Shown: piece after piece, positions 1 to 64,000 of the stretch
Layout: each line of letters begins with the position of its first letter
Numbering within the stretch: the stretch's first letter is position 1
Assembly: GCA_035541455.1 (NCBI GenBank)
Contig: DATKNH010000131.1
Coordinates: 1 to 64,000, forward strand
Reading direction: 5' to 3'
DNA from: Syntrophorhabdales bacterium
Lineage (GTDB): Bacteria > Desulfobacterota > Syntrophorhabdia > Syntrophorhabdales > WCHB1-27
DNA: 64,000 nt
Program-made: the position numbers and the translations under genes
Notes under the pieces: model-generated
Told to the model about the DNA's origin: nothing
What the model saw: the letters and a program-made list of their open reading frames with translations, nothing else
Databases searched by the model: none

Positions 1-972
1 ATACATAGGCCCTCGACCGAGGAGGAGCGCGCTCGACTGGTAGGGCAGGAGATCGTGAGCGCTTACCGAATCGTTGATCACCTATCCAAGAGAAAAGAAG
101 ACATGGTGGAGGTGGGTACAATTGCGGGCGCCGTCCCAGCGCTCGTGAACCGTCTCTATGTAGAGGCCGACCTGAAGATTCTCACAGGCTTTATAGAGCC
201 CCATATGTGGGCTGGTTATTCCGGTGGCAGAAAATCGATCTTACCGGGAATCTCTTCTGTTGAAACGCTCGAATTCATGCACGGTCCGGAAATGATTGCG
301 CACCCGATGACCGAATACGGCCAGCTGGACGGAAATCTTTTTCACGAAGCCGGCCTCCAGATTATGGAGAAAACAGGCGCCGACTTCATGGTGAATGTGA
401 CGCTCAACAAAAAGAGAGAGATTACCGGGATTTTCTCGGGTCACCCCGTAAAGGCGCATCTGGGGGGCTGCGCGTTTCTGGCAAAGCACTGCGTGCGTGA
501 GATCGATGCGCCGCTTGATTTTGTTATCACCACAAATTCCGGCGCGCCTCTCGACTGCAACCTGTATCAGAGCGTCAAGGGCATGACCGGAGCCGCAACA
601 GTGGTCAAGCGAGGCGGCGATATTCTTATTGCCACACGTTGCGCGGAAGGTGCGGGCAGCCCTGAATACAAAGAAGTGCTCAACATGGTCGATTCTCCTG
701 AATCTTTTGTCTGTCGGATCATGCAAAAAGAATTTTTCATTCCTGACCAATGGTGCGCTCAGGAAATGTACCAGGTGCTGATGGAGAAGGACGTATGGGT
801 TTACACAGAAGGTTTTTCGCAGGAGGAGCTCAAGCGATACCATCTGCGTCCCGTTGATTCAATCGAAGGATGCATCCGTTCACTTTTTCAGAAACATGGC
901 GTACATGCCCGCTGGGCAGTGGTTCCCGACGGGCCGATGGTGATTCTCAGGCTGAAAGAAGCAGGGGCGTGA
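1..972 (+). CDS. LarA-like nickel-dependent 2-hydroxyacid racemase (5' truncated)
   Basis: The frame is open from base 1, so the start lies outside the window; 323 residues are visible. The LarA/DUF2088 family is recognised by PHMWAGYSGGRKSILPG near visible residue 67 and by the NSGAPLDCNLYQSVKG block near residue 180, which match the histidine/lysine-rich cofactor pocket and the C-terminal lobe. Known LarA enzymes racemise lactate or related 2-hydroxyacids with a nickel-pincer cofactor made by LarB, LarC and LarE; none of those is visible here. The gene is followed 53 nt later by two FAD hydroxyacid dehydrogenases, which suggests racemisation of an L- or D-hydroxyacid before oxidation. The actual substrate is not determined. 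Confidence 0.85.
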   Translation: MHRPSTEEERARLVGQEIVSAYRIVDHLSKRKEDMVEVGTIAGAVPALVNRLYVEADLKILTGFIEPHMWAGYSGGRKSILPGISSVETLEFMHGPEMIAHPMTEYGQLDGNLFHEAGLQIMEKTGADFMVNVTLNKKREITGIFSGHPVKAHLGGCAFLAKHCVREIDAPLDFVITTNSGAPLDCNLYQSVKGMTGAATVVKRGGDILIATRCAEGAGSPEYKEVLNMVDSPESFVCRIMQKEFFIPDQWCAQEMYQVLMEKDVWVYTEGFSQEELKRYHLRPVDSIEGCIRSLFQKHGVHARWAVVPDGPMVILRLKEAGA

Positions 973-1025
973 GCAGTAAAGGATAAGGCAGAGAAGGACA
1001 GGAAATCACTATAAGAAGGTATTCT

Positions 1026-2423
1026 ATGAAAGAAAAAATAGAGCAACTGATTGGAGAGTGCCGGGGTTTCCTCAAAGATGAGCAGATAGTCACGGACAAG
1101 GAAGGCATGTCCCACTACTGTTACGATGCGACCGAAATGCGCTTCATGCCTGACGTCGTGCTCCTGCCATTCTCCACTGAAGAGATATCGAAGATACTGA
1201 AGCTGGCTTACACTAACGATATACCGGTCACGCCGCAGGGTGGCAGAACAGGTCTCTCTGGAGGCGCGTTGCCCGTAAAGGGTGGTGTGCTTCTCTCCCT
1301 CCTCAGGATGAACAGGATACTGGAGATCGATGAGAAAAATATGCAGGTTGTGGTGGAGCCGGGTGTGGTTTCAGCTGATCTGCAGGAGACATTGAAAAAG
1401 TACAATCTCTTTTTTCCGCCGGACCCGTCAAGCACCATAGAGAGCACGCTCGGCGGCAATGTGGCAGAGAATGCCGGCTACACGAGAGCGGTGAAGTACG
1501 GAGTGACCAGGGACTACATTATCGGTCTTGAGGCTGTTTTGCCGAATGGCGACGTAATCAACGTGGGCGGCCGGACGGTGAAGAATGTCACAGGGTATGA
1601 TCTTGTCGCGCTTATTATCGGCTCTGAGGGTACCCTTGCGGTGGTGACTAAGATTACTGCAAAGCTGCTGCCGAAACCCTTCCTTCGACGGACATGCATT
1701 TTTTATCTGGATGATCTTGTTGCAGCCGCAGACCTTGTGGTCTCGGTGTTCGGCTGCGGGATAATCCCCTGCGCTATAGAATTCATGGATAACACAAGCA
1801 TTAAATGTGTTGCCGATTACCTCTCTGCGGATCTGCGCAAGGATGCGGCGGCGATGGTGCTGATCGAAGTCGACGGGAGCAATCAGGCTGCCGTGGATGA
1901 AGACGTCAAACTGGTGATGGCGACCGCTGATAAAGCCAGGGGCGTGATCGAAACCAAACTCGCCGGCAGTGATGAGGAAGCAGAACGGTTGTGGCGTATC
2001 CGGAGGGAGACCCTGCCTGCCTTAAAGGCACTCGGGAAAGATCACCTCGAGGCCGATGTCGTGGTCCCCCGGTATCAACTGCCCTTGCTTGCCCGGTCGA
2101 TACAGGAGAGTGGTGCAGGAAAGAAAGTGAACATAGCGACGTACGGCCATTCAGGAGACGGGAATCTCCACGTCACGATCCAGTACAGGAAAAGAAACTT
2201 TGCTGAGACTGAGGAAGCATACGAGCTACTGGGAGAGATATACAGAAAGACTATCGATATGGGAGGAAAGCTGAGCGGCGAACACGGCATCGGGCTTACT
2301 GCGAAAAATTACATGTCTGCGCAGATGGGCAGAACCGAGATTGAGCTGATGAAACGCATTAAACAGGCCTTCGATCCTAAAGGCCTGCTTAATCCACAAA
2401 AAATATTCCCTGATGAGGAATGA
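1026..2423 (+). CDS. FAD-binding 2-hydroxyacid dehydrogenase (GlcD/D-lactate dehydrogenase family)
   Basis: 465 residues, the usual GlcD length. The N-terminal FAD_binding_4 (PCMH) domain shows PVTPQGGRTGLSGGALP at about residues 64-80 and NVTGYDL near 188; the C-terminal FAD-oxidase domain has GHSGDGNLHV near 376 and GEHGIGL near 417, the histidine motifs that bind substrate in this family. It should oxidise a D-2-hydroxyacid to the 2-oxoacid, passing electrons to a membrane acceptor or ETF. There is no GlcE or GlcF Fe-S subunit beside it. It sits between the LarA-like racemase and a paralogue at 2787-4190. The ATG start is followed by a Lys-rich N-terminus; the upstream Shine-Dalgarno is weak. 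Confidence 0.9.
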   Translation: MKEKIEQLIGECRGFLKDEQIVTDKEGMSHYCYDATEMRFMPDVVLLPFSTEEISKILKLAYTNDIPVTPQGGRTGLSGGALPVKGGVLLSLLRMNRILEIDEKNMQVVVEPGVVSADLQETLKKYNLFFPPDPSSTIESTLGGNVAENAGYTRAVKYGVTRDYIIGLEAVLPNGDVINVGGRTVKNVTGYDLVALIIGSEGTLAVVTKITAKLLPKPFLRRTCIFYLDDLVAAADLVVSVFGCGIIPCAIEFMDNTSIKCVADYLSADLRKDAAAMVLIEVDGSNQAAVDEDVKLVMATADKARGVIETKLAGSDEEAERLWRIRRETLPALKALGKDHLEADVVVPRYQLPLLARSIQESGAGKKVNIATYGHSGDGNLHVTIQYRKRNFAETEEAYELLGEIYRKTIDMGGKLSGEHGIGLTAKNYMSAQMGRTEIELMKRIKQAFDPKGLLNPQKIFPDEE

Positions 2424-2786
2424 AAAAATGCAGACCGCTCCGCTAGGACGACCGCCCTGCGGGCTAGGAAGATGGAAGGGGAAAGTGAAAACCCATTTCA
2501 GCACCAGAGCTGTGGCTTCTTTCGCGCTCGCGGCGCAAGCTTCGCTCGGGGCTGCCGGGATGGGTTTGATGTATTTCGAGGCGTTAGGAGTTGGGAGTCG
2601 GAGATAGTACTGATGTACATCGACGAGTCACGACGACGCGGCGTGCGACCCGCGAAGCGAGCTGGCTGCATTCTATTGTTGTTAAAGGTCGCGGGTGCCC
2701 CGCTAAATCATCGGGCAAACTGTTAAACGTGGGCGCAAACCCTAATCCTGGCGGCACCGACGAACATTACAAGGAGAGAAAGAAAA
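2424..2786 (+). repeat. Intergenic leader repeat, copy A (363 bp without a gene)
   Basis: No gene is supported here. The stretch resembles the leader at 11430-11668. Shared blocks are GCAGACCGC near the upstream stop codon, CTAGGAAGATGGAAG, CTTCGCTCGG, the 27-base block at 2557-2583 (about 25 of 27 matching 11604-11631 over the common part) and a tail at 2733-2771 that ends about 15 nt before the start codon. Copy A has roughly 150 extra bases between 2584 and 2732. The last bases (AAGGAGAG) supply the ribosome binding site of the next gene. Origin and function are unknown. Confidence 0.55.
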
Positions 2787-4190
2787 ATGAGAAAAGGATT
2801 ACAGCAGGACATAATCAAAAAATTGGAGGACATAGTCGGGGAAAACCATGTACTGAAGACCGAAGAGACTCTGGAAAAGTACAGCAAGGATGAAACACTG
2901 GGCCTCCAGGCCTGGCCCGATGCGGCTGTGCGAGTCGGCTCGGCTGATGAAGTCTCTAAAGTACTGCGCGTGGCAAACGAATACTCAATCCCGGTGACAC
3001 CGCGGGGGCTGGGCACTTCCTTGAGCGGAGGTTCAGTGCCCGTTCACGGTGGGATAGTCCTTTCCCTGGAAAGAATGAATCAGCTGCTCGAAATCGATCA
3101 GGAGAACCTGATGGCGGTCACGCAGCCCGGCATCGTTACATCCGAACTCCACCGGCTTGTGGAGGAGCAGGGCTGTTTCTATCCCCCGGACCCTGCCAGT
3201 AAGGATAGTTGCAGTATCGGGGGAAATGTCGCCGAGGGATCAGGTGGGCCCCGGGCTGTCCGTTACGGGACCACCAAAGATTATGTATGCGGCCTGGAGG
3301 CGGTTTTGCCTTCCGGAGAGATGATGACTATCGGAGGAAAGGTGGTGAAGGACGTTACCGGGTATAACCTTTGCCAACTCCTGGTAGGCTCTGAGGGCAC
3401 GTTGGCCATAGTCACCAATATTATCCTTCGTCTGATCCCCAAACCCAAGATGAAAGTGGATCTGCTTGCGCCGTTCAATGCACTTGCACCCGCGGCCGAA
3501 GCTGTCTCCGCGATCATCGGAGAGAAGATTGTGCCTACTGCGATAGAGTTCATGGATAACCCCGCGATCAGGCTTGCCGAGAGGTACCTCAACAAGAAGG
3601 TCGTTTTCAATACTGCTGCCGCTCATCTGTTAGTTCAGCTTGACGGAAATCGGCAGGAGGATTTCGAGCATGCGATGGACGTGGTGGAGCACATTTTTGA
3701 AAAATTCGGCGCCTGGGATCTGCTTGTAGCAAAAGAGCCCGAGGCCCAGAACAGACTATGGGAAGCCCGCCGCTGCATCTTTGAGGCAGCCAACCGCATG
3801 GGCGTTATATACGAGACCATGGATGTGGTGGCGCCGCGCTGCTGCGTTGCAGACCTCGTGAAAGCCAGTGAAACGATAGCCGAAGAGTTTCGTCTCGACC
3901 CCTTGTGCGTGGGCCACGCGGGTGATGGAAACGTTCATGTGCTCTATTTCAAAAAAGATGACATGGACAAGGAAGAGTGGGATAGGACCCTTCCAAAAGC
4001 CAGCAAGCTGCTCTACCAGAAGACTCTTGAAATGGGCGGAAAGATAACGGCTGAGCACGGCATAGGTCTTACCAGAAAAAAATATCTGCGCATGGACTAC
4101 ACTGAAAGGCAGATCGATCTCTTGAGGGGGATAAAGAAGACATTTGATCCGAAGGGGATTTTGAATCCGGGAAAAATTTTCGATCCGTGA
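2787..4190 (+). CDS. FAD-binding 2-hydroxyacid dehydrogenase (GlcD family), second paralogue
   Basis: 467 residues with the same two-domain layout as the preceding gene: PVTPRGLGTSLSGGS near residue 71, DVTGYNLCQL near 190, GHAGDGNVHVLYF near 378 and AEHGIGL near 424, ending in the family tail LNPGKIF. It is predicted to oxidise a 2-hydroxyacid to the 2-oxoacid with FAD. The start ATG has a clear AAGGAGAG site 8-9 nt upstream. The two GlcD genes are clearly paralogous but diverged, so they may differ in substrate or in electron acceptor. Keeping both next to a racemase would let both enantiomers be consumed. Confidence 0.9.
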   Translation: MRKGLQQDIIKKLEDIVGENHVLKTEETLEKYSKDETLGLQAWPDAAVRVGSADEVSKVLRVANEYSIPVTPRGLGTSLSGGSVPVHGGIVLSLERMNQLLEIDQENLMAVTQPGIVTSELHRLVEEQGCFYPPDPASKDSCSIGGNVAEGSGGPRAVRYGTTKDYVCGLEAVLPSGEMMTIGGKVVKDVTGYNLCQLLVGSEGTLAIVTNIILRLIPKPKMKVDLLAPFNALAPAAEAVSAIIGEKIVPTAIEFMDNPAIRLAERYLNKKVVFNTAAAHLLVQLDGNRQEDFEHAMDVVEHIFEKFGAWDLLVAKEPEAQNRLWEARRCIFEAANRMGVIYETMDVVAPRCCVADLVKASETIAEEFRLDPLCVGHAGDGNVHVLYFKKDDMDKEEWDRTLPKASKLLYQKTLEMGGKITAEHGIGLTRKKYLRMDYTERQIDLLRGIKKTFDPKGILNPGKIFDP

Positions 4191-4274
4191 TCGGCGGGTG
4201 CACAGGTAAGCGCGCGTAAGTCAATCGCTATGCCTGCAGTCCCCTTGCGCGTGAAGTCCAGCAGGAATTATTCT

Positions 4275-5438
4275 TCAGCCTTGCCCTCCTTCTCTGAAAA
4301 GCCGGGTATGGACCTTCTTGAGTTCCTCGGGGATAGCAACGTGCTGAGGGCATTTCTCCTCGCATTCGCCACACTCGGTACATGCGGACGCCCTCTGCTC
4401 GGGAGCCAAGAAGGCGTTGTAGACCAGCACCCCTGTAGGATCTTTGAACGTCATCGTGTCATTGTAGAGGGAAAGGTTCATGGGGATATTGACGCCCGAA
4501 GGGCAGGGCATACAGTAGGCGCAGCCCGTGCAGTTGACGGTAAGCAGGCTGCGATAGACATTGCGCGCCTGGTCAATGAGGAGCAAATCCGCAGGCGAGA
4601 GAGAATTTGCCGTGCCTTTTTGCGCAGAGCGGACATTCTCCCACACCTGCTCCAGGCTGCTCATGCCTGAAAGGACCGTTGCCACCTCGGGGCGATTCCA
4701 GACCCACCGCAACGCCAGCTCGCTAGGGAGCCTCTTTTCAGGTGACGCCTCGAAGAGTTCCTGCACTTGAGGCGGTACCTTTGCCAGCTTCCCTCCGCGG
4801 AGTGGCTCCATCACCACAACGCCTATGCCTTTCGATGCCGCGTACGCGATGCCTTCGCCGCCCGCTTGGTATACCTCGTCCAGGTAGTTGTACTGGATCT
4901 GACACATGGTCCAATCGTAGGCGTCTGCTATCTCCTTAAATACGGCGAAGGTGTCATGAAAAGAGAAGCCCACGCGGCGCACGCGGCCTTCCTTCACAGC
5001 CTTCTCAAGGAACGGAAATACGCCAAGGTTCTTCGCGTTCTCCCACGTCACTGCATTCAACCCGTGGAGGAGATAGAGATCGAGGTAGCCTGTCTGGAGT
5101 CGTTTGAGCTGCTCACCGAGAAACCTGTCGAAGTCCTCACGCTTCTTGGCCAGGAACACAGGCAGCTTCGTGGCGAGAGTGACGCGGTCACGATAGGGTT
5201 TCAGCAGTTTGCCGAATACCATCTCGCTCTTGCCACCGTGATAGTTGTAGGCCGTATCGAAGTAGTTGACGCCGTGCTCTATAGCATACTCGACCATCTT
5301 CGCGGTCTCTTCCTCATCGATTGATCGTGCGGGATCGAAGGAATCGGTCGGATTCTGCGTTCCTCCGACCAGGGGAAGGCGCATGGCGCCGAAGCCGAGG
5401 ATGGAAACGGGTATCTCTTTCAGGGACCTGTACAGCAT
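4275..5438 (-). CDS. Aldo/keto reductase with C-terminal 4Fe-4S ferredoxin domain
   Basis: 387 residues. The N-terminal aldo/keto reductase barrel shows ILGFGAMRLP (about residues 13-22), the catalytic Asp/Tyr in NYFDTAYNYH (about 59-68), the Lys in ATKLPVF and the His in YLLHGLN. The last 90 residues carry two cysteine groups, CTGCAYCMPCP near 302 and CTECGECEEKCP near 355, typical of the Fe-S-tailed AKR family common in anaerobes. It probably reduces or oxidises a carbonyl compound using NAD(P)H or ferredoxin. The gene is convergent with the GlcD genes and divergent from the flavoprotein at 5656. The substrate cannot be read from the sequence. Confidence 0.88.
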   Translation of the reverse strand: MLYRSLKEIPVSILGFGAMRLPLVGGTQNPTDSFDPARSIDEEETAKMVEYAIEHGVNYFDTAYNYHGGKSEMVFGKLLKPYRDRVTLATKLPVFLAKKREDFDRFLGEQLKRLQTGYLDLYLLHGLNAVTWENAKNLGVFPFLEKAVKEGRVRRVGFSFHDTFAVFKEIADAYDWTMCQIQYNYLDEVYQAGGEGIAYAASKGIGVVVMEPLRGGKLAKVPPQVQELFEASPEKRLPSELALRWVWNRPEVATVLSGMSSLEQVWENVRSAQKGTANSLSPADLLLIDQARNVYRSLLTVNCTGCAYCMPCPSGVNIPMNLSLYNDTMTFKDPTGVLVYNAFLAPEQRASACTECGECEEKCPQHVAIPEELKKVHTRLFREGGQG

Positions 5439-5580
5439 ATGCCCTCCTTATGTTCCTGTGGTCAGACTACAACAGACAGTTTACCAGCACCGAAGGGTGG
5501 CGTCCAGACAAGCGCCATGCCCAGCGTGTGGATCGAGACGAAACCAATACCCTTGACTGCCGTATAAGGAAAAATGCTTC

Positions 5581-5615
5581 TTCAAATTGATACTGCATTT
5601 GAATCAGCGTAGAGT
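5581..5615 (+). promoter_or_regulatory. Sigma-70-like promoter with an overlapping 7-bp inverted repeat
   Basis: TTGATA (5587-5592), a 17-bp spacer and TAGAGT (5610-5615) precede the flavoprotein gene. A perfect inverted repeat, TTCAAAT at 5581-5587 and ATTTGAA at 5597-5603, overlaps the -35 box, a position suited to repressor binding. No regulator for it is identified. Confidence 0.4.
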
Positions 5616-5655
5616 GGAATTAAATGCAGGAGAGTCGTGACAGGACGGAGAGCAT

Positions 5656-6753
5656 ATGAATGAATTCGACGTGATCGTCATAGGGGCGGGTCCTGCCGGT
5701 TGTTACGCCGCATTGAGCGCTGCTGCAAGAGGATGCACAGTGGCCCTTTTCGAGGAACATAGTGCCATAGGATGGCCCAGACACGACCCGGGTTGGCTGA
5801 TGGCGTCTGATTTTTCCGAGTCCATCATAGGCAGTATGGGTGCGTCTGTTCCATGGGCAAGGGTCAAAGAATATAGAGTGTGCCATGCAGAATCGGGTGA
5901 GCTCATAGAGGCGAGCACACGGGCGGGTTTTATTGTCAGGAGAGACCTCCTTGAAAAAGAGTTAGCATCATTGGCAGTAAAAGCGGGCGCCCGCCTGTAT
6001 CTGAAAACAAGGGTTGTGAATATTATCAAAACAGGCGATACAGTTGAAGGTATTGAAACAAACTCCAGAGCTACTCCAGAGGCCAGGGCGCGGATCATCA
6101 TATGTGCTGACGGTATCAGATCCGCAAGTCATGGATTCGCCGCAAAGGAAGCGTTGTGCAAGAGCACCGATCCAAAGCCGGGAATAAGCTACCTTCTTGC
6201 AAACGCGGATGTAGCACCGGGAGTCATTGAACACTTCATGTCCCCGGATCCGCTGCTCAATTACAAGACCTTCTTTACCCATGGCGATGGTTTATCCATT
6301 TTCAGCATGTTGTCCGCGGCAGCGTTTCATGATCTGAGGGAGAGAAAGGATAATGTGGTATCGCGCAAAATAGCGAATGCCTGTCCTCTGGAGATCAGTG
6401 GGTTCGCAAGAACATCAGCGGGCAAATACGGAGACTATTTCAGCAGCATGATCAGTGGGAACATCATCTTCGTAGGAGATGCTTCAGGTGGCGCAGGAAA
6501 TATTCATGGAATGATACAAGGGCAGATGGCCGCAACGGTCGCCGCGTCTGCCCTGAGGGATAAGGACACAGGCAAAGAAAGATTATCTGAATATCACGAA
6601 CTGGTGCGAAGCACTTTGGCTAAGGCTCCCTTTTTCTATTTCAGTGCGCGAAAAGATTTCAGCTCTTTTGAAAACTGGTTTCGCGAAGTAGAAGAGGCAA
6701 CGCAAGGATTGACAGCTTCAGAGTGTTCACTTCCTTTTCGCAGGTTTTTATAG
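5656..6753 (+). CDS. FAD-dependent oxidoreductase, geranylgeranyl reductase-like
   Basis: 365 residues. A Rossmann GxGxxG motif (VIGAGPAGCYAA) lies at residues 8-19 and the second FAD motif IIFVGDASGGAGNIHGM near 272 with the following alpha helix, the signature of geranylgeranyl/digeranylgeranylglycerophospholipid reductases and FixC-like flavoproteins. These enzymes reduce isoprenoid double bonds or pass electrons from ferredoxin; which applies here is not known. It stands alone, divergent from the ferredoxin-tailed aldo/keto reductase, which raises the possibility of a shared redox partner. The start ATG has a weak upstream GGACGGAG site and a promoter at 5587-5615. Confidence 0.75.
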   Translation: MNEFDVIVIGAGPAGCYAALSAAARGCTVALFEEHSAIGWPRHDPGWLMASDFSESIIGSMGASVPWARVKEYRVCHAESGELIEASTRAGFIVRRDLLEKELASLAVKAGARLYLKTRVVNIIKTGDTVEGIETNSRATPEARARIIICADGIRSASHGFAAKEALCKSTDPKPGISYLLANADVAPGVIEHFMSPDPLLNYKTFFTHGDGLSIFSMLSAAAFHDLRERKDNVVSRKIANACPLEISGFARTSAGKYGDYFSSMISGNIIFVGDASGGAGNIHGMIQGQMAATVAASALRDKDTGKERLSEYHELVRSTLAKAPFFYFSARKDFSSFENWFREVEEATQGLTASECSLPFRRFL

Positions 6754-6847
6754 CGATATAGTGAAGCCGCCATCGATAGGCAGCAGTGCGCCGACGATAT
6801 ACCCGGCATTATCCGGGTGAAGCGGTTACGCGGATGAAGAGACGCAC

Positions 6848-7681
6848 TCACTCGTCGGCGAGAAAACTCCGTGCCTCGTGGATAAACTGCTCACTTTCCC
6901 AAAGGATAGAATTGATCTCCGAGCGGGACATCGCCAGCCGTGTCCATGCCGTCTCGTCAAGAAGTGGCACAAGAGAATCACCGCCGGAGCCAAACCCGCG
7001 AGCCCGCGTGAGGATATCTGCAACGTGCAGCAGTGCGGACCTCGTCGGCCAGGTCCTGGCAAGAGAAGGCTTGTGATGGTATCTGATGGGCTCAATGAAG
7101 TAGCGGGGGAGGTTCCAGTTTTCGAAGACCCAGTTCGCAACTTCTGGATGAGTTGATTGGAAGAGCTTCTGTTCTGCGTCGATAATAGGGATCCTGTTCT
7201 TTTCGGCCATTTCGAGAGCACTCCGGTAGGTGTCGGGAAGCTTCAGGTACATGAAGACTTTCCCGATGTCGTGAAGCAGGCCCGTAATGAAAAGCTCCTT
7301 GGCTTCTCGCATCCTTTTTCTCCGTGCGGTAATCTGCGCTATGATCGCGCATCCGATGGAGTGAGCCCAGAGCCCCTCCATCTCCTTCATGAAATCAAAG
7401 AGACGCATGCCCATGAGGAGCGCTTTTGCCTGATTAAGCCCAAGGAGCAAGAGCGCCTGCGCCACGGAACCTATCCTTCCCTTAAAGCCGAAGAAGGGCG
7501 AGTTTACAACCTGCAGCAAGCGCGCGGTGAGCACCGGATCTTTTGATACGAACGCGGCAATGTCGCTGAGCGAGAGGTAGGGGTTGTCAAAGATCTGGAG
7601 TAATTTCCTCACTATAACGGGTATTGTAGAGAGTTCCTGCATCTGCTGCATCTCATGGTGAAAGGCCTCTCTAGTCTGCAT
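6848..7681 (-). CDS. HDOD domain signalling protein
   Basis: 277 residues. The HDOD domain fills about residues 15-215: STIPVIVRKLLQIF, LSDIAAFVSKDPVLTARLLQVVNSPFF and the HD-like remnant LLHDIGKVF near residue 130. HDOD proteins lack full metal-dependent phosphodiesterase activity and act in signalling or stress responses. Its start overlaps the end of the 98-residue protein upstream by 11 bp, and that gene in turn overlaps a response regulator, so the three form one operon read leftward. The cluster looks like a small sensory module; the input signal is unknown. Confidence 0.85.
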   Translation of the reverse strand: MQTREAFHHEMQQMQELSTIPVIVRKLLQIFDNPYLSLSDIAAFVSKDPVLTARLLQVVNSPFFGFKGRIGSVAQALLLLGLNQAKALLMGMRLFDFMKEMEGLWAHSIGCAIIAQITARRKRMREAKELFITGLLHDIGKVFMYLKLPDTYRSALEMAEKNRIPIIDAEQKLFQSTHPEVANWVFENWNLPRYFIEPIRYHHKPSLARTWPTRSALLHVADILTRARGFGSGGDSLVPLLDETAWTRLAMSRSEINSILWESEQFIHEARSFLADE

Positions 7682-7967
7682 AGAGCTCCTTCAGGTACTC
7701 CGCTACGGCGCTTTCCAGGAGCGCCATGTGAGCCTCGTTGCGCGTGAGGTCAAACCTCCTCTTCAGCTGGTCAAGGGCTTCGTCCAGCGTTGCGGCATCC
7801 GGATCTCCGCCAATGCACACGCTTCTCACGCCTATTCTCAGCAACCTGCGGATCAATGGCTCCGTCAGTGTTGTTCCGGATTCGAGCAGGACCACGCCGG
7901 CCTCGTTGGTTGCGGGTCTGGACAACTTCATGCCATCCTGTGCCTTATCCAGAGAAATGAAGCGCAC
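7671..7967 (-). CDS. Small conserved protein of the HDOD/response-regulator operon
   Basis: 98 residues: about 60 at the N-terminus resembling the short domain often found ahead of HD-GYP phosphodiesterases (SLDKAQDGMKLSRPATNEAGVVLLESGTTLT), then a helical tail. It has no catalytic HD pair. It overlaps the response regulator upstream by 23 bp and the HDOD gene downstream by 11 bp, which indicates translational coupling. A role as an accessory or adaptor domain for the HDOD protein is inferred from the layout only. Confidence 0.65.
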   Translation of the reverse strand: MRFISLDKAQDGMKLSRPATNEAGVVLLESGTTLTEPLIRRLLRIGVRSVCIGGDPDAATLDEALDQLKRRFDLTRNEAHMALLESAVAEYLKELYAD

Positions 7968-8715
7968 ATTCCACCTCGTTCTGCTGATCCCCCGCCGGTT
8001 CCCTGAAGATGAGTACCATCCCCCGCACCTCCTCGGTCCCGTTCACCACAGGAGCTGCTCGGTATACTATGGGCACGACCTTTTCATCCCTTGTGCGTAC
8101 GAACGCTTGTCTATCGCCTTTCTCAGACATCAGCCGTGCCCCGGGCATATCTTCCTGGATCACATTGAATACTTCGAGCCCACTTCTTCCCAGTGCCTCA
8201 GTTTCGGGCCAGCTCAGGAGCGCTTCTGCAGCGGGATTAATGAAGCTGACCGCACCCCGCGCATCGAGTGCAATGATCGCCTCATCGATGTTAGCGAGGG
8301 CGGTCTTGAACCACCCCCTGCTTTCCCGCAGCTGTTCCTCCATCCTGTGGCGGTAGAGGGCCATCTCGATTGCTGTGTGCAACTCGCGCTCGCTTATCGG
8401 TTTGAGGATATAGCCGAAGGGTGCTGTCACCTTTGCCCGGTCCAGAGTGGACCGGTCTGAGTGGGCGGTGACGAAGATCACCGGACAAATATCTCTTCTC
8501 TGAATGATTTCGGCGGCCTCGATGCCATCCATGGGCCCCTTCAGGACAATGTCCATCAGGACCACGTCCGGCCGCAGGGTCAGGGCGGAAGCAACAGCGT
8601 CGTTGCCTGAAGCTACAGGGCCGACGGGCTCATAGCCCAATTCCTGGACGGTCTGATGGATCTCCGTGGCGGTAATCTTCTCATCCTCGACAATAAGTAT
8701 GCGCTCGTGTGCCAT
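7945..8715 (-). CDS. Response regulator with PAS domain
   Basis: 256 residues. The receiver domain spans about residues 1-125: acidic pocket in LIVEDEK, phospho-acceptor Asp in VVLMDIVLKG near residue 55, Thr in FVTAHSD and Lys in ILKPIS. A PAS domain follows (about 135-245: TALANIDEAIIALDARGAVSFINPAAEALL). There is no DNA-binding or kinase output domain, so the output is probably protein-protein, perhaps through the downstream HDOD protein. No partner histidine kinase is adjacent. GAGGAGGGC precedes the ATG. Confidence 0.85.
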   Translation of the reverse strand: MAHERILIVEDEKITATEIHQTVQELGYEPVGPVASGNDAVASALTLRPDVVLMDIVLKGPMDGIEAAEIIQRRDICPVIFVTAHSDRSTLDRAKVTAPFGYILKPISERELHTAIEMALYRHRMEEQLRESRGWFKTALANIDEAIIALDARGAVSFINPAAEALLSWPETEALGRSGLEVFNVIQEDMPGARLMSEKGDRQAFVRTRDEKVVPIVYRAAPVVNGTEEVRGMVLIFREPAGDQQNEVECALHFSG

Positions 8716-8930
8716 TGTGCCCTCCTCAACACATAGATATTATCGGCTAAATAGAGAATAACGAGAGCCCCTAAAATTTTCCTGTGTGGACTTCACACGT
8801 GAATCTTGTGGTATGATACATTTTACCCAATCATAAGTCGTACCCCATCCAGGGCAAGCCAGTGAGATCAACGCAGCGTGGCAGAGCAAATCTCAGCAGC
8901 GGAACGGCTTAGAGTAAAGGAGACGACATC

Positions 8931-10064
8931 ATGTTCAGTGGTGCAGAAAGGGCGCGGAGAGAGAAAGCCATTCGCGGGGTGATGGAAGCCAAAGGGCTCA
9001 AGGCACTCGTGCTTATAGGCGACACGAACGTAGGTAGCGAGTATCTTGGCGATTTTCGGTACTACGTCGACAATAGGATCATTGCAGGGCAGCAGGTGGC
9101 AGTACTTTTTCCGCAGGCTGAGCCGGTGCTCTTCATGGGGACGGCCATTCAGCAACAGGCAGCCTCACGCAGGTCTTCCGTAAAGGATTGCCGCGTGAGC
9201 GACAATGTGCTGGCCGACGCGGCGGGTCTCCTCAAAGAGCGCAACATTGTGAAGGGTAGCGTGGGCATCAGCTTCGCGATGCTTTCCGTACCGATGTATA
9301 ACTATCTCAAGGCTGAACTTCCAGGTATCGACTGGGTCGAGACGCATCAGGAGATTTTCGAGATTCGTATTCACCACAGCTCCGAGGAAGCAGATCTTTT
9401 CCGGAAATGCGGGAGTGTAGGCGCCGGGGAATTCGAAGCCGCTGTCAAAATGATTAAGCCCGGTGTCACTGAATATGAGATCGCTGCAGCCATCGAGGAG
9501 TACGGACGTGTCAGGGGAGCAGAGCAGCATTTTACCCTTGTTGGCTCCGGCAAATACGCGCCCGGAGAGGCGAATGGTCTTCCTCTGCCTTATTCACCTT
9601 CGTCTCGTCGCGTGGAGAAGGGGGACAGTGTAGTGATGGAGATCACGCCGAGGGTAGAAGGTTACTGGACACAGATCGTGCGCACGGTGAACGTGATCAC
9701 CCCTAACGCAGAGCTGGAAAAGCTTTACCGTGTGAGCCGCTATGCCATAAAGAAGGGGCTCGAAGTTTTCAAGCCTGGTAAGACAATAAGGGATGTTGTG
9801 CTGGCTATGGATGCGCACGTGAAAGAGTCTGGTTATCTTTTCAGGCCGCCGACAGGCCATGTATGTGGCGTGGACCTCATCGAGGGGCGCGTCTCTGCGC
9901 AAAACACGAGAGTGCTTGATCCTGGGACTGCTGTGATCATTCACCCTACGGTGGCCACACCGGACGGAAGAAACACGTTTTTCTGGGGAGAAACGTATCT
10001 TGTGACAGAATCAGGACATGAAAGGCTCAACCCGGTAACCGATGAGCTGCTGACATTGAAATGA
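8931..10064 (+). CDS. M24-family (creatinase/Xaa-Pro peptidase fold) protein, metal ligands altered
   Basis: 377 residues: an N-terminal creatinase-type domain (about 1-150) and a C-terminal pita-bread domain. In metal-dependent M24 peptidases two Asp, one His and two Glu bind metal; here the first Asp position reads VVMEITP and the second lies in GYWTQIVRTV, so both Asp are replaced. The His region (GHVCGVD) and a Glu near FFWGETYLVT remain. This is the pattern of metal-free creatinase-like hydrolases, which cleave C-N bonds. It opens the island that holds two further M24 genes. A leader of about 100 nt contains a possible extended -10 box, TGGTATGAT, ending at 8817. Confidence 0.8.
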   Translation: MFSGAERARREKAIRGVMEAKGLKALVLIGDTNVGSEYLGDFRYYVDNRIIAGQQVAVLFPQAEPVLFMGTAIQQQAASRRSSVKDCRVSDNVLADAAGLLKERNIVKGSVGISFAMLSVPMYNYLKAELPGIDWVETHQEIFEIRIHHSSEEADLFRKCGSVGAGEFEAAVKMIKPGVTEYEIAAAIEEYGRVRGAEQHFTLVGSGKYAPGEANGLPLPYSPSSRRVEKGDSVVMEITPRVEGYWTQIVRTVNVITPNAELEKLYRVSRYAIKKGLEVFKPGKTIRDVVLAMDAHVKESGYLFRPPTGHVCGVDLIEGRVSAQNTRVLDPGTAVIIHPTVATPDGRNTFFWGETYLVTESGHERLNPVTDELLTLK

Positions 10065-10199
10065 CGAGGAAGCGAGGAAACGAGGAAGCGGATAACTGCG
10101 AAAAAGTGAGGAAGTGCGGAAGCGGATAATTCAAGCACGTCGTATACGGTGTATAAGGTCTGTTCCGCTCTTCCGCATCCTCGCATCATCGCTTCCTCG
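10065..10199. repeat. Imperfect 29-bp inverted repeat between two M24 genes
   Basis: The arms 10065-10093 and 10171-10199 match as reverse complements at 24 of 29 positions and consist of repeated CGAGGAAGCG/GAAGCGGAT units. The left arm starts at the base after the stop codon of the upstream gene. It could fold into a long hairpin or be a decayed repetitive element; no U-tract follows. Confidence 0.5.
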
Positions 10200-10235
10200 C
10201 TTCATCAGAATAATTGAAATGAAAGGAGAAGACTA

Positions 10236-11429
10236 ATGGCATACGATCCCAAAGAGACGCTCACCCTGGCTCCATCTGACCAGGAACTCGCGCGGCGCTG
10301 GAAAGCGGTTCGGACCCGCATGGAGGCCGAGAAAATCGACGTCCTGATAATGCAGAATTCCAACCAGTGGCTGGGCGGCTACATCCAATGGTTTGCTGAT
10401 GTCCCCGCGCGTAACGGCTACCCTGTGACGGTAATTTTTCCCCTTAAAGAGGAGATGACCACCATCACGTGCGGAGGCAAGCCGCCGTTTGATTTTGGCC
10501 CACCAGCGTGGACTATGCGGGGCGTGAAGAACAGGCTGGTCGCTCCCTATTTTCCGAGCATGTACTACAGCAATGAATATGATGCGGAGTTGGCTGTGCA
10601 GGCATTACAGGCCTGGAAGGATGGCACCATCGGCCTGGTCAATACGGCGACGATGGGCGGCATGTTTTTGGAATATTTGCATAAGAAACTTCCGAACACG
10701 AAATTTGTCGATGCCACCGAACTGGTGGATCGGATCAAAGCAATAAAGAGCGAAGAAGAGATCGGCTTCCTCATGAAGACCATAGCCCTTCAGGATGAAG
10801 CAATGGCCTATGCGCGAACCGTCATAAAGCCCGGCAGAAAGGATTTCGAGATAGTGGCTGATGTTGTCCACAAATGCGTGCTCCTCGGAAGCGAAGAGCA
10901 GCTTGTGATTGGCGGCTCTGCGCCCTTCGGCATTCCGAACCCCCCGTTGAAACGCCATTACCAGAACCGTACGGTAAGAGAGGGCGATCAGTTCACGCTC
11001 ATGATCGAAGTGAATGGCCCGGGGGGCATGTACGGCGAGGCAGGACGTTGTTTCTTCGTTGGTGAAGTGCCGTCTCAGCTTCACGATGCAAACGAGCTGT
11101 GTAAGGAGGCGCAGGCGTTCACCGTGAAGATGCTCAAGCCCGGCGCAGACCCGAAGGACATATGGGATGCCTACAATGAGTTCTTGAAAAGTAAGGGACA
11201 GCTGCCAGAATCGAGACTGTATGCGCACGGCCAAGGCTATGATCTGGTCGAACGTCCTGCGATTCGTGACGATGAGCCTATGAAGCTTGCTGCAAACATG
11301 AACATTACAATCCATCCGACGATCACGGATGGTAAAATCTGGGTCTCGGTGTGGGACAACTGGCTGATCACGGAGAAGGGACCGAGCGAGCGTCTCCACA
11401 AGACGCCCCAGCAGATCTTCTCCGTATAA
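10236..11429 (+). CDS. M24-family creatinase-like hydrolase (paralogue 2)
   Basis: 397 residues, N-terminal creatinase domain (NQWLGGYIQWF near 45; ARNGYPVTVIFP near 60) and C-terminal pita-bread domain. The canonical metal-binding Asp pair is replaced by Glu-containing text (LMIEVNGPGGMYGEAGRCFF near 253-272); the His of HGQGYDLVERP is kept, and the last Glu ligand reads VWDNWLIT. It is highly similar along its whole length to the gene at 13688, so the pair arose by duplication. A good GAAAGGAG site precedes the ATG. The reaction is unknown; creatinase-type amidino or C-N hydrolysis is the closest precedent. Confidence 0.85.
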   Translation: MAYDPKETLTLAPSDQELARRWKAVRTRMEAEKIDVLIMQNSNQWLGGYIQWFADVPARNGYPVTVIFPLKEEMTTITCGGKPPFDFGPPAWTMRGVKNRLVAPYFPSMYYSNEYDAELAVQALQAWKDGTIGLVNTATMGGMFLEYLHKKLPNTKFVDATELVDRIKAIKSEEEIGFLMKTIALQDEAMAYARTVIKPGRKDFEIVADVVHKCVLLGSEEQLVIGGSAPFGIPNPPLKRHYQNRTVREGDQFTLMIEVNGPGGMYGEAGRCFFVGEVPSQLHDANELCKEAQAFTVKMLKPGADPKDIWDAYNEFLKSKGQLPESRLYAHGQGYDLVERPAIRDDEPMKLAANMNITIHPTITDGKIWVSVWDNWLITEKGPSERLHKTPQQIFSV

Positions 11430-11668
11430 CGCAGACCGCCGCGCTCGGAGGGGCGAAGTCCTCGAAGGGGGGACGACCGCTCCGCCAGAATGACCGTCAC
11501 GCCTTTGGCGTGACTAGGAAGATGGAAGAGGGAAGAACGCTGCGCTCGGAAGATAGAGATGCTTTTTTTACTGCGAGCGAAAGCGAGCTTCGCTCGGATT
11601 TGCCCGGATGGGTTTGATGGATTTCGAGGCGCAAACCCTAGTCCGGGCACATCCGACGAACACTTAAA
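11430..11668 (+). repeat. Intergenic leader repeat, copy B
   Basis: Gene-free leader that resembles 2424-2771 block by block: GCAGACCGC, a GGACGACCGC block, CTAGGAAGATGGAAG, CTTCGCTCGG, 11604-11631 and 11629-11668. It also holds a local inverted repeat, GTCACGCC/GGCGTGAC, near 11492-11512. It ends 14 bases before the next start codon, as copy A does. Confidence 0.55.
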
Positions 11669-11682
11669 GAGGGAGGGATAGG

Positions 11683-12666
11683 ATGAAGATCACTATAGCC
11701 GGTGGCGCAGGTTGTGTAGGTTCATGCGCAGCATACAGACTGGCCCAGGATGGATTTGCGTCTGAAATTGTCCTGCTCGATTCTCGCCGCAACGTGGCGG
11801 AGGCGCATGCTCTCGATGTTGAACAGGCGGTGGTCCACCGCACGAGGACGCGGGTGCGGGCAGGAGACGTGGAGGACACTGCCGGCTCGGACGTGATTAT
11901 CATTGCGGTCGGCGTCTGGGGTCGCTCCCCTACACCCTCGCGCGCTCATAACCTTCAACAGAATGTGGGCCTGGTGCTGGACTTGGTGAGATCCCTTCAT
12001 GCGCACTCACCGTCCGCTTTCTGGATGGTTGTCACCACGCCGGTGGACGCGCTCGTGCACCTGATCCATCGGATATTTTCCATCCCTCGTGAAAAGGTAA
12101 TCGGCATCAACCGGAATGACACCTCCCGTGTGCGGTGGTCCATAGGCAAGGTACTGTCGGTTCCGGCGACTGACGTCGAGGCTTACGTGTTGGGGGAACA
12201 CGGGGATACCCAGGTGCACCTGCTCAGCCGCGTCAGCGTGGCTGGCAAAAGAGTCTCGCTGGATACCCATCAGAAAGAACAGGTGAAAAGCAAGATCACC
12301 AATTTCTTGTCACAGTGGCATCAGTTGCAGTCGGGCCGGACAGCAGGCTGGGCAACTGCCGAATCGATCGGTGATATTATCACCAGCATGGCTTCACGCG
12401 ATGGTCGTGTTTGGGCGTGCGCTACGCCTCTGCAAGGCGAATACGGCTTGCGCGACGTGAGTCTCGGCGTACCGGTGCGGTTCGCACCTGGCGGGGTGGC
12501 AGAAATTGTTGAATATGAGATGGATCTAGCCGAAAGGAGCGGCCTCGAACTTTCAGCAAAAGCAATCAAAGAACAGATCAAGAAAGGAGAGGCGTTACTC
12601 GCTGAGTCTGCAGGAGTAATAAATGAACTCCTCTCGTCATTACAACAAGGGGGTGGGAAATCATGA
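11683..12666 (+). CDS. NAD-dependent malate/lactate dehydrogenase family protein
   Basis: 327 residues. The Rossmann motif GGAGCVGS lies at residues 6-13, the NAD-ribose Asp near 34, and the substrate block INRNDTSRVRW near 145 carries the expected Asp and Arg. The catalytic His is in GEHGDTQVHL near 176. The usual NPVD motif reads VTTPVDAL near 118, so the substrate-binding Asn is replaced by Thr, which hints at an altered substrate. It should interconvert a 2-hydroxyacid and a 2-oxoacid with NAD. The stop TGA overlaps the ATG of the following TctC gene, so hydroxyacid oxidation and uptake are translationally coupled. Confidence 0.85.
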   Translation: MKITIAGGAGCVGSCAAYRLAQDGFASEIVLLDSRRNVAEAHALDVEQAVVHRTRTRVRAGDVEDTAGSDVIIIAVGVWGRSPTPSRAHNLQQNVGLVLDLVRSLHAHSPSAFWMVVTTPVDALVHLIHRIFSIPREKVIGINRNDTSRVRWSIGKVLSVPATDVEAYVLGEHGDTQVHLLSRVSVAGKRVSLDTHQKEQVKSKITNFLSQWHQLQSGRTAGWATAESIGDIITSMASRDGRVWACATPLQGEYGLRDVSLGVPVRFAPGGVAEIVEYEMDLAERSGLELSAKAIKEQIKKGEALLAESAGVINELLSSLQQGGGKS

Positions 12667-13631
12667 CTACGAGAACTGTTTTGGTTCTCACGATTATCAC
12701 GATGGTGGGGTTTACTGTATTGTCGCCATCGGTCTCCTCCGCCGGGTATCCCGATCACAATATTCAGCTCATTATCCCGTATGTACCGGGCGCCACCGGA
12801 GATATCACGGCGAGAATGCTCCTGGAAGAATTGGAAAAGATTTTAGGGACAAAGATCATTCCGAATAACAAGCCGGGAGCCTCGGCCGTGCTCGGCACTG
12901 TTGCTGCAGTGAGGGCAAAGAAGGACGGCTATACGTTACTCTACGTGGGCGCGTCAGCCCTCGTGTATGCGCCTGTCTCAAATCCGGAGATTGTTCATTA
13001 CGACCCGTTTAAAGACCTGGAGCCTTTGGGGTTTCATTATTATTTCCCCCAGACGATTGCCGTCAGATCGGATGCCCCCTGGAAAACCTTTCCGGAATTG
13101 ATCGATTACGCCAAGCAGAATCCCAAGAAGCTCCGTATCAGCACAATTGGCGTAGGCTCCACGCCGCACTTCATGGTGGAAATGATCCAGGGCATCACAG
13201 GAGCCCAATTCACTCACGTTCCATTCGAAGGGGGAGAATCGGTGATGACAGCGCTTCTGGGCGGCCACGTGGAAGTCACCTGTGATGGGTTGGCCAAAAT
13301 AAAGCCTCACATGGACGCAGGAAAGATGCGCGTTCTCGTGATCACCAACAAAATGGCTGCGTATCCTGAATTCCCGACTATCACCGAGCTGGGCTATAAA
13401 CAGAAATTGTTCGGCACATGGTTCGCCATGTACGCCGGGTCTGGAATGCCCGATGAGGCGAGGAAGGTGCTGATCCCGGCCATCGAAAAAGCGGTAAAGA
13501 TCACCAAACCCAGGATCGATAAAATGGGAAGTATCGCTGAGTACAAAACGCCGGCTGAGCAGAGGAAGATGGTCGACGAGGAGTACAAGGTTGCCGTTGA
13601 GGTTGCAAAGAACATGGGTTTGCGAAAATAG
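12663..13631 (+). CDS. tctC: TctC/Bug-type periplasmic substrate-binding protein (copy 1)
   Basis: 322 residues with a signal peptide ending near SSAGYP (about residue 27), then the tripartite tricarboxylate receptor fold: NIQLIIPYVPGATGDITAR at 33-51, VPFEGGESVMTALLGGHVE near 180-198 and TITELGYKQ near 240. These periplasmic receptors bind carboxylic acids and deliver them to TctAB membrane pairs. The gene overlaps the malate/lactate-type dehydrogenase by ATGA. It is closely related to the three TctC genes at 16058, 17068 and 18208. No membrane subunit is directly adjacent; the nearest are at 19204-21186. Confidence 0.92.
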   Translation: MTTRTVLVLTIITMVGFTVLSPSVSSAGYPDHNIQLIIPYVPGATGDITARMLLEELEKILGTKIIPNNKPGASAVLGTVAAVRAKKDGYTLLYVGASALVYAPVSNPEIVHYDPFKDLEPLGFHYYFPQTIAVRSDAPWKTFPELIDYAKQNPKKLRISTIGVGSTPHFMVEMIQGITGAQFTHVPFEGGESVMTALLGGHVEVTCDGLAKIKPHMDAGKMRVLVITNKMAAYPEFPTITELGYKQKLFGTWFAMYAGSGMPDEARKVLIPAIEKAVKITKPRIDKMGSIAEYKTPAEQRKMVDEEYKVAVEVAKNMGLRK

Positions 13632-13687
13632 TAAAGAATTATCGATCCGTGGTATTTTAGTCGACTACGGCTGTCAAAGGAGGATGC

Positions 13688-14884
13688 ATGATGACCCCTG
13701 AACAGAAGGAGGTTGTAACGCTGGCAATTTCAGATGCTGAGCTGGAGCGCCGGTGGGCCGCGGTGCGGGACAGAATGAAAGAAGAAAAGATCGAAGCTCT
13801 GGTCATGCAGGATACCAACGAGTGGCTGGGCGGCTATGTGAAGTGGTTTAGCGACATCCCTGCCCGAAACGGTTACCCGATGACTGTTATCTTTTTCGTG
13901 GACGATCAGATGACAACGATTACGTGCGGTGGAAAACCGCCGGGAGACCTCGGACCTCCTGCCTGGACCATGAGAGGGGTTAACAACAGGCTGACAGCGC
14001 CTTATTTTCCGAGCCTCAATTACAGCAATACCTATGATGCCGAGCTCACGGTGCAGACTCTGAAGAGCAAGAAGAAAACCAAAATCGGCATTATGGGCAA
14101 GGGAAGAATCTCAATCGCCTTTTATGAGCACCTGGTCAAGAGTATGCCCGGGGCAACCTTTGCTGATGGTACCGACCTTGTTGACGAGATAAAAGCAGTG
14201 AAGAGCAGTGAGGAGATCGAACTGATCAAGAAGGCCTGTGCCCTTCAGGATGAGGCTATGGAGTGGGCGAAGACGATCATTAAACCGGGCAGAAAGGATT
14301 TTGAGATAGTTGCCGATGTCGTTCATAAGGTGACCACGCTCGGTAGCGAAGAACAGCTCGTCATTGCCGGATCAGGGCCGCTTGGCAAGCCAACGCCGAT
14401 GCAGAAGCGCCATTTTCAGGGGAGGACGCTGAAGGAAAACGAATCCTTTACGCTTATGATCGAAGTGAATGGCCCCGGCGGCATGTACGCTGAATTGGGC
14501 CGGATCTTCTTTACGGGAGACGTGCCTGCAGAGCTTTCAGATGCGTATGAGCTCTGCAGAGAGGCACAGCAGGTGACGTTAAAGCTCCTCAAGCCGGGTG
14601 CAAACCCTAAAGACATCTGGGACGCGAATAACGAGTTCCTGGTCAAGCACGGCATGCTTCCGGAGACGCGCCTCTATGCGCACGGCCAGGGTTACGATCT
14701 GGTGGAACGGCCGGCAATCCGTGACGACGAGCCCATGAAACTGAAAGCGAACATGAACATCACCGTACATCCTACCATCGGCTCTGATCGCCTCTGGGTC
14801 TGGGTTTGCGACAATTATCTGATCACTGAGAATGGAGTGAGTCCGTGTCTGCATAAGATTCCGCAGAAGATTTTTTCGGTGTAA
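13688..14884 (+). CDS. M24-family creatinase-like hydrolase (paralogue 3)
   Basis: 398 residues and a near full-length paralogue of the gene at 10236: shared ARNGYP, TMRGVNNRLTAPYFPS, GRKDFEIVADVVHK and HGQGYDLVERPAIRDDEPM. As in the paralogue, the first metal Asp position is Glu (LMIEVNGPGGMY) and the last Glu ligand region reads VCDNYLIT. The start is ATG at 13688 or the next ATG at 13691, behind AAAGGAGGATGC. It sits between TctC copy 1 and a D-hydroxyacid dehydrogenase, which supports a shared pathway. Retention of two near copies suggests different substrates or gene dosage. Confidence 0.85.
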   Translation: MMTPEQKEVVTLAISDAELERRWAAVRDRMKEEKIEALVMQDTNEWLGGYVKWFSDIPARNGYPMTVIFFVDDQMTTITCGGKPPGDLGPPAWTMRGVNNRLTAPYFPSLNYSNTYDAELTVQTLKSKKKTKIGIMGKGRISIAFYEHLVKSMPGATFADGTDLVDEIKAVKSSEEIELIKKACALQDEAMEWAKTIIKPGRKDFEIVADVVHKVTTLGSEEQLVIAGSGPLGKPTPMQKRHFQGRTLKENESFTLMIEVNGPGGMYAELGRIFFTGDVPAELSDAYELCREAQQVTLKLLKPGANPKDIWDANNEFLVKHGMLPETRLYAHGQGYDLVERPAIRDDEPMKLKANMNITVHPTIGSDRLWVWVCDNYLITENGVSPCLHKIPQKIFSV

Positions 14885-14962
14885 AGCCGCTTCCGGGCCG
14901 GGGTGGGCTTTGCCCGATCACCCCGGCTGCGCTCAGATAAACAGCATGAAGGAGAGAAGGGT

Positions 14963-15967
14963 ATGGATCAAGTAAAGGTGCTCATATTCACGCGTGACGT
15001 ACTGCAAGAGAAGCTTTTGGGCATGCTCCGTCAGGTCTCGCCGAGGCTCGTAATCGAGGCCCATAGCGACAAAGAGGAGAAAAACCTCGGTACGGGTATC
15101 TGGCGCGACGTGGAGATACTTTTCACTACCGACCCTCTTCCTCCTGAAGGCGCTGCCCCCAAGCTTCGCTGGATTCAGGGGTACTACGCGGGCGTGGACC
15201 GCTGGGGCCAACTCCCTTTCACCCTCCCCTACATCTTTACCACCACCAGCGGCATTCACGTGCATGTTGCGGAACTTGCCGTAACGTTGATGCTGGTATT
15301 TGCCCGCAAGGTTCGCCCTTTATTGGAGAACCAGCAGAAGGCGGGATGGCCGCCGGACCGCTTCTCTCTTTTTGAGCCGTACGAGCTGAGGGATTCTACG
15401 GTGGGCATAATAGGCTACGGTGTGATCGGCCGCCAGGTGGGAACAATCTGTCGCGCCTTCGGTATGCGCGTGCTTGCAGCGGACCGGCCTGAGGTGCTCA
15501 CGGTTGAGCCGCCGTGGAGGCTCCCGGGATCGGGAACTGCACTGCCGGATCGCCTTTATGAACCTTCCGATGTTGAGTCCCTATTGAAAGAGAGTGACTA
15601 TGTGGTGCTATGTGCGCCTTACACGCCGCAAACCCACCACATGATCAACGCCGAAACCCTCGCTGTTATGAAGCCTACGGGAGTGCTGATAAACGTTGGT
15701 CGCGGCAATCTCGTTGACGAGGAGGCTCTGATCGAGGTGCTGAAAGCAGGTAAGATAAGGGGTGCGGGGCTTGACGTATATTCAAAAGAGCCGCTTCCTC
15801 CGTCGAGCCCACTGTGGACGCTTCCGAGTGTCGTCGCCTGCCCCCACGTGGCCGGGTTGAGCCCGCATTACCTCTCGCGTGCTATGACTCTTTTTGCGGA
15901 GAATCTCCGCCGTTACCTGGCAGGAGAACCCCTGCTCAACGTTGTGCAAAAGGAAAGAGGGTACTGA
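14963..15967 (+). CDS. D-isomer-specific 2-hydroxyacid dehydrogenase
   Basis: 334 residues from the ATG at 14963, chosen because GGAGAGAAGG lies just upstream; an in-frame start at 14903 would add 20 unrelated residues. The NAD domain shows VGIIGYGVIGRQVG near 146-159. The catalytic residues fit the family: Arg in NVGRGNLVDE, Glu in YSKEPLP and His in CPHVAG. It would reduce a 2-oxoacid or oxidise a D-2-hydroxyacid with NAD(P). It is transcribed with the flanking M24 and TctC genes and complements the flavin-linked dehydrogenases at 1026-4190. Confidence 0.88.
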   Translation: MDQVKVLIFTRDVLQEKLLGMLRQVSPRLVIEAHSDKEEKNLGTGIWRDVEILFTTDPLPPEGAAPKLRWIQGYYAGVDRWGQLPFTLPYIFTTTSGIHVHVAELAVTLMLVFARKVRPLLENQQKAGWPPDRFSLFEPYELRDSTVGIIGYGVIGRQVGTICRAFGMRVLAADRPEVLTVEPPWRLPGSGTALPDRLYEPSDVESLLKESDYVVLCAPYTPQTHHMINAETLAVMKPTGVLINVGRGNLVDEEALIEVLKAGKIRGAGLDVYSKEPLPPSSPLWTLPSVVACPHVAGLSPHYLSRAMTLFAENLRRYLAGEPLLNVVQKERGY

Positions 15968-16015
15968 GAGAGGCGCGTGAATTACAGAGTCTGATATGGT
16001 AGAATTTCAAAACTA

Positions 16016-16031
16016 CAAACGAATTCGTTTG
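16016..16031. promoter_or_regulatory. Perfect 16-bp palindrome upstream of the TctC array
   Basis: CAAACGAATTCGTTTG is a perfect palindrome centred 34 bp before the TctC start at 16058 and just after a TAGAAT box (16000-16005) that could be a -10. It is a good operator candidate for the binding-protein array; the cognate regulator is unknown. Confidence 0.45.
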
Positions 16032-16057
16032 CGATCTACACGCGGAGGTAACGTTGT

Positions 16058-17026
16058 ATGAAAACGAAGTTCTTTCTTGCGGTTACAGTACTGTTGGGTT
16101 TTGTTGCGCTCTTTTCCGCGGTTTCTCACGCCGCGGGATATCCTGATCGCAACATCCAGTTGATTATTCCCTACGTGCCGGGGGCCACCGGAGATATAAC
16201 TGCAAGAATGCTTGCAGAAGAGCTGGAAAAGAGTCTCGGCGGCGCGAAAATTATTCCCAACAACAAACCGGGTGCCGGGACGGTTTTGGGGGCTGAGGCT
16301 GTTGTCAGGTCGAAGAAAGATGGGTACACGCTTTTTTACGGCGGCGCTTCGCCATTTGTCTATGCTCCCATAGCTAACCCTGATGTTGTTCACTATGATC
16401 CGGCAAAGGACGTAGAGCCGCTGGGGTTTCATTATTTCTTCCCTACGGTGGTAGGAGTCAGGGCAGATGCGCCCTGGAAAAACTTTAAAGAATTTGTGGA
16501 GTATGCCAAGAAGCACCCTGGAAAAATCCGTATCACCTCGATTGGTGTCGGTTCTTCTACCCACTTTGCTATAGCAATGCTCGAGTCTATCACGGGCATT
16601 CAGTTGACCCATGTGCCCTTCGAGGGCGGTGAATCGGTTGTCACCGCGGTATTGGGAGGACACGTAGAGGCAACGCTGGACGGTTACGGAAAACTGAAGC
16701 CCCACGTGGAAGCCGGCCGTATGAGAATTCTTCTGATCGACCCCAAGAAGCCTGATCAGCCCCAGATACCGACTTTGAAAGAATTAGGTTACAAGCAGAA
16801 CGTGCCGGCGACATGGTTCGCGCTGTGGGCTCCGGCTGGGATACCCGAGGACGCGAGAAAGGTCTTGATACCGGCGGTCGAAAAAGCAGTGAAAGCCACA
16901 AAGCCGAAGATTGATGCCCTGGGGAGCATTTGTGAATACAAGTCCCCTGCGGAACTCAAGAAATTGAGGGACGACGAATACAAGCAGATGTACGAGATCG
17001 CTATCAAAATCGGTCTACGCAAGTAA
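16058..17026 (+). CDS. tctC: TctC/Bug-type periplasmic substrate-binding protein (copy 2)
   Basis: 322 residues, signal peptide ending near SHAAGYP, then NIQLIIPYVPGATGDITAR and VPFEGGESVVTAVLGGHVE as in copy 1. The C-terminal LGSICEYKSP block is shared with copy 3. A GCGGAGG site precedes the ATG. It is the first of three tandem TctC genes that lead into tctB and tctA, and a palindromic operator candidate lies upstream. The ligand is predicted to be a small di- or tricarboxylate, or another carboxylic acid, as for the family. Confidence 0.92.
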   Translation: MKTKFFLAVTVLLGFVALFSAVSHAAGYPDRNIQLIIPYVPGATGDITARMLAEELEKSLGGAKIIPNNKPGAGTVLGAEAVVRSKKDGYTLFYGGASPFVYAPIANPDVVHYDPAKDVEPLGFHYFFPTVVGVRADAPWKNFKEFVEYAKKHPGKIRITSIGVGSSTHFAIAMLESITGIQLTHVPFEGGESVVTAVLGGHVEATLDGYGKLKPHVEAGRMRILLIDPKKPDQPQIPTLKELGYKQNVPATWFALWAPAGIPEDARKVLIPAVEKAVKATKPKIDALGSICEYKSPAELKKLRDDEYKQMYEIAIKIGLRK

Positions 17027-17067
17027 AGCACAAGAGTTAACAACACAAGGCTGAGATTAAGATTCAG

Positions 17068-18036
17068 ATGGTAAAGCCGATCATTTTTGCCGCGCTCTTC
17101 CTAGCCCTCGCGACGTGTCTCTTTCCCTCGCCCTCCTGTGCTGCGGGTTATCCGGATCGCAACATACAGCTCATTATCCCGAATGTCGCAGGCGCACAGA
17201 TGGATGTTACGGCAAGGCTGCTGGCAACCGAGCTGGAAAAGATCCTCGCTACAAAGATTATACCCAACAACAAACCAGGCGCGGGAACTGTTCTCGGCAC
17301 GGAGGCTGCCATCAGGGCGAAGAAAGACGGGTATACCCTGCTCTACGGCAGCAATGCAGCGTTTGTCACCGCTCCTGCGTGTACCCCCGAGGTTGTGCAT
17401 TTTGATCCGATTAAAGATGCCGAGCCTTTGGGGTTGCATTATTTTTTCCCCCAGACTATTACCGTCAGATCTGATGCGCCCTGGAAAACCTTCACCGAAT
17501 TCATTGACTACGCGAAGAAGAATCCTAACAAGATCCGCGTAAGCACAACGGGTGTAGGGTCGGGGCCGCACCTCATCGTGGAGACGATTCAGGCTATTAC
17601 CGGGGCCAAGCTGACCCATGTGCCCTTTGAGGGCGGGGAATCGGTGATTACTGCGGTTCTTGGCGGACACGTGGAGGCGACCTGCGATACACTGGCCAAA
17701 GTCAAACCACAGGTGGACGCGGGGAAGATGCGCATTTTCCTTCTCACGCGGAAGATGCCCGGCTATCCTGATGTGCCCACTATCACGGAACTGGGCTATA
17801 AACAACCTCTGTACGGCGGGTGGTTTGGGATGTATGCCCCCGTGGGTATTCCCGAGGAGGTGAAGAGCATTCTGGTGCCTGCAGTAGAGAAGGCAGTAAA
17901 AATTACAAAGCCAAAGATCGATGCCCTGGGGAGCATTTGCGAATACAAGTCTCCGCCGGAACAGAAAAAGATGACGGAAGAAGAGTACAAGAGAGCTATA
18001 GAGATCGCGATCAGGATAGGGATGCGGAAGCAATAA
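17068..18036 (+). CDS. tctC: TctC/Bug-type periplasmic substrate-binding protein (copy 3)
   Basis: 322 residues, signal peptide to about residue 26 (CAAGYP). The first ligand loop reads NVAGAQMDVTAR rather than YVPGATGDITAR, a change shared with copy 4 but not with copies 1 and 2, so the four proteins form two ligand-loop subtypes. The rest follows the family (VPFEGGESVITAVLGGHVEAT). The gap to copy 2 is only 41 nt, so both lie in one transcript. The upstream Shine-Dalgarno is weak. Confidence 0.92.
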   Translation: MVKPIIFAALFLALATCLFPSPSCAAGYPDRNIQLIIPNVAGAQMDVTARLLATELEKILATKIIPNNKPGAGTVLGTEAAIRAKKDGYTLLYGSNAAFVTAPACTPEVVHFDPIKDAEPLGLHYFFPQTITVRSDAPWKTFTEFIDYAKKNPNKIRVSTTGVGSGPHLIVETIQAITGAKLTHVPFEGGESVITAVLGGHVEATCDTLAKVKPQVDAGKMRIFLLTRKMPGYPDVPTITELGYKQPLYGGWFGMYAPVGIPEEVKSILVPAVEKAVKITKPKIDALGSICEYKSPPEQKKMTEEEYKRAIEIAIRIGMRKQ

Positions 18037-18130
18037 CGGCCGGGGCATGGGTCACGGGGCGATCCGTGACTGAAGGAATGGGACCGCACGGGCACCCCGC
18101 TAAGGAAGGCTGGACGATCGCCTACAGCTA

Positions 18131-18161
18131 GGACGACCGCCCGCCGCGGCGGGCCTTGGAC
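18131..18161. repeat. GC-rich hairpin sharing the leader-repeat block
   Basis: AGGACGACCGCCCGCC at 18131 continues into the self-complementary CCCGCCGCGGCGGG. The block GGACGACCGC also occurs in leader copies A (near 2447) and B (near 11463), so this is a third, partial member of that intergenic family, lying between TctC copies 3 and 4. Confidence 0.4.
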
Positions 18162-18207
18162 GATGGACGAAAGTAACTACGCAAATGCAACGAGGAGGCA
18201 AAACACC

Positions 18208-19179
18208 ATGAAACTGACACATCTCTGTTTGATCATTTTGTTTTGCGTGTTGGCATTTGAGATCGTGGCGCCTTCTGCGTCGCATGGCGCAGGGTATCCC
18301 GATCACAACATCCAGCTCATCATACCCAATGTTGCGGGTGCACAGATGGATATCACCAGCCGCATGCTGGCCTCCGAGTTGGAAAAGATCATCAACGCGA
18401 AGATCATACCCAACAATCGTCCAGGCGCAGGGAGCGTGCTTGGTACGGATGCTGCCCTCAGGTCAAAAAAGGACGGCTACACCCTTCTGTACGGCACAGC
18501 CTCAGCCATGGTATACGCACCGGTCGCCAATCCGGACGTTGTCCATTACGATCCGATCAAAGATGCTGAGCCTCTTGGTATGCATTATTTCTTTCCCCAG
18601 ACGATCACCGTCAGGGCAGATGCGCCCTGGAAGAATTTCAAGGAATTTGTCGAATATGCGAAAAAGAATCCCGGTAAAATCCGTGTAAGCACCATGGGTG
18701 TCGGGTCTCAGCCGCACTTTGTTCTTGAAATGCTGCAATCCATTGCAGGTATTCAGTTAACCCACGTTCCCTTCGAGGGCGGGGAATCGGTGATTACTGC
18801 GGTTCTGGGCGGACACGTGGAGGCCACCTGTGACACGCTGGCGAAAGTGAAAGGTCAGGTAGAAGGTGGAAAGATGAAGATGCTTCTGATCACCAACAAA
18901 ATGCCCGGCTATCCGGATGTCCCGACCATTCAGGAGTTGGGGTACAAGCAGACATTGCCGGGAGGCTGGTTCGGCATGTATGCGCCGGCGGGTATTCCCG
19001 ACGACGTCAAGAAAGTGCTCGTGCCTGCCGTTGAGAAAGCAGTAAAGGCTACCAAGGCCCGCATTGACGCGCTCGGCAATCTTTGTGAATACAAGACTCC
19101 TGCGGAAGTCGTGAAGATCACCGAGGAGGAATACAAGCGGGCTGCTGAAATAGCAAAGAAAATGGGCCTGCGTAAGTAG
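18208..19179 (+). CDS. tctC: TctC/Bug-type periplasmic substrate-binding protein (copy 4)
   Basis: 323 residues from the ATG at 18208, chosen because GAGGAGG lies 9 nt upstream and the protein then starts with a normal signal peptide (MKLTHLCLIILFCVLAF). Mature part: NIQLIIPNVAGAQMDITSR, VPFEGGESVITAVLGGHVEAT, TIQELGYKQ. It shares the NVAGAQMD ligand loop with copy 3. It lies 24 nt before tctB, so it is the canonical receptor of the first complete TctCBA set; the three copies upstream would be alternative receptors. Confidence 0.93.
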   Translation: MKLTHLCLIILFCVLAFEIVAPSASHGAGYPDHNIQLIIPNVAGAQMDITSRMLASELEKIINAKIIPNNRPGAGSVLGTDAALRSKKDGYTLLYGTASAMVYAPVANPDVVHYDPIKDAEPLGMHYFFPQTITVRADAPWKNFKEFVEYAKKNPGKIRVSTMGVGSQPHFVLEMLQSIAGIQLTHVPFEGGESVITAVLGGHVEATCDTLAKVKGQVEGGKMKMLLITNKMPGYPDVPTIQELGYKQTLPGGWFGMYAPAGIPDDVKKVLVPAVEKAVKATKARIDALGNLCEYKTPAEVVKITEEEYKRAAEIAKKMGLRK

Positions 19180-19203
19180 CAAAAGGCAGGAGAGGAGAGT
19201 TTG

Positions 19204-19671
19204 ATGGGTAAGTCCGACCGAGTCAGCGGATCATTCTGGTTTCTTTTTTGCCTTTTCATAATATACCAGTCATACAAACTGGGGTTGGGTAATGTCTATC
19301 AACCCGGTCCGGGTTTTCTTTTCTTCTGGACAGGTATTGTTGTGGCAATCATGGCACTCGTGGTTGTGGCTCAGTCCTTCAGAGTGAAGCCGCAGGAAGA
19401 GGCCGCAGAAGCGCCCGCGGGAAAGCGGACCGTGACCAAAGTTATCCTTGTTCTGGTCGCCCTCTTCATCTACGCTGCCCTTATGGAATACCTCGGGTTC
19501 TTCATTGTTACGCTGCTTCTTTTCTTCTTTCTTTTGAAAGTTATCGAAAAAAAGAAATGGTGGTTTGCGGCCGCCGTGAGCATCCTTGTGACCTTTTTTT
19601 CATACCTGATCTTTGAAACGGCTTTGCAGTCCCAACTCCCGAAAGGGATTCTGGGTTTCTTGAGATTTTAA
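19204..19671 (+). CDS. tctB: TctB-type small membrane subunit of a tricarboxylate transporter
   Basis: 155 residues from ATG 19204, behind AGGAGAGGAGAG. Four hydrophobic segments are visible (about residues 10-24, 38-60, 78-108 and 115-140). The family block GPGFLFFWTGIVVAIMAL lies near 36-53. In TTT systems TctB is the small four-helix partner of TctA. It is followed 15 nt later by tctA and preceded by the TctC array, so this is one transport operon driven by an ion gradient. Sequence identity in this family is always low, so the call rests on size, topology and place. Confidence 0.85.
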   Translation: MGKSDRVSGSFWFLFCLFIIYQSYKLGLGNVYQPGPGFLFFWTGIVVAIMALVVVAQSFRVKPQEEAAEAPAGKRTVTKVILVLVALFIYAALMEYLGFFIVTLLLFFFLLKVIEKKKWWFAAAVSILVTFFSYLIFETALQSQLPKGILGFLRF

Positions 19672-19686
19672 GGCGGGGGCGGACAG

Positions 19687-21186
19687 ATGCTAGATATTCT
19701 CCAGAATGTGGGTTACGGTTTTCAGGTTGCCCTTCAGCCTGCCAATCTCATGTACTGCTTTTTCGGCGTACTCATTGGGACGTTGGTAGGGGTTCTGCCT
19801 GGCTTGGGGCCTGCTGCGGCCATCGCGCTCTTACTCCCGACAACCTTTCATGTCTCCCCTGTTTCAGCAACTATCATGCTTGCGGGCATATTCTACGGAG
19901 CAATGTACGGAGGATCAACAACCTCCATATTGGTCAATATACCCGGCGAAGCCGCTTCGGTGGTTACCTGTATAGATGGCTACCAGATGGCGCGAAAAGG
20001 CAGGGCAGGTGCTGCATTAGGGATTTCGGCGTTCGGCTCTTTTATTGCGGGCACTTTTTCAGTCATTGCTCTCACCTTCGTAGGACCCTTCCTCGCGAAT
20101 ATAGCGCTCGCATTCGGTCCACCTGAATATTTCTCCCTCATGATCGTGGGTATCACTGTACTCACGTACCTGAGCAGCGGATCAATGCTCAAGTCACTGA
20201 TGATGGCAGGAGTCGGACTCATCCTTTCGGGCGTGGGAATGGACACCATTGCAGGAAAATACCGGTTTACGTTTGATATTCCGGCGCTGCTGGACGGTGT
20301 CGGCGTTGTGCCTGTTGCCATGGGTCTTTTCGGCATATCCGAAGTTCTTCTGAACCTGGAGACGGAGATCAAGCGCGACCTGCTGACGACTAAAGTTAAG
20401 AACCTGTTCCCTTCGGTCAAAGACTGGGCTCTCTCCATATGGCCGATTATACGCGGTTCAATCCTAGGGTTTTTCCTCGGTATCATTCCTGGCGGCGGCG
20501 CGGTCATTGCTTCATTCGCCTCTTACGCTATAGAGAAAAAGATTGCAAAGCACCCGGAAGAGTTTGGCAAGGGTGCCATCCAGGGGGTTGCAGGTCCTGA
20601 GGCTGCCAACAATGCTGGTGCTGGCGGTTCCTTCATTCCTCTCCTGACGCTCGGTATACCGGCGAACCCGGTGACTGCTATACTCCTTGGCGCCCTCATG
20701 ATCCATGGTTTGACTCCCGGCCCTCTCCTGATAAAAGATGCACCCGACCTCTTCTGGGGCACTATCGTGAGTATGTACATCGGCAACGGCATGCTCCTCG
20801 TGCTCAACCTTCCGCTTATCCCCTTGTGGGTGAAGGTGCTCAAGGTCCCCTATTTCATTCTTTATCCCCTCATACTGCTCTTCTGCCTGATCGGTGCGTA
20901 TAGCCTTGATAACAACATTTCAGACGTGATCATCATGCTGGTGTTTGGAATCACGGGGTTCCTGATGAAGAAATATCGTTATGACGGCGCACCGATGATA
21001 CTCGCGCTGGTTCTCGGGCAGAAACTGGAGACGTCACTTCGCAGGGCGCTGATCATGTCCCACGGTGACTTCTCAGTGTTCGTCACCCGTCCGATCTCTC
21101 TGGGCTTCCTGATCATTGCTGTACTACTTCTGATTGTCCCGATCGTGACAGGGCGGAAGAAGCTGTCGACGCTGGCAGAGGAATGA
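19687..21186 (+). CDS. tctA: TctA-type large membrane subunit of a tricarboxylate transporter
   Basis: 499 residues with about 12 hydrophobic segments. Family signatures: GTLVGVLPGLGPAAAIALLLP near 30-50, YGGSTTSILVNIPGEAASVVT near 75-95, IPGGGAVIASFASYAIEKK near 267-285 and GPEAANNAGAGGSFIPLLTLGIP near 305-327. It forms the channel of the TTT carrier with TctB and accepts carboxylates from periplasmic TctC proteins. It closes the first TctCBA operon; a weak hairpin (21194-21211) follows the stop. Confidence 0.95.
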   Translation: MLDILQNVGYGFQVALQPANLMYCFFGVLIGTLVGVLPGLGPAAAIALLLPTTFHVSPVSATIMLAGIFYGAMYGGSTTSILVNIPGEAASVVTCIDGYQMARKGRAGAALGISAFGSFIAGTFSVIALTFVGPFLANIALAFGPPEYFSLMIVGITVLTYLSSGSMLKSLMMAGVGLILSGVGMDTIAGKYRFTFDIPALLDGVGVVPVAMGLFGISEVLLNLETEIKRDLLTTKVKNLFPSVKDWALSIWPIIRGSILGFFLGIIPGGGAVIASFASYAIEKKIAKHPEEFGKGAIQGVAGPEAANNAGAGGSFIPLLTLGIPANPVTAILLGALMIHGLTPGPLLIKDAPDLFWGTIVSMYIGNGMLLVLNLPLIPLWVKVLKVPYFILYPLILLFCLIGAYSLDNNISDVIIMLVFGITGFLMKKYRYDGAPMILALVLGQKLETSLRRALIMSHGDFSVFVTRPISLGFLIIAVLLLIVPIVTGRKKLSTLAEE

Positions 21187-21193
21187 CGAAACC

Positions 21194-21213
21194 AGGGCTC
21201 TTCCTGGCCCTTT
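21194..21213 (+). terminator. Weak hairpin after tctA
   Basis: AGGGC (21194-21198) pairs with GCCCT (21207-21211) across an 8-nt loop and is followed by only three T residues. It may end the first transporter transcript before the promoter at 21262. Confidence 0.3.
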
Positions 21214-21261
21214 CGACGCAAGTGTGCAACAAATCTCGTCTGCCACAATGATTGTTTCTTC

Positions 21262-21290
21262 TTGACAGGTAAATCCGTTCCTTTTAGAAT
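21262..21290 (+). promoter_or_regulatory. Strong sigma-70-like promoter before the second tctBA
   Basis: TTGACA (21262-21267), exactly 17 bp, then TAGAAT (21285-21290). It lies in the gap between the two transporter sets, which makes the second tctBA-tctC set a separate transcription unit with a leader of about 145 nt. Confidence 0.65.
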
Positions 21291-21440
21291 TCACTAGGCC
21301 TCATCACCAGGGAGTCCGCAGACGTAACGGTTGAAAGGAAACGAGTCCATCCAGGCTGCTTCACCGCTTCCCGTGAACGTGTATATTCCGTCTCATGAGA
21401 TTGGGAGCGATTGCCGGTTTCGCCGGAGTATAAGGACTGC

Positions 21441-21890
21441 ATGCTTCGTGTAAAGAGCCCTCAGGATCTCGGGGCAGCGATTGTCTTTATAGTGATCAGT
21501 CTGGCCGGACTTTTCTTCGGCAAGGACCTTACCTTCGGCACAGCCTCACAGATGGGCCCCGGTTTCTTTCCCACCTGGCTCAACTTCGCGATCCTCGCCA
21601 TCGGCATCGCCACCGGCGTGAAAGCATTGTCTGTCGACGGGCCCTCTATCGAACGATTCCAGATACGCCCGATTCTCTTCATCGTTGTGGCTATAGCAGT
21701 TTTTGCCATTCTCATCAACACAGTCGGTCTTGCACTGTCCGCAATGCTCATGACGATCTTCGCGGCTTACGCGCGGCGCACCGTGAAGGTGACCGAAACA
21801 ATCCTGCTTGCCGTGGGGCTCGCCATTTTCAGCGTGATTGTGTTTGTCTACATGCTCGGACAAGCAGTGCCTGCCTGGTGGGGTCTGTAG
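21441..21890 (+). CDS. tctB: TctB-type small membrane subunit (second transporter)
   Basis: 149 residues from ATG 21441; an alternative TTG at 21411 would add ten polar residues. Four hydrophobic segments are visible, with the family block MGPGFFPTWLNFAILAIGIA near residues 38-57. It overlaps the following tctA by tight spacing (stop TAG one base before that ATG). It differs clearly from the TctB at 19204, so the two transporters are not a recent duplication. Confidence 0.85.
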   Translation: MLRVKSPQDLGAAIVFIVISLAGLFFGKDLTFGTASQMGPGFFPTWLNFAILAIGIATGVKALSVDGPSIERFQIRPILFIVVAIAVFAILINTVGLALSAMLMTIFAAYARRTVKVTETILLAVGLAIFSVIVFVYMLGQAVPAWWGL

Positions 21891-21891
21891 G

Positions 21892-23400
21892 ATGGAGATT
21901 AATCTTATCCACAATCTGGCAGTTGGCTTCGGAGCGGCAGCCTCATTCAAAAATATCGGGTTTGCACTCATCGGCTGTCTCGTGGGCACACTCATCGGGG
22001 TGTTGCCCGGCATCGGGCCTGTCGCTACCATTGCCATGCTATTGCCGATCACCTTCGGACTCGATCCCTTGGGCTCGCTCATCATGCTCGCCGGCATCTT
22101 CTACGGCGCACAATATGGCGGTTCGACTACGTCGATCCTCGTGAATATGCCCGGCGAGGTATCGTCGATCGTAACGTGCATCGATGGCCACCAGATGGCC
22201 CGGCAGGGACGTGCCGGTGCAGCGCTCGCAGTGGCCGCCCTGGGATCTTTCTTTGCCGGTTGTGTCAGCACGGTTTTCGTAGCAGCCTTCGGCCCGCCGC
22301 TCGCGGCCATTGCCCAGGAATTTAACTCGCCGGACTATTTTTCGTTAATGGTCCTGGGCCTCGTCACCGCAGTGGTTCTTGCGCATGGATCGGTGATCAA
22401 GGCGATAGGGATGGTTCTTGTCGGTTTACTCTTCGGCCTGGTCGGAACGGATGTCAACAGCGGGGTCACGCGCTACACGTTCGGCGTTTCGGATCTGTGG
22501 GACGGCATCGACTTTCTCCCCTTGGTCATCGGCATGTTCGGCATCGTCGAAATTATCCTTAACCTGGAACAGCCCACTATGCCTCGTTCGGCAGCGGCCA
22601 CAAGGTTCAGGGAACTCTGGCCGACCAAGAAGGATTTCAGAGAATCCTGGCGCGCGGTGCTGCGCGGCACCGCTCTCGGTTCGATCCTCGGCATATTGCC
22701 GGGCGGCGGTGCCGTCCTGGCCTCATTCGCGAGCTATACCGTTGAGAAGAAAATCGCTAAAGACCCGAGCCGGTTCGGCAAGGGTGCCATCGAAGGCGTG
22801 GCAGGGCCCGAATCGGCCAACAATGCAGCCGCACAGACCTCCTTTATTCCCTTGCTCACCCTGGGATTGCCATCTAATGCAGTGATGGCCCTGATGATGG
22901 GAGCGATGATCATAATGGGCATCCAGCCCGGTGCTTCCGTGATGAACACCCGTCCGGACCTCTTCTGGGGACTCGTTGCCAGCATGTGGATCGGCAACGC
23001 GATGTTGGTGGTGATCAATCTTCCGCTGATCGGCATGTGGGTCCGGCTGCTCACCGTGCCCTATCGTTTCCTCTACCCCGCAATTCTCCTCTTCTGCGTC
23101 ATCGGTGTGTATGCGACCAACCCGAACGTAGCCCAACTGATGCTCACGGCCCTCTTCGCCGTGTTCGGTTATGTTCTCACGAAGTTCGGGTGTGAGCCCG
23201 CACCGCTGATTCTGGGTTTCATTCTCGGCCCGCTCATGGAGGAGAACCTTCGTCGCGCCCTGGTGCTGTCGCGCGGCGATCCGATGGTCTTCATTCAGAG
23301 ACCGATTTCGGCGATCCTGCTGGCCATTACTGTCGTTATCATAGCCTTGATCGTGTTGCCTCAGATTAGAAGAACCCGTGAGAAAGCGTTCCAGGAATGA
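21892..23400 (+). CDS. tctA: TctA-type large membrane subunit (second transporter)
   Basis: 502 residues from ATG 21892, directly after the tctB stop codon; the in-frame start at 21838 lies inside tctB and is rejected. Signatures: GTLIGVLPGIGPVATIAMLLP, YGGSTTSILVNMPGEVSSIVT, LPGGGAVLASFASYTVEKK and GPESANNAAAQTSFIPLLTLGLP, with about 12 membrane segments. It pairs with the TctB upstream and probably takes substrate from the divergent TctC at 23752. The GC-rich codon use resembles that of its neighbours. Confidence 0.95.
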   Translation: MEINLIHNLAVGFGAAASFKNIGFALIGCLVGTLIGVLPGIGPVATIAMLLPITFGLDPLGSLIMLAGIFYGAQYGGSTTSILVNMPGEVSSIVTCIDGHQMARQGRAGAALAVAALGSFFAGCVSTVFVAAFGPPLAAIAQEFNSPDYFSLMVLGLVTAVVLAHGSVIKAIGMVLVGLLFGLVGTDVNSGVTRYTFGVSDLWDGIDFLPLVIGMFGIVEIILNLEQPTMPRSAAATRFRELWPTKKDFRESWRAVLRGTALGSILGILPGGGAVLASFASYTVEKKIAKDPSRFGKGAIEGVAGPESANNAAAQTSFIPLLTLGLPSNAVMALMMGAMIIMGIQPGASVMNTRPDLFWGLVASMWIGNAMLVVINLPLIGMWVRLLTVPYRFLYPAILLFCVIGVYATNPNVAQLMLTALFAVFGYVLTKFGCEPAPLILGFILGPLMEENLRRALVLSRGDPMVFIQRPISAILLAITVVIIALIVLPQIRRTREKAFQE

Positions 23401-23751
23401 AAGTATCTTACATTGATATTGCCAAAAGTTGTACGAAAATAAAATGAATTTCATCATAGATACATGCGGATAAAGGCAAGGAGAGATAAGAACGGACGAG
23501 TATACTTGTGCCCAGCATTGTGACACAACGACAATGCTGGGCACGCTTCAGCGCTGCGCGCAGCTCGCTCACCTCTGCCGTGGCGGATTGCTGGTTGATC
23601 GGCTGTGGCGTTCTATCGCACAGACGGTCAAAGATAATTCATCAGCGTTCATCAAGGCATCTATCCGCTCTTATCTGCGCTGAAGGCAGTTGCGTCTTGC
23701 TGAAAAGAGCTTGAGTTTGACAGTACACTTACATTCTAAAGGAGGGGAATC
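23401..23751 (+). other. 351-bp gene-free stretch between tctA and tctC
   Basis: No convincing gene. It holds the perfect hairpin at 23508-23544 and, after it, a low-complexity stretch with repeated ATC/CGC words (about 23630-23690) that looks like a decayed intergenic repeat. The last bases, AAAGGAGGGG, are the ribosome binding site of the TctC at 23752. No clear promoter was found. Confidence 0.4.
23508..23544. repeat. Perfect 14-bp inverted repeat
   Basis: GTGCCCAGCATTGT (23508-23521) and its exact reverse complement (23531-23544) surround a 9-nt loop, GACACAACG. No U-tract follows on either strand, so it is not a classical terminator. It could be an mRNA stabiliser, a recombination remnant or an operator. 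Confidence 0.6.
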
Positions 23752-24741
23752 ATGAAAGTGAGATCGAAATTGATGTTGCACTCCTTTGTGCTGGCCATAG
23801 TTATGGCCGTGATAGCGGCCGCGGTGCCGATTGCCGCTCATGCACAGCAGTATCCAAAGCAGGATATTCACCTCGTCTGCGCCTTTCCGCCGGGCAGTGG
23901 GGCCGACGTGCTGGTTCGGTATTTCGGCGATAAACTCCACCCCATCACAAACCGAACGATCATTGTGGACAACAAGGCCGGGGCCCAAGGCAATATCGCG
24001 ACCGAATACACTGCAAGGGCAAAACCGGATGGCTACACCATTTACGTCCATGCGGCCAGCACCGTGGCGGCAAGTATGCACCTATTTAAGAAGCCGCCCG
24101 TCGACGTGACTAAAGCGCTCCTGATTGCGGCAACGATCAACCAGCAGCCTTTCATGATGGTTGTTGATGCAAAGAGTCCCTACAAGACTGTCGCCGAGGT
24201 GACTGCTGCCATGAAAAAGAAAGGGGCAAAGGCCAGCTACGCGACATCGGCTCCAAACGGCACATTGATGGGCGAGGTCTATAAGGCCAAGACAGGCGTC
24301 CAGGCCCTGGAGATAAACTATAAGACCGCGCAGGATTCCTTGAACGAAATGCTCAGCGGCAAAACAGACTACGGCATGATGGACCCTCAATACTCGATGG
24401 CCCAGGCACGGGAAGGAAGACTGCGAATCCTTGCCGTCAGCAGCGGAAAAAGGCTGCAGGCAAGCCCGGATATCCCCACCATGAAAGAATCCGGAGTCGA
24501 CATGGACCTGACCGGGTGGTGGGCTGCGATGGTGCCCGCCAAGACCCCTAAACCGATCGTCGCCAAGATAAACGAGTGGTTCACTCAGATTGTAAAAACA
24601 GATGAAACAAAGAAGTTCCTGGCCAGTTACGGCGGCGATCCTTTTGTCATCTCACCCGAAGAAGGTCAAGCGCTTTTCATAAAAACTGAGAAAGAATGGG
24701 GAGAGTATATCAAGTTGGCCAAGATCGAGCCGAAAGGCTAA
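23752..24741 (+). CDS. tctC: TctC/Bug-type periplasmic substrate-binding protein (copy 5, divergent)
   Basis: 329 residues. The signal peptide ends at about AHAQQYP (residue 30), then DIHLVCAFPPGSGADVLVR, IIVDNKAGAQGNIATEYTAR and YGMMDPQYSMAQAR. It belongs to the same receptor superfamily as copies 1-4 but lacks their VPFEGGES block and is clearly more distant. AAAGGAGGGG precedes the ATG. Being downstream of the second tctBA pair, it is the likely receptor for that transporter, with a different ligand. Confidence 0.9.
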   Translation: MKVRSKLMLHSFVLAIVMAVIAAAVPIAAHAQQYPKQDIHLVCAFPPGSGADVLVRYFGDKLHPITNRTIIVDNKAGAQGNIATEYTARAKPDGYTIYVHAASTVAASMHLFKKPPVDVTKALLIAATINQQPFMMVVDAKSPYKTVAEVTAAMKKKGAKASYATSAPNGTLMGEVYKAKTGVQALEINYKTAQDSLNEMLSGKTDYGMMDPQYSMAQAREGRLRILAVSSGKRLQASPDIPTMKESGVDMDLTGWWAAMVPAKTPKPIVAKINEWFTQIVKTDETKKFLASYGGDPFVISPEEGQALFIKTEKEWGEYIKLAKIEPKG

Positions 24742-24817
24742 AATGGACGAGGTGCAATCGTATGAGTAATCACGGATCCTCTTGTTCATCGTCGCCTAAT
24801 CCGACTCATGCACACAA

Positions 24818-24861
24818 ACGGAGACCCAGCGCCCTCGGACCTGAGGCGGTGGGATCTCCGT
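24818..24861 (+). terminator. Hairpin after the second TctC set
   Basis: The arms around ACGGAGACCCAGCGCC and GGCGGTGGGATCTCCGT pair with two mismatches over about 16 bp. Only a short T-poor tail follows, so termination is likely but not certain. Confidence 0.4.
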
Positions 24862-24914
24862 TGCATTAAAGAGCAGCAGTTGTACGCATATAAATCTCAT
24901 GGGATGGTGATTGT

Positions 24915-26117
24915 ATGAAGATTACCGGCGTCGAGATGTTTCCGGTGAGCATTGCTTTCAAACGAAAAGTCAAAACGTCATTTCGAGGCATGGCGAGAGA
25001 TGAAGGCATCAGTGAAGACAATGTAGTTATCAGGATGTATACCGATGAAGGAGTGTCCGGGCTGGGTGAGGCAGGCACGTGGGGGATCTACTACTGCGGA
25101 GAGAGTCAGGAATCGATCATGGCCGCTATTGGGACCTATCTTTTTCGCGAAGTGCTGGAAGGAGAAAATCCGTTCAATATTGATCTGATCCATAAAAAAA
25201 TGGATGAAGCGGTACTCCGAAATTCAGTTTCCAAATCGGCTGTTGATTTTGCTCTTTACGATATCATGGGTAAAGCGCTCAACGTGCCGGTGTATCAGCT
25301 CATCGGCGGTTGCTATGCAAACCAATTCCCTGTAACCGGAGCCGTTCTCGGCATCGACACGCCGGAGATAATGGCGAGAGTTGCCAAGGATGCGCTAAAA
25401 GATCTGGGGCCGGAGGGCCGTTTGCTAAAAGTGAAGCTCGGGCTGGAATACCTGAAAGACGTCGAGCGGGTCGAGGCTATCCGCGAAGCGGTGGGCCCGG
25501 AGCATTATCTTTTACTGGACTGTAATGGGTCATTAGATGTGAAGGAGGCAATTCATTTCGGGCAGAAGGTTGAGGCGTTTGCACCGGTCTTTCTTGAACA
25601 GCCGGTCGACTATGATGACCTGGAGGGCTTGCGCGAGGTCAAGAGAAACGTGCCGGTTCCGGTAGGCGCATGCGAATGTGCTATGACGATCGAGGATATG
25701 ATGCGTGTGATCAGAATGGACGCCGCTGATTTCTTCAATTTCAAGATCGATCGTTTAGGAGGTATCTATAAGGGAAAGCAGGCAGTGGGTATGATAAACG
25801 CGGCAGGCAAATGGACCCTGCTCTCGGGCCAGGTAAGCGTTGGTATTGCAGCGACGGCGCGCAACCACTTCGCTGCAGCAACCTGTACCATGTTTCGTCC
25901 TGTTGCCTCAGGTGTTTCCGGCGTCTTCACGATCTACCCCGCTTCTTACCCGGAATATACCGAGGTGGAGAATGTTCTCGTAGGCGGAGTTAAAGTTGAA
26001 AAAGGGTATGCCCAGGTTCCTCCGGGCCCAGGCCTTGGTATCGAACTCAAAGAGCAGGCTCTGGAGAAGTTCATTACGACAGGGAAGAGCCGCGTGCTTG
26101 TAGGGAAGAAGGGGTGA
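24915..26117 (+). CDS. Mandelate racemase/muconate lactonizing enzyme family protein
   Basis: 400 residues, enolase superfamily. After a capping domain (about 1-130) the barrel shows the KVKLG lysine motif near 174, the metal ligands Asp in LLDCNG near 198, Glu in FLEQPVD near 224 and Glu in GACECAM near 252, and Lys in FKIDRLGG near 276. This arrangement is that of muconate-lactonizing or dipeptide-epimerase-like members, which abstract a proton alpha to a carboxylate. It may act on an organic acid imported by the adjacent TTT system. The start ATG has a GGTGATTGT upstream region and no strong Shine-Dalgarno. Confidence 0.87.
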   Translation: MKITGVEMFPVSIAFKRKVKTSFRGMARDEGISEDNVVIRMYTDEGVSGLGEAGTWGIYYCGESQESIMAAIGTYLFREVLEGENPFNIDLIHKKMDEAVLRNSVSKSAVDFALYDIMGKALNVPVYQLIGGCYANQFPVTGAVLGIDTPEIMARVAKDALKDLGPEGRLLKVKLGLEYLKDVERVEAIREAVGPEHYLLLDCNGSLDVKEAIHFGQKVEAFAPVFLEQPVDYDDLEGLREVKRNVPVPVGACECAMTIEDMMRVIRMDAADFFNFKIDRLGGIYKGKQAVGMINAAGKWTLLSGQVSVGIAATARNHFAAATCTMFRPVASGVSGVFTIYPASYPEYTEVENVLVGGVKVEKGYAQVPPGPGLGIELKEQALEKFITTGKSRVLVGKKG

Positions 26118-26151
26118 AGAATGAAATGAGCGGTCTTCCCGGCGAGCGCTC

Positions 26152-27261
26152 TTATCTCAGTACCTGACGCAGCGCCCCAAGCAGGCGATCCACATTTTCC
26201 TTGCGTGACGTGTAGCCCATCAGGCCAATGCGCCAGACTTTGCCGGCGAGAAGCCCCAAGCCCCCACCGATCTCGATCTTGAATTCGTTGCGCAAACGCC
26301 GCCTGACGGACAACTCATCTATGCCTTCGGGCACCAGGACAGCGTTCAGCATAGGCAGACGGTAAGGTTTCTCCACGAGCAGCTTCATGTTCAGTTCTTC
26401 GAGTCCGGCAACCAGCGCAAGGTGATTTTCCTTGTACCGGCTGAATACGTGCTCCATGCCTTCATCCAGTAAAAGGAGCAACGCCTGGTAGAGGCCATAT
26501 ACCATGTTTGAAGGGGTAGTGTGGTGGTAGACATGGTTTTTTCCCCAGTAATTACCGATAAGCGTCAGATCGAGGTACCAGTTGGGTACTTTATTTTTTC
26601 GTCCCGCTGCCGCAGCCATGGCTCTCTCAGAAAATGAAAGCGGCGAGAGCCCCGGAGGGCAGCCAAGGCATTTCTGGCTGCAGCTGTAAAGCACATCGAT
26701 GTTCCACTCGTCCATCCTCATCTCTATCCCGCCGAGACTGGTGACAGCGTCTACCACATAAAGGGTGTTGCTGCCTTTGAGAAGCGCACCGATTTCCTGG
26801 ACTGGATTCTGTACACCGGTCGAGGTTTCGGCATGAATGACTCCCACTATTTTGTAGGATTCCTGCCGGACCTTCTTTTCCACCGCTTTAGTGTCGACGG
26901 GCGTGCCCCATGGGAACTCCAGCACGTCAACCGCAGCACCAAGTCTGGCGGCGACTTCCTGCATGCGCTGACCAAAAAAGCCGTTCACCAGTATGAGGAC
27001 CCTGCCTCCCGGTTCGACCAGATTCACAAAGGCTGCCTCCATACCGGCCGAGCCTGTTCCCGACAGGGTAATCGTCAGTTCGTTCTTGGTGTTCATGATC
27101 TTCCGCAGCATCCCCTGGAGGTCTTCCAGGATCCTCATCAAGTGGGCATCGAGATACCCCAGAGTCTTGCGGCTCAACGCAGTATAAACTTCGGGAGGCA
27201 CACAATTCGGGCCGGGCCCCATGAGCAGGACTTCTTCTATATCCTCCAATAGATTCTTCAT
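26152..27261 (-). CDS. Class V aminotransferase (alanine-glyoxylate/serine-pyruvate type)
   Basis: 369 residues from the ATG at 27261, chosen because AAGGAG sits 9 nt upstream; an upstream in-frame start adds 25 polar residues. It begins with MGPGPNCVPPEVY, typical of the family. The PLP-binding Lys is in SCSQKCLGCPPGL near 190, and the Asp before it in VVDAVTSLGG near 165. Relatives convert glyoxylate or pyruvate with an amino donor. It lies convergent with the enolase-superfamily gene and divergent from the TIM-barrel gene. It may recycle amino groups released in the M24 pathway; this is inference. Confidence 0.88.
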   Translation of the reverse strand: MKNLLEDIEEVLLMGPGPNCVPPEVYTALSRKTLGYLDAHLMRILEDLQGMLRKIMNTKNELTITLSGTGSAGMEAAFVNLVEPGGRVLILVNGFFGQRMQEVAARLGAAVDVLEFPWGTPVDTKAVEKKVRQESYKIVGVIHAETSTGVQNPVQEIGALLKGSNTLYVVDAVTSLGGIEMRMDEWNIDVLYSCSQKCLGCPPGLSPLSFSERAMAAAAGRKNKVPNWYLDLTLIGNYWGKNHVYHHTTPSNMVYGLYQALLLLLDEGMEHVFSRYKENHLALVAGLEELNMKLLVEKPYRLPMLNAVLVPEGIDELSVRRRLRNEFKIEIGGGLGLLAGKVWRIGLMGYTSRKENVDRLLGALRQVLR

Positions 27262-27413
27262 CGCGGTATTCTCCTTGTTCTTCAGAGAGCGGTGTTTGTT
27301 AAGTCCTTTCCAACCGGTGCTCGTGAGAGCCTTCATGCATTCGCATTTGTGAGTAGCTGGTAGTCAGCGGTGGAAATCAGGGACAGAAAAATAAACCATA
27401 TATCGGAGGAAAT

Positions 27414-27432
27414 GTACAACGATAATTTGTAC
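27414..27432. promoter_or_regulatory. Inverted repeat in the divergent aminotransferase/TIM-barrel gap
   Basis: GTACAA (27414-27419) and TTGTAC (27427-27432) face each other across 7 bp in the gap between two divergent genes, where a shared operator would be expected. The arms are short, so chance is possible. Confidence 0.3.
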
Positions 27433-27491
27433 GGTCAGGCAGCTTAGCATTTTGGGTTGATTTACGCACTCCGGTCGAGTAAATTAAGGCT

Positions 27492-28268
27492 GTGGCAGGA
27501 CCCGAAAAGATACCGTTACTCGTCAACGCCCCTTATCACATGATCAAGGAGAACATGGAGAGGCTCACGCGCCTGGGGATAGGTGTGGAAATCTTTTTCA
27601 GTAATAATATCATCGACGGGATTGATACCGGCGAAGTAAGGGAACTGGGAAAACACTTCAAGGAGCGCGGCGTCTATTGCACGGTGCATGCTCCCTTTGC
27701 CGATCTCTCGCCGGGCGGCTTTGACAAGAAAATAGTTGCCATTTCAAGGGAAAGGATCAAAAAGGCCGTTGAACTGGCGCAGCATCTCTCCGCGCTGGGA
27801 ACTGTGTGTCATCCCGGTTTCGATAAATGGCGCTTCCAGGGAAGCGAGCAGCTCTGGCTCGACACCAGCATAGAAACGTGGTCGGAGGTGCTCAAAGAAG
27901 CCGACAAAAACTTTCCCATCATGCTTGAGAATATTTTCGAGGATGAACCATCCACGCTCATCACGCTCTTTGGCTACTTTAGAGACAAGAACCTCTGGTT
28001 CTGTTTCGACACGGGCCATTTCAACCTGTTCTCCAAGGCATCTGTAGAGGAGTGGCTGCTCCCTCTGAGGGATCGGCTCAGAGAGTTTCACCTTCACGAC
28101 AACAACGGGAAATCGGACGAGCATTTGCCTATAGGCGCAGGCACCTTTCCCTTTCGTACCCTGAAACAGCTGATCAAGAGAACGGAGAACGTGATCTTCA
28201 CACTGGAACCTCATGGGGAAACGGTTTTGGGAGAGAGTATAAAAAGCGCAAAGGAGTTTCTATCATAA
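27492..28268 (+). CDS. Sugar-phosphate isomerase/epimerase-like TIM barrel
   Basis: 258 residues of the AP_endonuc_2/xylose isomerase-like family. Recognisable blocks: IEIFFSNN-like strand near 31-37, VHAPFADLSPG near 66, MLENIFEDEP near 143, FCFDTGHFNL near 168 and REFHLHDNNGKSDEHLPIGAGTFPF near 197, with the metal-binding Glu, His and Asp of this fold. The start is GTG; any later ATG would remove the first beta strand. The stop codon overlaps the start of purL by one base (TAATG), so the two are translationally coupled. The substrate is unknown; a link to purine synthesis is not implied by the family. Confidence 0.75.
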   Translation: MAGPEKIPLLVNAPYHMIKENMERLTRLGIGVEIFFSNNIIDGIDTGEVRELGKHFKERGVYCTVHAPFADLSPGGFDKKIVAISRERIKKAVELAQHLSALGTVCHPGFDKWRFQGSEQLWLDTSIETWSEVLKEADKNFPIMLENIFEDEPSTLITLFGYFRDKNLWFCFDTGHFNLFSKASVEEWLLPLRDRLREFHLHDNNGKSDEHLPIGAGTFPFRTLKQLIKRTENVIFTLEPHGETVLGESIKSAKEFLS

Positions 28269-31249
28269 TGGCTACCCGGATTGAAATTGCGTATAAAGAA
28301 GGCGTGCGCGACGTACCCGCAGAAAAACTGAAAAAAAGAATCGAGCTGGACCTGGGCATGTTTGTTGATGCCCATGTGGTGGACGTGTACACCGTGGACA
28401 GTGAGCTTCCGCAAAGTATCATCGATCTCCTCGTGTCCGATGCGTTTATAGACCCGGTTCTTCAAAGGGCGCACGTGAAACAACCCACAATGTTTGACGC
28501 CGATTGGGTGGTCGAGGTTGGCTTCAAGCCGGGCGTCACAGACAATGTGGGGCGCACGGCAAGGGAGGTGATCGAAGCGCTTTCCGGAATTCGTTTCGGC
28601 GAGGAAGAAGGGGTTTACACCTCGAGGCTCTATTTCTTCAAAGGTGCCCTCGATGAGCAAGGCCTCAAAAGTATCACCGAGGGTTTGCTTGCGAATACCC
28701 TCATCAACCGCTACGCCTACAAGTCCATAGCCGCGTACCGCAATGAGAACGGCATGGGAAGCTATGTACCCAAGGCGACGATGGGGCACGAGCCGCAGGT
28801 CGAATCCTTCGATATGGCAATGGACGTGGAAGCTCTGCTTGCCATCAACAGGGAGCGCACATGGGCGCTCTCGAGAGAAGAGCTCCTTGAAATAAAGGAG
28901 TACTTTTCGAGGCCTGAGGTTGCAGCCGAACGGAAGGCTGCAGGTTTGTCCGGCGGCCCTACAGACGTGGAGATGGAGGCGCTCGCTCAAACGTGGTCGG
29001 AACACTGCAAGCATAAAATCTTTAACGCACTGATCGAGTATAACGACGACAGCCGTAGCGAGACCATAGACAGTCTCTTCAAGACGTATATCGCAGGGTC
29101 GACGAACAGGATACGCCAATCCCTGGGTAAGCGCGACTTCTGCATGTCTGTTTTCAAGGACAATTCAGGGATCATCAAGTTCAATAACAAGTATAACCTG
29201 GCTTTTAAAGTCGAAACGCACAACACGCCGTCAGCGCTCGATCCTTACGGCGGCGCGCTGACCGGCATCGTCGGCGTAAATCGTGATCCTTTCGGATCGG
29301 GCAAGGGCGCACGTCTCCTCTTCAATACCGATATTTTCTGCTTTGCTGCTCCTGACTACAAAGGTGCGATTCCTCCGAGGCTTCTCCATCCCAAACGGGT
29401 GCTGGAGGGCGTGAGGGAAGGCGTGGAGCACGGGGGCAACAAGAGCGGTATCCCGACGGTGAACGGTTCTCTCGTATTCGATAAGGACTTCCTGGGAAAG
29501 CCCCTTGTCTATTGCGGTACGTGCGGTATTATGCCGGCAAAGATAAACGGCGAGCCGAGTCACGTGAAACGGGCGAACAAGGGCGATCTCATTGTGATGG
29601 TGGGAGGAAGGATAGGGAAAGACGGTATCCATGGCGCCACTTTTTCATCAGAGGAGCTTTCTGAGGCATCGCCGACAAGCGCAGTGCAGATCGGTGATCC
29701 GATCACGCAAAAGCGAATGACGGACTTTCTGCTGCTGGCAAGGGATCAGGACCTTTACACCTCCATCACGGATAACGGAGCAGGTGGGCTTTCCTCCTCT
29801 GTCGGAGAGATGGCGGAGGACACGAACGGCTGTGTACTCCATCTGGAGCGTGCCCCGCTCAAGTATCATGGTCTCGACCCCTGGGAAATCTTGCTGTCAG
29901 AAGCGCAGGAGCGCATGACCGTCGCGGTGAGCCCGGACAAGATTGACCGGTTTCTCGCTCTCTCAGAGAAAATGAACGTTCTTTCCACCGTGCTGGGCGA
30001 GTTCACTGATACAGGCAAATTCCACGTCATGTTTCAGGGGAAGACAGTGTCGTACCTAGGCATGGACTTCCTGCACAATGGCTATCCCAGGATGCAGTTG
30101 GCCGCGAGATGGACAAGGAAGCTCACAGATGAAACCCCGCCTCCCGAACCGCGCGATTACGCCTCTCTTTTGTCCGCGATCCTCGCACGCTGGAACGTCT
30201 GCAGCAAGGAATACGTGGTCCGCCAGTATGACCACGAGGTGCAGGCAGGCACGGTCATAAAGCCCCTTTCAGGAAAGAATAACGAGGGGCCGAGTGATGC
30301 AGGCGTGGTCAGGCCGGACCCTTCCGGCCTCGAAGGCATTGTGGTGAGCCACGGAATCTGCCCCAAGTATAGTCAGTTTGATGCCTATCACATGGCCGCT
30401 CTTGCCATCGATGAAGCAATACGGAACAATGTCGCGACAGGGGGCAGCCTGGAGCGTATGGCACTGCTCGACAACTTCTGCTGGTGCGACCCGGTGGCAT
30501 CAGAGAGGACCCCTGATGGAGAGTACAAGCTCGCGCAATTGGTGCGGGCCAATAAGGCACTCTACGATTATACAGTGATCTTCGGTACCCCGTGTATTTC
30601 TGGAAAAGACAGCATGAAGAACGACTACATGCACGGTGACCTCAAAATCTCCATCCCTCCCACGCTGCTCATCTCAGCCATTTCTCGCATTCCTGATGTC
30701 GCCGAAAGCGTGACCATCGATTTCAAGGAAGCTGGCGATCTTGTGCTGGTTATCGGCATGACGTATGCAGAAATGGCGGGTTCCGAATACTTCGGGCACC
30801 TGGGACTTACCGGCAACATTCCCCCGAAAGTAGACGGCAAGAAAGCTCGAAGAATGTACCGAGCGTTGGAGCGGGCCATTCGTGCGCGCCTCATCAGGTC
30901 CGCTCATGACATATCAGATGGAGGGCTCGGCGTAACGCTTGCTGAGTCGGCCTTTGCGGGCGATCTCGGGGCGACCGTTGATCTGGCGCAGGTGCCGCGC
31001 ATAGGTGTCTACAGGGACGACTTCCTGCTTTTTTCGGAATCAGCCAGCAGATTCGTCGCGTCTATCCGCGAATCCGACTTTCCGAAAATTGAGAAGCTCT
31101 TCCGTGGCTTGCCCTATGCCGTGATCGGGAGAGTCACTGCGGATGCGCGACTGGTAATAAAAGGGATGAATGGATCAGTGCTGATTGATAGTGAGAATAG
31201 GACACTGAAGGAGGCCTGGCAGGCCCCCTTCAAAAATCTCTTCGGCTAG
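28268..31249 (+). CDS. purL: Phosphoribosylformylglycinamidine synthase, PurS-PurL fusion type
   Basis: 993 residues from ATG 28268. The N-terminus (about 1-170) is a duplicated PurS-like region, followed by the FGAM synthase body: WSEHCKHKIFN near 238, the ATP/metal block ETHNTPSALDPYGGA near 320, GDLIVMVGGRIGKDGIHGATFSS near 438 and HDISDGGLGVTLAES near 880. The C-terminal glutaminase domain of large proteobacterial PurL is missing, so a separate PurQ must supply ammonia; none is in this window. It catalyses the fourth step of purine synthesis. It is coupled to the upstream TIM-barrel gene and abuts panD convergently with no gap. Confidence 0.95.
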   Translation: MATRIEIAYKEGVRDVPAEKLKKRIELDLGMFVDAHVVDVYTVDSELPQSIIDLLVSDAFIDPVLQRAHVKQPTMFDADWVVEVGFKPGVTDNVGRTAREVIEALSGIRFGEEEGVYTSRLYFFKGALDEQGLKSITEGLLANTLINRYAYKSIAAYRNENGMGSYVPKATMGHEPQVESFDMAMDVEALLAINRERTWALSREELLEIKEYFSRPEVAAERKAAGLSGGPTDVEMEALAQTWSEHCKHKIFNALIEYNDDSRSETIDSLFKTYIAGSTNRIRQSLGKRDFCMSVFKDNSGIIKFNNKYNLAFKVETHNTPSALDPYGGALTGIVGVNRDPFGSGKGARLLFNTDIFCFAAPDYKGAIPPRLLHPKRVLEGVREGVEHGGNKSGIPTVNGSLVFDKDFLGKPLVYCGTCGIMPAKINGEPSHVKRANKGDLIVMVGGRIGKDGIHGATFSSEELSEASPTSAVQIGDPITQKRMTDFLLLARDQDLYTSITDNGAGGLSSSVGEMAEDTNGCVLHLERAPLKYHGLDPWEILLSEAQERMTVAVSPDKIDRFLALSEKMNVLSTVLGEFTDTGKFHVMFQGKTVSYLGMDFLHNGYPRMQLAARWTRKLTDETPPPEPRDYASLLSAILARWNVCSKEYVVRQYDHEVQAGTVIKPLSGKNNEGPSDAGVVRPDPSGLEGIVVSHGICPKYSQFDAYHMAALAIDEAIRNNVATGGSLERMALLDNFCWCDPVASERTPDGEYKLAQLVRANKALYDYTVIFGTPCISGKDSMKNDYMHGDLKISIPPTLLISAISRIPDVAESVTIDFKEAGDLVLVIGMTYAEMAGSEYFGHLGLTGNIPPKVDGKKARRMYRALERAIRARLIRSAHDISDGGLGVTLAESAFAGDLGATVDLAQVPRIGVYRDDFLLFSESASRFVASIRESDFPKIEKLFRGLPYAVIGRVTADARLVIKGMNGSVLIDSENRTLKEAWQAPFKNLFG

Positions 31250-31606
31250 TCAGTTGAGCCTCATAATCTGATTCTTCTCGTTAACATAGAGGCGCTTCGG
31301 CTCAAACGTTGCGAGTTCGGTGTCTGAATACTGTCCGTAGGAAACAATGATGACCACATCGCCCTTCTTGGCCTTGTGGGCTGCTGCTCCGTTGATGCAG
31401 ATCACCCCGGAATCCCTGCCGCCGCGTATCGCGTAAGTGGTGAAGCGTTCACCGTTTGTCACGTTATAAACCTGCACCTGCTCGTACTCCTGGATATCTG
31501 CCTTCTCAAGAAGGCCCTCGTCTATCGTGATGCTCCCCTCATACTCGAGATTACTCTCGGTCACTCGCGCACGGTGGATTTTTGATTTCATCATGCTCCG
31601 GATCAC
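31250..31606 (-). CDS. panD: Aspartate 1-decarboxylase
   Basis: 118 residues. The self-cleavage site that makes the pyruvoyl cofactor, Gly24-Ser25, is in [10 protein letters not shown], and IHRARVT near residue 10 and the [19 protein letters not shown] block near 58-76 match PanD. It makes beta-alanine for pantothenate. It is the last gene of panB-panC-panD; its start overlaps the end of panC by four bases. Its stop abuts the stop of purL, so the two transcripts collide here without an obvious terminator. Confidence 0.96.
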
Positions 31607-32451
31607 GTTGTCCCCCCTAATATGGCATTGTCTATGAGCCTCGTTGTCCCGATTCGCACAGCGACTGCATATACGGCTCTATCTTTTATGGAGTCCACTT
31701 CAGCAAGCGTTTCGGGATCGGATATGCTTACGTATTCGACGTTAATGCCGTTCTCTGATGTGAGCAGGCGGTGTGCCTCTTTTTTGAGCACAGAGCTGTC
31801 CTTCTGGCCGGCACTCACAAGTTCCTGCAATTTTTTGATCGATGCATAGATAAGCAGCGCTTTTTGTCGGTCTGCGGAAGAGAGGTAGGTATTCCGGGAA
31901 CTCATGGCAAGCCCGCCCTCTTCGCGAACTGTCGGGTGCGGGATGATCCGGACGTCCATATTGAGATCCTTGACCATCCGCTCGATGATAGTCAGCTGCT
32001 GGTAATCTTTCTGCCCGAACACAGCGATGTGGGGCTTGACCATATTGAAGAGTTTTGCCACAACCGTTGCAACACCCACAAAATGGCCCTTGCGTGTCTG
32101 CCCGCACAGGTAATCTTCCAGTCCGCGCACCTGCACGTACGTCGTGTATCCTTTCGGGTAGACCTCTTCGCCGGAAGGATAGAAAAGAATATCGGTCTTT
32201 TCCTGTTCGAGCAGTTTCATGTCCCGTTCGAGATCCCTGGGGTACTTGGCGAGGTCCTCGGTCGGCCCGAACTGTGTGGGGTTCACAAAAATGCTTACCA
32301 CGGTCACATCCGCAAGCTCCCGCGCCCTTCTGACCAACGCGAGGTGCCCCTCATGCAGATATCCCATGGTCGGAACAAAGCCTATGCGCTTTTCTTTGCG
32401 CAGGCTGTCAGCCGTCTCCTGCATCTCTTTGACTGTTGCTATAACCCTCAT
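31603..32451 (-). CDS. panC: Pantothenate synthetase
   Basis: 282 residues. The HIGH-like nucleotide motif is in [15 protein letters not shown] (about 26-40), [18 protein letters not shown] near 55 and FGQKDYQQL near 147, all typical. It joins pantoate and beta-alanine using ATP in the cytoplasm. It lies 77 nt downstream of panB and overlaps panD, so the pathway order panB-C-D is kept in one operon. Confidence 0.96.
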
Positions 32452-32528
32452 GTTCTAGCTGCCATGGCGAGTTGCGCGTTGCGAGTCTGAAAGCAATAAT
32501 CGCGAACCCGGAACTCGTAACATTTTCT

Positions 32529-33326
32529 TTAGTGGAACGAATGGCTGTCATCGGGGAACGCCCCGCTCTTCACCTCTTCAATGTATTCCTTGATGCCTTT
32601 TTCTGCTTCAGCGCGGATGTTCACATAGCTTTTTACAAATTTAGGCCTGAACTTGCCGAGCAAACCAAGGAGATCATGAAGCACCAGCACCTGGCCGTCG
32701 CAGTCAGGCCCTGCGCCAATGCCTATCGTGGGAATGGTCAACATCTCGGTGATCTTTTTGGCGGCATTTCGTGGCACGCCTTCGAGGACCACTGAGAACG
32801 CACCCGCCTCTTCAACGGCTCTTGCATCTTCAAAGAGCATTTCTTCGGCAGCGCCTTTACCCTGCACTTTATAGCCACCCATCCGATGCACGGACTGAGG
32901 TGTGAGTCCTATGTGGGCCATCACGGGGATTTCGATATCGACCATGGCCCTGATCACGTCCTTCATTTTGGCTCCGCCTTCCACCTTCACCGCTTCTGCG
33001 CCGCTCTCCTTGATCATTCTGCCAGCGTTCCGGCGCGCCTGCTCAACGCTCTCCTGGTAGGACATAAAAGGCATGTCAATTACCACGAGAGCCCTTTTTG
33101 TTGCTCTGACAACCGCCTTGGTATGATGAATCATTTCTTCAACTGTGACAGGAAGCGTATTTGGATAACCGAGCATCACGTTGCCGAGGGAATCACCCAC
33201 AAGCGTGACATCGATGCCTGCTTCATCAACGATGCCACCGAAGACAAAGTCGTACGCGGTGAGCATGGTGATCTTCTCGCCGCCTTTACGCTGCCTGATT
33301 GCCGGGACTGTCAGCTTCTCCATCAT
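32529..33326 (-). CDS. panB: 3-methyl-2-oxobutanoate hydroxymethyltransferase
   Basis: 265 residues. Motifs: ITMLTAYDF near 19, [16 protein letters not shown] near 41, the Mg-binding Asp pair at GDS and [10 protein letters not shown], and the substrate block VEGGAKM near 115 with GHIGLTPQS-like [11 protein letters not shown] near 136. It makes ketopantoate. It is the promoter-proximal gene of the pan operon. An intrinsic terminator ends only 19 nt before its start codon (33346-33382), so expression is probably controlled by leader attenuation. Confidence 0.96.
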
Positions 33327-33345
33327 GCCCCCTCAAACCGTCCCC

Positions 33346-33382
33346 AAAAAAAAGAACCTTCTGAGCTGTGTTCAGAAGGTTC
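33346..33382 (-). terminator. Intrinsic terminator in the pan operon leader (attenuator)
   Basis: Read on the minus strand, an 11-bp perfect stem (33382-33372 with 33364-33354), a 7-nt loop and then eight T residues (33353-33346). It lies between the pan promoter (33446-33473) and the panB start at 33326. Leader sequence upstream (GGAAGG) could pair with the CCTTCT of the stem as an antiterminator. Confidence 0.7.
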
Positions 33383-33440
33383 GCGTACGTCCTGCCTTTC
33401 CTTCCGTCTCAGTCCAGCCAGGGGATCCAAGCGGTTAATG
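33383..33440 (-). ncRNA. panB leader region, candidate pan-type regulatory RNA
   Basis: About 57 nt of leader between the predicted transcription start and the terminator stem. It contains CCTG and CAGG words that can close a stem around GGACTGAGACGGAAGGAAAGG. A conserved leader RNA called the pan motif is known upstream of panB operons in several phyla; membership here is a hypothesis based on place and fold only. Confidence 0.3.
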
Positions 33441-33445
33441 GCAAT

Positions 33446-33473
33446 AGTATAGCTGAACTGGATTATTAGTCAA
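33446..33473 (-). promoter_or_regulatory. panB: Sigma-70-like promoter of panBCD
   Basis: On the minus strand TTGACT (33473-33468), 16 bp, TATACT (33451-33446). Transcription would begin near 33439, giving a leader of about 113 nt that contains the terminator. Confidence 0.6.
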
Positions 33474-33515
33474 GAACTATTTTTGGGATGGCGTTTCATA
33501 TAGTGAAACGACCAA

Positions 33516-34103
33516 TTAATGGCTAAACGGACCTGCCCCGGCGAAGAGCGGGTGAGGGGAAGATTCTGCTGCTGCGGCCATTTCCATGACATACCCCGGA
33601 CGCACGTCATCTTTCCAGTGTGGATAGCCGCCCAGCCACACGTACAGGAGCACGTCATGAAATTGTGGCCGATTGAAGGCGTAGTTCCCGATGGCTATGG
33701 ACTCTCCTTTCGGGTTCACCATGACCGGGACGCGCCGGGCCGGAGCGAACGTGGCAACAAGCGCCTCTATCCTCTCCCGGGTCGAGTGGCCTTCCGGGTT
33801 CTGCTTAAATGCTGCGGTTTCTACCGGAAAGGGAAAGATCCGGTAGACTTCGCCGATAAAACCCTTCAGGTCGACACCCGCGATAGCTCCCCGGAGATTT
33901 CCGATCGCCTCTTGAGACAGCACGTACATGACCCATGCAGCCCGGTAAGCACTCTCCGGGTGGTGATGAGCAAGCTCGGTCACGCGTTGACAGAAATCGG
34001 ATGCGAAGAAAAAGTGATTGTCGAGCAGAAGCATATCAGTTTCGATGTTGAAAAATCCGAAGGGTAATTGACCGTGACTCACAGAGTTGAAGAGCAAGGG
34101 CAT
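33516..34103 (-). CDS. Conserved-looking protein of unknown function
   Basis: About 195 residues; not recognised. No signal peptide or membrane segment is evident. Visible features are a His-rich stretch ELAHHHPESAYRAAW near residue 45, PVMVNPKGESIAIGNYAF near 130 and an aromatic C-terminal part FHDVLLYVWLGGYPHW. Start at ATG 34103 (a TTG at 34109 is in frame) with no clear ribosome binding site. A 7-bp stem-loop (33492-33510) follows the stop. It lies between the pan operon and the TAXI gene and is read in the same direction as both. Codon use fits a real gene, but function is open. Confidence 0.55.
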   Translation of the reverse strand: MPLLFNSVSHGQLPFGFFNIETDMLLLDNHFFFASDFCQRVTELAHHHPESAYRAAWVMYVLSQEAIGNLRGAIAGVDLKGFIGEVYRIFPFPVETAAFKQNPEGHSTRERIEALVATFAPARRVPVMVNPKGESIAIGNYAFNRPQFHDVLLYVWLGGYPHWKDDVRPGYVMEMAAAAESSPHPLFAGAGPFSH

Positions 34104-34180
34104 GGGCAAAGTCTAGCAGAAGAACCGCACCCAGCTCAAGCAACGGAGAGCACTGAACTCCTCTTTACGGCTTTCGGTTG

Positions 34181-35155
34181 CTACTTGATGGCGCCCGCTT
34201 CCTTCAGGTATTTCTCAGCGCCCGGATGAAATGGTACCAGAATGGTCTTCTTTGCATTCTCCACTGTGAGGCCGCGGGCATCCTGGTGGATCTGGTAGTA
34301 TTCATCCTTGTGATCGAAAAGGGTCTTCAGGAAAGCAAAAATCAGATCGTTGCTGGCGTTGGCGTGCGTCCAGACTGCGCTCGTCCATCCCAGAATAGGT
34401 GTATCCTGCTCGATGCCTTTATAGGATTTTGCTTTCACCACATTTTGATAGTGGCCCGGATGGTCCGCGATAATCTTCTTGGCGATCCTGTCGTCAACGG
34501 GAATGATGCGCGCATTGAACCTCGTGGAGAGCTCAAGGTAGGATGGCATCGGGTAGCCTCCCGCGAGGAAGCCGCCGTCGAGAGAGCCATCCTGTATGCC
34601 TTCCACCGTCTCCTTGTACACGTAGTAGAAGGGCTTGAAGTCTTTCTTTGTCACGCCATAGTATTCGAGAATGAGATGCCCGAGGTTGGCCGGCGAACTG
34701 CCCGGACCGCCCATGCCGATCTTTTTGCCCTTGATGTCCGCATACGATTTGATGGGGGAGTTAGCAGGCACGGCGAGATAGAGATCAACCACGTGGTTGA
34801 AGATTACAGCACGGAGTTGGGGGAACGGCCTTCCTTTGTACTCTGCTTCTCCTTTGTAGGCATTCCATCCGTCAGGGGTACCGAAGGCGGCCAGCAACTC
34901 TTTTTTCTGGCCGTAGGCCAGTTGAAGCCGCCTGACCATGTCGAGGGTGCCGGTGGTTGCTTCGTGCATGAATCTCACGTTTCCGGGCATGTACTTGTTG
35001 ACGGTGTTGACCATGCCCGCGACCGTCACGTAGGAAAGCCCGCCGGCAGCCGGGCTGGCAAAGCCGACAAGCTGTTGCTGCTGAGCCGGCGCAGGCGCAG
35101 CGCACACCGATGAAAGAACTAATGCAAGCACTACAACAAAACATCTACCGTTCAT
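34181..35155 (-). CDS. TAXI-family TRAP transporter solute-binding protein
   Basis: 324 residues with a signal peptide cleaved near APAPAQ (about residue 25). The TAXI fold is shown by VGFASPAAGGLSYVTVAGM near 31, HEATTGTLDMVRRLQ near 64, and KIGMGGPGSSPANLGHLIL near 144. TAXI receptors feed TRAP carriers with a fused membrane protein, but no DctM-type gene is nearby, so the partner lies elsewhere. The gene is divergent from the UbiD decarboxylase at 35342, which suggests uptake of an aromatic or other acid acted on by that enzyme. Confidence 0.88.
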   Translation of the reverse strand: MNGRCFVVVLALVLSSVCAAPAPAQQQQLVGFASPAAGGLSYVTVAGMVNTVNKYMPGNVRFMHEATTGTLDMVRRLQLAYGQKKELLAAFGTPDGWNAYKGEAEYKGRPFPQLRAVIFNHVVDLYLAVPANSPIKSYADIKGKKIGMGGPGSSPANLGHLILEYYGVTKKDFKPFYYVYKETVEGIQDGSLDGGFLAGGYPMPSYLELSTRFNARIIPVDDRIAKKIIADHPGHYQNVVKAKSYKGIEQDTPILGWTSAVWTHANASNDLIFAFLKTLFDHKDEYYQIHQDARGLTVENAKKTILVPFHPGAEKYLKEAGAIK

Positions 35156-35292
35156 GAATCACCTTTGCTCCCTGCAGTCCGCCGGTCTACCCGGTGGAAA
35201 TCTATAGCCGGTCCAATTATCGGAAATGGAGACTCGCCATGTCAAGAGAAATTGCCTTGCGTGCGAGCATGGTCACACGAGCACGGTACGCG

Positions 35293-35321
35293 TTGACTCT
35301 CCACAGGCCGTTTGCTATAGT
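35293..35321 (+). promoter_or_regulatory. Promoter of the ubiD-like gene (extended -10)
   Basis: TTGACT (35293-35298), 17 bp, TATAGT (35316-35321), with TGC directly before the -10. The same TTGACT and TTTGCTATAGTA words recur in the promoter at 40283-40312. Confidence 0.6.
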
Positions 35322-35341
35322 AGCCGAGTGAGGAGGCGGTA

Positions 35342-36769
35342 ATGATGCGAGACCTGCGAAGTTTTCTCCGCACGCTCAAGGAGGTCCTCCCCCGGGACTT
35401 CGTCACTATCAGTAAGCAGGTGAATCCCGCCCGATTTGACGTGACCGCTCTTCTCAAACACCTGGAACTGGAAAACAAATATCCCGTGCTTTTTTTCGAG
35501 AACCTTCTTGATCTTAATGGAGAGAAATGCCGCTTCCCGCTGCTTTCGAATCTCTTTGCGTCGCGGCAGCGCTGCGCTCTTTCCCTGGATCTCGATCCAT
35601 CCCAGTGGAAGCTGGCGCTGAGCCTCGAATATGCCGCCAGGGAAAACAGGAGGCTTCCGGCTGCAGTCATTGCCGGGAATCAAGCGCCCGTCAAGGAAGT
35701 GATCAGAACAGGAGAGGACGTTGATCTACGCAAGCTGCCCATCGTCCGTCACCACGAGATGGACGGAGGGCCCTACATAGACATGACCGTGATACTGCGC
35801 GACCCGGATGAAGGTTTCTACAACGCTTCCTTTCATCGCAACCAGTACAAAGAGCCGAGGAAGCTGGGCATCCATCTTTCGCCACGACACAACTGGACCA
35901 TACTGCGGAAGAACGAAGAGAGAAACCTTCCCACGCCCTGCGCGATCATTATCTCCCATCACCCTGCCTTCTATCTTGGCTCGCTCAACGTGGCACCCTA
36001 TGGCGTCGATGACTATGAGCTCATAGGCGGCATCATGGGAGATCCCCTGAGACTTACCAGCTCGGAAACGTGGGGGGACGAATTCATGGTACCTGCAGAC
36101 GCAGAAATGATTATCGAAGGGGAGATTCCGCCGAAGGTCAGGGAAGTGGAAGGACCGTTCGGCGAATTCCCCGGCACGTATGGACCGCAACGCTGGCGGC
36201 CTGTAGTCAATGTAAAGGCGATCACGCACCGGAGTGACGCGATCTTCCAGCATATCTTCACGGGTCATCGAGATACGTGGATCGTGGGCGGTATCCCCAA
36301 GGAGGGGAGCTGCTTCAATGCGGTAAAGGGCGTGGTCCCCACGGTCAAGGCGGTGCACTTCGCCATCTCCGGCGCGTGCAGGTTCAACTGCTACATATCG
36401 GTTGACAAGAAGGTGGAGGGTGAGACCAAGCAGGCTGCACTCATGGCCATGGCCCACTGCGATTTCGTCAAGAACGTGATCGTGGTCGATGCGGATGTAG
36501 ACCCGTTCAAGGAAGAAGAGGTGATGTGGGCGGTGGCAACGCGCGTGCAGCCTGATACTGACATCGACATCATACGAAACATAAAGGGCAACACCCTCGA
36601 CCCTTCCCTCGTTCATGATATCCGTGGGAGCAAAATGATCATCGACGCCACAAAGCCCGTGGACCGTCCATTCTCCAAACGCCTCAATGTGCCTGACGAG
36701 GCTATGGCGCGCATGCAGCCGGCTGATTTTATTGAGGCGGAAACGTTGGCTAAGATTCCCGTCGGATAG
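35342..36769 (+). CDS. UbiD-family prenylated-FMN decarboxylase
   Basis: 475 residues. UbiD features include KYPVLFFENL near 46, the prFMN-binding region around YNASFHRNQYK near 160, and EGEIPPKVREVEGPFGEFPGTYG near 259-281 with the conserved Glu/Arg network. The family reversibly decarboxylates aromatic or alpha,beta-unsaturated acids and needs prenylated FMN made by UbiX, which is not in this window. A promoter lies 20 nt upstream and GAGGAGGCGG is the ribosome binding site; a second ATG follows directly. A 51-residue zinc-ribbon gene follows 26 nt later, probably in the same operon. Confidence 0.9.
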   Translation: MMRDLRSFLRTLKEVLPRDFVTISKQVNPARFDVTALLKHLELENKYPVLFFENLLDLNGEKCRFPLLSNLFASRQRCALSLDLDPSQWKLALSLEYAARENRRLPAAVIAGNQAPVKEVIRTGEDVDLRKLPIVRHHEMDGGPYIDMTVILRDPDEGFYNASFHRNQYKEPRKLGIHLSPRHNWTILRKNEERNLPTPCAIIISHHPAFYLGSLNVAPYGVDDYELIGGIMGDPLRLTSSETWGDEFMVPADAEMIIEGEIPPKVREVEGPFGEFPGTYGPQRWRPVVNVKAITHRSDAIFQHIFTGHRDTWIVGGIPKEGSCFNAVKGVVPTVKAVHFAISGACRFNCYISVDKKVEGETKQAALMAMAHCDFVKNVIVVDADVDPFKEEEVMWAVATRVQPDTDIDIIRNIKGNTLDPSLVHDIRGSKMIIDATKPVDRPFSKRLNVPDEAMARMQPADFIEAETLAKIPVG

Positions 36770-36795
36770 CTGACTTAACGGATAAGGAGGAACCA

Positions 36796-36951
36796 GTGGT
36801 CAGGATCTTTACCATCGTGTGTCCCAAATGCAAGAAGGAGTTCGAGGTGCATTTCGGGGAGCTGAGGCACAAGGACGTACAACTGCACTGCCCTTTTTGT
36901 GACAACTGGTTTAAGCAGGAAGAAAGCCCCAGTATCGACGATCGATGGTGA
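36796..36951 (+). CDS. 51-residue zinc-ribbon protein downstream of ubiD
   Basis: A small gene with GTG start and a strong AAGGAGG site (36784-36790). It encodes two CxxC knuckles, CPKC at residues 9-12 and CPFC at 32-35, the pattern of a rubredoxin-like or zinc-ribbon fold, with an acidic tail ending in DDRW. It is 26 nt after the UbiD stop and is the last gene of that unit. Some UbiD-related decarboxylases have small metal-binding accessory subunits; a similar role is plausible but unproven. Confidence 0.75.
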   Translation: MVRIFTIVCPKCKKEFEVHFGELRHKDVQLHCPFCDNWFKQEESPSIDDRW

Positions 36952-36962
36952 CTCCGGGCGGG

Positions 36963-37946
36963 TTAAGCCTCTCTCAGCACGCGCTCAAGTGCCGGTGCGC
37001 ACGCTTCCAGTGAAAAGGATTTTATCACCAGTTCGTGTCCACGCATGCCCATGGTTTTTCGCAAGTGAGCATCCTCGACCAGCCGGGAAAGCTTGGCGAC
37101 CCACTCCTCGTGCGTCATTGCCCAGAACCCGTTGATGCTGTCCTGGACTACATCCCTGTTCACACCAACCGGCGTGCAGACCGCGGGCACGCCTACCCCG
37201 TAGTATTGCAGGATCTTCAGGCCGCATTTTCCCCATGACCAGGGATCGTCCAGTAAAGGCATGACACCGATATCGAGATTCTTGAGGTCCTCGATTTCAG
37301 TTTCCTGGCCCCATCTCTTCTTGACTACCTTCATGCGCTCGCAATCAAAGAAAATATCGCAGATGATTTCAAGCTGTGCCTGCGGATACTTTTTTCCCAG
37401 CTCCTCAAACACAGGACGCATCCTCTCCAGGTAGTGGAGGCTTCCATGGTCGCCGATCCATCCTATGCTCACTCCCTCCTTCTTCACTGAGTAATCTTTG
37501 AGGACATAGCGCGCATTGTCTATGGGCGAAGGGATAACCACCACGTGATCCGTGTATTGGGCTGCTTTCTCCTGCAGGAAAGAGTTGCCGGCGATCACAT
37601 AATCAGAGGCTTTGATCATCTCCGCAAAGCGCCTTTGCCTTGTGCGCGAGTGGGGTGAGGCTGCCTTGGAATTGTGGTACATGATGGCATCGTCGAAATC
37701 GAAAACGATGCGACGCGCTTTGCGGCGCAGTAACCCGAGGAGGCCCGGCTGAAAGCGTTTTCTCTGGAGGAAGAGTATATCGTAACTCGGAAGCTCCCGG
37801 AAGAAGCGAAAGAGTTGACCAATCCCGCGGGGATAAACGCTGACGGTAGGTTTAACACCTCTCGATTCAAGGTACGGCAGGTATTGCAGCACGCGGTAAC
37901 GGCTCGCAGCCACTTCAAAGCCCTGGATGAGGAAGAGTACGTTCAT
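36963..37946 (-). CDS. GT4-type glycosyltransferase
   Basis: 327 residues. The GT-B fold is suggested by MNVLFLIQGFEVAASRYRVLQYLPYL at the N-terminus, VSIGWIGDHGSLHYLERM near 165 and the C-terminal sugar-nucleotide region SWGKCGLKILQYYGVGVPAVCTPVG near 240-264, with Lys/Glu positions of family GT4. It probably adds a sugar to a surface polysaccharide or lipid. Its start overlaps the stop of an upstream 58-residue gene (ATGA). Acceptor and donor are unknown; the double kinase at 40328 nearby supports a role in surface glycans. Confidence 0.78.
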   Translation of the reverse strand: MNVLFLIQGFEVAASRYRVLQYLPYLESRGVKPTVSVYPRGIGQLFRFFRELPSYDILFLQRKRFQPGLLGLLRRKARRIVFDFDDAIMYHNSKAASPHSRTRQRRFAEMIKASDYVIAGNSFLQEKAAQYTDHVVVIPSPIDNARYVLKDYSVKKEGVSIGWIGDHGSLHYLERMRPVFEELGKKYPQAQLEIICDIFFDCERMKVVKKRWGQETEIEDLKNLDIGVMPLLDDPWSWGKCGLKILQYYGVGVPAVCTPVGVNRDVVQDSINGFWAMTHEEWVAKLSRLVEDAHLRKTMGMRGHELVIKSFSLEACAPALERVLREA

Positions 37947-38119
37947 CTCCCGGTCTTGCGTTCCTCTAGAAGCGCTCTGAGAATGAGGCCTTTGGGGTCC
38001 TTGGGTCGGGGCATCCTCCAGAAGTCTTTAGGAAGCCTACCGGAACCGAGTTTGATTAATCTGTCGTGTTCCATCTTTTTCATGTGCTTTGAAGTTACTG
38101 ATATGTTGACGGCTTTCAT
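37943..38119 (-). CDS. Antitoxin-like 58-residue protein
   Basis: 58 residues: a short N-terminal strand (AVNISVTS) then LIKLGSGRLPKDFWRMPRPKDP and the tail ALLEERKTGR. The LPKDFW...PRPKDP...ALLEER pattern resembles the toxin-binding C-terminal part of VapB-like antitoxins of type II systems, but no PIN-domain toxin is adjacent; the next gene, overlapped by ATGA, is a glycosyltransferase. An extended -10 promoter with TGCTATAAT (38152-38144) lies 25 nt upstream. The family call is tentative. Confidence 0.5.
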   Translation of the reverse strand: MKAVNISVTSKHMKKMEHDRLIKLGSGRLPKDFWRMPRPKDPKGLILRALLEERKTGR

Positions 38120-38143
38120 CGCTGTTATGAACCACTCCGAATT

Positions 38144-38152
38144 ATTATAGCA
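38144..38152 (-). promoter_or_regulatory. Extended -10 promoter of the antitoxin-like gene
   Basis: On the minus strand TGC directly followed by a perfect TATAAT. No good -35 is seen, as is usual for extended -10 promoters. The leader would be only about 18 nt. Confidence 0.5.
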
Positions 38153-38207
38153 TGTCGAGGCATATTGGCATACAATCAGACTGTAGCGCAAAATCTGTCT
38201 TGCGCGC

Positions 38208-38393
38208 TCAGGTCCGCTCGCCAAGTTCGAGCGAAGGCATAGAGGGTTCTTCCCTCTTGACCCTGCCGACGACCCACTTTTTTTGTATTGACAGCCTGCT
38301 TGTGAAAAAATCGTAAGTGGGGGTGAAAGCAAACAGGTCAACCCCTGGAGACTTGGCCACGTTTTCCTCGACCAGCCTCGTTGACCTGCTCAT
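38208..38393 (-). CDS. Possible 61-residue protein of unknown function
   Basis: ATG at 38393 with an AGGAG site 5 nt upstream; the peptide has a basic centre (FFTSRLSIQKKWVVGRVKREEP) and no known motif. The evidence is only the good ribosome binding site and an intact frame, so it may be spurious. It precedes the antitoxin-like gene on the same strand. Confidence 0.3.
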   Translation of the reverse strand: MSRSTRLVEENVAKSPGVDLFAFTPTYDFFTSRLSIQKKWVVGRVKREEPSMPSLELGERT

Positions 38394-38532
38394 TTTTTCT
38401 CCTGCCTGACGATACGAAGTAGAATGGACCGAGAATAGTATGCACATAGTCTTCCTGGCAAGCCATGCGAGCAGTGGCAGCGGGTGGAGGACTAACCGAG
38501 ACAGTGAGCACGCGGGGATGAACCGCTTGGCG

Positions 38533-39786
38533 TCAATGGCGCCATTTGGGAGGGCGATGTTCCCCGCACAGATTGCCCCTGTGAACCGCGGACAGTGGTA
38601 TGGTCGTTTGACGAGTTTTCTTTGTTAGCGTTGTCATGGACCGGATGAACCCGGTCAAGGGGGCGACGGTCACGTTCCTGGCTAAGGGGTAACTTTCTTC
38701 CACCGGAGCCACTACCCATGCCTCTTTGATGGAAAGGTCGTCAAGCGCATTCCAGAATCCCTTGCTTACCTCCGGTGCGGCCGAAAGTTTACATTCCACC
38801 CCGATCCTCGTCCGACCTTTCTCCAGTACGAGATCGATCTCAGCACCTGTAGCTGACCGGTAGAAAAAGCTGCGCCAGTTCCGAAGCTCCCCGAGGATGT
38901 TTTCGATGACGAACCCTTCCCATGATGCGCCTCGTACCGGGTGACCCAGAAGATCATCCTCATCTTCGATGTCCAATAGTGTGTGCAGTATACCCGAATC
39001 CCGGATGTAGATGCGGGGAGACTTAACGAGCCTTTTTTTCAGATTCGGAAGAAACGGTGGTAAGACGCGTATCATGAAGGTTTCCGATAGTAAGTCGAGA
39101 TAAGACCTTATTGTCGTATGGCTGGTGTCAAGCGCTGCGCCAAGGCTGGACTGGTTCAGAAGCTGCCCATGGTAGTGTGCACACATCTGCCACAACCGCT
39201 CCAAAGTCGTGGCGGGTATACGGAAGCCCAATTGGGGTATGTCTCTCTCCAGAAACGTTCGAACAAAGTTCTGTCGCCAGTCTACGCTCTCCATGTTCGA
39301 TCCGGCTAAGAAGCTTTCCGGAAAACCTCCCCTGAGCCAAAGCGTGTTCCGTGAGCCGCGAGATTTAACCTCAGAAAGCAAAAAGGGTGTCAGTTCCAGA
39401 TACGCTATGCGGCCGGCAAGGCTCTCAGAACTCTGGCGTATGAGATCCCGAGATGCAGATCCAAGGATAAGGAATTGACCGTGCCGACCGCGTTCGTCAA
39501 TCACGCTCCGTAGCACAGGAAAGAGGTCAGGGCGCCGCTGTATTTCGTCGAGGCACATGAGTTCCTCCTTGTGCGAATCGAGAAATATCTCCGGCTCTGA
39601 CAGCTTTCGAATGTCGGATGGTCGCTCGAGGTCCAAATAGGCCCCATCTTTGTGCCCTTGCATAATTATCCGGGCAAGGGTCGATTTTCCGCTTCGTCTA
39701 GGGTCCAGGACAGCCACTGCAGCGAAAGAATTGAGGCGCCTGGTTACTTCCGTTTCCAGCTTTCTCTTTATGTACGCACAATGCAT
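38533..39786 (-). CDS. DUF4143/AAA_14-type ATPase with altered P-loop
   Basis: 417 residues. The N-terminal AAA_14 domain has the Walker A text LDPRRSGKST at residues 27-36, where Asp replaces the usual first Gly, and Walker B-like MCLDEIQRRPD near 78. Sensor text FLILGSASRDL is near 105. The C-terminal DUF4143 part includes EIDLVLEKGRTRIGVECKLS near 345, a PD-(D/E)XK nuclease-like motif. Such proteins are widespread, often near selfish or defence genes, with no established role. A perfect palindrome sits one base before its start codon (39788-39806). The last 40 residues, rich in basic residues, look like an unusual extension. Confidence 0.85.
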   Translation of the reverse strand: MHCAYIKRKLETEVTRRLNSFAAVAVLDPRRSGKSTLARIIMQGHKDGAYLDLERPSDIRKLSEPEIFLDSHKEELMCLDEIQRRPDLFPVLRSVIDERGRHGQFLILGSASRDLIRQSSESLAGRIAYLELTPFLLSEVKSRGSRNTLWLRGGFPESFLAGSNMESVDWRQNFVRTFLERDIPQLGFRIPATTLERLWQMCAHYHGQLLNQSSLGAALDTSHTTIRSYLDLLSETFMIRVLPPFLPNLKKRLVKSPRIYIRDSGILHTLLDIEDEDDLLGHPVRGASWEGFVIENILGELRNWRSFFYRSATGAEIDLVLEKGRTRIGVECKLSAAPEVSKGFWNALDDLSIKEAWVVAPVEESYPLARNVTVAPLTGFIRSMTTLTKKTRQTTIPLSAVHRGNLCGEHRPPKWRH

Positions 39787-39787
39787 T

Positions 39788-39806
39788 TTGAAAGTGTAAC
39801 TTTCAA
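39788..39806. promoter_or_regulatory. Palindrome abutting the ATPase start codon
   Basis: TTGAAAGT and ACTTTCAA are perfect 8-bp inverted arms around GTA. The repeat ends one base before the start codon and covers the ribosome binding site, so it could act as an autoregulatory operator or an mRNA hairpin. Confidence 0.5.
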
Positions 39807-39970
39807 GATTGAAGCCGCAAACCTTGCACCTTGCACCGGTCTACGCGTGGCGCGCTCACTGCTCGCATTCAGAATCGTTTCGTGGTACCATCACCAACGC
39901 TGGGCAGAGAGCCGTAAGGGAACGCTGACTCAGGCTCTCAGTGCCTCACGCAAGGAAAGGAGAATTTCTG

Positions 39971-40258
39971 ATGTTTGTTGTGATTGTCAATTTTCCACCT
40001 GTCAGGGAAGGGAAAGACGAGGAGTTCAGAGAGTGGTTTGTCTGGACAAATAAGGAATTTGCCAACTGCAAGGGCTTTATTGGTCGCCGGCTTTTGAAGT
40101 CCACGAAGGACGGCTCGTACGCTGCCATTATGGAGCACGAAAGCCAGGAAACCTTTGTTGCCATGGGTAAGACCCCTGCCCATGCCGAGGCAGGGAGGCG
40201 TGCAGCACTCCTTCTCGACGGCCAACCGACAGTGCATTTCTATGAAGCGATCGAATGA
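39971..40258 (+). CDS. ABM-family (antibiotic biosynthesis monooxygenase-like) protein
   Basis: 95 residues from ATG 39971, with AAGGAAAGGAG upstream. A ferredoxin-like alpha+beta fold is shown by FVVIVNFPPVREGKDEEFREWF at the N-terminus, CKGFIGRRLLKSTKDGSYAAIMEHES in the middle and a short C-terminal strand HFYEAIE. Members are small homodimers acting as quinol or heme monooxygenases or with unknown roles; in an anaerobe an oxygenase role is doubtful. It is a single gene between the divergent ATPase and the kinase gene. Confidence 0.7.
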   Translation: MFVVIVNFPPVREGKDEEFREWFVWTNKEFANCKGFIGRRLLKSTKDGSYAAIMEHESQETFVAMGKTPAHAEAGRRAALLLDGQPTVHFYEAIE

Positions 40259-40282
40259 ACGCGTACCGCTCCTGCCCATGCG

Positions 40283-40312
40283 TTGACTCCGTTCTCTGCC
40301 CTTTGCTATAGT
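40283..40312 (+). promoter_or_regulatory. Promoter of the double-kinase gene
   Basis: TTGACT (40283-40288), 18 bp, TATAGT (40307-40312) preceded by TGC. Any translation start at 40283 would lie upstream of the transcript, so the downstream TTG at 40328 is preferred. Confidence 0.6.
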
Positions 40313-40327
40313 ACCAAAGGAAGAATC

Positions 40328-41740
40328 TTGCACATCTTTAGAACATCGGGCATAACATGGTTTCTTGAGGATGAGCCACTCGAGCGCGTGGTGCAAGAGC
40401 TCGCATACGAGCCGGCGCAAAGACGGGTTCACCTGGTCAGGGAATACGAGCATGGAAAAGTCTTCATAAAATTCTTCAGGGAGAAAGGTCTCTCCGGTCA
40501 GATCAGGAACCGTATCCTTCCAAGAGGAAAAAAAGAGTACGAGCTGAGCAAGAAGCTTCGCTCACTGTCGATACCCACGCCGAAACCGCTAGGGTACGGT
40601 GTGGCACCACAGGGATCTTACTTAGTCCAGGAATGGATAGAGGGGGTGCCCCTTCTCGACTGGGTGGAGAACAGAAACAAGAGAGAACAGCTTCTCGTAT
40701 CCCTCGTCACGCTTCTTGCACGGCTGAAATCAGCGGGTTTCCGTCACAACGATCTGCATCTCGCGAACATGATTGCATCATCGGATGAAATCTATCTCGT
40801 GGATCTCCACAAAGGTGCCTTCAAAAAGAATTTCACAGTGGGGGACGATGTTTCGAATGTTTCCCATGCCCTTGCTATTCTCTATGAGAGCATGGATGAG
40901 AGGGAGAAGGAATGGTTTTTCAAGCAGTATGGCGGCGATGCGCTCAGGGTCCCGGTTGAGAAGGAACTGGCGCGTCTCAGGCAGCGCTGGGTGGAGAGAA
41001 AGGCCGAACGGGCATTCAGGACGACGTCACTGCTTGAGCGTTCCGGAAATCGGATCACCGTGAGGAGCGTGGACGGGGAGATACATGGTGCCTACCTTGC
41101 GACGATCAAGAAGGATAAGAAGGTGAAGGTCGAGCGCTACGCTGATCATCTGCGCAAGACCTATGTCCATAGACGGAGGTTGCACCGTGCCTGGAAGCAC
41201 CACGTAATCCTGGAGTACATGCGATTTTTCATAACCCCGCGGCCTTACTATGTGGAAGGGCCGTCCACATCAGGGCCGGGTTACATAGCAATGGAGGACC
41301 TGACAGGGAAGGGCGAGGAACTCGACCGGTTCCTGGACAGAAACTATGACGGTATGGAGGTTCCTGCGAGGCGCGCTTTTATCGGCCGCCTTTCATTGTT
41401 CTTTGTATCGGTCCTGAAAAAAAAGATATTCCACGCGGACTTGAAGGCATGCAACATATTCGTGCTGCAGAAGGGCTCTTTTCTTTTTCTTGACGTGGAA
41501 GATCTGAATTTTTCCGGCTTTGACGATGCGGCCATCAAGAGAATGCTGGTGCAGCTCAACACCACCATACCTCAGAGGATTCCGATTGGTGATCGTCTCC
41601 GCTTCTTTACGAAGATTACAGAGGGGCTTTTGCCGCGGCCTGAGCGAAAGTGCCTGCTCAAGGAGATCATTTCGGAATCGCTGCAGAGTGAGATCGTTTA
41701 TGAAGGGGTTAGTGGTCTCAAAAGGGAAGCATGGAAATAG
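40328..41740 (+). CDS. Tandem double Kdo/WaaP-type kinase-fold protein
   Basis: 470 residues from TTG 40328 (AAAGGAAG upstream). Two kinase-like units are visible. Unit 1 has an N-lobe Lys in HGKVFIKFF near 45, the catalytic-loop motif FRHNDLHLANM near 138-148 and the metal motif IYLVDLHKG near 156. Unit 2 has YIAMEDL near 320, the loop IFHADLKACNIFV near 367-379 and FLFLDVEDLNFS near 385. Both keep the HxDLxxxN pattern of lipopolysaccharide core kinases. It probably phosphorylates Kdo or a heptose in the inner core. It ends only 4 bp before the palindromic element that altered the convergent radical SAM gene. Confidence 0.75.
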   Translation: MHIFRTSGITWFLEDEPLERVVQELAYEPAQRRVHLVREYEHGKVFIKFFREKGLSGQIRNRILPRGKKEYELSKKLRSLSIPTPKPLGYGVAPQGSYLVQEWIEGVPLLDWVENRNKREQLLVSLVTLLARLKSAGFRHNDLHLANMIASSDEIYLVDLHKGAFKKNFTVGDDVSNVSHALAILYESMDEREKEWFFKQYGGDALRVPVEKELARLRQRWVERKAERAFRTTSLLERSGNRITVRSVDGEIHGAYLATIKKDKKVKVERYADHLRKTYVHRRRLHRAWKHHVILEYMRFFITPRPYYVEGPSTSGPGYIAMEDLTGKGEELDRFLDRNYDGMEVPARRAFIGRLSLFFVSVLKKKIFHADLKACNIFVLQKGSFLFLDVEDLNFSGFDDAAIKRMLVQLNTTIPQRIPIGDRLRFFTKITEGLLPRPERKCLLKEIISESLQSEIVYEGVSGLKREAWK

Positions 41741-42869
41741 CATCCTGGAGCCAATGTCCCTTCACGCGTATACCTTCGTTGTCGCTACGTCGCTCTCCTC
41801 GCCGTACCGTAAGGTACGGCTGCGTCGGCTCCTCGCTGCCGCCCGGGGTACCCGGCCGAAGGCTGGGTCGTCCACGCGAACGGACATTGGCTCCAGACAT
41901 TCTCTCTGGAATACAGACCAAAAACTCGCCGGGAGAGAGATCGGTCTCACGCCAATCAACGTGAAGTGACTGTTCTTCGAATCTCTTGATGTTGAAGCGG
42001 CGATGCCCGATCAGGTGAGGTACATCCTTTTTGCTGATTAAGACCGTGACCGTGCCGGAAAGCCAGTGTTCCTTGCAGACCTTGAGTATTGCGAGAAAAA
42101 AAGCTTCTGAGCGCACGAGATAGCCGAACGCAGGATGATAAGGACCGGCCACGATCTCGCTTTTCAGAAACTCGTTTCCTGTGAGACCCATCTTTATTAC
42201 CTTTACGGAATGGGTCACCGCGTGCAGATAGATGAACAGCGCCCTGAGAACAGCCTCTTCGAGGCTTAAGGGAGTGAATCGCTTTTCATGAAACGCTGCA
42301 CAGAGCGGCGTATCCCGCAACACGACAAGCGGGTAGATCCGGATAAAGGCAGGCTCGAGACGCAGCAGATGCTCGACGGTCGAGCGTATATCCTGAGTTG
42401 TCTCTTCGGGCAGCCCTACCATTACCTGGATGCCTACCGTAAAGCCCGCACCGGTGAGAACCTCGTAGGTATCGTACAGGTCCCTGACCGTATGACGTCT
42501 GCCAAGGGCGCGCAGCTTCTCATCTGAGAAGACGGGAATCCCCAGTTCTACCGTTGTCACATTGTGGGCGCGCAAGAGGTCGATGACCTGCATGTCCGGC
42601 TTGATTGGTTCGGTCGACAGGCGTATGGTTTTTATCTTTTTTCGATATTCTCTGAAGGAACCGAAGAGACGGGCCAACCCGTCCGGCCCGAGACCGAAAG
42701 GATTGCCTCCGTAGATCGCTACTTCAACCGGTTCACTGACAGGATCGAGAGCCCTGCGGATGCTCTCTTCTGTGCCCCGGCTGCTTGTCTCCCCCGTAAT
42801 ATGATGTTGATTACAATAGATGCACTTCTGTCGGCATCCAAGATGCGGCAGAAAGACGGGCACGATCAC
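41718..42869 (-). CDS. Radical SAM protein (Elp3/COG1243-like) with an altered C-terminus
   Basis: 383 residues from GTG 42869, which overlaps the rnc stop as GTGA. The N-terminus PVFLPHLGCRQKCIYCNQ carries the CxxxCxxC cluster that binds [4Fe-4S] and S-adenosylmethionine. AIYGGNPFGLGPDGLARLF and TVELGIPVFSDEKL follow family lines, and GLPEETTQDI lies near 155. No acetyltransferase domain is present. The last 55 residues or so (after IPERMSGANV) are Arg/Gly/Pro-rich and are encoded by a 152-bp palindrome-bounded element; the stop falls 23 bp inside the convergent kinase gene. The original C-terminus is therefore probably lost. Confidence 0.82.
   Translation of the reverse strand: MIVPVFLPHLGCRQKCIYCNQHHITGETSSRGTEESIRRALDPVSEPVEVAIYGGNPFGLGPDGLARLFGSFREYRKKIKTIRLSTEPIKPDMQVIDLLRAHNVTTVELGIPVFSDEKLRALGRRHTVRDLYDTYEVLTGAGFTVGIQVMVGLPEETTQDIRSTVEHLLRLEPAFIRIYPLVVLRDTPLCAAFHEKRFTPLSLEEAVLRALFIYLHAVTHSVKVIKMGLTGNEFLKSEIVAGPYHPAFGYLVRSEAFFLAILKVCKEHWLSGTVTVLISKKDVPHLIGHRRFNIKRFEEQSLHVDWRETDLSPGEFLVCIPERMSGANVRSRGRPSLRPGTPGGSEEPTQPYLTVRRGERRSDNEGIRVKGHWLQDAISMLPF
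41745..41896. repeat. Palindrome-bounded insertion element (152 bp)
   Basis: The ends are a perfect 15-bp inverted repeat, CTGGAGCCAATGTCC at 41745-41759 and its reverse complement at 41882-41896. Inside are further palindromes, such as CCGTACC GTAA GGTACGG near 41803 and GGGGTACCC near 41857. It sits within the last codons of the radical SAM gene and adds an Arg/Gly/Pro-rich tail. No transposase is encoded, so it is best seen as a small non-autonomous or palindromic element. Confidence 0.6.
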
Positions 42870-43546
42870 GATCGCCGCTTTATCTCTTTCAGCAAGGCTT
42901 CGGCAGCGTGCCGTTCTGCTTCTCTCTTGCTTTTGCCGATGCCCCTGGCTTTGAGTGTCTTGCTCACGTAGACGTAAATGCTGAAGCCATCCTGCATTTT
43001 TCTCGTGAGGCGGTACCGCGGGAGCACGCCCCATCGTTTTTGAGAGTATTCCTGGAGTTCATTTTTGGGATTCTTGGTCTGAAGTTTTTCCTCGTCAAAG
43101 TATTGATGAAAGAGCTGTCGTATGATGCGTGTCGCAACGCGGAAACCGCCGTCCATGTACACAGCGCCGATGAGCGCCTCGACCATGTTGGAAAGAACCT
43201 TTGAATCTTTCGGCACGCGGGACTTCCCATTGCCGAAGGCCATGTGGTTTTCCAGTTCGAGGTCACGCGCAATCTCCGTCAGGGCGTCTCTCTTGACGAG
43301 CACAGAGCGCGCATTGCTGAGAAAGCCCTCATTCCTGTCTCTATACTTTCTGTAGAGAAGGATGCTGATCACCGCGTTGAGAATGGCGTCCCCGAGGTAT
43401 TCCAGCTTTTCATTGTCGGATTTCGCGCGCTGCTCCTCCTCTTTCAGTGAAGAGGTATGCGTTATCGCATGGTCGAGAAGGGACCTGTTCTTGAATGTGT
43501 ATTTGATCGTTTCTTCCAGCGGTGAAGGAAAATGTTTTTTGTGCAC
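42866..43546 (-). CDS. rnc: Ribonuclease III
   Basis: 226 residues. The catalytic domain shows NEKLEYLGDAILNAVIS near 43-59 with the metal-binding Glu and Asp, and DMVEALIGAVYMDGG-like SNMVEALIGAVYMDGG near 116. The double-stranded RNA-binding domain occupies about 158-225 (PKNELQEYSQKRWG, GKSKREAERHAAEALLKEI). It processes rRNA precursors and double-stranded RNA. The following radical SAM gene starts inside its stop codon, so the two are translationally coupled. Confidence 0.95.
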   Translation of the reverse strand: MHKKHFPSPLEETIKYTFKNRSLLDHAITHTSSLKEEEQRAKSDNEKLEYLGDAILNAVISILLYRKYRDRNEGFLSNARSVLVKRDALTEIARDLELENHMAFGNGKSRVPKDSKVLSNMVEALIGAVYMDGGFRVATRIIRQLFHQYFDEEKLQTKNPKNELQEYSQKRWGVLPRYRLTRKMQDGFSIYVYVSKTLKARGIGKSKREAERHAAEALLKEIKRRS

Positions 43547-43601
43547 TGGTCACCACTCATCGGCCACTGACTTGTCAACCAACGGTCGATATCATTTCAT
43601 G

Positions 43602-45182
43602 TTATTTCATCTTGAAAGCTTCTTCTGAGCCTCCGTACAGCTTTCTCAGCTTGGGCTTCTCAATTTTACCCGTGGGATTACGGGGAACTTCGCCGAAGAC
43701 AATCTTTCTTGGCCGTTTGTACTTCGGCAAGCCTTCGGAGAATTTGATCACTTCCTCCTCGGTAAGACTCTTTCCGGGAACTACGTCTATGATCACCACG
43801 ACGATTTCTCCCAGACGCTCGTCCGGCAGGCCTATTGCCGCCACATCCTTGACTGCGGGGTGTGCGTGCAGGAAATCCTCCACTTCAACAGGGAAGACAT
43901 TTTCGCCTCCTGTTATAATCACGTCCTTCTTCCGATCGACGATCCAGATGAAGCCTTCGTCGTCCATGCGGACCATGTCACCGGTGTACAGCCACCCGTC
44001 TCTCAAGGTTCTTGCCGTGGCCTCCGGATTTTTGTAGTATTCCCTCATTACGCCGTCTCCGCGCACGATGAGTTCTCCCGGCTCACCCTTCGACACATCA
44101 CGCCCGTTTTCATCAACGATGCGAGCCTCCCAGTTGAATCCGGGCACGCCGATCGCCCCGACTTTATGCGTATTCTCGATTCCAAGATGTACACAGCCGG
44201 GACCTGTCGATTCACTCAGGCCGTAGTCCGTGTCGTACTGCATGGCAGGAAAATACTTTTTCCAGTGCATGATCAGGCTCGGCGGTACAGGCTGCGCCCC
44301 GATGTGCATCAAACGCCACTGGTCAAGCTTGTAATTCTCCTTCTTGAGCTCGCCGCTGTCCAGCTTAAGAAGTATATCCTGCGCCCACGGAACCAGGAGC
44401 CAGACTATTGTGCCGCCCTCCTCATTGACCGCTTCCAGAACCCATTCAGGCGATACACCTTTGAGAATGACCGCTTTGCTGCCCACGATGAAACTCCCGA
44501 ACCAGTGCATTTTTGCGCCTGTATGATACAGCGGCGGGATAAGAATAAAGTTGTCTTCGCGCTTCTGGTAATGGTGGGCATTTTCAGTGATACAGGCGCA
44601 GACCATGTTCTTGTGGGTCAGAAGTATCGGCTTCGGCTGTCCCGTGGTGCCGGATGTAAAATAGAGACCGCAGGGATCGTCAAAACCGATCTCGATGTCA
44701 AGCGGTGTGCTGGATGCACTATTGATAAGGGTCGTGAACGACTCGGCGAACTGCGGGATTTTTTCGCCCAGGCAGATATAATCCTTTGCGGGAAGTTCTT
44801 TGCGGACTTCTTCTATTTTCGATGTGAAATCCTGATCGAACACCAGGAGCTTCGGCTCTGCGACATCGCAGCAGTACTTGAGATCGGCTCCTGTAAAGCG
44901 GAAGTTGAGGGGCACCACCCACGCTCCGGTCCGCACAATGCCAAAGTAAGCAATCAGCCAGTTGATTGAATTGTTCATCCAATGAACGACCTTGTCGCCT
45001 TTTCGAATGCCCTTCTTCGCGAGCACATTCGCGAAGCGATTTGCGCCCTCGTCAAACTCCCTCCAGGTAATCTGAAACCTCTTCTTTTCGGCGGGAATGC
45101 GTTCGACCAGCGCCACGTCATTTGGATACATTCGAGCGTTTCGTGCCAGTATTTCGCCTATATGAATGTATACATTACCCAT
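43602..45182 (-). CDS. AMP-dependent acyl-CoA synthetase (ligase), first of a divergent pair
   Basis: 526 residues from ATG 45182, with GGAGGGG upstream; an in-frame upstream start adds 19 residues. The ATP-binding P-loop LYFTSGTTGQPKPILLTHKN is near 170, the adenylate motif YGLSESTG near 316, the WLYTGDMVRMDDEGFIWIVDRKKDVIITGGENVFP block near 390-424 and the catalytic Lys in PRNPTGKIEKPKL near 505. It activates a carboxylic acid, probably aromatic or medium-chain, to its CoA thioester. The paralogue at 45306 is divergent, and both share an AT-rich control region. Confidence 0.9.
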   Translation of the reverse strand: MGNVYIHIGEILARNARMYPNDVALVERIPAEKKRFQITWREFDEGANRFANVLAKKGIRKGDKVVHWMNNSINWLIAYFGIVRTGAWVVPLNFRFTGADLKYCCDVAEPKLLVFDQDFTSKIEEVRKELPAKDYICLGEKIPQFAESFTTLINSASSTPLDIEIGFDDPCGLYFTSGTTGQPKPILLTHKNMVCACITENAHHYQKREDNFILIPPLYHTGAKMHWFGSFIVGSKAVILKGVSPEWVLEAVNEEGGTIVWLLVPWAQDILLKLDSGELKKENYKLDQWRLMHIGAQPVPPSLIMHWKKYFPAMQYDTDYGLSESTGPGCVHLGIENTHKVGAIGVPGFNWEARIVDENGRDVSKGEPGELIVRGDGVMREYYKNPEATARTLRDGWLYTGDMVRMDDEGFIWIVDRKKDVIITGGENVFPVEVEDFLHAHPAVKDVAAIGLPDERLGEIVVVIIDVVPGKSLTEEEVIKFSEGLPKYKRPRKIVFGEVPRNPTGKIEKPKLRKLYGGSEEAFKMK

Positions 45183-45218
45183 CGTGCCCCTCCGGTTTTG
45201 TGAAAAAAATTTTTTACG

Positions 45219-45247
45219 TTGACAAAGCCATATTTTCAATCTATCAT
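45219..45247 (+). promoter_or_regulatory. Promoter of the rightward acyl-CoA synthetase
   Basis: TTGACA (45219-45224), 17 bp, TATCAT (45242-45247); leader about 50 nt. The surrounding 120 bp is AT-rich and also serves the divergent gene, for which only weaker boxes such as TTGAAA...TAAAAA can be seen. Confidence 0.65.
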
Positions 45248-45305
45248 GGGTTAAATTTTGCAGTCAATATATTAAAAAAAATAAACAGTTACAGGGAGGG
45301 GGCGT

Positions 45306-46901
45306 ATGAATTTTGCACGGTTTTGCTGGCTGAATGCAAGTAAGTTTCCTAACCGCGAGTTTCTCATCGAGAGTTACCCTTCAAAGAAGGCCAGGAGGGC
45401 TCTCACCTGGAAGGATCTCAATGATCAGACGAACAAAGTGGCAAATTATCTCATCAAGGACTGCGGGATCAAGAAGGGGGACGTCGTCCAGCACCTGATG
45501 CTCAACAGCCTCGAATGGTACGTCACCTATATGGCGGTTCTGAAAGCGGGTGCCGTCATCAGCCCGCTCAATTTCCGTTTTGCGTCGAGCGACATTAAGT
45601 ATGCGTGCGACGTAACAAAGAGCAAGGTCTTCATTCTGGGCGACGGGTTTGTTTCGCGCGTAGAGCCCATTATGAAAGAGATGAGCTATGTGAAGCAATA
45701 CATATGCGTCGGTGAGAATGTGCCGGCAAGCATGGCCTCATATAAGCAGGTCCTGGAGAAAGGTGATACGGCTAATGTGCTGGTTGACACGAAAGATGAC
45801 GACATGGCTGAACTCATGTTCACATCAGGCACAACGGGCGCACCGAAGCCGGTGTGCCACACACATGAGACACTCTTCTACATCGGTATTGGTAACGCCC
45901 TGACGTACAACCTCGGGTATAACAGCGTGTACCTGGCTCCGCATCCTTTCTACCACAGCGGGACCCTTTTTCTCTCTTTCCCTTGCTTCATCGCCGCAGG
46001 GAAAATCCTGATGGCCATGGAGATACAACCGGAATTCTATCTGAGGAGTCTTGCGGATGAGAAGTGCACGGGCGGCTGGAACACCGTTCCCACGTGGTCG
46101 GACGTGCTGAATGCCATAAAATCGGGTGCGGTCAACCTCAAGGATTATGACCTGTCGGCTCTCAGGCACATAGAGATCGGTGCGCAGCCTGTTCCTTATG
46201 TGTTGCTCGAAGATTCGAAAAAGATCTTTCCGAATCTGCCCATTGCTAATATTTACGGTATCACCGAAGGCGGTGGTGGTGGTCTTACCAACTGCTATGA
46301 CGAAGACATCATGCGGAAACCCGGTTCAATAGGCAAAGCGACAGTCTTCATGGAAGCAAAAGTTGTGGACGGGGAAGGGAAGGAATGCAAGCCTAATGAA
46401 GTTGGCGAGCTCCTGATGAAGGGCCCGAGGCTCATGAAGGAATATGCGTATAATCCCGAGATGACTGCAAAGACGATCACTGATGGCTGGCTGCACACGG
46501 GTGATCTTGCGTACATAGACGAGGAGGGCTACATCTTCTTCGCAGACAGGGCAAAGGATCTCATCATCAGGGGCGGTGAGAATATATTCCCGGCGGAGAT
46601 TGAGGACTGCTTGAGAAAACACCCCAAGGTCCAGGACATTGCCGTGCTTGGTTATCCCCACCCGAGGCTTGTCGAGATAGTGATGGCGATTATCCAGACA
46701 AAGCCGGGCCAGGCCCTGACCGACCAGGAAGTGATCGACTTCGTCAAGGAGAAAGGTCTCGCCAAATACAAATGGCCTGAAAAGATGGTCTATTCGGATA
46801 TCCCCCGCAATCCGGCAGGGAAGATCGAGAAGCCCAAACTAAGGGACATCTACGTGAAGCCTGCGAAGGAGGCCATGGAAAAGGAGTTCAAGAAACAATA
46901 A
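45306..46901 (+). CDS. AMP-dependent acyl-CoA synthetase (ligase), second of a divergent pair
   Basis: 531 residues. P-loop ELMFTSGTTGAPKPVCHTHE near 173, adenylate motif NIYGITEGGGGG near 315, WLHTGDLAYIDEEGYIFFADRAKDLIIRGGENIFP near 397-431 and catalytic Lys in PRNPAGKIEKPKL near 504. CAGGGAGGGGG precedes the ATG. The enzyme and its divergent paralogue at 43602 are about as alike as distinct subfamilies, so they probably take different acids. Substrate class is not deduced; aromatic acids fit the UbiD and TAXI genes nearby. A strong hairpin follows the stop. Confidence 0.9.
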   Translation: MNFARFCWLNASKFPNREFLIESYPSKKARRALTWKDLNDQTNKVANYLIKDCGIKKGDVVQHLMLNSLEWYVTYMAVLKAGAVISPLNFRFASSDIKYACDVTKSKVFILGDGFVSRVEPIMKEMSYVKQYICVGENVPASMASYKQVLEKGDTANVLVDTKDDDMAELMFTSGTTGAPKPVCHTHETLFYIGIGNALTYNLGYNSVYLAPHPFYHSGTLFLSFPCFIAAGKILMAMEIQPEFYLRSLADEKCTGGWNTVPTWSDVLNAIKSGAVNLKDYDLSALRHIEIGAQPVPYVLLEDSKKIFPNLPIANIYGITEGGGGGLTNCYDEDIMRKPGSIGKATVFMEAKVVDGEGKECKPNEVGELLMKGPRLMKEYAYNPEMTAKTITDGWLHTGDLAYIDEEGYIFFADRAKDLIIRGGENIFPAEIEDCLRKHPKVQDIAVLGYPHPRLVEIVMAIIQTKPGQALTDQEVIDFVKEKGLAKYKWPEKMVYSDIPRNPAGKIEKPKLRDIYVKPAKEAMEKEFKKQ

Positions 46902-46940
46902 GTACGGTTGTGAGGCATGTGACATCTGCTCCGTTCTGAT

Positions 46941-46972
46941 GCAGCGCCCGTTCTTCCGGGGACGGGCGCTGC
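46941..46972 (+). terminator. Hairpin after the acyl-CoA synthetase
   Basis: GCAGCGCCCGT (46941-46951) pairs perfectly with ACGGGCGCTGC (46962-46972) over a 10-nt loop; the tail TGTTGCTC is only moderately T-rich. Confidence 0.6.
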
Positions 46973-47061
46973 TGTTGCTCAGCCTGACACCGGGTTCAGG
47001 TTGCTCGCGGAGCTGGCGCTTTAATGTCAGCGTGCATATGCTATGATAAACGGTGTCCTTG

Positions 47062-47463
47062 ATGCGATATAATCTGCTCCTCGCGAGCCTCGTCATTCCG
47101 CTTTTTGCTCCGGCGTGGCTGTGCGCCGGCCCGGTGCTGCTGTCCGATCAGTATTCGGCAAGCGAACTGCAGCCGACAAAATTCGTGGTGGTGCTCGATG
47201 GAATCTCCCGGGATGTGCTCCCGGAGCGGTTTCCGGATGGCACCTCGCGCCTCAGATGCGATCTTGGGGATATCGCGGACGGGGCGCACACTGTGAAGGT
47301 AAAGGCCGTAAACTCGGCTGTTAATCCGAGAGCCCCTTTGGAATCAGCCGATGTTATTTTGTCATTCAGGAAAGCTGGTTCTCTGGTAGAGCGTATGAAA
47401 GCTGAGTCGGAGAAGCTCCCGGCAACACGCACACCCAAAGGCTATCTTAAAGAAGACCATTAG
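47062..47463 (+). CDS. Small exported protein of unknown function
   Basis: 133 residues from ATG 47062; a GTG at 47053 is in frame but lies at the predicted transcript start, since an extended -10 (TGCTATGAT) ends at 47047. The N-terminus MRYNLLLASLVIPLFAPAWLCAG is a signal peptide. The mature part (about 60-90) has a beta-rich region (FVVVLDGISRDVL, DGAHTVKVKAVNSAV) like an immunoglobulin-type or fibronectin-like domain, then a charged tail. No homologue is recognised. It is a single gene convergent with the one at 47528. Confidence 0.6.
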   Translation: MRYNLLLASLVIPLFAPAWLCAGPVLLSDQYSASELQPTKFVVVLDGISRDVLPERFPDGTSRLRCDLGDIADGAHTVKVKAVNSAVNPRAPLESADVILSFRKAGSLVERMKAESEKLPATRTPKGYLKEDH

Positions 47464-47527
47464 AAAACAGCATACGGCTGACGCCCGCAGCCTACTGCAA
47501 AAGGGCAGGGGCTAATGGTCTACGACT

Positions 47528-48028
47528 TCATGAGAGCGATTTTAACTCCTCGGCAACCTCGTGAGCCCGCTCCTTCACATCACCCGATCTGTCCGTCATG
47601 CTGAGAATGGAGAGTTTTCGCTTGATATCTTCCTTTTCTCTCGCGGTGGCACTGGCAGCGACCTCCTTTAATTTATCAATCGTCATCAGCATAGTGTCGG
47701 GATCCTTTGTATCCAGGATAAGCAGGAGCGTTGAGACATCTTGCGGCAAACCATAGGCCTTGATGAATTTCTGGACGTGAGCGAGGAACGTGGATGAACC
47801 ATAGGATTTATGGATGGCGTTGTGAAGCTTTTGGTACTCCAGGGTACCCTTCTTTCCCTGGAAGAGCTTCTCAAGGGCTTGTTTATAACGACCCTGTTCA
47901 TACCGGTCCGCGCCCGGCCTTGCCCCGCCGCTGCGCTCTTTCTTCTCCTGTCTCACGTGCGAACTGCGGTCTCGCTTCTTGTCGATTTCCCGCCAACTGG
48001 GTCTCTCGTCGTCATCGTAATCGGACAT
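47528..48028 (-). CDS. Hydrophilic protein of unknown function
   Basis: 166 residues. A charged, low-complexity N-terminus (about 1-45, many Lys/Arg/Asp) is followed by an alpha-helical domain (LEKLFQGKKGTLEYQKLHNAIHKSY, VQKFIKAYGLPQDVSTLLLILDTKD, MLMTIDKLKEVAASA). There is no signal peptide, so it is cytoplasmic. The family is not recognised; the helical part may bind nucleic acid or protein. The upstream gap 48029-48212 holds only low-complexity GGATTTG-like sequence and a ribosome binding region. Confidence 0.6.
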   Translation of the reverse strand: MSDYDDDERPSWREIDKKRDRSSHVRQEKKERSGGARPGADRYEQGRYKQALEKLFQGKKGTLEYQKLHNAIHKSYGSSTFLAHVQKFIKAYGLPQDVSTLLLILDTKDPDTMLMTIDKLKEVAASATAREKEDIKRKLSILSMTDRSGDVKERAHEVAEELKSLS

Positions 48029-48212
48029 GATGTACCTCCACCACTAAAATCAAATCTCAAATTCTGAGCACCAAATTCCAAACGATTCTCAAAGTACCGC
48101 ACTGAAGTGATCCATGGGAGGTGTGCCGGGACTTGGGAGCATTTGCTTCGAGTTTTTGAAAATTGGGATTTGTTTCGGATTTAGACATTAGGATTTGGAT
48201 TTTGCCTCTGCA
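48029..48212. repeat. Low-complexity intergenic stretch
   Basis: Contains several GGATTTG/CAAATC words in short succession (48160-48205 and 48045-48075), typical of spacer sequence with decayed short repeats. No gene or clear promoter is seen. Confidence 0.35.
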
Positions 48213-49064
48213 TCAGCACTTTATCTTGAACTTACTGAACTGCATGTCCAGAAGATTGATCGTAAGCATTGCACCGGTCACTGATGTGCCGCGCCCCAAA
48301 AGGATCTTGCAGACCTCTGCGACCTGGAGGCTTGCGACAACCGCCGGGGTAAACGAGGGATTACCAAGATGCTTCTCAACACCTACTCCTTCAGCGCAGC
48401 GTCCGTAAATTGCCTGCAACGTGCTTTCTCCCGGCAACTGAGTGACGATCTGGCCGTACCATCCTGCAATTGAACCGTGGACCAGGGGGACGCCGAGGTC
48501 GGAACAGACCTCTGCCAATTCCAGCCGGGTGATTATGTTATCCAGGGCATCAACCGCGACGCTGACGCCACCAAGGAATGGCCTGCCATTCTCTCTGGAG
48601 AAACGGTCCCTCACGGCAAGGACCTCAACAGCGGGATTTATTTGCGCTACTCTGGCTGAAGCAGCTTCAACTTTTGGCTGCCCCAGTGCCGCGATCGACG
48701 ACATGAGTTGACGGTTGAGGTTGTGCTCCTCGAACACATCAGGATCAATGGCCCTCAACTGACCTACACCAATCCGGGCCAATTCCTCTACAATATAGCC
48801 GCCCAGTCCTCCGCACCCAATGATCGCCACCGTGCCGCGCAAAAGCTTCAGTTGATCTTCGATTGATAATGTCTTGCGGTTGCGTTGGTAACGAGTGGGC
48901 AACAGACCGGCTTCCAGTGCGACCTCCTCGACCTGACTCAGGCTCATACCGTACAGTTCCGCCGCAGTTCTTTGATCTGCCCACGACAACAAACCTTCCT
49001 TGCTTCTGCCCAGCAAGTGGTCGCGCAATTCTGTCTTTTTTTCATCAACTTCCATTCGCTGCAC
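48213..49064 (-). CDS. ThiF/MoeB/HesA-like E1-type adenylyltransferase
   Basis: 283 residues. A 75-residue N-terminal helical region precedes the nucleotide-binding motif VAIIGCGGLGGYIVEELARIGVG (about 79-101) and the ATP/Mg block IDPDVFEEHNLNRQLMSS near 106. The Arg in LNRQ and a later Asp (VDALDN near 172) fit the adenylation fold. The paired zinc-binding CxxC motifs of MoeB are absent. Such enzymes activate ubiquitin-like sulfur carriers for thiamine, molybdopterin or tungsten cofactors; no ThiS/MoaD partner is nearby. It follows spacer sequence and stands alone. Confidence 0.8.
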   Translation of the reverse strand: MQRMEVDEKKTELRDHLLGRSKEGLLSWADQRTAAELYGMSLSQVEEVALEAGLLPTRYQRNRKTLSIEDQLKLLRGTVAIIGCGGLGGYIVEELARIGVGQLRAIDPDVFEEHNLNRQLMSSIAALGQPKVEAASARVAQINPAVEVLAVRDRFSRENGRPFLGGVSVAVDALDNIITRLELAEVCSDLGVPLVHGSIAGWYGQIVTQLPGESTLQAIYGRCAEGVGVEKHLGNPSFTPAVVASLQVAEVCKILLGRGTSVTGAMLTINLLDMQFSKFKIKC

Positions 49065-49237
49065 ACGAATCCTTGTTTACAGGGCATTACCCTGCATAAG
49101 CTCTACCATCTTAACCCATCCTTAACCCATTATAAGCGATGGCATGTGAGTAAGCAACAATTGAGGTGATGTGCGTGCAAAAAAGCTGGCAGATGCAGTA
49201 AGGGCTTTGAAAATCACGCAAGGGTATCGGAAATTGT

Positions 49238-49267
49238 TTGACACATTCTGTCTGCCTGTGCTAGTTT
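49238..49267 (+). promoter_or_regulatory. Promoter of the OFA-type transporter
   Basis: TTGACA (49238-49243), 18 bp, TAGTTT (49262-49267) preceded by TGC. The -35 is perfect and the -10 weak but extended. Confidence 0.45.
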
Positions 49268-49314
49268 TGTGAATTAAGTCACAAGTAAAAAAATGGGGAC
49301 AGGAGACGCGGCAG

Positions 49315-50607
49315 ATGACTGAACAACAGGAATCGAAAGGCTGGACCGTCACATTTTGTGGAATGGGTGTCAACCTTGCACTCGGTATCCTCTATGCGTG
49401 GAGTGTCATTAAGGGCGGCATTCCTGACTCGTGGGGCTGGAGCAATGCGGACAAGGCTCTCCCATACTCCGTCGCGTGTCTGATCTTTGCACTGGCCATG
49501 GTGCCTGCCGGCAGGCTGCAGGATAAAATCGGCCCGCGCTGGGTCTCGACTATCGGCGGCATTCTGGTCGGTGTCGGTTTTATTATTGCGGCTCTTGCAG
49601 GTTCCTCGCTTGCCGGTTTTGTCGCAGGGTTTGGTGTCTTGGCGGGCACCGGGATAGGTTTCGGGTATGCGTCGGCGACGCCTCCGGCAGTGAAATGGTT
49701 TCCTCCCCAAAAGACAGGACTCATCGCAGGACTCGTAGTTGCGGGTTTTGGGCTTGCGTCAGTCTACATAGCACCTCTTGCTACGCAACTGCTGAGTTCG
49801 TTCGGGACTGTTATAACAAAAACTGATCCCGCCGGCGCTGTCAAACAGGTTGTTGAAAAGGGAGTCTCCAGCACCATGCTGGTGTTTGGTATTGCATTTC
49901 TTGTCATAGTGGTGATCCTGTCGCAGTGGTTGAAGGATCCCCCTAAAGGATACGTGCCGGCCGGTACCCCGGCAAAAGGAAGCGCCGCAGCTAAAGCTTC
50001 AGTAGATCGGGGTTGGAAAGAGATGCTCTCCACAGGACAATTCTACATTCTCTGGCTTATCTACTTTGCCGGTGCTTCTGCCGGACTGACTTTCATCAGC
50101 GTCGCGCAGGATCTCGGGAAAAAGTCTCTCGGAGAACTCGCCTTCGTGGCTGTAGCAGTCCTGGCGGTCGGAAATGCGAGTGGCCGTATTGTCGCGGGTA
50201 TCATTTCCGACAAGATGGGCCGCCAGTGGACGATGTTCGGATTTCTTATCCTGCAGGCCATAGTACTCTTCGTGCTCTATTTGCTGAAAGGCGGTGCGGA
50301 GTGGCCTATTGTGCTGCTCATCGTGCTGCTTATCGGGGCCAACTACGGGTCAAACCTGTCGCTCTTTCCTTCTGCAACCAAAGATTATTTCGGGCTCAAG
50401 AACTTCGGCGTGAATTACGGCTTCGTCTTCACCGCTTGGGGTATTGCAGGCCTCATCATGCCGTGGGTGAACGGTCGTATTAAGGACGCCACAGGCTCTG
50501 ATACTCTGACGTTCTTCATAATCATCGCGGTTCTCATAATAGCCGCGCTGCTGACCTTTGTGAGCAGATCTATAGCAGCAAGAGACGCAGCTTTGGCAAA
50601 GGCGTAA
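49315..50607 (+). CDS. Oxalate/formate antiporter-family MFS transporter
   Basis: 430 residues with 12 predicted membrane segments. The N-terminal part CGMGVNLALGILYAWSV and the block FGYASATPPAVKWFPPQKTGLIAGLVVAGFG (about 115-145) are typical of the OFA family. The second half carries ISDKMGRQWTMF, the MFS loop motif. Members exchange carboxylates such as oxalate/formate or take up monocarboxylates by ion coupling. It adds to the many acid transporters of this window; substrate unknown. A clear Rho-independent terminator follows. Confidence 0.85.
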   Translation: MTEQQESKGWTVTFCGMGVNLALGILYAWSVIKGGIPDSWGWSNADKALPYSVACLIFALAMVPAGRLQDKIGPRWVSTIGGILVGVGFIIAALAGSSLAGFVAGFGVLAGTGIGFGYASATPPAVKWFPPQKTGLIAGLVVAGFGLASVYIAPLATQLLSSFGTVITKTDPAGAVKQVVEKGVSSTMLVFGIAFLVIVVILSQWLKDPPKGYVPAGTPAKGSAAAKASVDRGWKEMLSTGQFYILWLIYFAGASAGLTFISVAQDLGKKSLGELAFVAVAVLAVGNASGRIVAGIISDKMGRQWTMFGFLILQAIVLFVLYLLKGGAEWPIVLLIVLLIGANYGSNLSLFPSATKDYFGLKNFGVNYGFVFTAWGIAGLIMPWVNGRIKDATGSDTLTFFIIIAVLIIAALLTFVSRSIAARDAALAKA

Positions 50608-50625
50608 GACGATTTCCTTTCATAG

Positions 50626-50661
50626 AGGGCCGGCGATGGGTTTCCTGGGCCGGCCCTTTTT
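50626..50661 (+). terminator. Strong Rho-independent terminator
   Basis: AGGGCCGGC (50626-50634) pairs with GCCGGCCCT (50649-50657), then TTTTT follows, ending transcription of the OFA-type transporter. Confidence 0.85.
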
Positions 50662-50764
50662 GTAAGCAGGTGACCCGAAGGTTGATCCTATACTGCCTTT
50701 CCGCTTGCAAGCCGTTGAGAAGTAGAATGCGATGGTGAGGCTTGTAACTCTTGGTCGGGAGGAA

Positions 50765-51595
50765 ATGATGCTGCACATCCCGGGAAAAAAGAGATTTCCG
50801 CTCGTTGCTGTCTGCGCCATCCTGGCAGTCTTCGGTATTCTCGTTTCCTGTGAGACTGTGCCTTTGACTGGACGACAATCGCTCCACCTGGTCTCTGACA
50901 CGGAATTGGTCACGCTGAGTTTGCAGCAGTATCAGGACGTGCTGCACAAATCCAAACTTTCCCAGGACCAGCAGAAAGTTCAAATGGTAAGGAACGTAGG
51001 TTCCAGGATAGCGTGGGCGACCGGGGACCTGTTGAAACAACGCGGAATGGGAGCAGAGGTGAGTACCTACAAGTGGGAGTTCAACCTCATTGAGGATGAC
51101 AAGACCGTTAATGCTTGGTGCATGCCGGGCGGGAAAGTAGCTGTTTACACCGGTCTTCTCCCGGTCGCGCGCGATGAGACAGGGCTTGCTGTCGTCATGG
51201 GACATGAGATAGCTCATGCTGTGGCCAAGCATGGCAACGAACGGGTCAGCGAAGGTCTTATTCAGCAGATGGGAGGCGCTGCGCTCTCGGTCGCTCTTTC
51301 AACCCAAGCTGCTGCCACCAAGGATCTTTTTCTCCAGGCGTACAACGCGGGCACGAACGTGGCGTTCATGCTTCCCTACAGCAGGCTCCAGGAGTCGGAA
51401 GCAGACCACATCGGCCTTATCCTGATGGCAAAGGCCGGTTACGATCCCAGGCAGGCGGTGCCTTTCTGGAAGAGAATGGCTGCGTCCGGCGGCAGCCGGC
51501 CTTCGGAATTCTTGTCAACACATCCTGCACCGGAGACCAGGATCAAACAGATCGAAGCTCTGATGCCTGAAGCAATGAGTTACTACAAGCGATGA
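50765..51595 (+). CDS. M48-family metalloprotease lipoprotein
   Basis: 276 residues from ATG 50765 (GGGAGGAA upstream). A signal sequence ends in the lipobox LVSC (Cys near residue 29), so the protein is probably anchored in the outer membrane or the periplasmic face. The zinc site HEIAHAVAKH near 146-155 and the third ligand ESEADHIGL near 213 are complete, and SRPSEFLSTHPAPETRI near 245 is the family C-terminal block. Relatives such as LoiP and BepA degrade misfolded envelope proteins. It is convergent with the CPBP gene. Confidence 0.9.
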   Translation: MMLHIPGKKRFPLVAVCAILAVFGILVSCETVPLTGRQSLHLVSDTELVTLSLQQYQDVLHKSKLSQDQQKVQMVRNVGSRIAWATGDLLKQRGMGAEVSTYKWEFNLIEDDKTVNAWCMPGGKVAVYTGLLPVARDETGLAVVMGHEIAHAVAKHGNERVSEGLIQQMGGAALSVALSTQAAATKDLFLQAYNAGTNVAFMLPYSRLQESEADHIGLILMAKAGYDPRQAVPFWKRMAASGGSRPSEFLSTHPAPETRIKQIEALMPEAMSYYKR

Positions 51596-51644
51596 CAGCC
51601 GATAGATGAAGGAGCAAAATATTTTTTCTCTTGTCGAGTTGGGA

Positions 51645-52262
51645 TCAGTTGAAGGGGAAGAGGACGAACGTCATCAAGTCCCACAGGGCGTGAGAGAGCA
51701 TAACAGGCACAAGGCTTCCCTCGCGCAGATAAAGAAGTCCCCAGAACAGGCCGCAGACAGCTGCAGCTACGAACAGCATAAAATTGAACGCGAATATGTG
51801 GATGAGCGCATAGACGGCTGAAGTGATAAGCAGGCCTGTCGTTCGGCCCAGACGGCGGCTCAAGGTCTTTTGAACAAACCCCCTCCAGTAAATCTCTTCC
51901 GCAGGTCCCATAATGAAAAAGAGCAGTAACCCTATAGCAGCAGGGTTGAGTTCAGCTTTGGTCACATAAACGTTGCCGATCTCCCGTGATGCAAATGGGA
52001 ACAGGGCTGTGGATATCTCCCGCCCCAACCAAAAAATCGCATAGAGAAGGACCGCTGACAAGATACCTACAACGACAAATCGCACTCTGACATGGAAGAG
52101 TTTCTCTTCCCTTTTGAGCAGAGACTTGAGAGCAAGGAGGGCGAGCAGGAGAGCCGAGCAGGAGAGTTTGAGCCAGAAATTACCACGATGGACGGCAAAA
52201 GTGAGAAACCAGAGCAGGAAGGCGGCGGGGATTGTGACCAGCACCCTTTGAAGGGGTGTCAC
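51645..52262 (-). CDS. CPBP (Abi) family intramembrane metalloprotease
   Basis: 205 residues with about six membrane segments. The family motifs are EEIYWRGFVQ near 120-129 (the Glu pair), HIFAFNFMLF near 152 and HALWDL near 190, giving the Glu and His expected for a Rce1-like protease. Bacterial members process or maturate proteins, such as prenylated or bacteriocin-related ones. It is coupled to the prenyltransferase upstream by a 4-bp overlap, as is common for the CPBP/UbiA pair, so a link to isoprenoid quinone metabolism is possible. Confidence 0.85.
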   Translation of the reverse strand: MTPLQRVLVTIPAAFLLWFLTFAVHRGNFWLKLSCSALLLALLALKSLLKREEKLFHVRVRFVVVGILSAVLLYAIFWLGREISTALFPFASREIGNVYVTKAELNPAAIGLLLFFIMGPAEEIYWRGFVQKTLSRRLGRTTGLLITSAVYALIHIFAFNFMLFVAAAVCGLFWGLLYLREGSLVPVMLSHALWDLMTFVLFPFN

Positions 52263-53146
52263 GAGAAAAGCCTTTGCAGTACCAGTGAAAGCACAAGGAG
52301 CAAGCCGTATATCGTGTTGAGCTGCGCCGTCCTTGCATCTGCATCAGGAAGAACAGCAACCTGCATCTGTTTGATGAGTTTAAGGGCGAGCGGAAGAGAT
52401 ATGAGCGTGAGCAGACCCCAGAGACTCAACTGCCCGGCAACAATCAGCAAGAGTGTAATGGCGTACGAAGCGAAGATAAGCATCCCGTAAAGCCTTACCG
52501 CCCCTTGCTTTCCCAGGATGGTCGCTATAGTGCGAACCTTTGCGCATGTGTCAGAGGTCAAGTCTCTTATGTTGTTCGCGAAGAGTATAAGGGCTACCAG
52601 AATACCGATAGGAATGGATATCCACGCTGCCTGACCGGAAAATTCACTGCGCTGCACATAATAGGTACCACTGACCATAAGCGGTCCCCATACAAGAAAG
52701 ACCGCGGGCTCGCCGAGTGCATAGTATTTGAAGCCAATAGGGCCACCCGTGTAGAAGAAGCCCACAAAAAAACCGAGCAGCCCGAGGATGAGGACAGGCA
52801 GTCCTGCCTTGACGGTGAGATAGATGCCGATCGGCAACGCAAAAGCGTAGAGCGCGAGACCTACGGCTAGTACCTGAGCCGGCGAGAGCAGATTTCGCGC
52901 TATTGCTCGACCACCGGTACCGAAGCTCCCTGGCACGTGCGACGTGTCGACGTCATTCTTATAGTCGAAGTAGTCGTTCAGTACATTCGCGCCGGCCTGC
53001 ATGAGCATCATCCCCAGAAGCGTGAGCACATAACGGCTCCAGTTTACAGGACCGGATAACGAAGCAACCGCTGTGCCCGCGCTCACCGCGACGAAGGAGA
53101 TAAGGAGAGACTCGGGTTTGATACTCATGATCAGCCCTTTGAACAC
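52259..53146 (-). CDS. UbiA-family prenyltransferase (MenA-like)
   Basis: 295 residues with eight to nine membrane helices. The prenyl-diphosphate motifs are NVLNDYFDYKNDVD (about 54-67) and NNIRDLTSD near 191, and GPLMVSGTYYVQ near 154 resembles 1,4-dihydroxy-2-naphthoate octaprenyltransferase. It would attach an isoprenoid chain to a naphthoate or similar quinone precursor, giving menaquinone. The GTG start at 53146 is preferred because AAGGAG lies 6 nt upstream; ATG at 53128 is in frame. It is coupled to the CPBP protease. Confidence 0.82.
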   Translation of the reverse strand: MFKGLIMSIKPESLLISFVAVSAGTAVASLSGPVNWSRYVLTLLGMMLMQAGANVLNDYFDYKNDVDTSHVPGSFGTGGRAIARNLLSPAQVLAVGLALYAFALPIGIYLTVKAGLPVLILGLLGFFVGFFYTGGPIGFKYYALGEPAVFLVWGPLMVSGTYYVQRSEFSGQAAWISIPIGILVALILFANNIRDLTSDTCAKVRTIATILGKQGAVRLYGMLIFASYAITLLLIVAGQLSLWGLLTLISLPLALKLIKQMQVAVLPDADARTAQLNTIYGLLLVLSLVLQRLFS

Positions 53147-53315
53147 ATCGGCTCCTTTTTCTACAAAGCAGTAAAAAACATCAGGATCGAGGGTGCGATC
53201 GTGTACACACTGCGGTTTCGATAAGCAGCACTATAGCATAAGAATGCGGACTAATAAAGGCTTCGGAGGCAGCCATTCGTGTCATGACGAATGGGACGGC
53301 GCTCCATATCTCAAC

Positions 53316-53771
53316 TCAGTTCCCCCGGCGCCATTCATCGAGAGGAATCGCTCTTTCCTTGAACGTATCGTAAACGAGAACTATGCCGGACAAAGCGTCG
53401 ACATAGAAGAGCCTGTCGATAGACACCTTATTCGCCTGTAAGCCCTGAAAGCGAATGGCATAGAAGGAATTCCCTCCCTGGTTCTTGTCATTATCGTCAC
53501 CGGAGTCGGGCCTCACGACAACTGTCGCCAGGGGGGTGCCACCTTCTTCCAGTATTTTTTCGATCTCTTTACGGACTTCCGGCAGGTTCCAGATCAGGTC
53601 GTAGGCTTCATCTTCTGCCAGTATGTGATTGCGTTTCGGTTGGGCCTCACTGTCTTGCTGTGGCGAGATGATTACGACCGGCGGAGCATCTCGCGCGGAG
53701 TCGGGTCCGCTTTGAGCAGTGGTGGTTGGTGCAAAGCTGCCCTCTGCATGCAAATCTCCGCCGATGCCCAA
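53316..53771 (-). CDS. Possible periplasmic protein of unknown function (start uncertain)
   Basis: 151 residues from TTG 53771; however, the frame stays open upstream and reads LVKTIFITILVTLLGIGGDLHAEG, a good signal peptide, if a CTG at 53810 is the start, 4 nt into the end of the GntR gene. The mature part has a Pro/Gln-rich segment, then EAYDLIWNLPEVRKEIEKILEEGG and a beta-rich C-terminal FYAIRFQGLQANKVSIDRLFYVDAL. No family is recognised. The CTG start is supported by a similar case at 59465. Confidence 0.5.
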   Translation of the reverse strand: MGIGGDLHAEGSFAPTTTAQSGPDSARDAPPVVIISPQQDSEAQPKRNHILAEDEAYDLIWNLPEVRKEIEKILEEGGTPLATVVVRPDSGDDNDKNQGGNSFYAIRFQGLQANKVSIDRLFYVDALSGIVLVYDTFKERAIPLDEWRRGN

Positions 53772-53803
53772 AAGCGTTACGAGAATTGTTATGAAGATCG
53801 TTT

Positions 53804-54499
53804 TTACCAGACGCGTGCCTGCTCGCCCTGTCTGATCTTTTTCTTGATGATCTCTCTTCCTCTGCCGACATGCTTACGTACCAGCCTCTCAACCTGTCGC
53901 GGACTCTTTGCCTTTATGGACTGGACCATTTCCTTGTGGTCTTGTACGGCGAGATCAAGCTTCCTCTGATAATGGAGAATAATCACTCGGTAGCGATACA
54001 TGTAGTCTCTGAGATCGTTCAGGAGTGTGTATAGACGTGCATTCTTCGCTGCCTTGTAGAGCACATCGTGAAACTCGCCATCGAGGCGTATAAATTCTTC
54101 AACATCGAGATGCTTAAGGCATTCCTCCTCTTTCTCTATGATCTGGTCAAGCTCTTTAAGCTCCGCATCCGTGATTCTTGAGGTAGCAAGATACGCGGAA
54201 TATCCCTCAAGTATACTTCGCAGTCCCAGTATTTCCTCTACTTCCTCTTCGGTGACGGGCTTGACTGCAAAGCCTCCCCTTGGCAGTCGGAAGATGAGGC
54301 CTTCCTTTTCCAACTTTTGAATCGCTTCCCTCACGGGCGTTCTGCTTGTAACCATATCAGCCGCCAACTTTTCTTCAATCAGTCGTTTGCCCGGCTGAAA
54401 ATCGCCCCCTATAATGGCGTTCTTGACACCCGTATATACGTGTTCCCTCAGAAGCCTTCTCTTTCTTGCTGTTTCCTGCTCTTGTTCCCGGCCGGCCAT
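53804..54499 (-). CDS. GntR-family transcriptional regulator, FadR/FCD subfamily
   Basis: 231 residues from ATG 54499, chosen for the GAGGAGG site 8 nt upstream. The winged-helix domain is about 12-75 (VYTGVKNAIIGGDFQPGKRLIEEKLAADMVTSRTPVREAIQKLEKEG). The FCD domain has its metal-binding His/Asp residues in LDGEFHDVLYKAAKN near 131 and QDHKEMVQSI near 187. Such regulators respond to organic acids. Its own promoter region carries the operator candidate ATTGTATACAGT (54613-54602), so autorepression is likely. Targets are not known; the nearby acid genes are candidates. Confidence 0.87.
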   Translation of the reverse strand: MAGREQEQETARKRRLLREHVYTGVKNAIIGGDFQPGKRLIEEKLAADMVTSRTPVREAIQKLEKEGLIFRLPRGGFAVKPVTEEEVEEILGLRSILEGYSAYLATSRITDAELKELDQIIEKEEECLKHLDVEEFIRLDGEFHDVLYKAAKNARLYTLLNDLRDYMYRYRVIILHYQRKLDLAVQDHKEMVQSIKAKSPRQVERLVRKHVGRGREIIKKKIRQGEQARVW

Positions 54500-54601
54500 T
54501 GCTCTTACCTCCTCGGCTACATGAGTCTTGTGAGTGATGTCCTCTTTCCGGGCCAATAGATTATGCTGATTGGTTCCCGAAAAGAACGCTTTGCTGCGGG
54601 T

Positions 54602-54613
54602 ACTGTATACAAT
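54602..54613. promoter_or_regulatory. GntR/FCD operator candidate
   Basis: ACTGTATACAAT differs by one base from the palindrome ATTGTATACAAT, a form common to FCD-type operators. It begins about 10 bp after the predicted transcription start of the GntR gene, so binding would block its own transcription. Confidence 0.5.
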
Positions 54614-54629
54614 AAATGGATATGGCATA

Positions 54630-54658
54630 TATATAGTACGTTTCCAAAATCATGTCAA
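54630..54658 (-). promoter_or_regulatory. Strong promoter of the GntR gene
   Basis: On the minus strand TTGACA (54658-54653), 17 bp, TATATA (54635-54630). Leader about 124 nt to the ATG at 54499. Confidence 0.65.
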
Positions 54659-54719
54659 TTCTTTCATGCTGGATCGTATTTTGGGCGCAAAGGCGGCTGA
54701 CAAGCAGCGCTTCTCGCTG

Positions 54720-54749
54720 TTGATTTTTTGTTCTGCTCTAGTGTAGATT
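54720..54749 (+). promoter_or_regulatory. Candidate trpS promoter
   Basis: TTGATT (54720-54725), 18 bp, TAGATT (54744-54749). A 7-bp hairpin with a T-rich tail (54703-54729) overlaps the -35 and might be chance. Confidence 0.4.
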
Positions 54750-54772
54750 AACCATGCTTTCGGAGGCGCTCA

Positions 54773-55753
54773 GTGAAGAGAATCTTTAGCGGAATTCAAC
54801 CTACAGGTGACATTCACATTGGAAACTACGTTGGTGCGCTACGGCAGTGGGTTGCCCTGCTCGAAGAGCATGAATGCATATACTCGGTGGTGGATTATCA
54901 CGCCATAACTGTCGAATACGATACCGCCGAGATGAGTCGGCGCAGCTTCGACACCGCGGTTATTTTGCTCGCCTGCGGGCTAACGCCGGAAAAATGTCAT
55001 GTCACGATCCAATCTCACGTCCCGGAACACACAGAACTCGCCTGGGTGTTCAATTGCGTGACGCCTGTGGGTGAGGTGGAACGCATGACCCAGTTCAAGG
55101 ACAAATCGAGGCAGCATCGCAGCAACATCAATATGGGCCTTATGGGATACCCCGTGTTGCAGGCGGCTGACATCCTCATATACAAGGCAGGATACGTCCC
55201 GGTAGGGGAGGACCAAGTACAGCACGTGGAACTCTCACGGGAAGTGGCTCGGAAATTCAACAGCCGGTTTGGCCAGATCTTTCCTGAGCCTGAAGTGATC
55301 CTTTCCTGTGCGCCCAGGATTCTTGGAACCGAGGGTAAAAGTAAGATGTCCAAAACCCTCAACAACTATATCGGGATCCTGGAAGAAGAGAGCACAATGT
55401 GGGAAAAGCTGCGCACCGCGGTAACCGACGTGAATCGTGTCAGACGGAGCGACCCCGGAGACCCCGATATCTGTAACATCTTTACCATGCATAAAGCCTT
55501 CTCGCCCGAGCAGGCAACCAGTGAACTGGATAAAGGATGTCGCACAGCGTCGATAGGCTGCATCGACTGCAAGAAAGTTCTTTTCAAACAGATGATGGTA
55601 GAATTAACGCCAATTCGGGAGAAGGCATTCGCTCTGCAGAATGACCACGCTTACGTTATGAACGCTCTTAAACAAGGTGCTGATGCGTGCCGCGCGTTGG
55701 CTATTGAAACAATGGACGAGGTGCGGAAAGCACTGGGCCTCCTTAAACCTTGA
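54773..55753 (+). CDS. trpS: Tryptophanyl-tRNA synthetase
   Basis: 326 residues, class I synthetase. HIGH motif in SGIQPTGDIHIGNYVGAL (about 6-23) and KMSKS motif in GKSKMSKTLNN near 194; LMGYPVLQAADILIYKA near 124 is also typical. It charges tRNA-Trp in the cytoplasm. The start is GTG with CGGAGG 13 nt upstream. murI and a priA-like gene follow on the same strand, a housekeeping run. Confidence 0.96.
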   Translation: MKRIFSGIQPTGDIHIGNYVGALRQWVALLEEHECIYSVVDYHAITVEYDTAEMSRRSFDTAVILLACGLTPEKCHVTIQSHVPEHTELAWVFNCVTPVGEVERMTQFKDKSRQHRSNINMGLMGYPVLQAADILIYKAGYVPVGEDQVQHVELSREVARKFNSRFGQIFPEPEVILSCAPRILGTEGKSKMSKTLNNYIGILEEESTMWEKLRTAVTDVNRVRRSDPGDPDICNIFTMHKAFSPEQATSELDKGCRTASIGCIDCKKVLFKQMMVELTPIREKAFALQNDHAYVMNALKQGADACRALAIETMDEVRKALGLLKP

Positions 55754-55816
55754 CGCATCCTCGCTGTACCGGGTTCCTTCCTTGACTTTTAGCAGCCTGT
55801 CACATAAGCTTTGGCG

Positions 55817-56641
55817 ATGCAAAATCTTGCAATCGGAATGTTCGATTCGGGGATCGGCGGGCTCACTGTCTTCAAAGAAGTAAGAGATCTTCTGCCGAAG
55901 GAAAATATCATTTACTTAGGGGACACAGCGCGTGTGCCGTATGGTAACAAATCACCCTACACGGTGACCCGCTACGCGCTCGAGACTGCTCTTTTTTTGC
56001 TCGCGAAAGGCATAAAGGCGCTGGTGATCGCCTGTAACACGTCTTCTGCTTTATCACTGACCATTCTCAAAAGGAAATTACCTATCCCTGTAATCGGTGT
56101 GATCGATCCCGCCGCCTCGGCCGCTGTAAGGCAGACAAGGAGCAAGAAGGTGGGTGTCATCGGCACAAAAGCAACGGTGAAAAGCATGGCTTACGAACGG
56201 GCCGTCAGAAGAATCGACCGCCACGTACAGGTCTTTTCGCAGGCCTGTCCTCTTTTTGTCCCGATCGTTGAGGAGGGATGGGAAAATTCGGATGTTGCGC
56301 ATCTGGTCGTACGGCAATACCTGACCGCCTTTCATGACAGCGGAATAGATGTGCTTGTCATGGGATGCACGCACTATCCCATCCTCCAGCCGACTATACG
56401 GGAGGAAATCGGCTCGGATGTTTTCATCGTCAATACCGGCAGGGAAACAGCGGCGCAGGTTCAGGATCTTTTGAGTGCCCGCGGTTTACTGAGGGAATCC
56501 GGGACCGGTGGGGTCAGCTATTTCGTCACCGACTCACCGGATACTTTTTCTGAAATAGGAAGCCGCTTTCTGGGCGAAACTGTACGTGGCGTTAAATTGG
56601 TCAAGAACCTTGACCTGAAAGACTTCTTGCTTTCTACATGA
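55817..56641 (+). CDS. murI: Glutamate racemase
   Basis: 274 residues from ATG 55817 (a TTG at 55811 is in frame). Motifs IGMFDSGIGGLTV at the N-terminus, YLGDTARVPYGNKS near 35, the first catalytic Cys in VIACNTSSA near 73 and the second in VMGCTHYPIL near 183. It makes D-glutamate for peptidoglycan. Its last codons overlap the start of the priA-like gene by four bases (ATGA), so the two are translationally coupled. The link to replication restart is unusual but may be only positional. Confidence 0.95.
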   Translation: MQNLAIGMFDSGIGGLTVFKEVRDLLPKENIIYLGDTARVPYGNKSPYTVTRYALETALFLLAKGIKALVIACNTSSALSLTILKRKLPIPVIGVIDPAASAAVRQTRSKKVGVIGTKATVKSMAYERAVRRIDRHVQVFSQACPLFVPIVEEGWENSDVAHLVVRQYLTAFHDSGIDVLVMGCTHYPILQPTIREEIGSDVFIVNTGRETAAQVQDLLSARGLLRESGTGGVSYFVTDSPDTFSEIGSRFLGETVRGVKLVKNLDLKDFLLST

Positions 56642-58593
56642 TTGCGCATGTAGCGCTGCCTTTGCCCCTCAACAAAACATTTTCCTATGCTGTCCCCGGG
56701 CGATTGGAGAGTTTCGCAAAGCCCCTGGTGAGGGTAACCGTTCCTTTTGGCAGCCGCACGCTGATAGGCTTTATTCTGTCTCTCGAAGAAGGAGAAAAGG
56801 AGGGCCTCAAGGAACTTGCGGACATCCTCGATATTTTTCCGCTGATCGATGACAAGACGTTCGAGCTGTGCCGGTGGGCGTCACACTATTACGTTACGCC
56901 GATCGGCGTAGTACTGAAATATGCTCTGCCTCCTAAGCTTAACATAGTGAAGTATCTCCTGATAAAAGCGACGGACGACCGGTTCCGGCACCTCGACGGT
57001 CTTCCGGTGAAAGCAGCATCTGTGCAGGCGGGTAAGCGGGAACTCTGGGATTACTATCGTCAGGGGCTCGTGGAGTTTACGGACTCGTATACCGGAGCTT
57101 CGTTTCGTCCTCTCCCCGAGAGTGTGCTCAGAAAAGAATACCGGCCTGCGCTATACGTAGCGGACGTCGCACAGCGCAAGGAAAAGTATCTTGCGGTAAT
57201 TTCGGAATGCCTTGATCAAGGACAGAACGTGCTGTTGTTGTTACCCGATTACCATGTGGTGGGCGATTATTTTTATCGTCTCCTGGTAGAGGCTCTTGGC
57301 AAGTGTGTGGTCTGGTATACCAGCTCTCAGCCCAAGGCCCGGATGGAAGTTTTTTTCAGGACGAGGACAGAAACAGGGTCCCTTGTCCTCGGTAATAAGA
57401 GCGCCCTGCTGTTGCCGATACTGCGCAGAGGCATGATCATCGTGGAACGGCCCGAGGAAGATGAATACAGGAACGAGGAGGCGTTTCATTTCCATGCAGT
57501 GAGGCTTGCTCTGAAGACTGCGGAACTGAACAGGGTACCGATTCTATTCGGCAGCGCTTCACCTCCACTCGATCTTGTGCGGCTCGCAGAGGAGGGAGCA
57601 ATAGCGCTGGAGAAGGAACAGGACCTCTGCCTCGGACGACGCGTGGCGGAGATCACGACCGAAAGTAGAATACGGGAGCATATACCCGCCGGCCTTGCCG
57701 AAGTAATTGACAGCACGCTGCAGAGCAAGGAGACCATGGCAATCTACACTCCCCGGAAAGATTACGCCTTTCGTCTTTACTGTCTCGAGTGCAAGAAGCC
57801 TTTTCTCTGCCCTGACTGTGAAATCCCTTTAGCGTACCAACGGGAGCAGGACAGACTCGTCTGCTCCGCCTGCAAGAAGAGCTTTCCGTACGACGAAAGG
57901 TGCGCCCACTGCGGCGGGAGCCTCATCCAATTCTCCTCGACCGGAGTGGAATTTGTCGAAGAGAGACTCAGCGCAGCCGCAACGGAACAGCGGGTACTCA
58001 GGATTACTGCCGAGAGCCTGAAGAAGAAAGATGTGCAGTCGCTCCTCGAGTCATCTCGCGCTCCGGGCACCCTTGTGATCGGTACTCAGATGCTCTCTCG
58101 AATCTACGGGCTACGCGTGAGAAGGCTTGTACTTTTGGGACAAGAAGAATTTCTCTGGATGGCCGGTTACAGGGCGCATGAGAGAATTTACCAGACGTTC
58201 AGGAACTTGATTGACGCTCTTCTGCCTGAAGAAGTTCTGCTGGTTGTTGGCAGGAGAGGTCTCATCGATACTTCTCACCTGATCGATCAGGATCGTTTCT
58301 ATGCAGAAGAACTGGCCAAGCGAAAACTGGCAGAATTCCCGCCTTACGTGAGATTTTTTCTGGTCGAAGTGTGGAAGAAGGGTGAGCAGGGTGAACGCCT
58401 GGTCGGACGGATAGTCGAACGGGTCAGGGAGGAAGGATTTGACAGCAAGATGATAGGCCCGATGCTCACAAAAAAGGGCGGACTGCACTGGCGACTGGTT
58501 CTGAAGGGAGATGAGGATATTTTTGCCGAGCTATTCTCGTGGCTTTACGGACTCACGGGCGTGCGCATAGAACCCGATCCGCCTACTATTTAG
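56638..58593 (+). CDS. priA: PriA-like primosomal protein lacking Walker motifs
   Basis: 651 residues. The N-terminal 3'-DNA-binding domain is recognisable (VALPLPLNKTFSYAVPG, VTVPFGSRTLIGFIL, CRWASHYYVTPIG). The Walker A stretch expected at about 171-185 reads ALYVADVAQRKEKYL, without the Gly-Lys-Thr, and the DEEH box reads ERPE at 270-273. The zinc-binding cysteines are kept (CLECKKPFLCPDC, CSACKKS, CAHCGG, about 381-425), and so are the C-terminal parts. It is therefore a probable non-ATPase replication-restart scaffold, as known for actinobacterial PriA, or a decayed gene. A bidirectional terminator follows. Confidence 0.85.
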   Translation: MIAHVALPLPLNKTFSYAVPGRLESFAKPLVRVTVPFGSRTLIGFILSLEEGEKEGLKELADILDIFPLIDDKTFELCRWASHYYVTPIGVVLKYALPPKLNIVKYLLIKATDDRFRHLDGLPVKAASVQAGKRELWDYYRQGLVEFTDSYTGASFRPLPESVLRKEYRPALYVADVAQRKEKYLAVISECLDQGQNVLLLLPDYHVVGDYFYRLLVEALGKCVVWYTSSQPKARMEVFFRTRTETGSLVLGNKSALLLPILRRGMIIVERPEEDEYRNEEAFHFHAVRLALKTAELNRVPILFGSASPPLDLVRLAEEGAIALEKEQDLCLGRRVAEITTESRIREHIPAGLAEVIDSTLQSKETMAIYTPRKDYAFRLYCLECKKPFLCPDCEIPLAYQREQDRLVCSACKKSFPYDERCAHCGGSLIQFSSTGVEFVEERLSAAATEQRVLRITAESLKKKDVQSLLESSRAPGTLVIGTQMLSRIYGLRVRRLVLLGQEEFLWMAGYRAHERIYQTFRNLIDALLPEEVLLVVGRRGLIDTSHLIDQDRFYAEELAKRKLAEFPPYVRFFLVEVWKKGEQGERLVGRIVERVREEGFDSKMIGPMLTKKGGLHWRLVLKGDEDIFAELFSWLYGLTGVRIEPDPPTI

Positions 58594-58605
58594 GAGCCAC
58601 GTAAA

Positions 58606-58628
58606 AAGGGGGCCTAAGAGGCCCCCTT
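58606..58628. terminator. Bidirectional intrinsic terminator
   Basis: AAGGGGGCC (58606-58614) pairs with GGCCCCCTT (58620-58628) over a 5-nt loop, with an A-run before it and TTATCTT after. It separates priA (rightward) from the secreted-protein genes (leftward). Confidence 0.85.
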
Positions 58629-58646
58629 ATCTTCGTGATCAATGCT

Positions 58647-58976
58647 TTACTTCTTTGCCGGGGCCGGGGGAGACTCTTCCTTCTGTCCGCCCTTCTCAGC
58701 CTTCGGAGCCGGTCCTTTGTCAGCCTTCTTTGACTCGCCTGCTGCGGTGCTCTCTTCCTTCTGTCCGCCCTTCGGAGCCTTCGGAGCCTTTTTCATGTCG
58801 GCTTTCTTCTCCGCGGGTGACTGCGGGCCACTCTCTTCTTTCTGGCCCGATGCTGGCGCTTTCATAGTCTTCTCAGGAGCAGCCTTCTTCTCGGGCGCAG
58901 GCGCCTGCGCAAACACTACGGTCACGAACGCAACGCTGATCACTAACGTCAGTGCAATCAAAAATGCTCTCTTCAT
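58647..58976 (-). CDS. Small Lys/Ala/Pro-rich secreted protein
   Basis: 109 residues. Signal peptide MKRAFLIALTLVISVAFVTVVFAQ, then a mature part made almost wholly of Lys, Ala, Pro, Glu and Gly with three copies of GQKEES (about residues 44, 70 and 97). It is unlikely to fold and may coat a surface, bind a polyanion or act as a linker. It has AAGGAGGATAG before the ATG and lies 33 bp downstream of a related secreted protein gene, so both share one transcript under the sigma-54 promoter at 59514-59529. Confidence 0.65.
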   Translation of the reverse strand: MKRAFLIALTLVISVAFVTVVFAQAPAPEKKAAPEKTMKAPASGQKEESGPQSPAEKKADMKKAPKAPKGGQKEESTAAGESKKADKGPAPKAEKGGQKEESPPAPAKK

Positions 58977-59009
58977 ACTATCCTCCTTTGGTTTTTTGTT
59001 TTTGTTCCT

Positions 59010-59465
59010 TCACTTTTTTGCAGATGCAGGCTTTATGGGCTTCGCGCCCACTTGCATCTGCTTTTGCATCTCTTTTTCCGATCCTGCCTTGACAACGGAA
59101 GAAGCCATCATCGTACCATCCTTCTTCACGTACGTCACGGTAACCCTGTCCTCTTCCTTCACATCTCCCTTGAACTGAGCCTTACCCACGTCGAAAGTCA
59201 TTTCGTCTTTCTTGCCTTTTACGACTATGGTTTTCTGCGTGGTATCCACCTTCGTGACGTTGCCGGTGTATCGGTGCGTCTTGCCTTTGGGGGTTTTGCT
59301 CCCGGGGGCTTTTCTTTCAACGACAGGCTTATTTTCGGGCGCTGTCGCATGAGCCTTCTGGGTGGCTGCCGCTGCGGGCTTGCCTGTGGAGCTTTGAGCA
59401 AGAAGAGATGTCACGAACGCAGCGCTGATGATTGACATCAGAGCGATTAACAACGCCTTCTTCAG
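59010..59465 (-). CDS. Secreted Lys-rich protein with small beta-rich C-terminal domain (CTG start)
   Basis: 151 residues if the start is CTG at 59465, which gives [CTG]KKALLIALMSIISAAFVTSLLAQ, paralleling the signal peptide of the next gene (MKRAFLIALTL); a TTG at 59453 would cut the signal sequence. A Lys/Pro/Ala linker (25-60) precedes a domain with YTGNVTKVDTTQKTIVVKGKKDEMTFDVG and DRVTVTYVKKDG, a DUF5666-like small beta barrel. A GGAAAGGTGG site lies upstream. A -24/-12 promoter is at 59514-59529 and paired palindromes at 59602-59650. Role unknown; probably envelope or metal-stress related. Confidence 0.7.
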   Translation of the reverse strand: MKKALLIALMSIISAAFVTSLLAQSSTGKPAAAATQKAHATAPENKPVVERKAPGSKTPKGKTHRYTGNVTKVDTTQKTIVVKGKKDEMTFDVGKAQFKGDVKEEDRVTVTYVKKDGTMMASSVVKAGSEKEMQKQMQVGAKPIKPASAKK

Positions 59466-59513
59466 TTGGTATCACCACCTTTCCAAGTTATTTGCAAACC
59501 TGCTCCATCGAGG

Positions 59514-59529
59514 TGCATCTGCTATGCCA
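59514..59529 (-). promoter_or_regulatory. Sigma-54 (-24/-12) promoter candidate
   Basis: On the minus strand TGGCATAGCAGATGCA: TGGC at -24, ten bases between GG and GC, then ATGCA at -12. It fits the TGGCAC-N5-TTGCA consensus with two mismatches and faces the secreted-protein genes. Transcription would start near 59503. Confidence 0.6.
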
Positions 59530-59601
59530 GGAGAGGTGCATCGTATCACACGTGTAATATTCAATAGTTACGAGGAAGGAGCCTAGATCCACGTCTAATA
59601 T

Positions 59602-59617
59602 GTCGGATTTTTCCGAC
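59602..59617. promoter_or_regulatory. Enhancer palindrome 1 (GTCGGA-N4-TCCGAC)
   Basis: GTCGGA TTTT TCCGAC, a perfect 6-bp inverted repeat. It is centred about 106 bp upstream of the predicted sigma-54 start site, the usual distance for an NtrC-type enhancer. Confidence 0.6.
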
Positions 59618-59634
59618 TTTCGATGCGCTACCCA

Positions 59635-59650
59635 GTCGGAGATTTCCGAC
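59635..59650. promoter_or_regulatory. Enhancer palindrome 2 (GTCGGA-N4-TCCGAC)
   Basis: GTCGGA GATT TCCGAC, the same palindrome as at 59602 with a different spacer. The centres are 33 bp apart, close to three helical turns, so two regulator dimers could sit on one face of the DNA. A third half-site (TCCGAC) is at 59660-59665. Confidence 0.6.
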
Positions 59651-59671
59651 GAAGATTTGTCCGACGCTGCC

Positions 59672-61126
59672 TTACGCGTTGCCTTTTGCGTGAGACTGGC
59701 TGGTGCGGAGTTTGAAGTCGTAGAGACCCAATTCTTTAAGCTTCGCGATAGCCGTATAGAACGTGTCTTTGTTAATGGCGAGCCGCTCCACGATCTTCTT
59801 TGGTTCGATCATTGTCGGGTATGCGGGGTCAAGGGGGTCAAGGCTTGACAGGTAGAGATAGAGCCTGTATTCAGCAGCCGTAAGTCTTGAATCAATCAGA
59901 AACTCTATCTTGTGCCGGAGCGTCTGCTGGACAAGCTGCCTCTCTTGGCCATTTTTGATCTCTTCAGGTATATTTTCAACGCCTATGACATCACCTTCGC
60001 TCATCACGTATGCTCTTTCCGTAACCGATTCGAGTTGCCTGATGTTGCCGGGCCATGAATAGGCCATGAGAAGCTGCAGTGCGTCATTCGACACGTTTTT
60101 CTTTTTTTCATGTGACGCGTTCAGTTTCTTCAGGAAATGCTCGACGAGCACAGGGATATCGGTCATTTTTTCTCTCAAAGGTGGTATGGTGAAGGCGATA
60201 ACATTGAGTCGATAGTAGAGATCCTGTCGGAATCTGCCTGTCTTGATTTCCTCTTCCAGCTTCTTGTTTGTTGCAGCGATAAGCCTCACGTCCAGCTTGA
60301 TCGTCTCCTTTCCGGCGATCCGCCGTATCTCCTTCTCCTGGATGGTCCTCAGAACTTTTGCCTGCATGGGCAAGGTCAAATCACCGATCTCATCGAGCAG
60401 GAGGCTGCTGTGATTTGCCTGCTCGAACAGCCCGATATGCCTTGTAACGGCCCCGGTGAAAGCCCCCTTCTCGTACCCGAATAATTCGCTTTCCAGCAAG
60501 GTTTCCGGAATCGCCGCGCAATTGATGGCGAAAAACGGGTACTGTCTGCGCGGGCTGTTGTAGTGGATGCTTTTGGCAAAAAGCTCCTTTCCTGTGCCGC
60601 TTTCACCATAAATCAGAACGGTGGAATTTGTAGGGGCAACCCTTCTCACAATTCGGAAAAGTTCATGCATGCTCCCGTGATCGCCGACGATATTATCAAG
60701 CTGAAACTTGTCGACAAGCTGGTCCTTGAGCCTGATGTTGTCTTTGAGCAGGCGCACCTGGTCAATCGCATTCTGTATGACGAGGAGGAGCTGGTCCTTT
60801 TCAAGAGGTTTCTCAAGGTAATGAAAAGCTCCCAGCCTTGTGGCCTCTATGGCAGAAGGGATCGAGCCAAAAGCTGTGACGATGATTACGTGGCAAGGCT
60901 GATTCTGAGACTTTACCTCCTTGAGGATTTCCGTTCCTTCGATGTCTGGCAGCCGCAGATCAGTCAGGACAACATCGAAATTGCCATTTTTCAGGATCTC
61001 GATAGCTTTTGCCCCGGTACCGACATCCTCAACGTAGTAGCCCTCCTTCACCAGGATAGTCTTGATGATCTCTCGTTGATTCTTGTCGTCTTCAACAACA
61101 AGAACTGTGTTTGCATCATGTTTCAT
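59672..61126 (-). CDS. Sigma-54-dependent response regulator (NtrC family) with atypical C-terminus
   Basis: 484 residues. The receiver domain (about 1-120) has Asp in VVLTDLRLPD near 56. The AAA+ domain has the Walker A GESGTGKELFAKSIHYNS near 172, the sigma-54 loop GAFTGA near 223 and LLLDEIGDL near 246. After about residue 395 there is no Fis-type helix-turn-helix; instead AAEYRLYLYL, PKKIVERLAINKDTFYTAIAKLKELGLY looks like a winged helix. It acts with the kinase whose gene overlaps it by 11 bp and probably activates the promoter at 59514. Confidence 0.92.
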   Translation of the reverse strand: MKHDANTVLVVEDDKNQREIIKTILVKEGYYVEDVGTGAKAIEILKNGNFDVVLTDLRLPDIEGTEILKEVKSQNQPCHVIIVTAFGSIPSAIEATRLGAFHYLEKPLEKDQLLLVIQNAIDQVRLLKDNIRLKDQLVDKFQLDNIVGDHGSMHELFRIVRRVAPTNSTVLIYGESGTGKELFAKSIHYNSPRRQYPFFAINCAAIPETLLESELFGYEKGAFTGAVTRHIGLFEQANHSSLLLDEIGDLTLPMQAKVLRTIQEKEIRRIAGKETIKLDVRLIAATNKKLEEEIKTGRFRQDLYYRLNVIAFTIPPLREKMTDIPVLVEHFLKKLNASHEKKKNVSNDALQLLMAYSWPGNIRQLESVTERAYVMSEGDVIGVENIPEEIKNGQERQLVQQTLRHKIEFLIDSRLTAAEYRLYLYLSSLDPLDPAYPTMIEPKKIVERLAINKDTFYTAIAKLKELGLYDFKLRTSQSHAKGNA

Positions 61127-62612
61127 GGAAAGGCACCCTTATTGTCGTCACGGTCTTTTGTCCTGAAGAGCTGTCCATGGAAATGGTGCCTCCGTGCTCT
61201 TCGACCAGCCTCTTGGTGATTGTGAGTCCAAGACCGATACCATATTTCTTTGTAGAATAGTAAGGTTCAAAGATTTTTCCGACCTCGTCCTGGGCCACAC
61301 CTTTTCCGTCGTCCGTCACAGAAATGTAGGAGAACCCGTGATCCCGGCCGCATTCGACGAGAATCGTTCCCCTATCTTCTATGGCCTGTATCGAATTGAG
61401 AAGCAAATTGATCACGCAGATTCTCATATATTCGGGATCGCAGTATATCTGCCCGCCGTCTTTGCAGACAGTGCGAACGTCGATGCCATCCCTTACCTTG
61501 TCTTTCACCATTGAGAGAGCATCGCTCACAAGGGCGCCCGGCGTTACCCAGGTTCTATTCAGAACAATGGGCTTCCCTACAAAAAGAAAATTGTTGATCA
61601 GCTCGTTGACCCTGTAAATCTCCTTTTTCAAGTTGTCCAGAAGGGCGGTGATATCTTCTCTGCCAGTGACGTTTTCTTCGAGGATGCGCTCTTTTATATG
61701 GCCGATGGAAAGAGAAAGAAAATTGAGAGGATTTCGCACTTCGTGCGCAATGCCCGATGCGAGTTGACCTATCATGGAAAGCTGCTCTGTCTTTTTCAGC
61801 TTCTCTTCCAGCTCTTTTCTTTCGCTCAGCTTGTCCACCATCTCGTTAAAGCTCTTGACCATAACCCCGATTTCATCCCTGCGGCTGGTTTCGCGTATCC
61901 TGACGAGCTGACCATCTGCTATCTTTTTGGCTGCATTGGCAATCTTCTTGATAGGCTCCGTGTACTTTTCCGCAAAGATCAGGCAGATGATGATCCCGAT
62001 GCTGAATGCGAAAATCGTGCTGAGGACTCTTTTCAAGTGATTCCTTCTCTGCAGGTATTTATAGTCATCAAGGACCATGCTCACATGGATGTAGCCCATT
62101 TTCTGCCCCTTGATTGAAACAGGCATGATAACGCTATAGAGGCGCTGTCCTTCTTTCTTGCCGGTTTCTTCACCCAGCCGGGCCGTGATCATCAGATCTT
62201 TTTTTCTGCCTGTTTTATCGGGCGACGCCGTTGATTTCTTGGGAGGCTGCTGCACGGTGCCTATCTTCCGCGGGTCTGAGCTGGCTATAACTTCTGAGGC
62301 ATCACTCAGAATTGAGATTTCACGGATCCCTTTCTTATTTAACGTGTCAACATATGTTTTTAACCTCTGTGTGCTGTCTCCCCGGTACGTGAGTTCCTCA
62401 ACGCTAATCTGGATCGCCTTGGTGATATCGTCAATGTTGTCAGTTACCTTTTCCAGGATAAGTTCCTCACTCTTCGTATAGATAATGGTGAGGGAACCGA
62501 TAGACGTGAGGAGAAGAAAGAGAAGGATCAGCAGGAGCTGAGTCCTCAACGAAAGGCTGCGAAAGAAACCTTTCAGGCGTTTACCGAATTGCCGAATGTT
62601 CTCTGCAAACAT
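61116..62612 (-). CDS. Membrane sensor histidine kinase
   Basis: 498 residues. Two membrane segments (about 21-45 and 199-225) surround a periplasmic region with DASEVIASSDPRKIGT, as in Cache-type sensors. A HAMP domain follows, then the phospho-acceptor His in SGIAHEVRNPLNFL near 290 and the ATPase motifs NLLLNSIQA, DDGKGVAQDEVGKIFEPYYSTKKYGIGLGL near 445-474. It phosphorylates the downstream regulator. Its start overlaps gltX by 40 bp, so the tRNA synthetase and signal pair share a transcript. The signal is unknown. Confidence 0.93.
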   Translation of the reverse strand: MFAENIRQFGKRLKGFFRSLSLRTQLLLILLFLLLTSIGSLTIIYTKSEELILEKVTDNIDDITKAIQISVEELTYRGDSTQRLKTYVDTLNKKGIREISILSDASEVIASSDPRKIGTVQQPPKKSTASPDKTGRKKDLMITARLGEETGKKEGQRLYSVIMPVSIKGQKMGYIHVSMVLDDYKYLQRRNHLKRVLSTIFAFSIGIIICLIFAEKYTEPIKKIANAAKKIADGQLVRIRETSRRDEIGVMVKSFNEMVDKLSERKELEEKLKKTEQLSMIGQLASGIAHEVRNPLNFLSLSIGHIKERILEENVTGREDITALLDNLKKEIYRVNELINNFLFVGKPIVLNRTWVTPGALVSDALSMVKDKVRDGIDVRTVCKDGGQIYCDPEYMRICVINLLLNSIQAIEDRGTILVECGRDHGFSYISVTDDGKGVAQDEVGKIFEPYYSTKKYGIGLGLTITKRLVEEHGGTISMDSSSGQKTVTTIRVPFHET

Positions 62613-63955
62613 GCTACTCTCTCCAGCACAAGATGCTGCGGTATGAGTCTGAAAACTTCTTTTAGAGGTGGGCCACTCTTTCTTCCCGTGATGGCAATGC
62701 GCAAGAGCATCATTACATCTCTCTTGGCGAGGTGAGTTTCTTTCTCGACGATCTCGTAAATTTCCTCGAAGGACTTTTTGTGATCCCGCGTGAGTGTCTC
62801 TTCGAGAAGCCGCACCGGATTGCCTAAGCCTTTAATCCGAGTGAGGTACTCGAGTGCGTCGGGGTGAATCCCCGCGGTATCAAAAATGTCCAGCATCTCC
62901 CTAAGCTGTACCAGTGTCTTTCCGTTTTCGCGGAGTGCTGCCACCCTCTCAGCCCATTCCCTGCTTAATCCCAGTTCCGAGAGAATCCGCTCGAGCGGCA
63001 GGGTACGCATGTAGGCGCCATTCAGCCACAGAAGCTTGTCAAGGTCGAAGAAGGAATCTGAACCTGAAAAGGAATCGATAGAAAAGGTGCTCGCCAGCTG
63101 GTTCATCCCAAGAAGCTCATCCTGCATGCTGCGGCCTATGATGGCAAGGTAATTGACCAGCGCCTCCGCAAAAATGCCCATATTCTTGAAATCGATAATA
63201 CTGGTGGCGCCGTGGCGTTTGCTCAATGGCTTCCTGTCCGGACCCGCGAGCAGTCCGTGATGGGCATAGCGAGGGGGTTGTTTGCCGAACATCGAGAAGA
63301 GCATGATCTGCTTTGGCGTATTGGAAACATGGTCTGACCCGCGTATAACATCAGTGATTCCCATCACCATATCATCCACGGCCGCCGCAAAGTTGTAGGA
63401 AGGTAGCCCATCCTGTCTGACGAGTATGAAATCATCCACGTGGTCGCGGGGGAACGAGATCTCACCGTGCATCCCGTCACGGAAACGTATCTCTTCTTCC
63501 AGGGCCCTCACCCTGATTACAAACGGCTTGCCTTCCTGCTCCATAGCCCGGCGAGCCGCTTCAGTAAGCGACCTGCATTTCCCGCTATACCTCGGGGCTT
63601 GGTTCCTGTGAAGCGCACTGCTGCGCTCAGCCTCTATTTCTTCTTTGGTACAGAAGCATTTGTAGGCATTTCCGCGGGAGAGAAGAGCATCGGCATGTTC
63701 ACGGTAGATCGGGGTGCGCTCCGACTGCAGATATGGACCTTCATCCCAGGAAAGACCGAGCCATCGCAAATCATCGAGGATAGACTGCACAAACGCTTCT
63801 TCGGATCTGGCGACGTCGGTGTCTTCTATACGCAAGAGAAATGTGCCGTTGTTATGGCGGGCCAGGAGATAGTTGAGAACGGCCGTACGCGCGTTTCCCA
63901 CGTGGAGATTGCCGGTAGGACTGGGAGCGAACCTTACGCGAATCATTGGTATCAT
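62573..63955 (-). CDS. gltX: Glutamyl-tRNA synthetase
   Basis: 460 residues (a second ATG three codons later is equally possible). HIGH motif in RFAPSPTGNLHVGNARTAVLNYLL (about 7-30) and KMSKS motif in KPLSKRHGATSI near 240. IEDTDVARSEE near 42 and the RDGMHGEISFPRDHVDDFILVRQDGLPSYNFA block are also typical. It charges tRNA-Glu. It is the first gene of the run gltX-kinase-regulator. The upstream ribosome binding site is weak. Confidence 0.96.
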   Translation of the reverse strand: MIPMIRVRFAPSPTGNLHVGNARTAVLNYLLARHNNGTFLLRIEDTDVARSEEAFVQSILDDLRWLGLSWDEGPYLQSERTPIYREHADALLSRGNAYKCFCTKEEIEAERSSALHRNQAPRYSGKCRSLTEAARRAMEQEGKPFVIRVRALEEEIRFRDGMHGEISFPRDHVDDFILVRQDGLPSYNFAAAVDDMVMGITDVIRGSDHVSNTPKQIMLFSMFGKQPPRYAHHGLLAGPDRKPLSKRHGATSIIDFKNMGIFAEALVNYLAIIGRSMQDELLGMNQLASTFSIDSFSGSDSFFDLDKLLWLNGAYMRTLPLERILSELGLSREWAERVAALRENGKTLVQLREMLDIFDTAGIHPDALEYLTRIKGLGNPVRLLEETLTRDHKKSFEEIYEIVEKETHLAKRDVMMLLRIAITGRKSGPPLKEVFRLIPQHLVLERVACLQRTFGNSVNA

Positions 63956-64000
63956 TCGGAGAGAAGACAGACAGCATAGACTGCTATGCCCTGTCCGTTC

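What the first reader, a model, noticed from the sequence alone, without database searches (positions are those of the whole stretch)
59010..62612. Compact kinase / sigma-54 activator / secreted-protein circuit
Directly seen: overlapping histidine kinase and NtrC-type regulator genes; downstream of them two identical-arm palindromes (GTCGGA-N4-TCCGAC) 33 bp apart; a -24/-12 promoter with exact GG-N10-GC spacing (59514-59529); and two small Lys-rich secreted proteins. Known: NtrC activators bind palindromic enhancers 80-150 bp upstream of sigma-54 promoters. Inferred: the regulator activates the secreted genes in response to an envelope signal. I know of no described system with these secreted products.
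Basis: partly seen in the sequence, partly recalled or inferred. Interest (0 to 1): 0.8.

Follow-up and report, generated by a model that had tools for sequence, protein, structure and literature searches.

The report
Rewired sigma-54 switch for secreted proteins
A two-gene sensor system appears to switch on small lysine-rich exported proteins in an order of uncultured anaerobic bacteria, and relatives of its regulator have exchanged their DNA-reading domain while the matching DNA sites were rewritten at the same position, a natural experiment in how gene circuits rewire.

Summary
Two perfect GTCGGA-N4-TCCGAC palindromes (59602-59617, 59635-59650) lie upstream of an intact -24/-12 element (TGGCATAGCAGATGCA, 59529-59514, minus strand), between an NtrC-type regulator and two exported Lys-rich proteins.

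Comparative tests support the circuit. In Syntrophorhabdales relatives the palindrome pair (31-33 bp apart), the sigma-54 element (usually 80-89 bp further down) and a homologous exported protein recur. They also occur away from the regulator, including a second copy in this genome (C46).

The surprise is the regulator. Its C-terminus is not the usual Fis helix-turn-helix but a MarR/winged-helix-like domain. Syntenic orthologues in sister genera keep a Fis domain, and there the operators are TTCGT-N6-ACGAA, at the same position before the same promoter and product. Operator type tracks domain type (19/22 against 0/17 genomes; Fisher p 2.6e-8, not corrected for ancestry).

Best reading: a ZraPSR-like circuit whose activator exchanged its DNA-binding domain at least once, with its enhancers rewritten in place. 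Recognition, sigma-54 dependence, the signal and the function of the exported proteins are inferred, not shown. New variant of a known kind.

The parts
62573..63955 (-). gltX, upstream gene; its end overlaps the kinase start; conserved neighbour of the circuit
   Evidence: ORF; synteny across the order
61116..62612 (-). Sensor histidine kinase with HAMP, HisKA and HATPase_c; sensor region without a family above its cut-off
   Evidence: Pfam
59672..61126 (-). NtrC-type response regulator: receiver, sigma-54 AAA+ domain with GAFTGA, non-Fis C-terminus
   Evidence: Pfam, sequence
59693..59914 (-). C-terminal MarR/winged-helix-like DNA-binding domain (residues 405-478) in place of the Fis domain
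   Evidence: Sub-threshold MarR_2, HTH_36, HTH_Crp_2 hits over 22 orthologues; alignment A1; model
59635..59650 (.). Distal operator GTCGGA-N4-TCCGAC
   Evidence: conserved pair in relatives
59602..59617 (.). Proximal operator GTCGGA-N4-TCCGAC
   Evidence: conserved pair in relatives
59660..59665 (.). Lone third half-site TCCGAC
   Evidence: Seen in sequence; significance unknown
59514..59529 (-). Predicted sigma-54 promoter TGGCATAGCAGATGCA; transcript start expected near 59503 (inferred)
   Evidence: conserved in relatives
59010..59465 (-). sec1: exported basic protein with OB-like barrel, probable CTG start
58647..58976 (-). sec2: exported Lys/Ala/Pro/Glu-rich protein without the barrel, same signal peptide family
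58602..58626 (-). Terminator-like hairpin GGGGGCC-TAAGA-GGCCCCC followed by a T run on the minus strand
   Evidence: Seen in sequence; not tested further

Best explanation
This is a two-component, sigma-54-dependent circuit that works like E. coli ZraPSR. A membrane kinase senses a signal, probably extracytoplasmic (inferred), and phosphorylates an NtrC-type AAA+ activator (inferred). Dimers of the activator bind two palindromic enhancers three helical turns apart, usually 80-89 bp upstream of a -24/-12 promoter, and the assembled ring remodels sigma-54 RNA polymerase (established bEBP mechanism, applied here). The output is small, exported, basic Lys/Ala/Pro-rich proteins, often with an OB-like barrel. 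I infer that they bind anionic envelope polymers or act as periplasmic accessory proteins; this is the weakest step. The activator reads GTCGGA-N4-TCCGAC with a MarR/winged-helix-like C-terminal domain. Orthologues at the same chromosomal place in sister genera carry a Fis domain and have TTCGT-N6-ACGAA operators instead. So the DNA-binding domain was exchanged at least once in this order, and the enhancers were rewritten at the same position while promoter and output stayed.
For: Combined operator-promoter pattern: 35 hits in 41 order genomes against 2 reversed-pattern hits, and 5 against 5 in 285 phylum genomes outside the order. Spacing fixed at 32-33 bp between operators and 80-81 bp to GGCA at most main loci, 89 in the window's genus. 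Second operon in the own genome with operator pair, TGGCATAGCTGATGCA and a Lys-rich exported protein. Trans copies in G002, G020, G030, G033 whose regulator lacks an adjacent site. Fis orthologues with the other operator at the same distance. Operator type against domain type 19/22 v 0/17 and 0/22 v 11/17. Synteny of both classes. Sigma-54 present in 39 of 41 genomes including this one.
Against: No binding, footprint or transcript data. The new domain scores below Pfam cut-offs and its model shows no clear wing. G007 and G039 carry the non-Fis domain but not the exact operator. Six Fis genomes lack an exact B operator before a promoter. Relatedness inflates the association; only one domain change is forced by well-supported branches. 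The signal and the function of the exported proteins are unknown.
Confidence: 0.82

Rival explanations
1. The palindromes bind a different transcription factor (a repressor or nucleoid protein), and the neighbouring regulator controls other genes.
For: No direct binding evidence exists for this regulator; the own genome has about 19 sigma-54 activator-like loci.
Against: Operator sequence changes with the regulator's DNA-binding domain in syntenic orthologues, and the sites sit at enhancer distance from a -24/-12 element both beside the regulator and elsewhere.
Confidence: 0.08
2. The palindromes act as RNA hairpins, for example a terminator or attenuator at the end of the regulator gene.
For: Each can form a 6-bp stem with a 4-base loop, and they lie at or overlap the regulator's 3' end in many genomes.
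Against: No T run follows them. Arm sequence is invariant rather than covarying. They occur upstream of unlinked promoters with no regulator gene before them, and the fixed 31-33 bp spacing has no role in a terminator.
Confidence: 0.03
3. The two regulator classes are ancient paralogues (differential loss or replacement by transfer), so no domain was exchanged within one orthologous gene.
For: A tree with all non-Fis rows held together is not rejected (AU p 0.35), so each class could be one lineage.
Against: Both classes sit at the same place between gltX-kinase and priA-murI-trpS. Fis-class receiver and AAA+ regions are 70-76% identical to the window's, against 49% for its next-best hit in its own genome. 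No relative has two copies at E 1e-130. The best tree interleaves the classes, with G009 Fis beside G039 non-Fis at 94/90.
Confidence: 0.15

Closest known systems
ZraPSR of E. coli (PMC8249747)
   Same: Kinase plus NtrC-type sigma-54 regulator controlling a neighbouring small periplasmic protein; narrow regulon; linked to envelope stress.
   Different: ZraP is a zinc-binding periplasmic chaperone-like protein and zraP is divergent from zraSR; here the products are Lys-rich with an OB-like barrel and lie downstream, the C-terminal domain is not Fis, and NCBIfam cut-offs for ZraR and ZraS are far from met.
CorSR of Myxococcus xanthus (PMC3707914)
   Same: Kinase plus sigma-54 response regulator controlling exported proteins.
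   Different: CorR has a Fis HTH_8 domain and its targets are copper-tolerance genes; no such genes adjoin here.
DVU0151 of Desulfovibrio vulgaris (PMC4641369)
   Same: Sigma-54 activator with a predicted winged-helix DNA-binding domain instead of Fis.
   Different: One-component regulator with GAFSEA and transport-gene targets; not a response regulator, and no exchange between orthologues was described.
CusF/SilF periplasmic metal proteins
   Same: Small exported OB-fold barrel; best fold matches of sec1.
   Different: Only the Met of EMT among the four CusF ligands aligns by eye (ligands from memory); below Pfam cut-off; long Lys-rich tails.

Membership tests
Group 1 (response-regulator) sigma-54 activators, bEBPs | Receiver domain | tested here: met
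   PF00072, 3.6e-28
Group 1 (response-regulator) sigma-54 activators, bEBPs | Sigma-54 AAA+ domain with GAFTGA | tested here: met
   PF00158, 3.4e-68; GAFTGA in sequence
Group 1 (response-regulator) sigma-54 activators, bEBPs | C-terminal Fis-type HTH (usual, not universal) | tested here: not met
   No HTH_8 hit; MarR/HTH_36-like instead. Fis present in sister orthologues
Group 1 (response-regulator) sigma-54 activators, bEBPs | Phosphorylation by the partner kinase | not testable with these tools
   Overlapping kinase gene only
Sigma-54-dependent promoter | GG-N10-GC -24/-12 element, conserved | tested here: met
Sigma-54-dependent promoter | RpoN-dependent transcript start | not testable with these tools
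   Needs RNA data
ZraPSR | ZraR and ZraS family models above curated cut-off | tested here: not met
   364 of 760 bits and 163 of 479 bits
ZraPSR | Zinc-binding ZraP-type product | tested here: not met
   No ZraP family hit; different fold
CusF | Pfam CusF_Ec above cut-off | tested here: not met
   14 of 27 bits
CusF | Metal ligands His36, Trp44, Met47, Met49 | tested here: inconclusive
   Only EMT aligns by eye; ligand list from memory

The most novel reading that the evidence does not exclude
An NtrC-type sigma-54 activator exchanged its DNA-binding domain (between Fis and a MarR/winged-helix-like fold), probably more than once, within one bacterial order. The tandem enhancers were rewritten in place across the regulon while phasing, promoter and secreted output stayed fixed, and G039, with changed recognition-helix residues, shows a further shift to GTCTAA-N4-TTAGAC.
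Probability: 0.6. Interest if true: 0.72.

Novelty: new variant of a known kind. Interest (0 to 1): 0.62.

Why it matters
Regulators and their sites are usually thought to change by small steps, because a wholesale change would break every target at once. Here orthologous loci differ by an entire DNA-binding fold and by matching operators at the same coordinates, across a regulon of only a few promoters. That makes it directly testable how an activator can be re-addressed without losing its targets. It also indicates that an NtrC-type response regulator can use a non-Fis DNA-binding domain, and offers two matched enhancer/activator pairs for sigma-54 promoters. The exported Lys-rich family is undescribed as far as I could find.

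Tried and rejected
Terminator/hairpin reading of the palindromes: rejected (no T run, arms conserved in sequence, copies at unlinked promoters). CusF membership of sec1: below cut-off, ligand set apparently not kept. ZraPSR membership: cut-offs far from met. PDB sequence search for both domains: nothing significant. Single-mismatch operator search in the own genome: 9 palindromic places, of which 4 are the two regulon pairs; the other 5 were taken as probable chance and not examined in detail. Third own-genome homologue at C129: no operator and no -24/-12 within 320 bp, so not counted as regulon. A clean proof of several domain exchanges was not obtained; one split is not rejected. Searching for G039's GTCTAA-N4-TTAGAC elsewhere in its genome gave only the known site, so that shift rests on one locus. 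Paper searches found no described DNA-binding-domain exchange of this kind, but the library holds only open-licence papers.

Full report
Observation. On the minus strand the window reads gltX, histidine kinase, NtrC-type response regulator, two palindromes, a -24/-12 element, sec1, sec2, terminator-like hairpin. The palindromes are exact and are the only exact GTCGGA-N4-TCCGAC matches in the window. Two perfect 6-4-6 palindromes in this 142-bp stretch arose in 0.1% of Markov shuffles. The -24/-12 element has the required spacing. One correction: sec1 very probably starts at CTG 59465. That reading gives the signal peptide shared by the whole family (A2), and the same-genus relative has ATG at the same place.

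Conservation. Record titles of close relatives place the window in the Syntrophorhabdales. The regulator is found in 39 of 41 order genomes. The locus order gltX-kinase-regulator-sec1, facing priA-murI-trpS, is largely preserved. A combined pattern (operator, 40-100 bp, GGCA-N7-TGC) gives 35 hits in 41 order genomes against 2 for the reversed pattern; overlapping tandem sites count twice and a few hits are false positives without a suitable ORF. In 285 genomes of the phylum outside the order it gives 5 against 5. In 15 aligned genomes ten of the twelve proximal arm positions are invariant, while most positions between the two operators carry little information. Pair spacing is 32-33 bp at the main locus. 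The proximal site begins 80-81 bp before GGCA at most main loci, 89 in the window's genus, and further off in G003.

A regulon, not just a neighbour. The own genome has a second operon at C46:32179 with two operators 31 bp apart (one with a single mismatch), TGGCATAGCTGATGCA and an 84-aa exported Lys/Pro/Ala protein, divergent from an ammonium-transporter-like gene (name of the transporter from reading its sequence). There the proximal operator lies about 122 bp before GGCA. Relatives whose regulator lacks an adjacent site (G002, G020, G030, G033) carry the site, promoter and secreted gene elsewhere. The genome encodes sigma-54.

The regulator's reading head. Receiver and AAA+ domains are ordinary, with GAFTGA. 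The C-terminus has no Fis HTH_8. Over 22 orthologues the best profile hits are sub-threshold MarR_2, HTH_36 and HTH_Crp_2. AlphaFold2 gives confident HTH helices (block means above 85 for residues 41-100 of the 115-aa fragment) but no clear wing, and fold matches are weak. I therefore call it MarR/winged-helix-like. A single-sequence search found this domain only inside the order among 297 phylum genomes, which does not exclude distant relatives.

The domain exchange. In 17 other order genomes the orthologue, 70-76% identical over receiver and AAA+, ends in a Fis-type domain. This class was assigned by a sequence motif and, for G004, by eye; two sampled C-termini pass HTH_8, as does a regulator directly upstream of a sigma-54 element and a secreted homologue in another family of the phylum. 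In those genomes the operator is TTCGT-N6-ACGAA, with its proximal copy about 81 bp before GGCA, followed by the same kind of promoter and exported protein. Operator A occurs in 19/22 non-Fis and 0/17 Fis genomes; operator B in 0/22 and 11/17 (Fisher 2.6e-8 and 7.4e-6, ancestry not corrected). G002's trans site, found later, would make 20/22. A tree of receiver plus AAA+ alone needs four label changes, but well-supported branches force only one, and a single split is not rejected (AU p 0.35). So at least one exchange is well supported; several are possible. G039, whose recognition-helix region reads ITKQTF instead of INRDTF or INKDTF, has GTCTAA-N4-TTAGAC, a single case.

The products. sec1 has a signal peptide, a basic disordered stretch and an OB-like barrel (pLDDT about 90), closest to CusF and SilF but also to cold-shock and RPA folds. 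It is not CusF by cut-off. Some members, and sec2, lack the barrel. Mature pI values are about 9.6-10 and Lys 19-30%. Homologues exist across the phylum, many without this promoter. Function is inferred only: binding of anionic envelope polymers or an accessory role like ZraP.

Known context. A review lists bEBP DNA-binding domains as HTH or absent (PMC7175178). DVU0151 of Desulfovibrio is a one-component activator with a predicted winged helix (PMC4641369), so a non-Fis activator has a precedent. ZraPSR (PMC8249747) and CorSR (PMC3707914) are functional analogues. I found no report of a domain exchange with matched operators, in a library limited to open-licence papers.

Limits. All evidence is comparative. 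The genomes are mostly fragmented metagenome assemblies. Pattern tests used motifs derived from the same loci, which is why the reversed-pattern and outside-order controls matter.

Noticed in passing
window 59463-59465: sec1 appears to start with CTG where the same-genus relative has ATG: a rare start codon, or a base error in the assembly.
   Followed up: partly
L135, L149, L151, L154, L157, L159, L160 (regulator 3' ends): The distal operator overlaps the end of the regulator gene and encodes its last residues (SEISD, SELSD), so one stretch serves as both protein code and enhancer. In the window the stop codon comes earlier.
   Followed up: partly
L001:1501-1972 (G000:C46): Second operator-promoter-secreted-gene unit in the same genome, divergent from an ammonium-transporter-like gene; whether the neighbour is also regulated is unknown.
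   Followed up: partly
L174 (G012 contig end): G012 shares a genus code with Fis-type G005 but has the GTCGGA-type operators and an SDISD* tail at a contig edge; its regulator could not be read.
   Followed up: no
L196-L199, L201, L202: Longer secreted paralogues with an EF-hand-like C-terminus (DxNxDGxxxxxE) and no -24/-12 element; their upstream regions show TTGACA-like boxes.
   Followed up: no
L190, L193-L195: In another family of the phylum a secreted homologue follows a gene for a small Lys-rich lipoprotein-like peptide, without this promoter.
   Followed up: no
window 58647-58976: sec2 contains three GQKEES repeats in a low-complexity Lys/Ala/Pro/Glu background.
   Followed up: no
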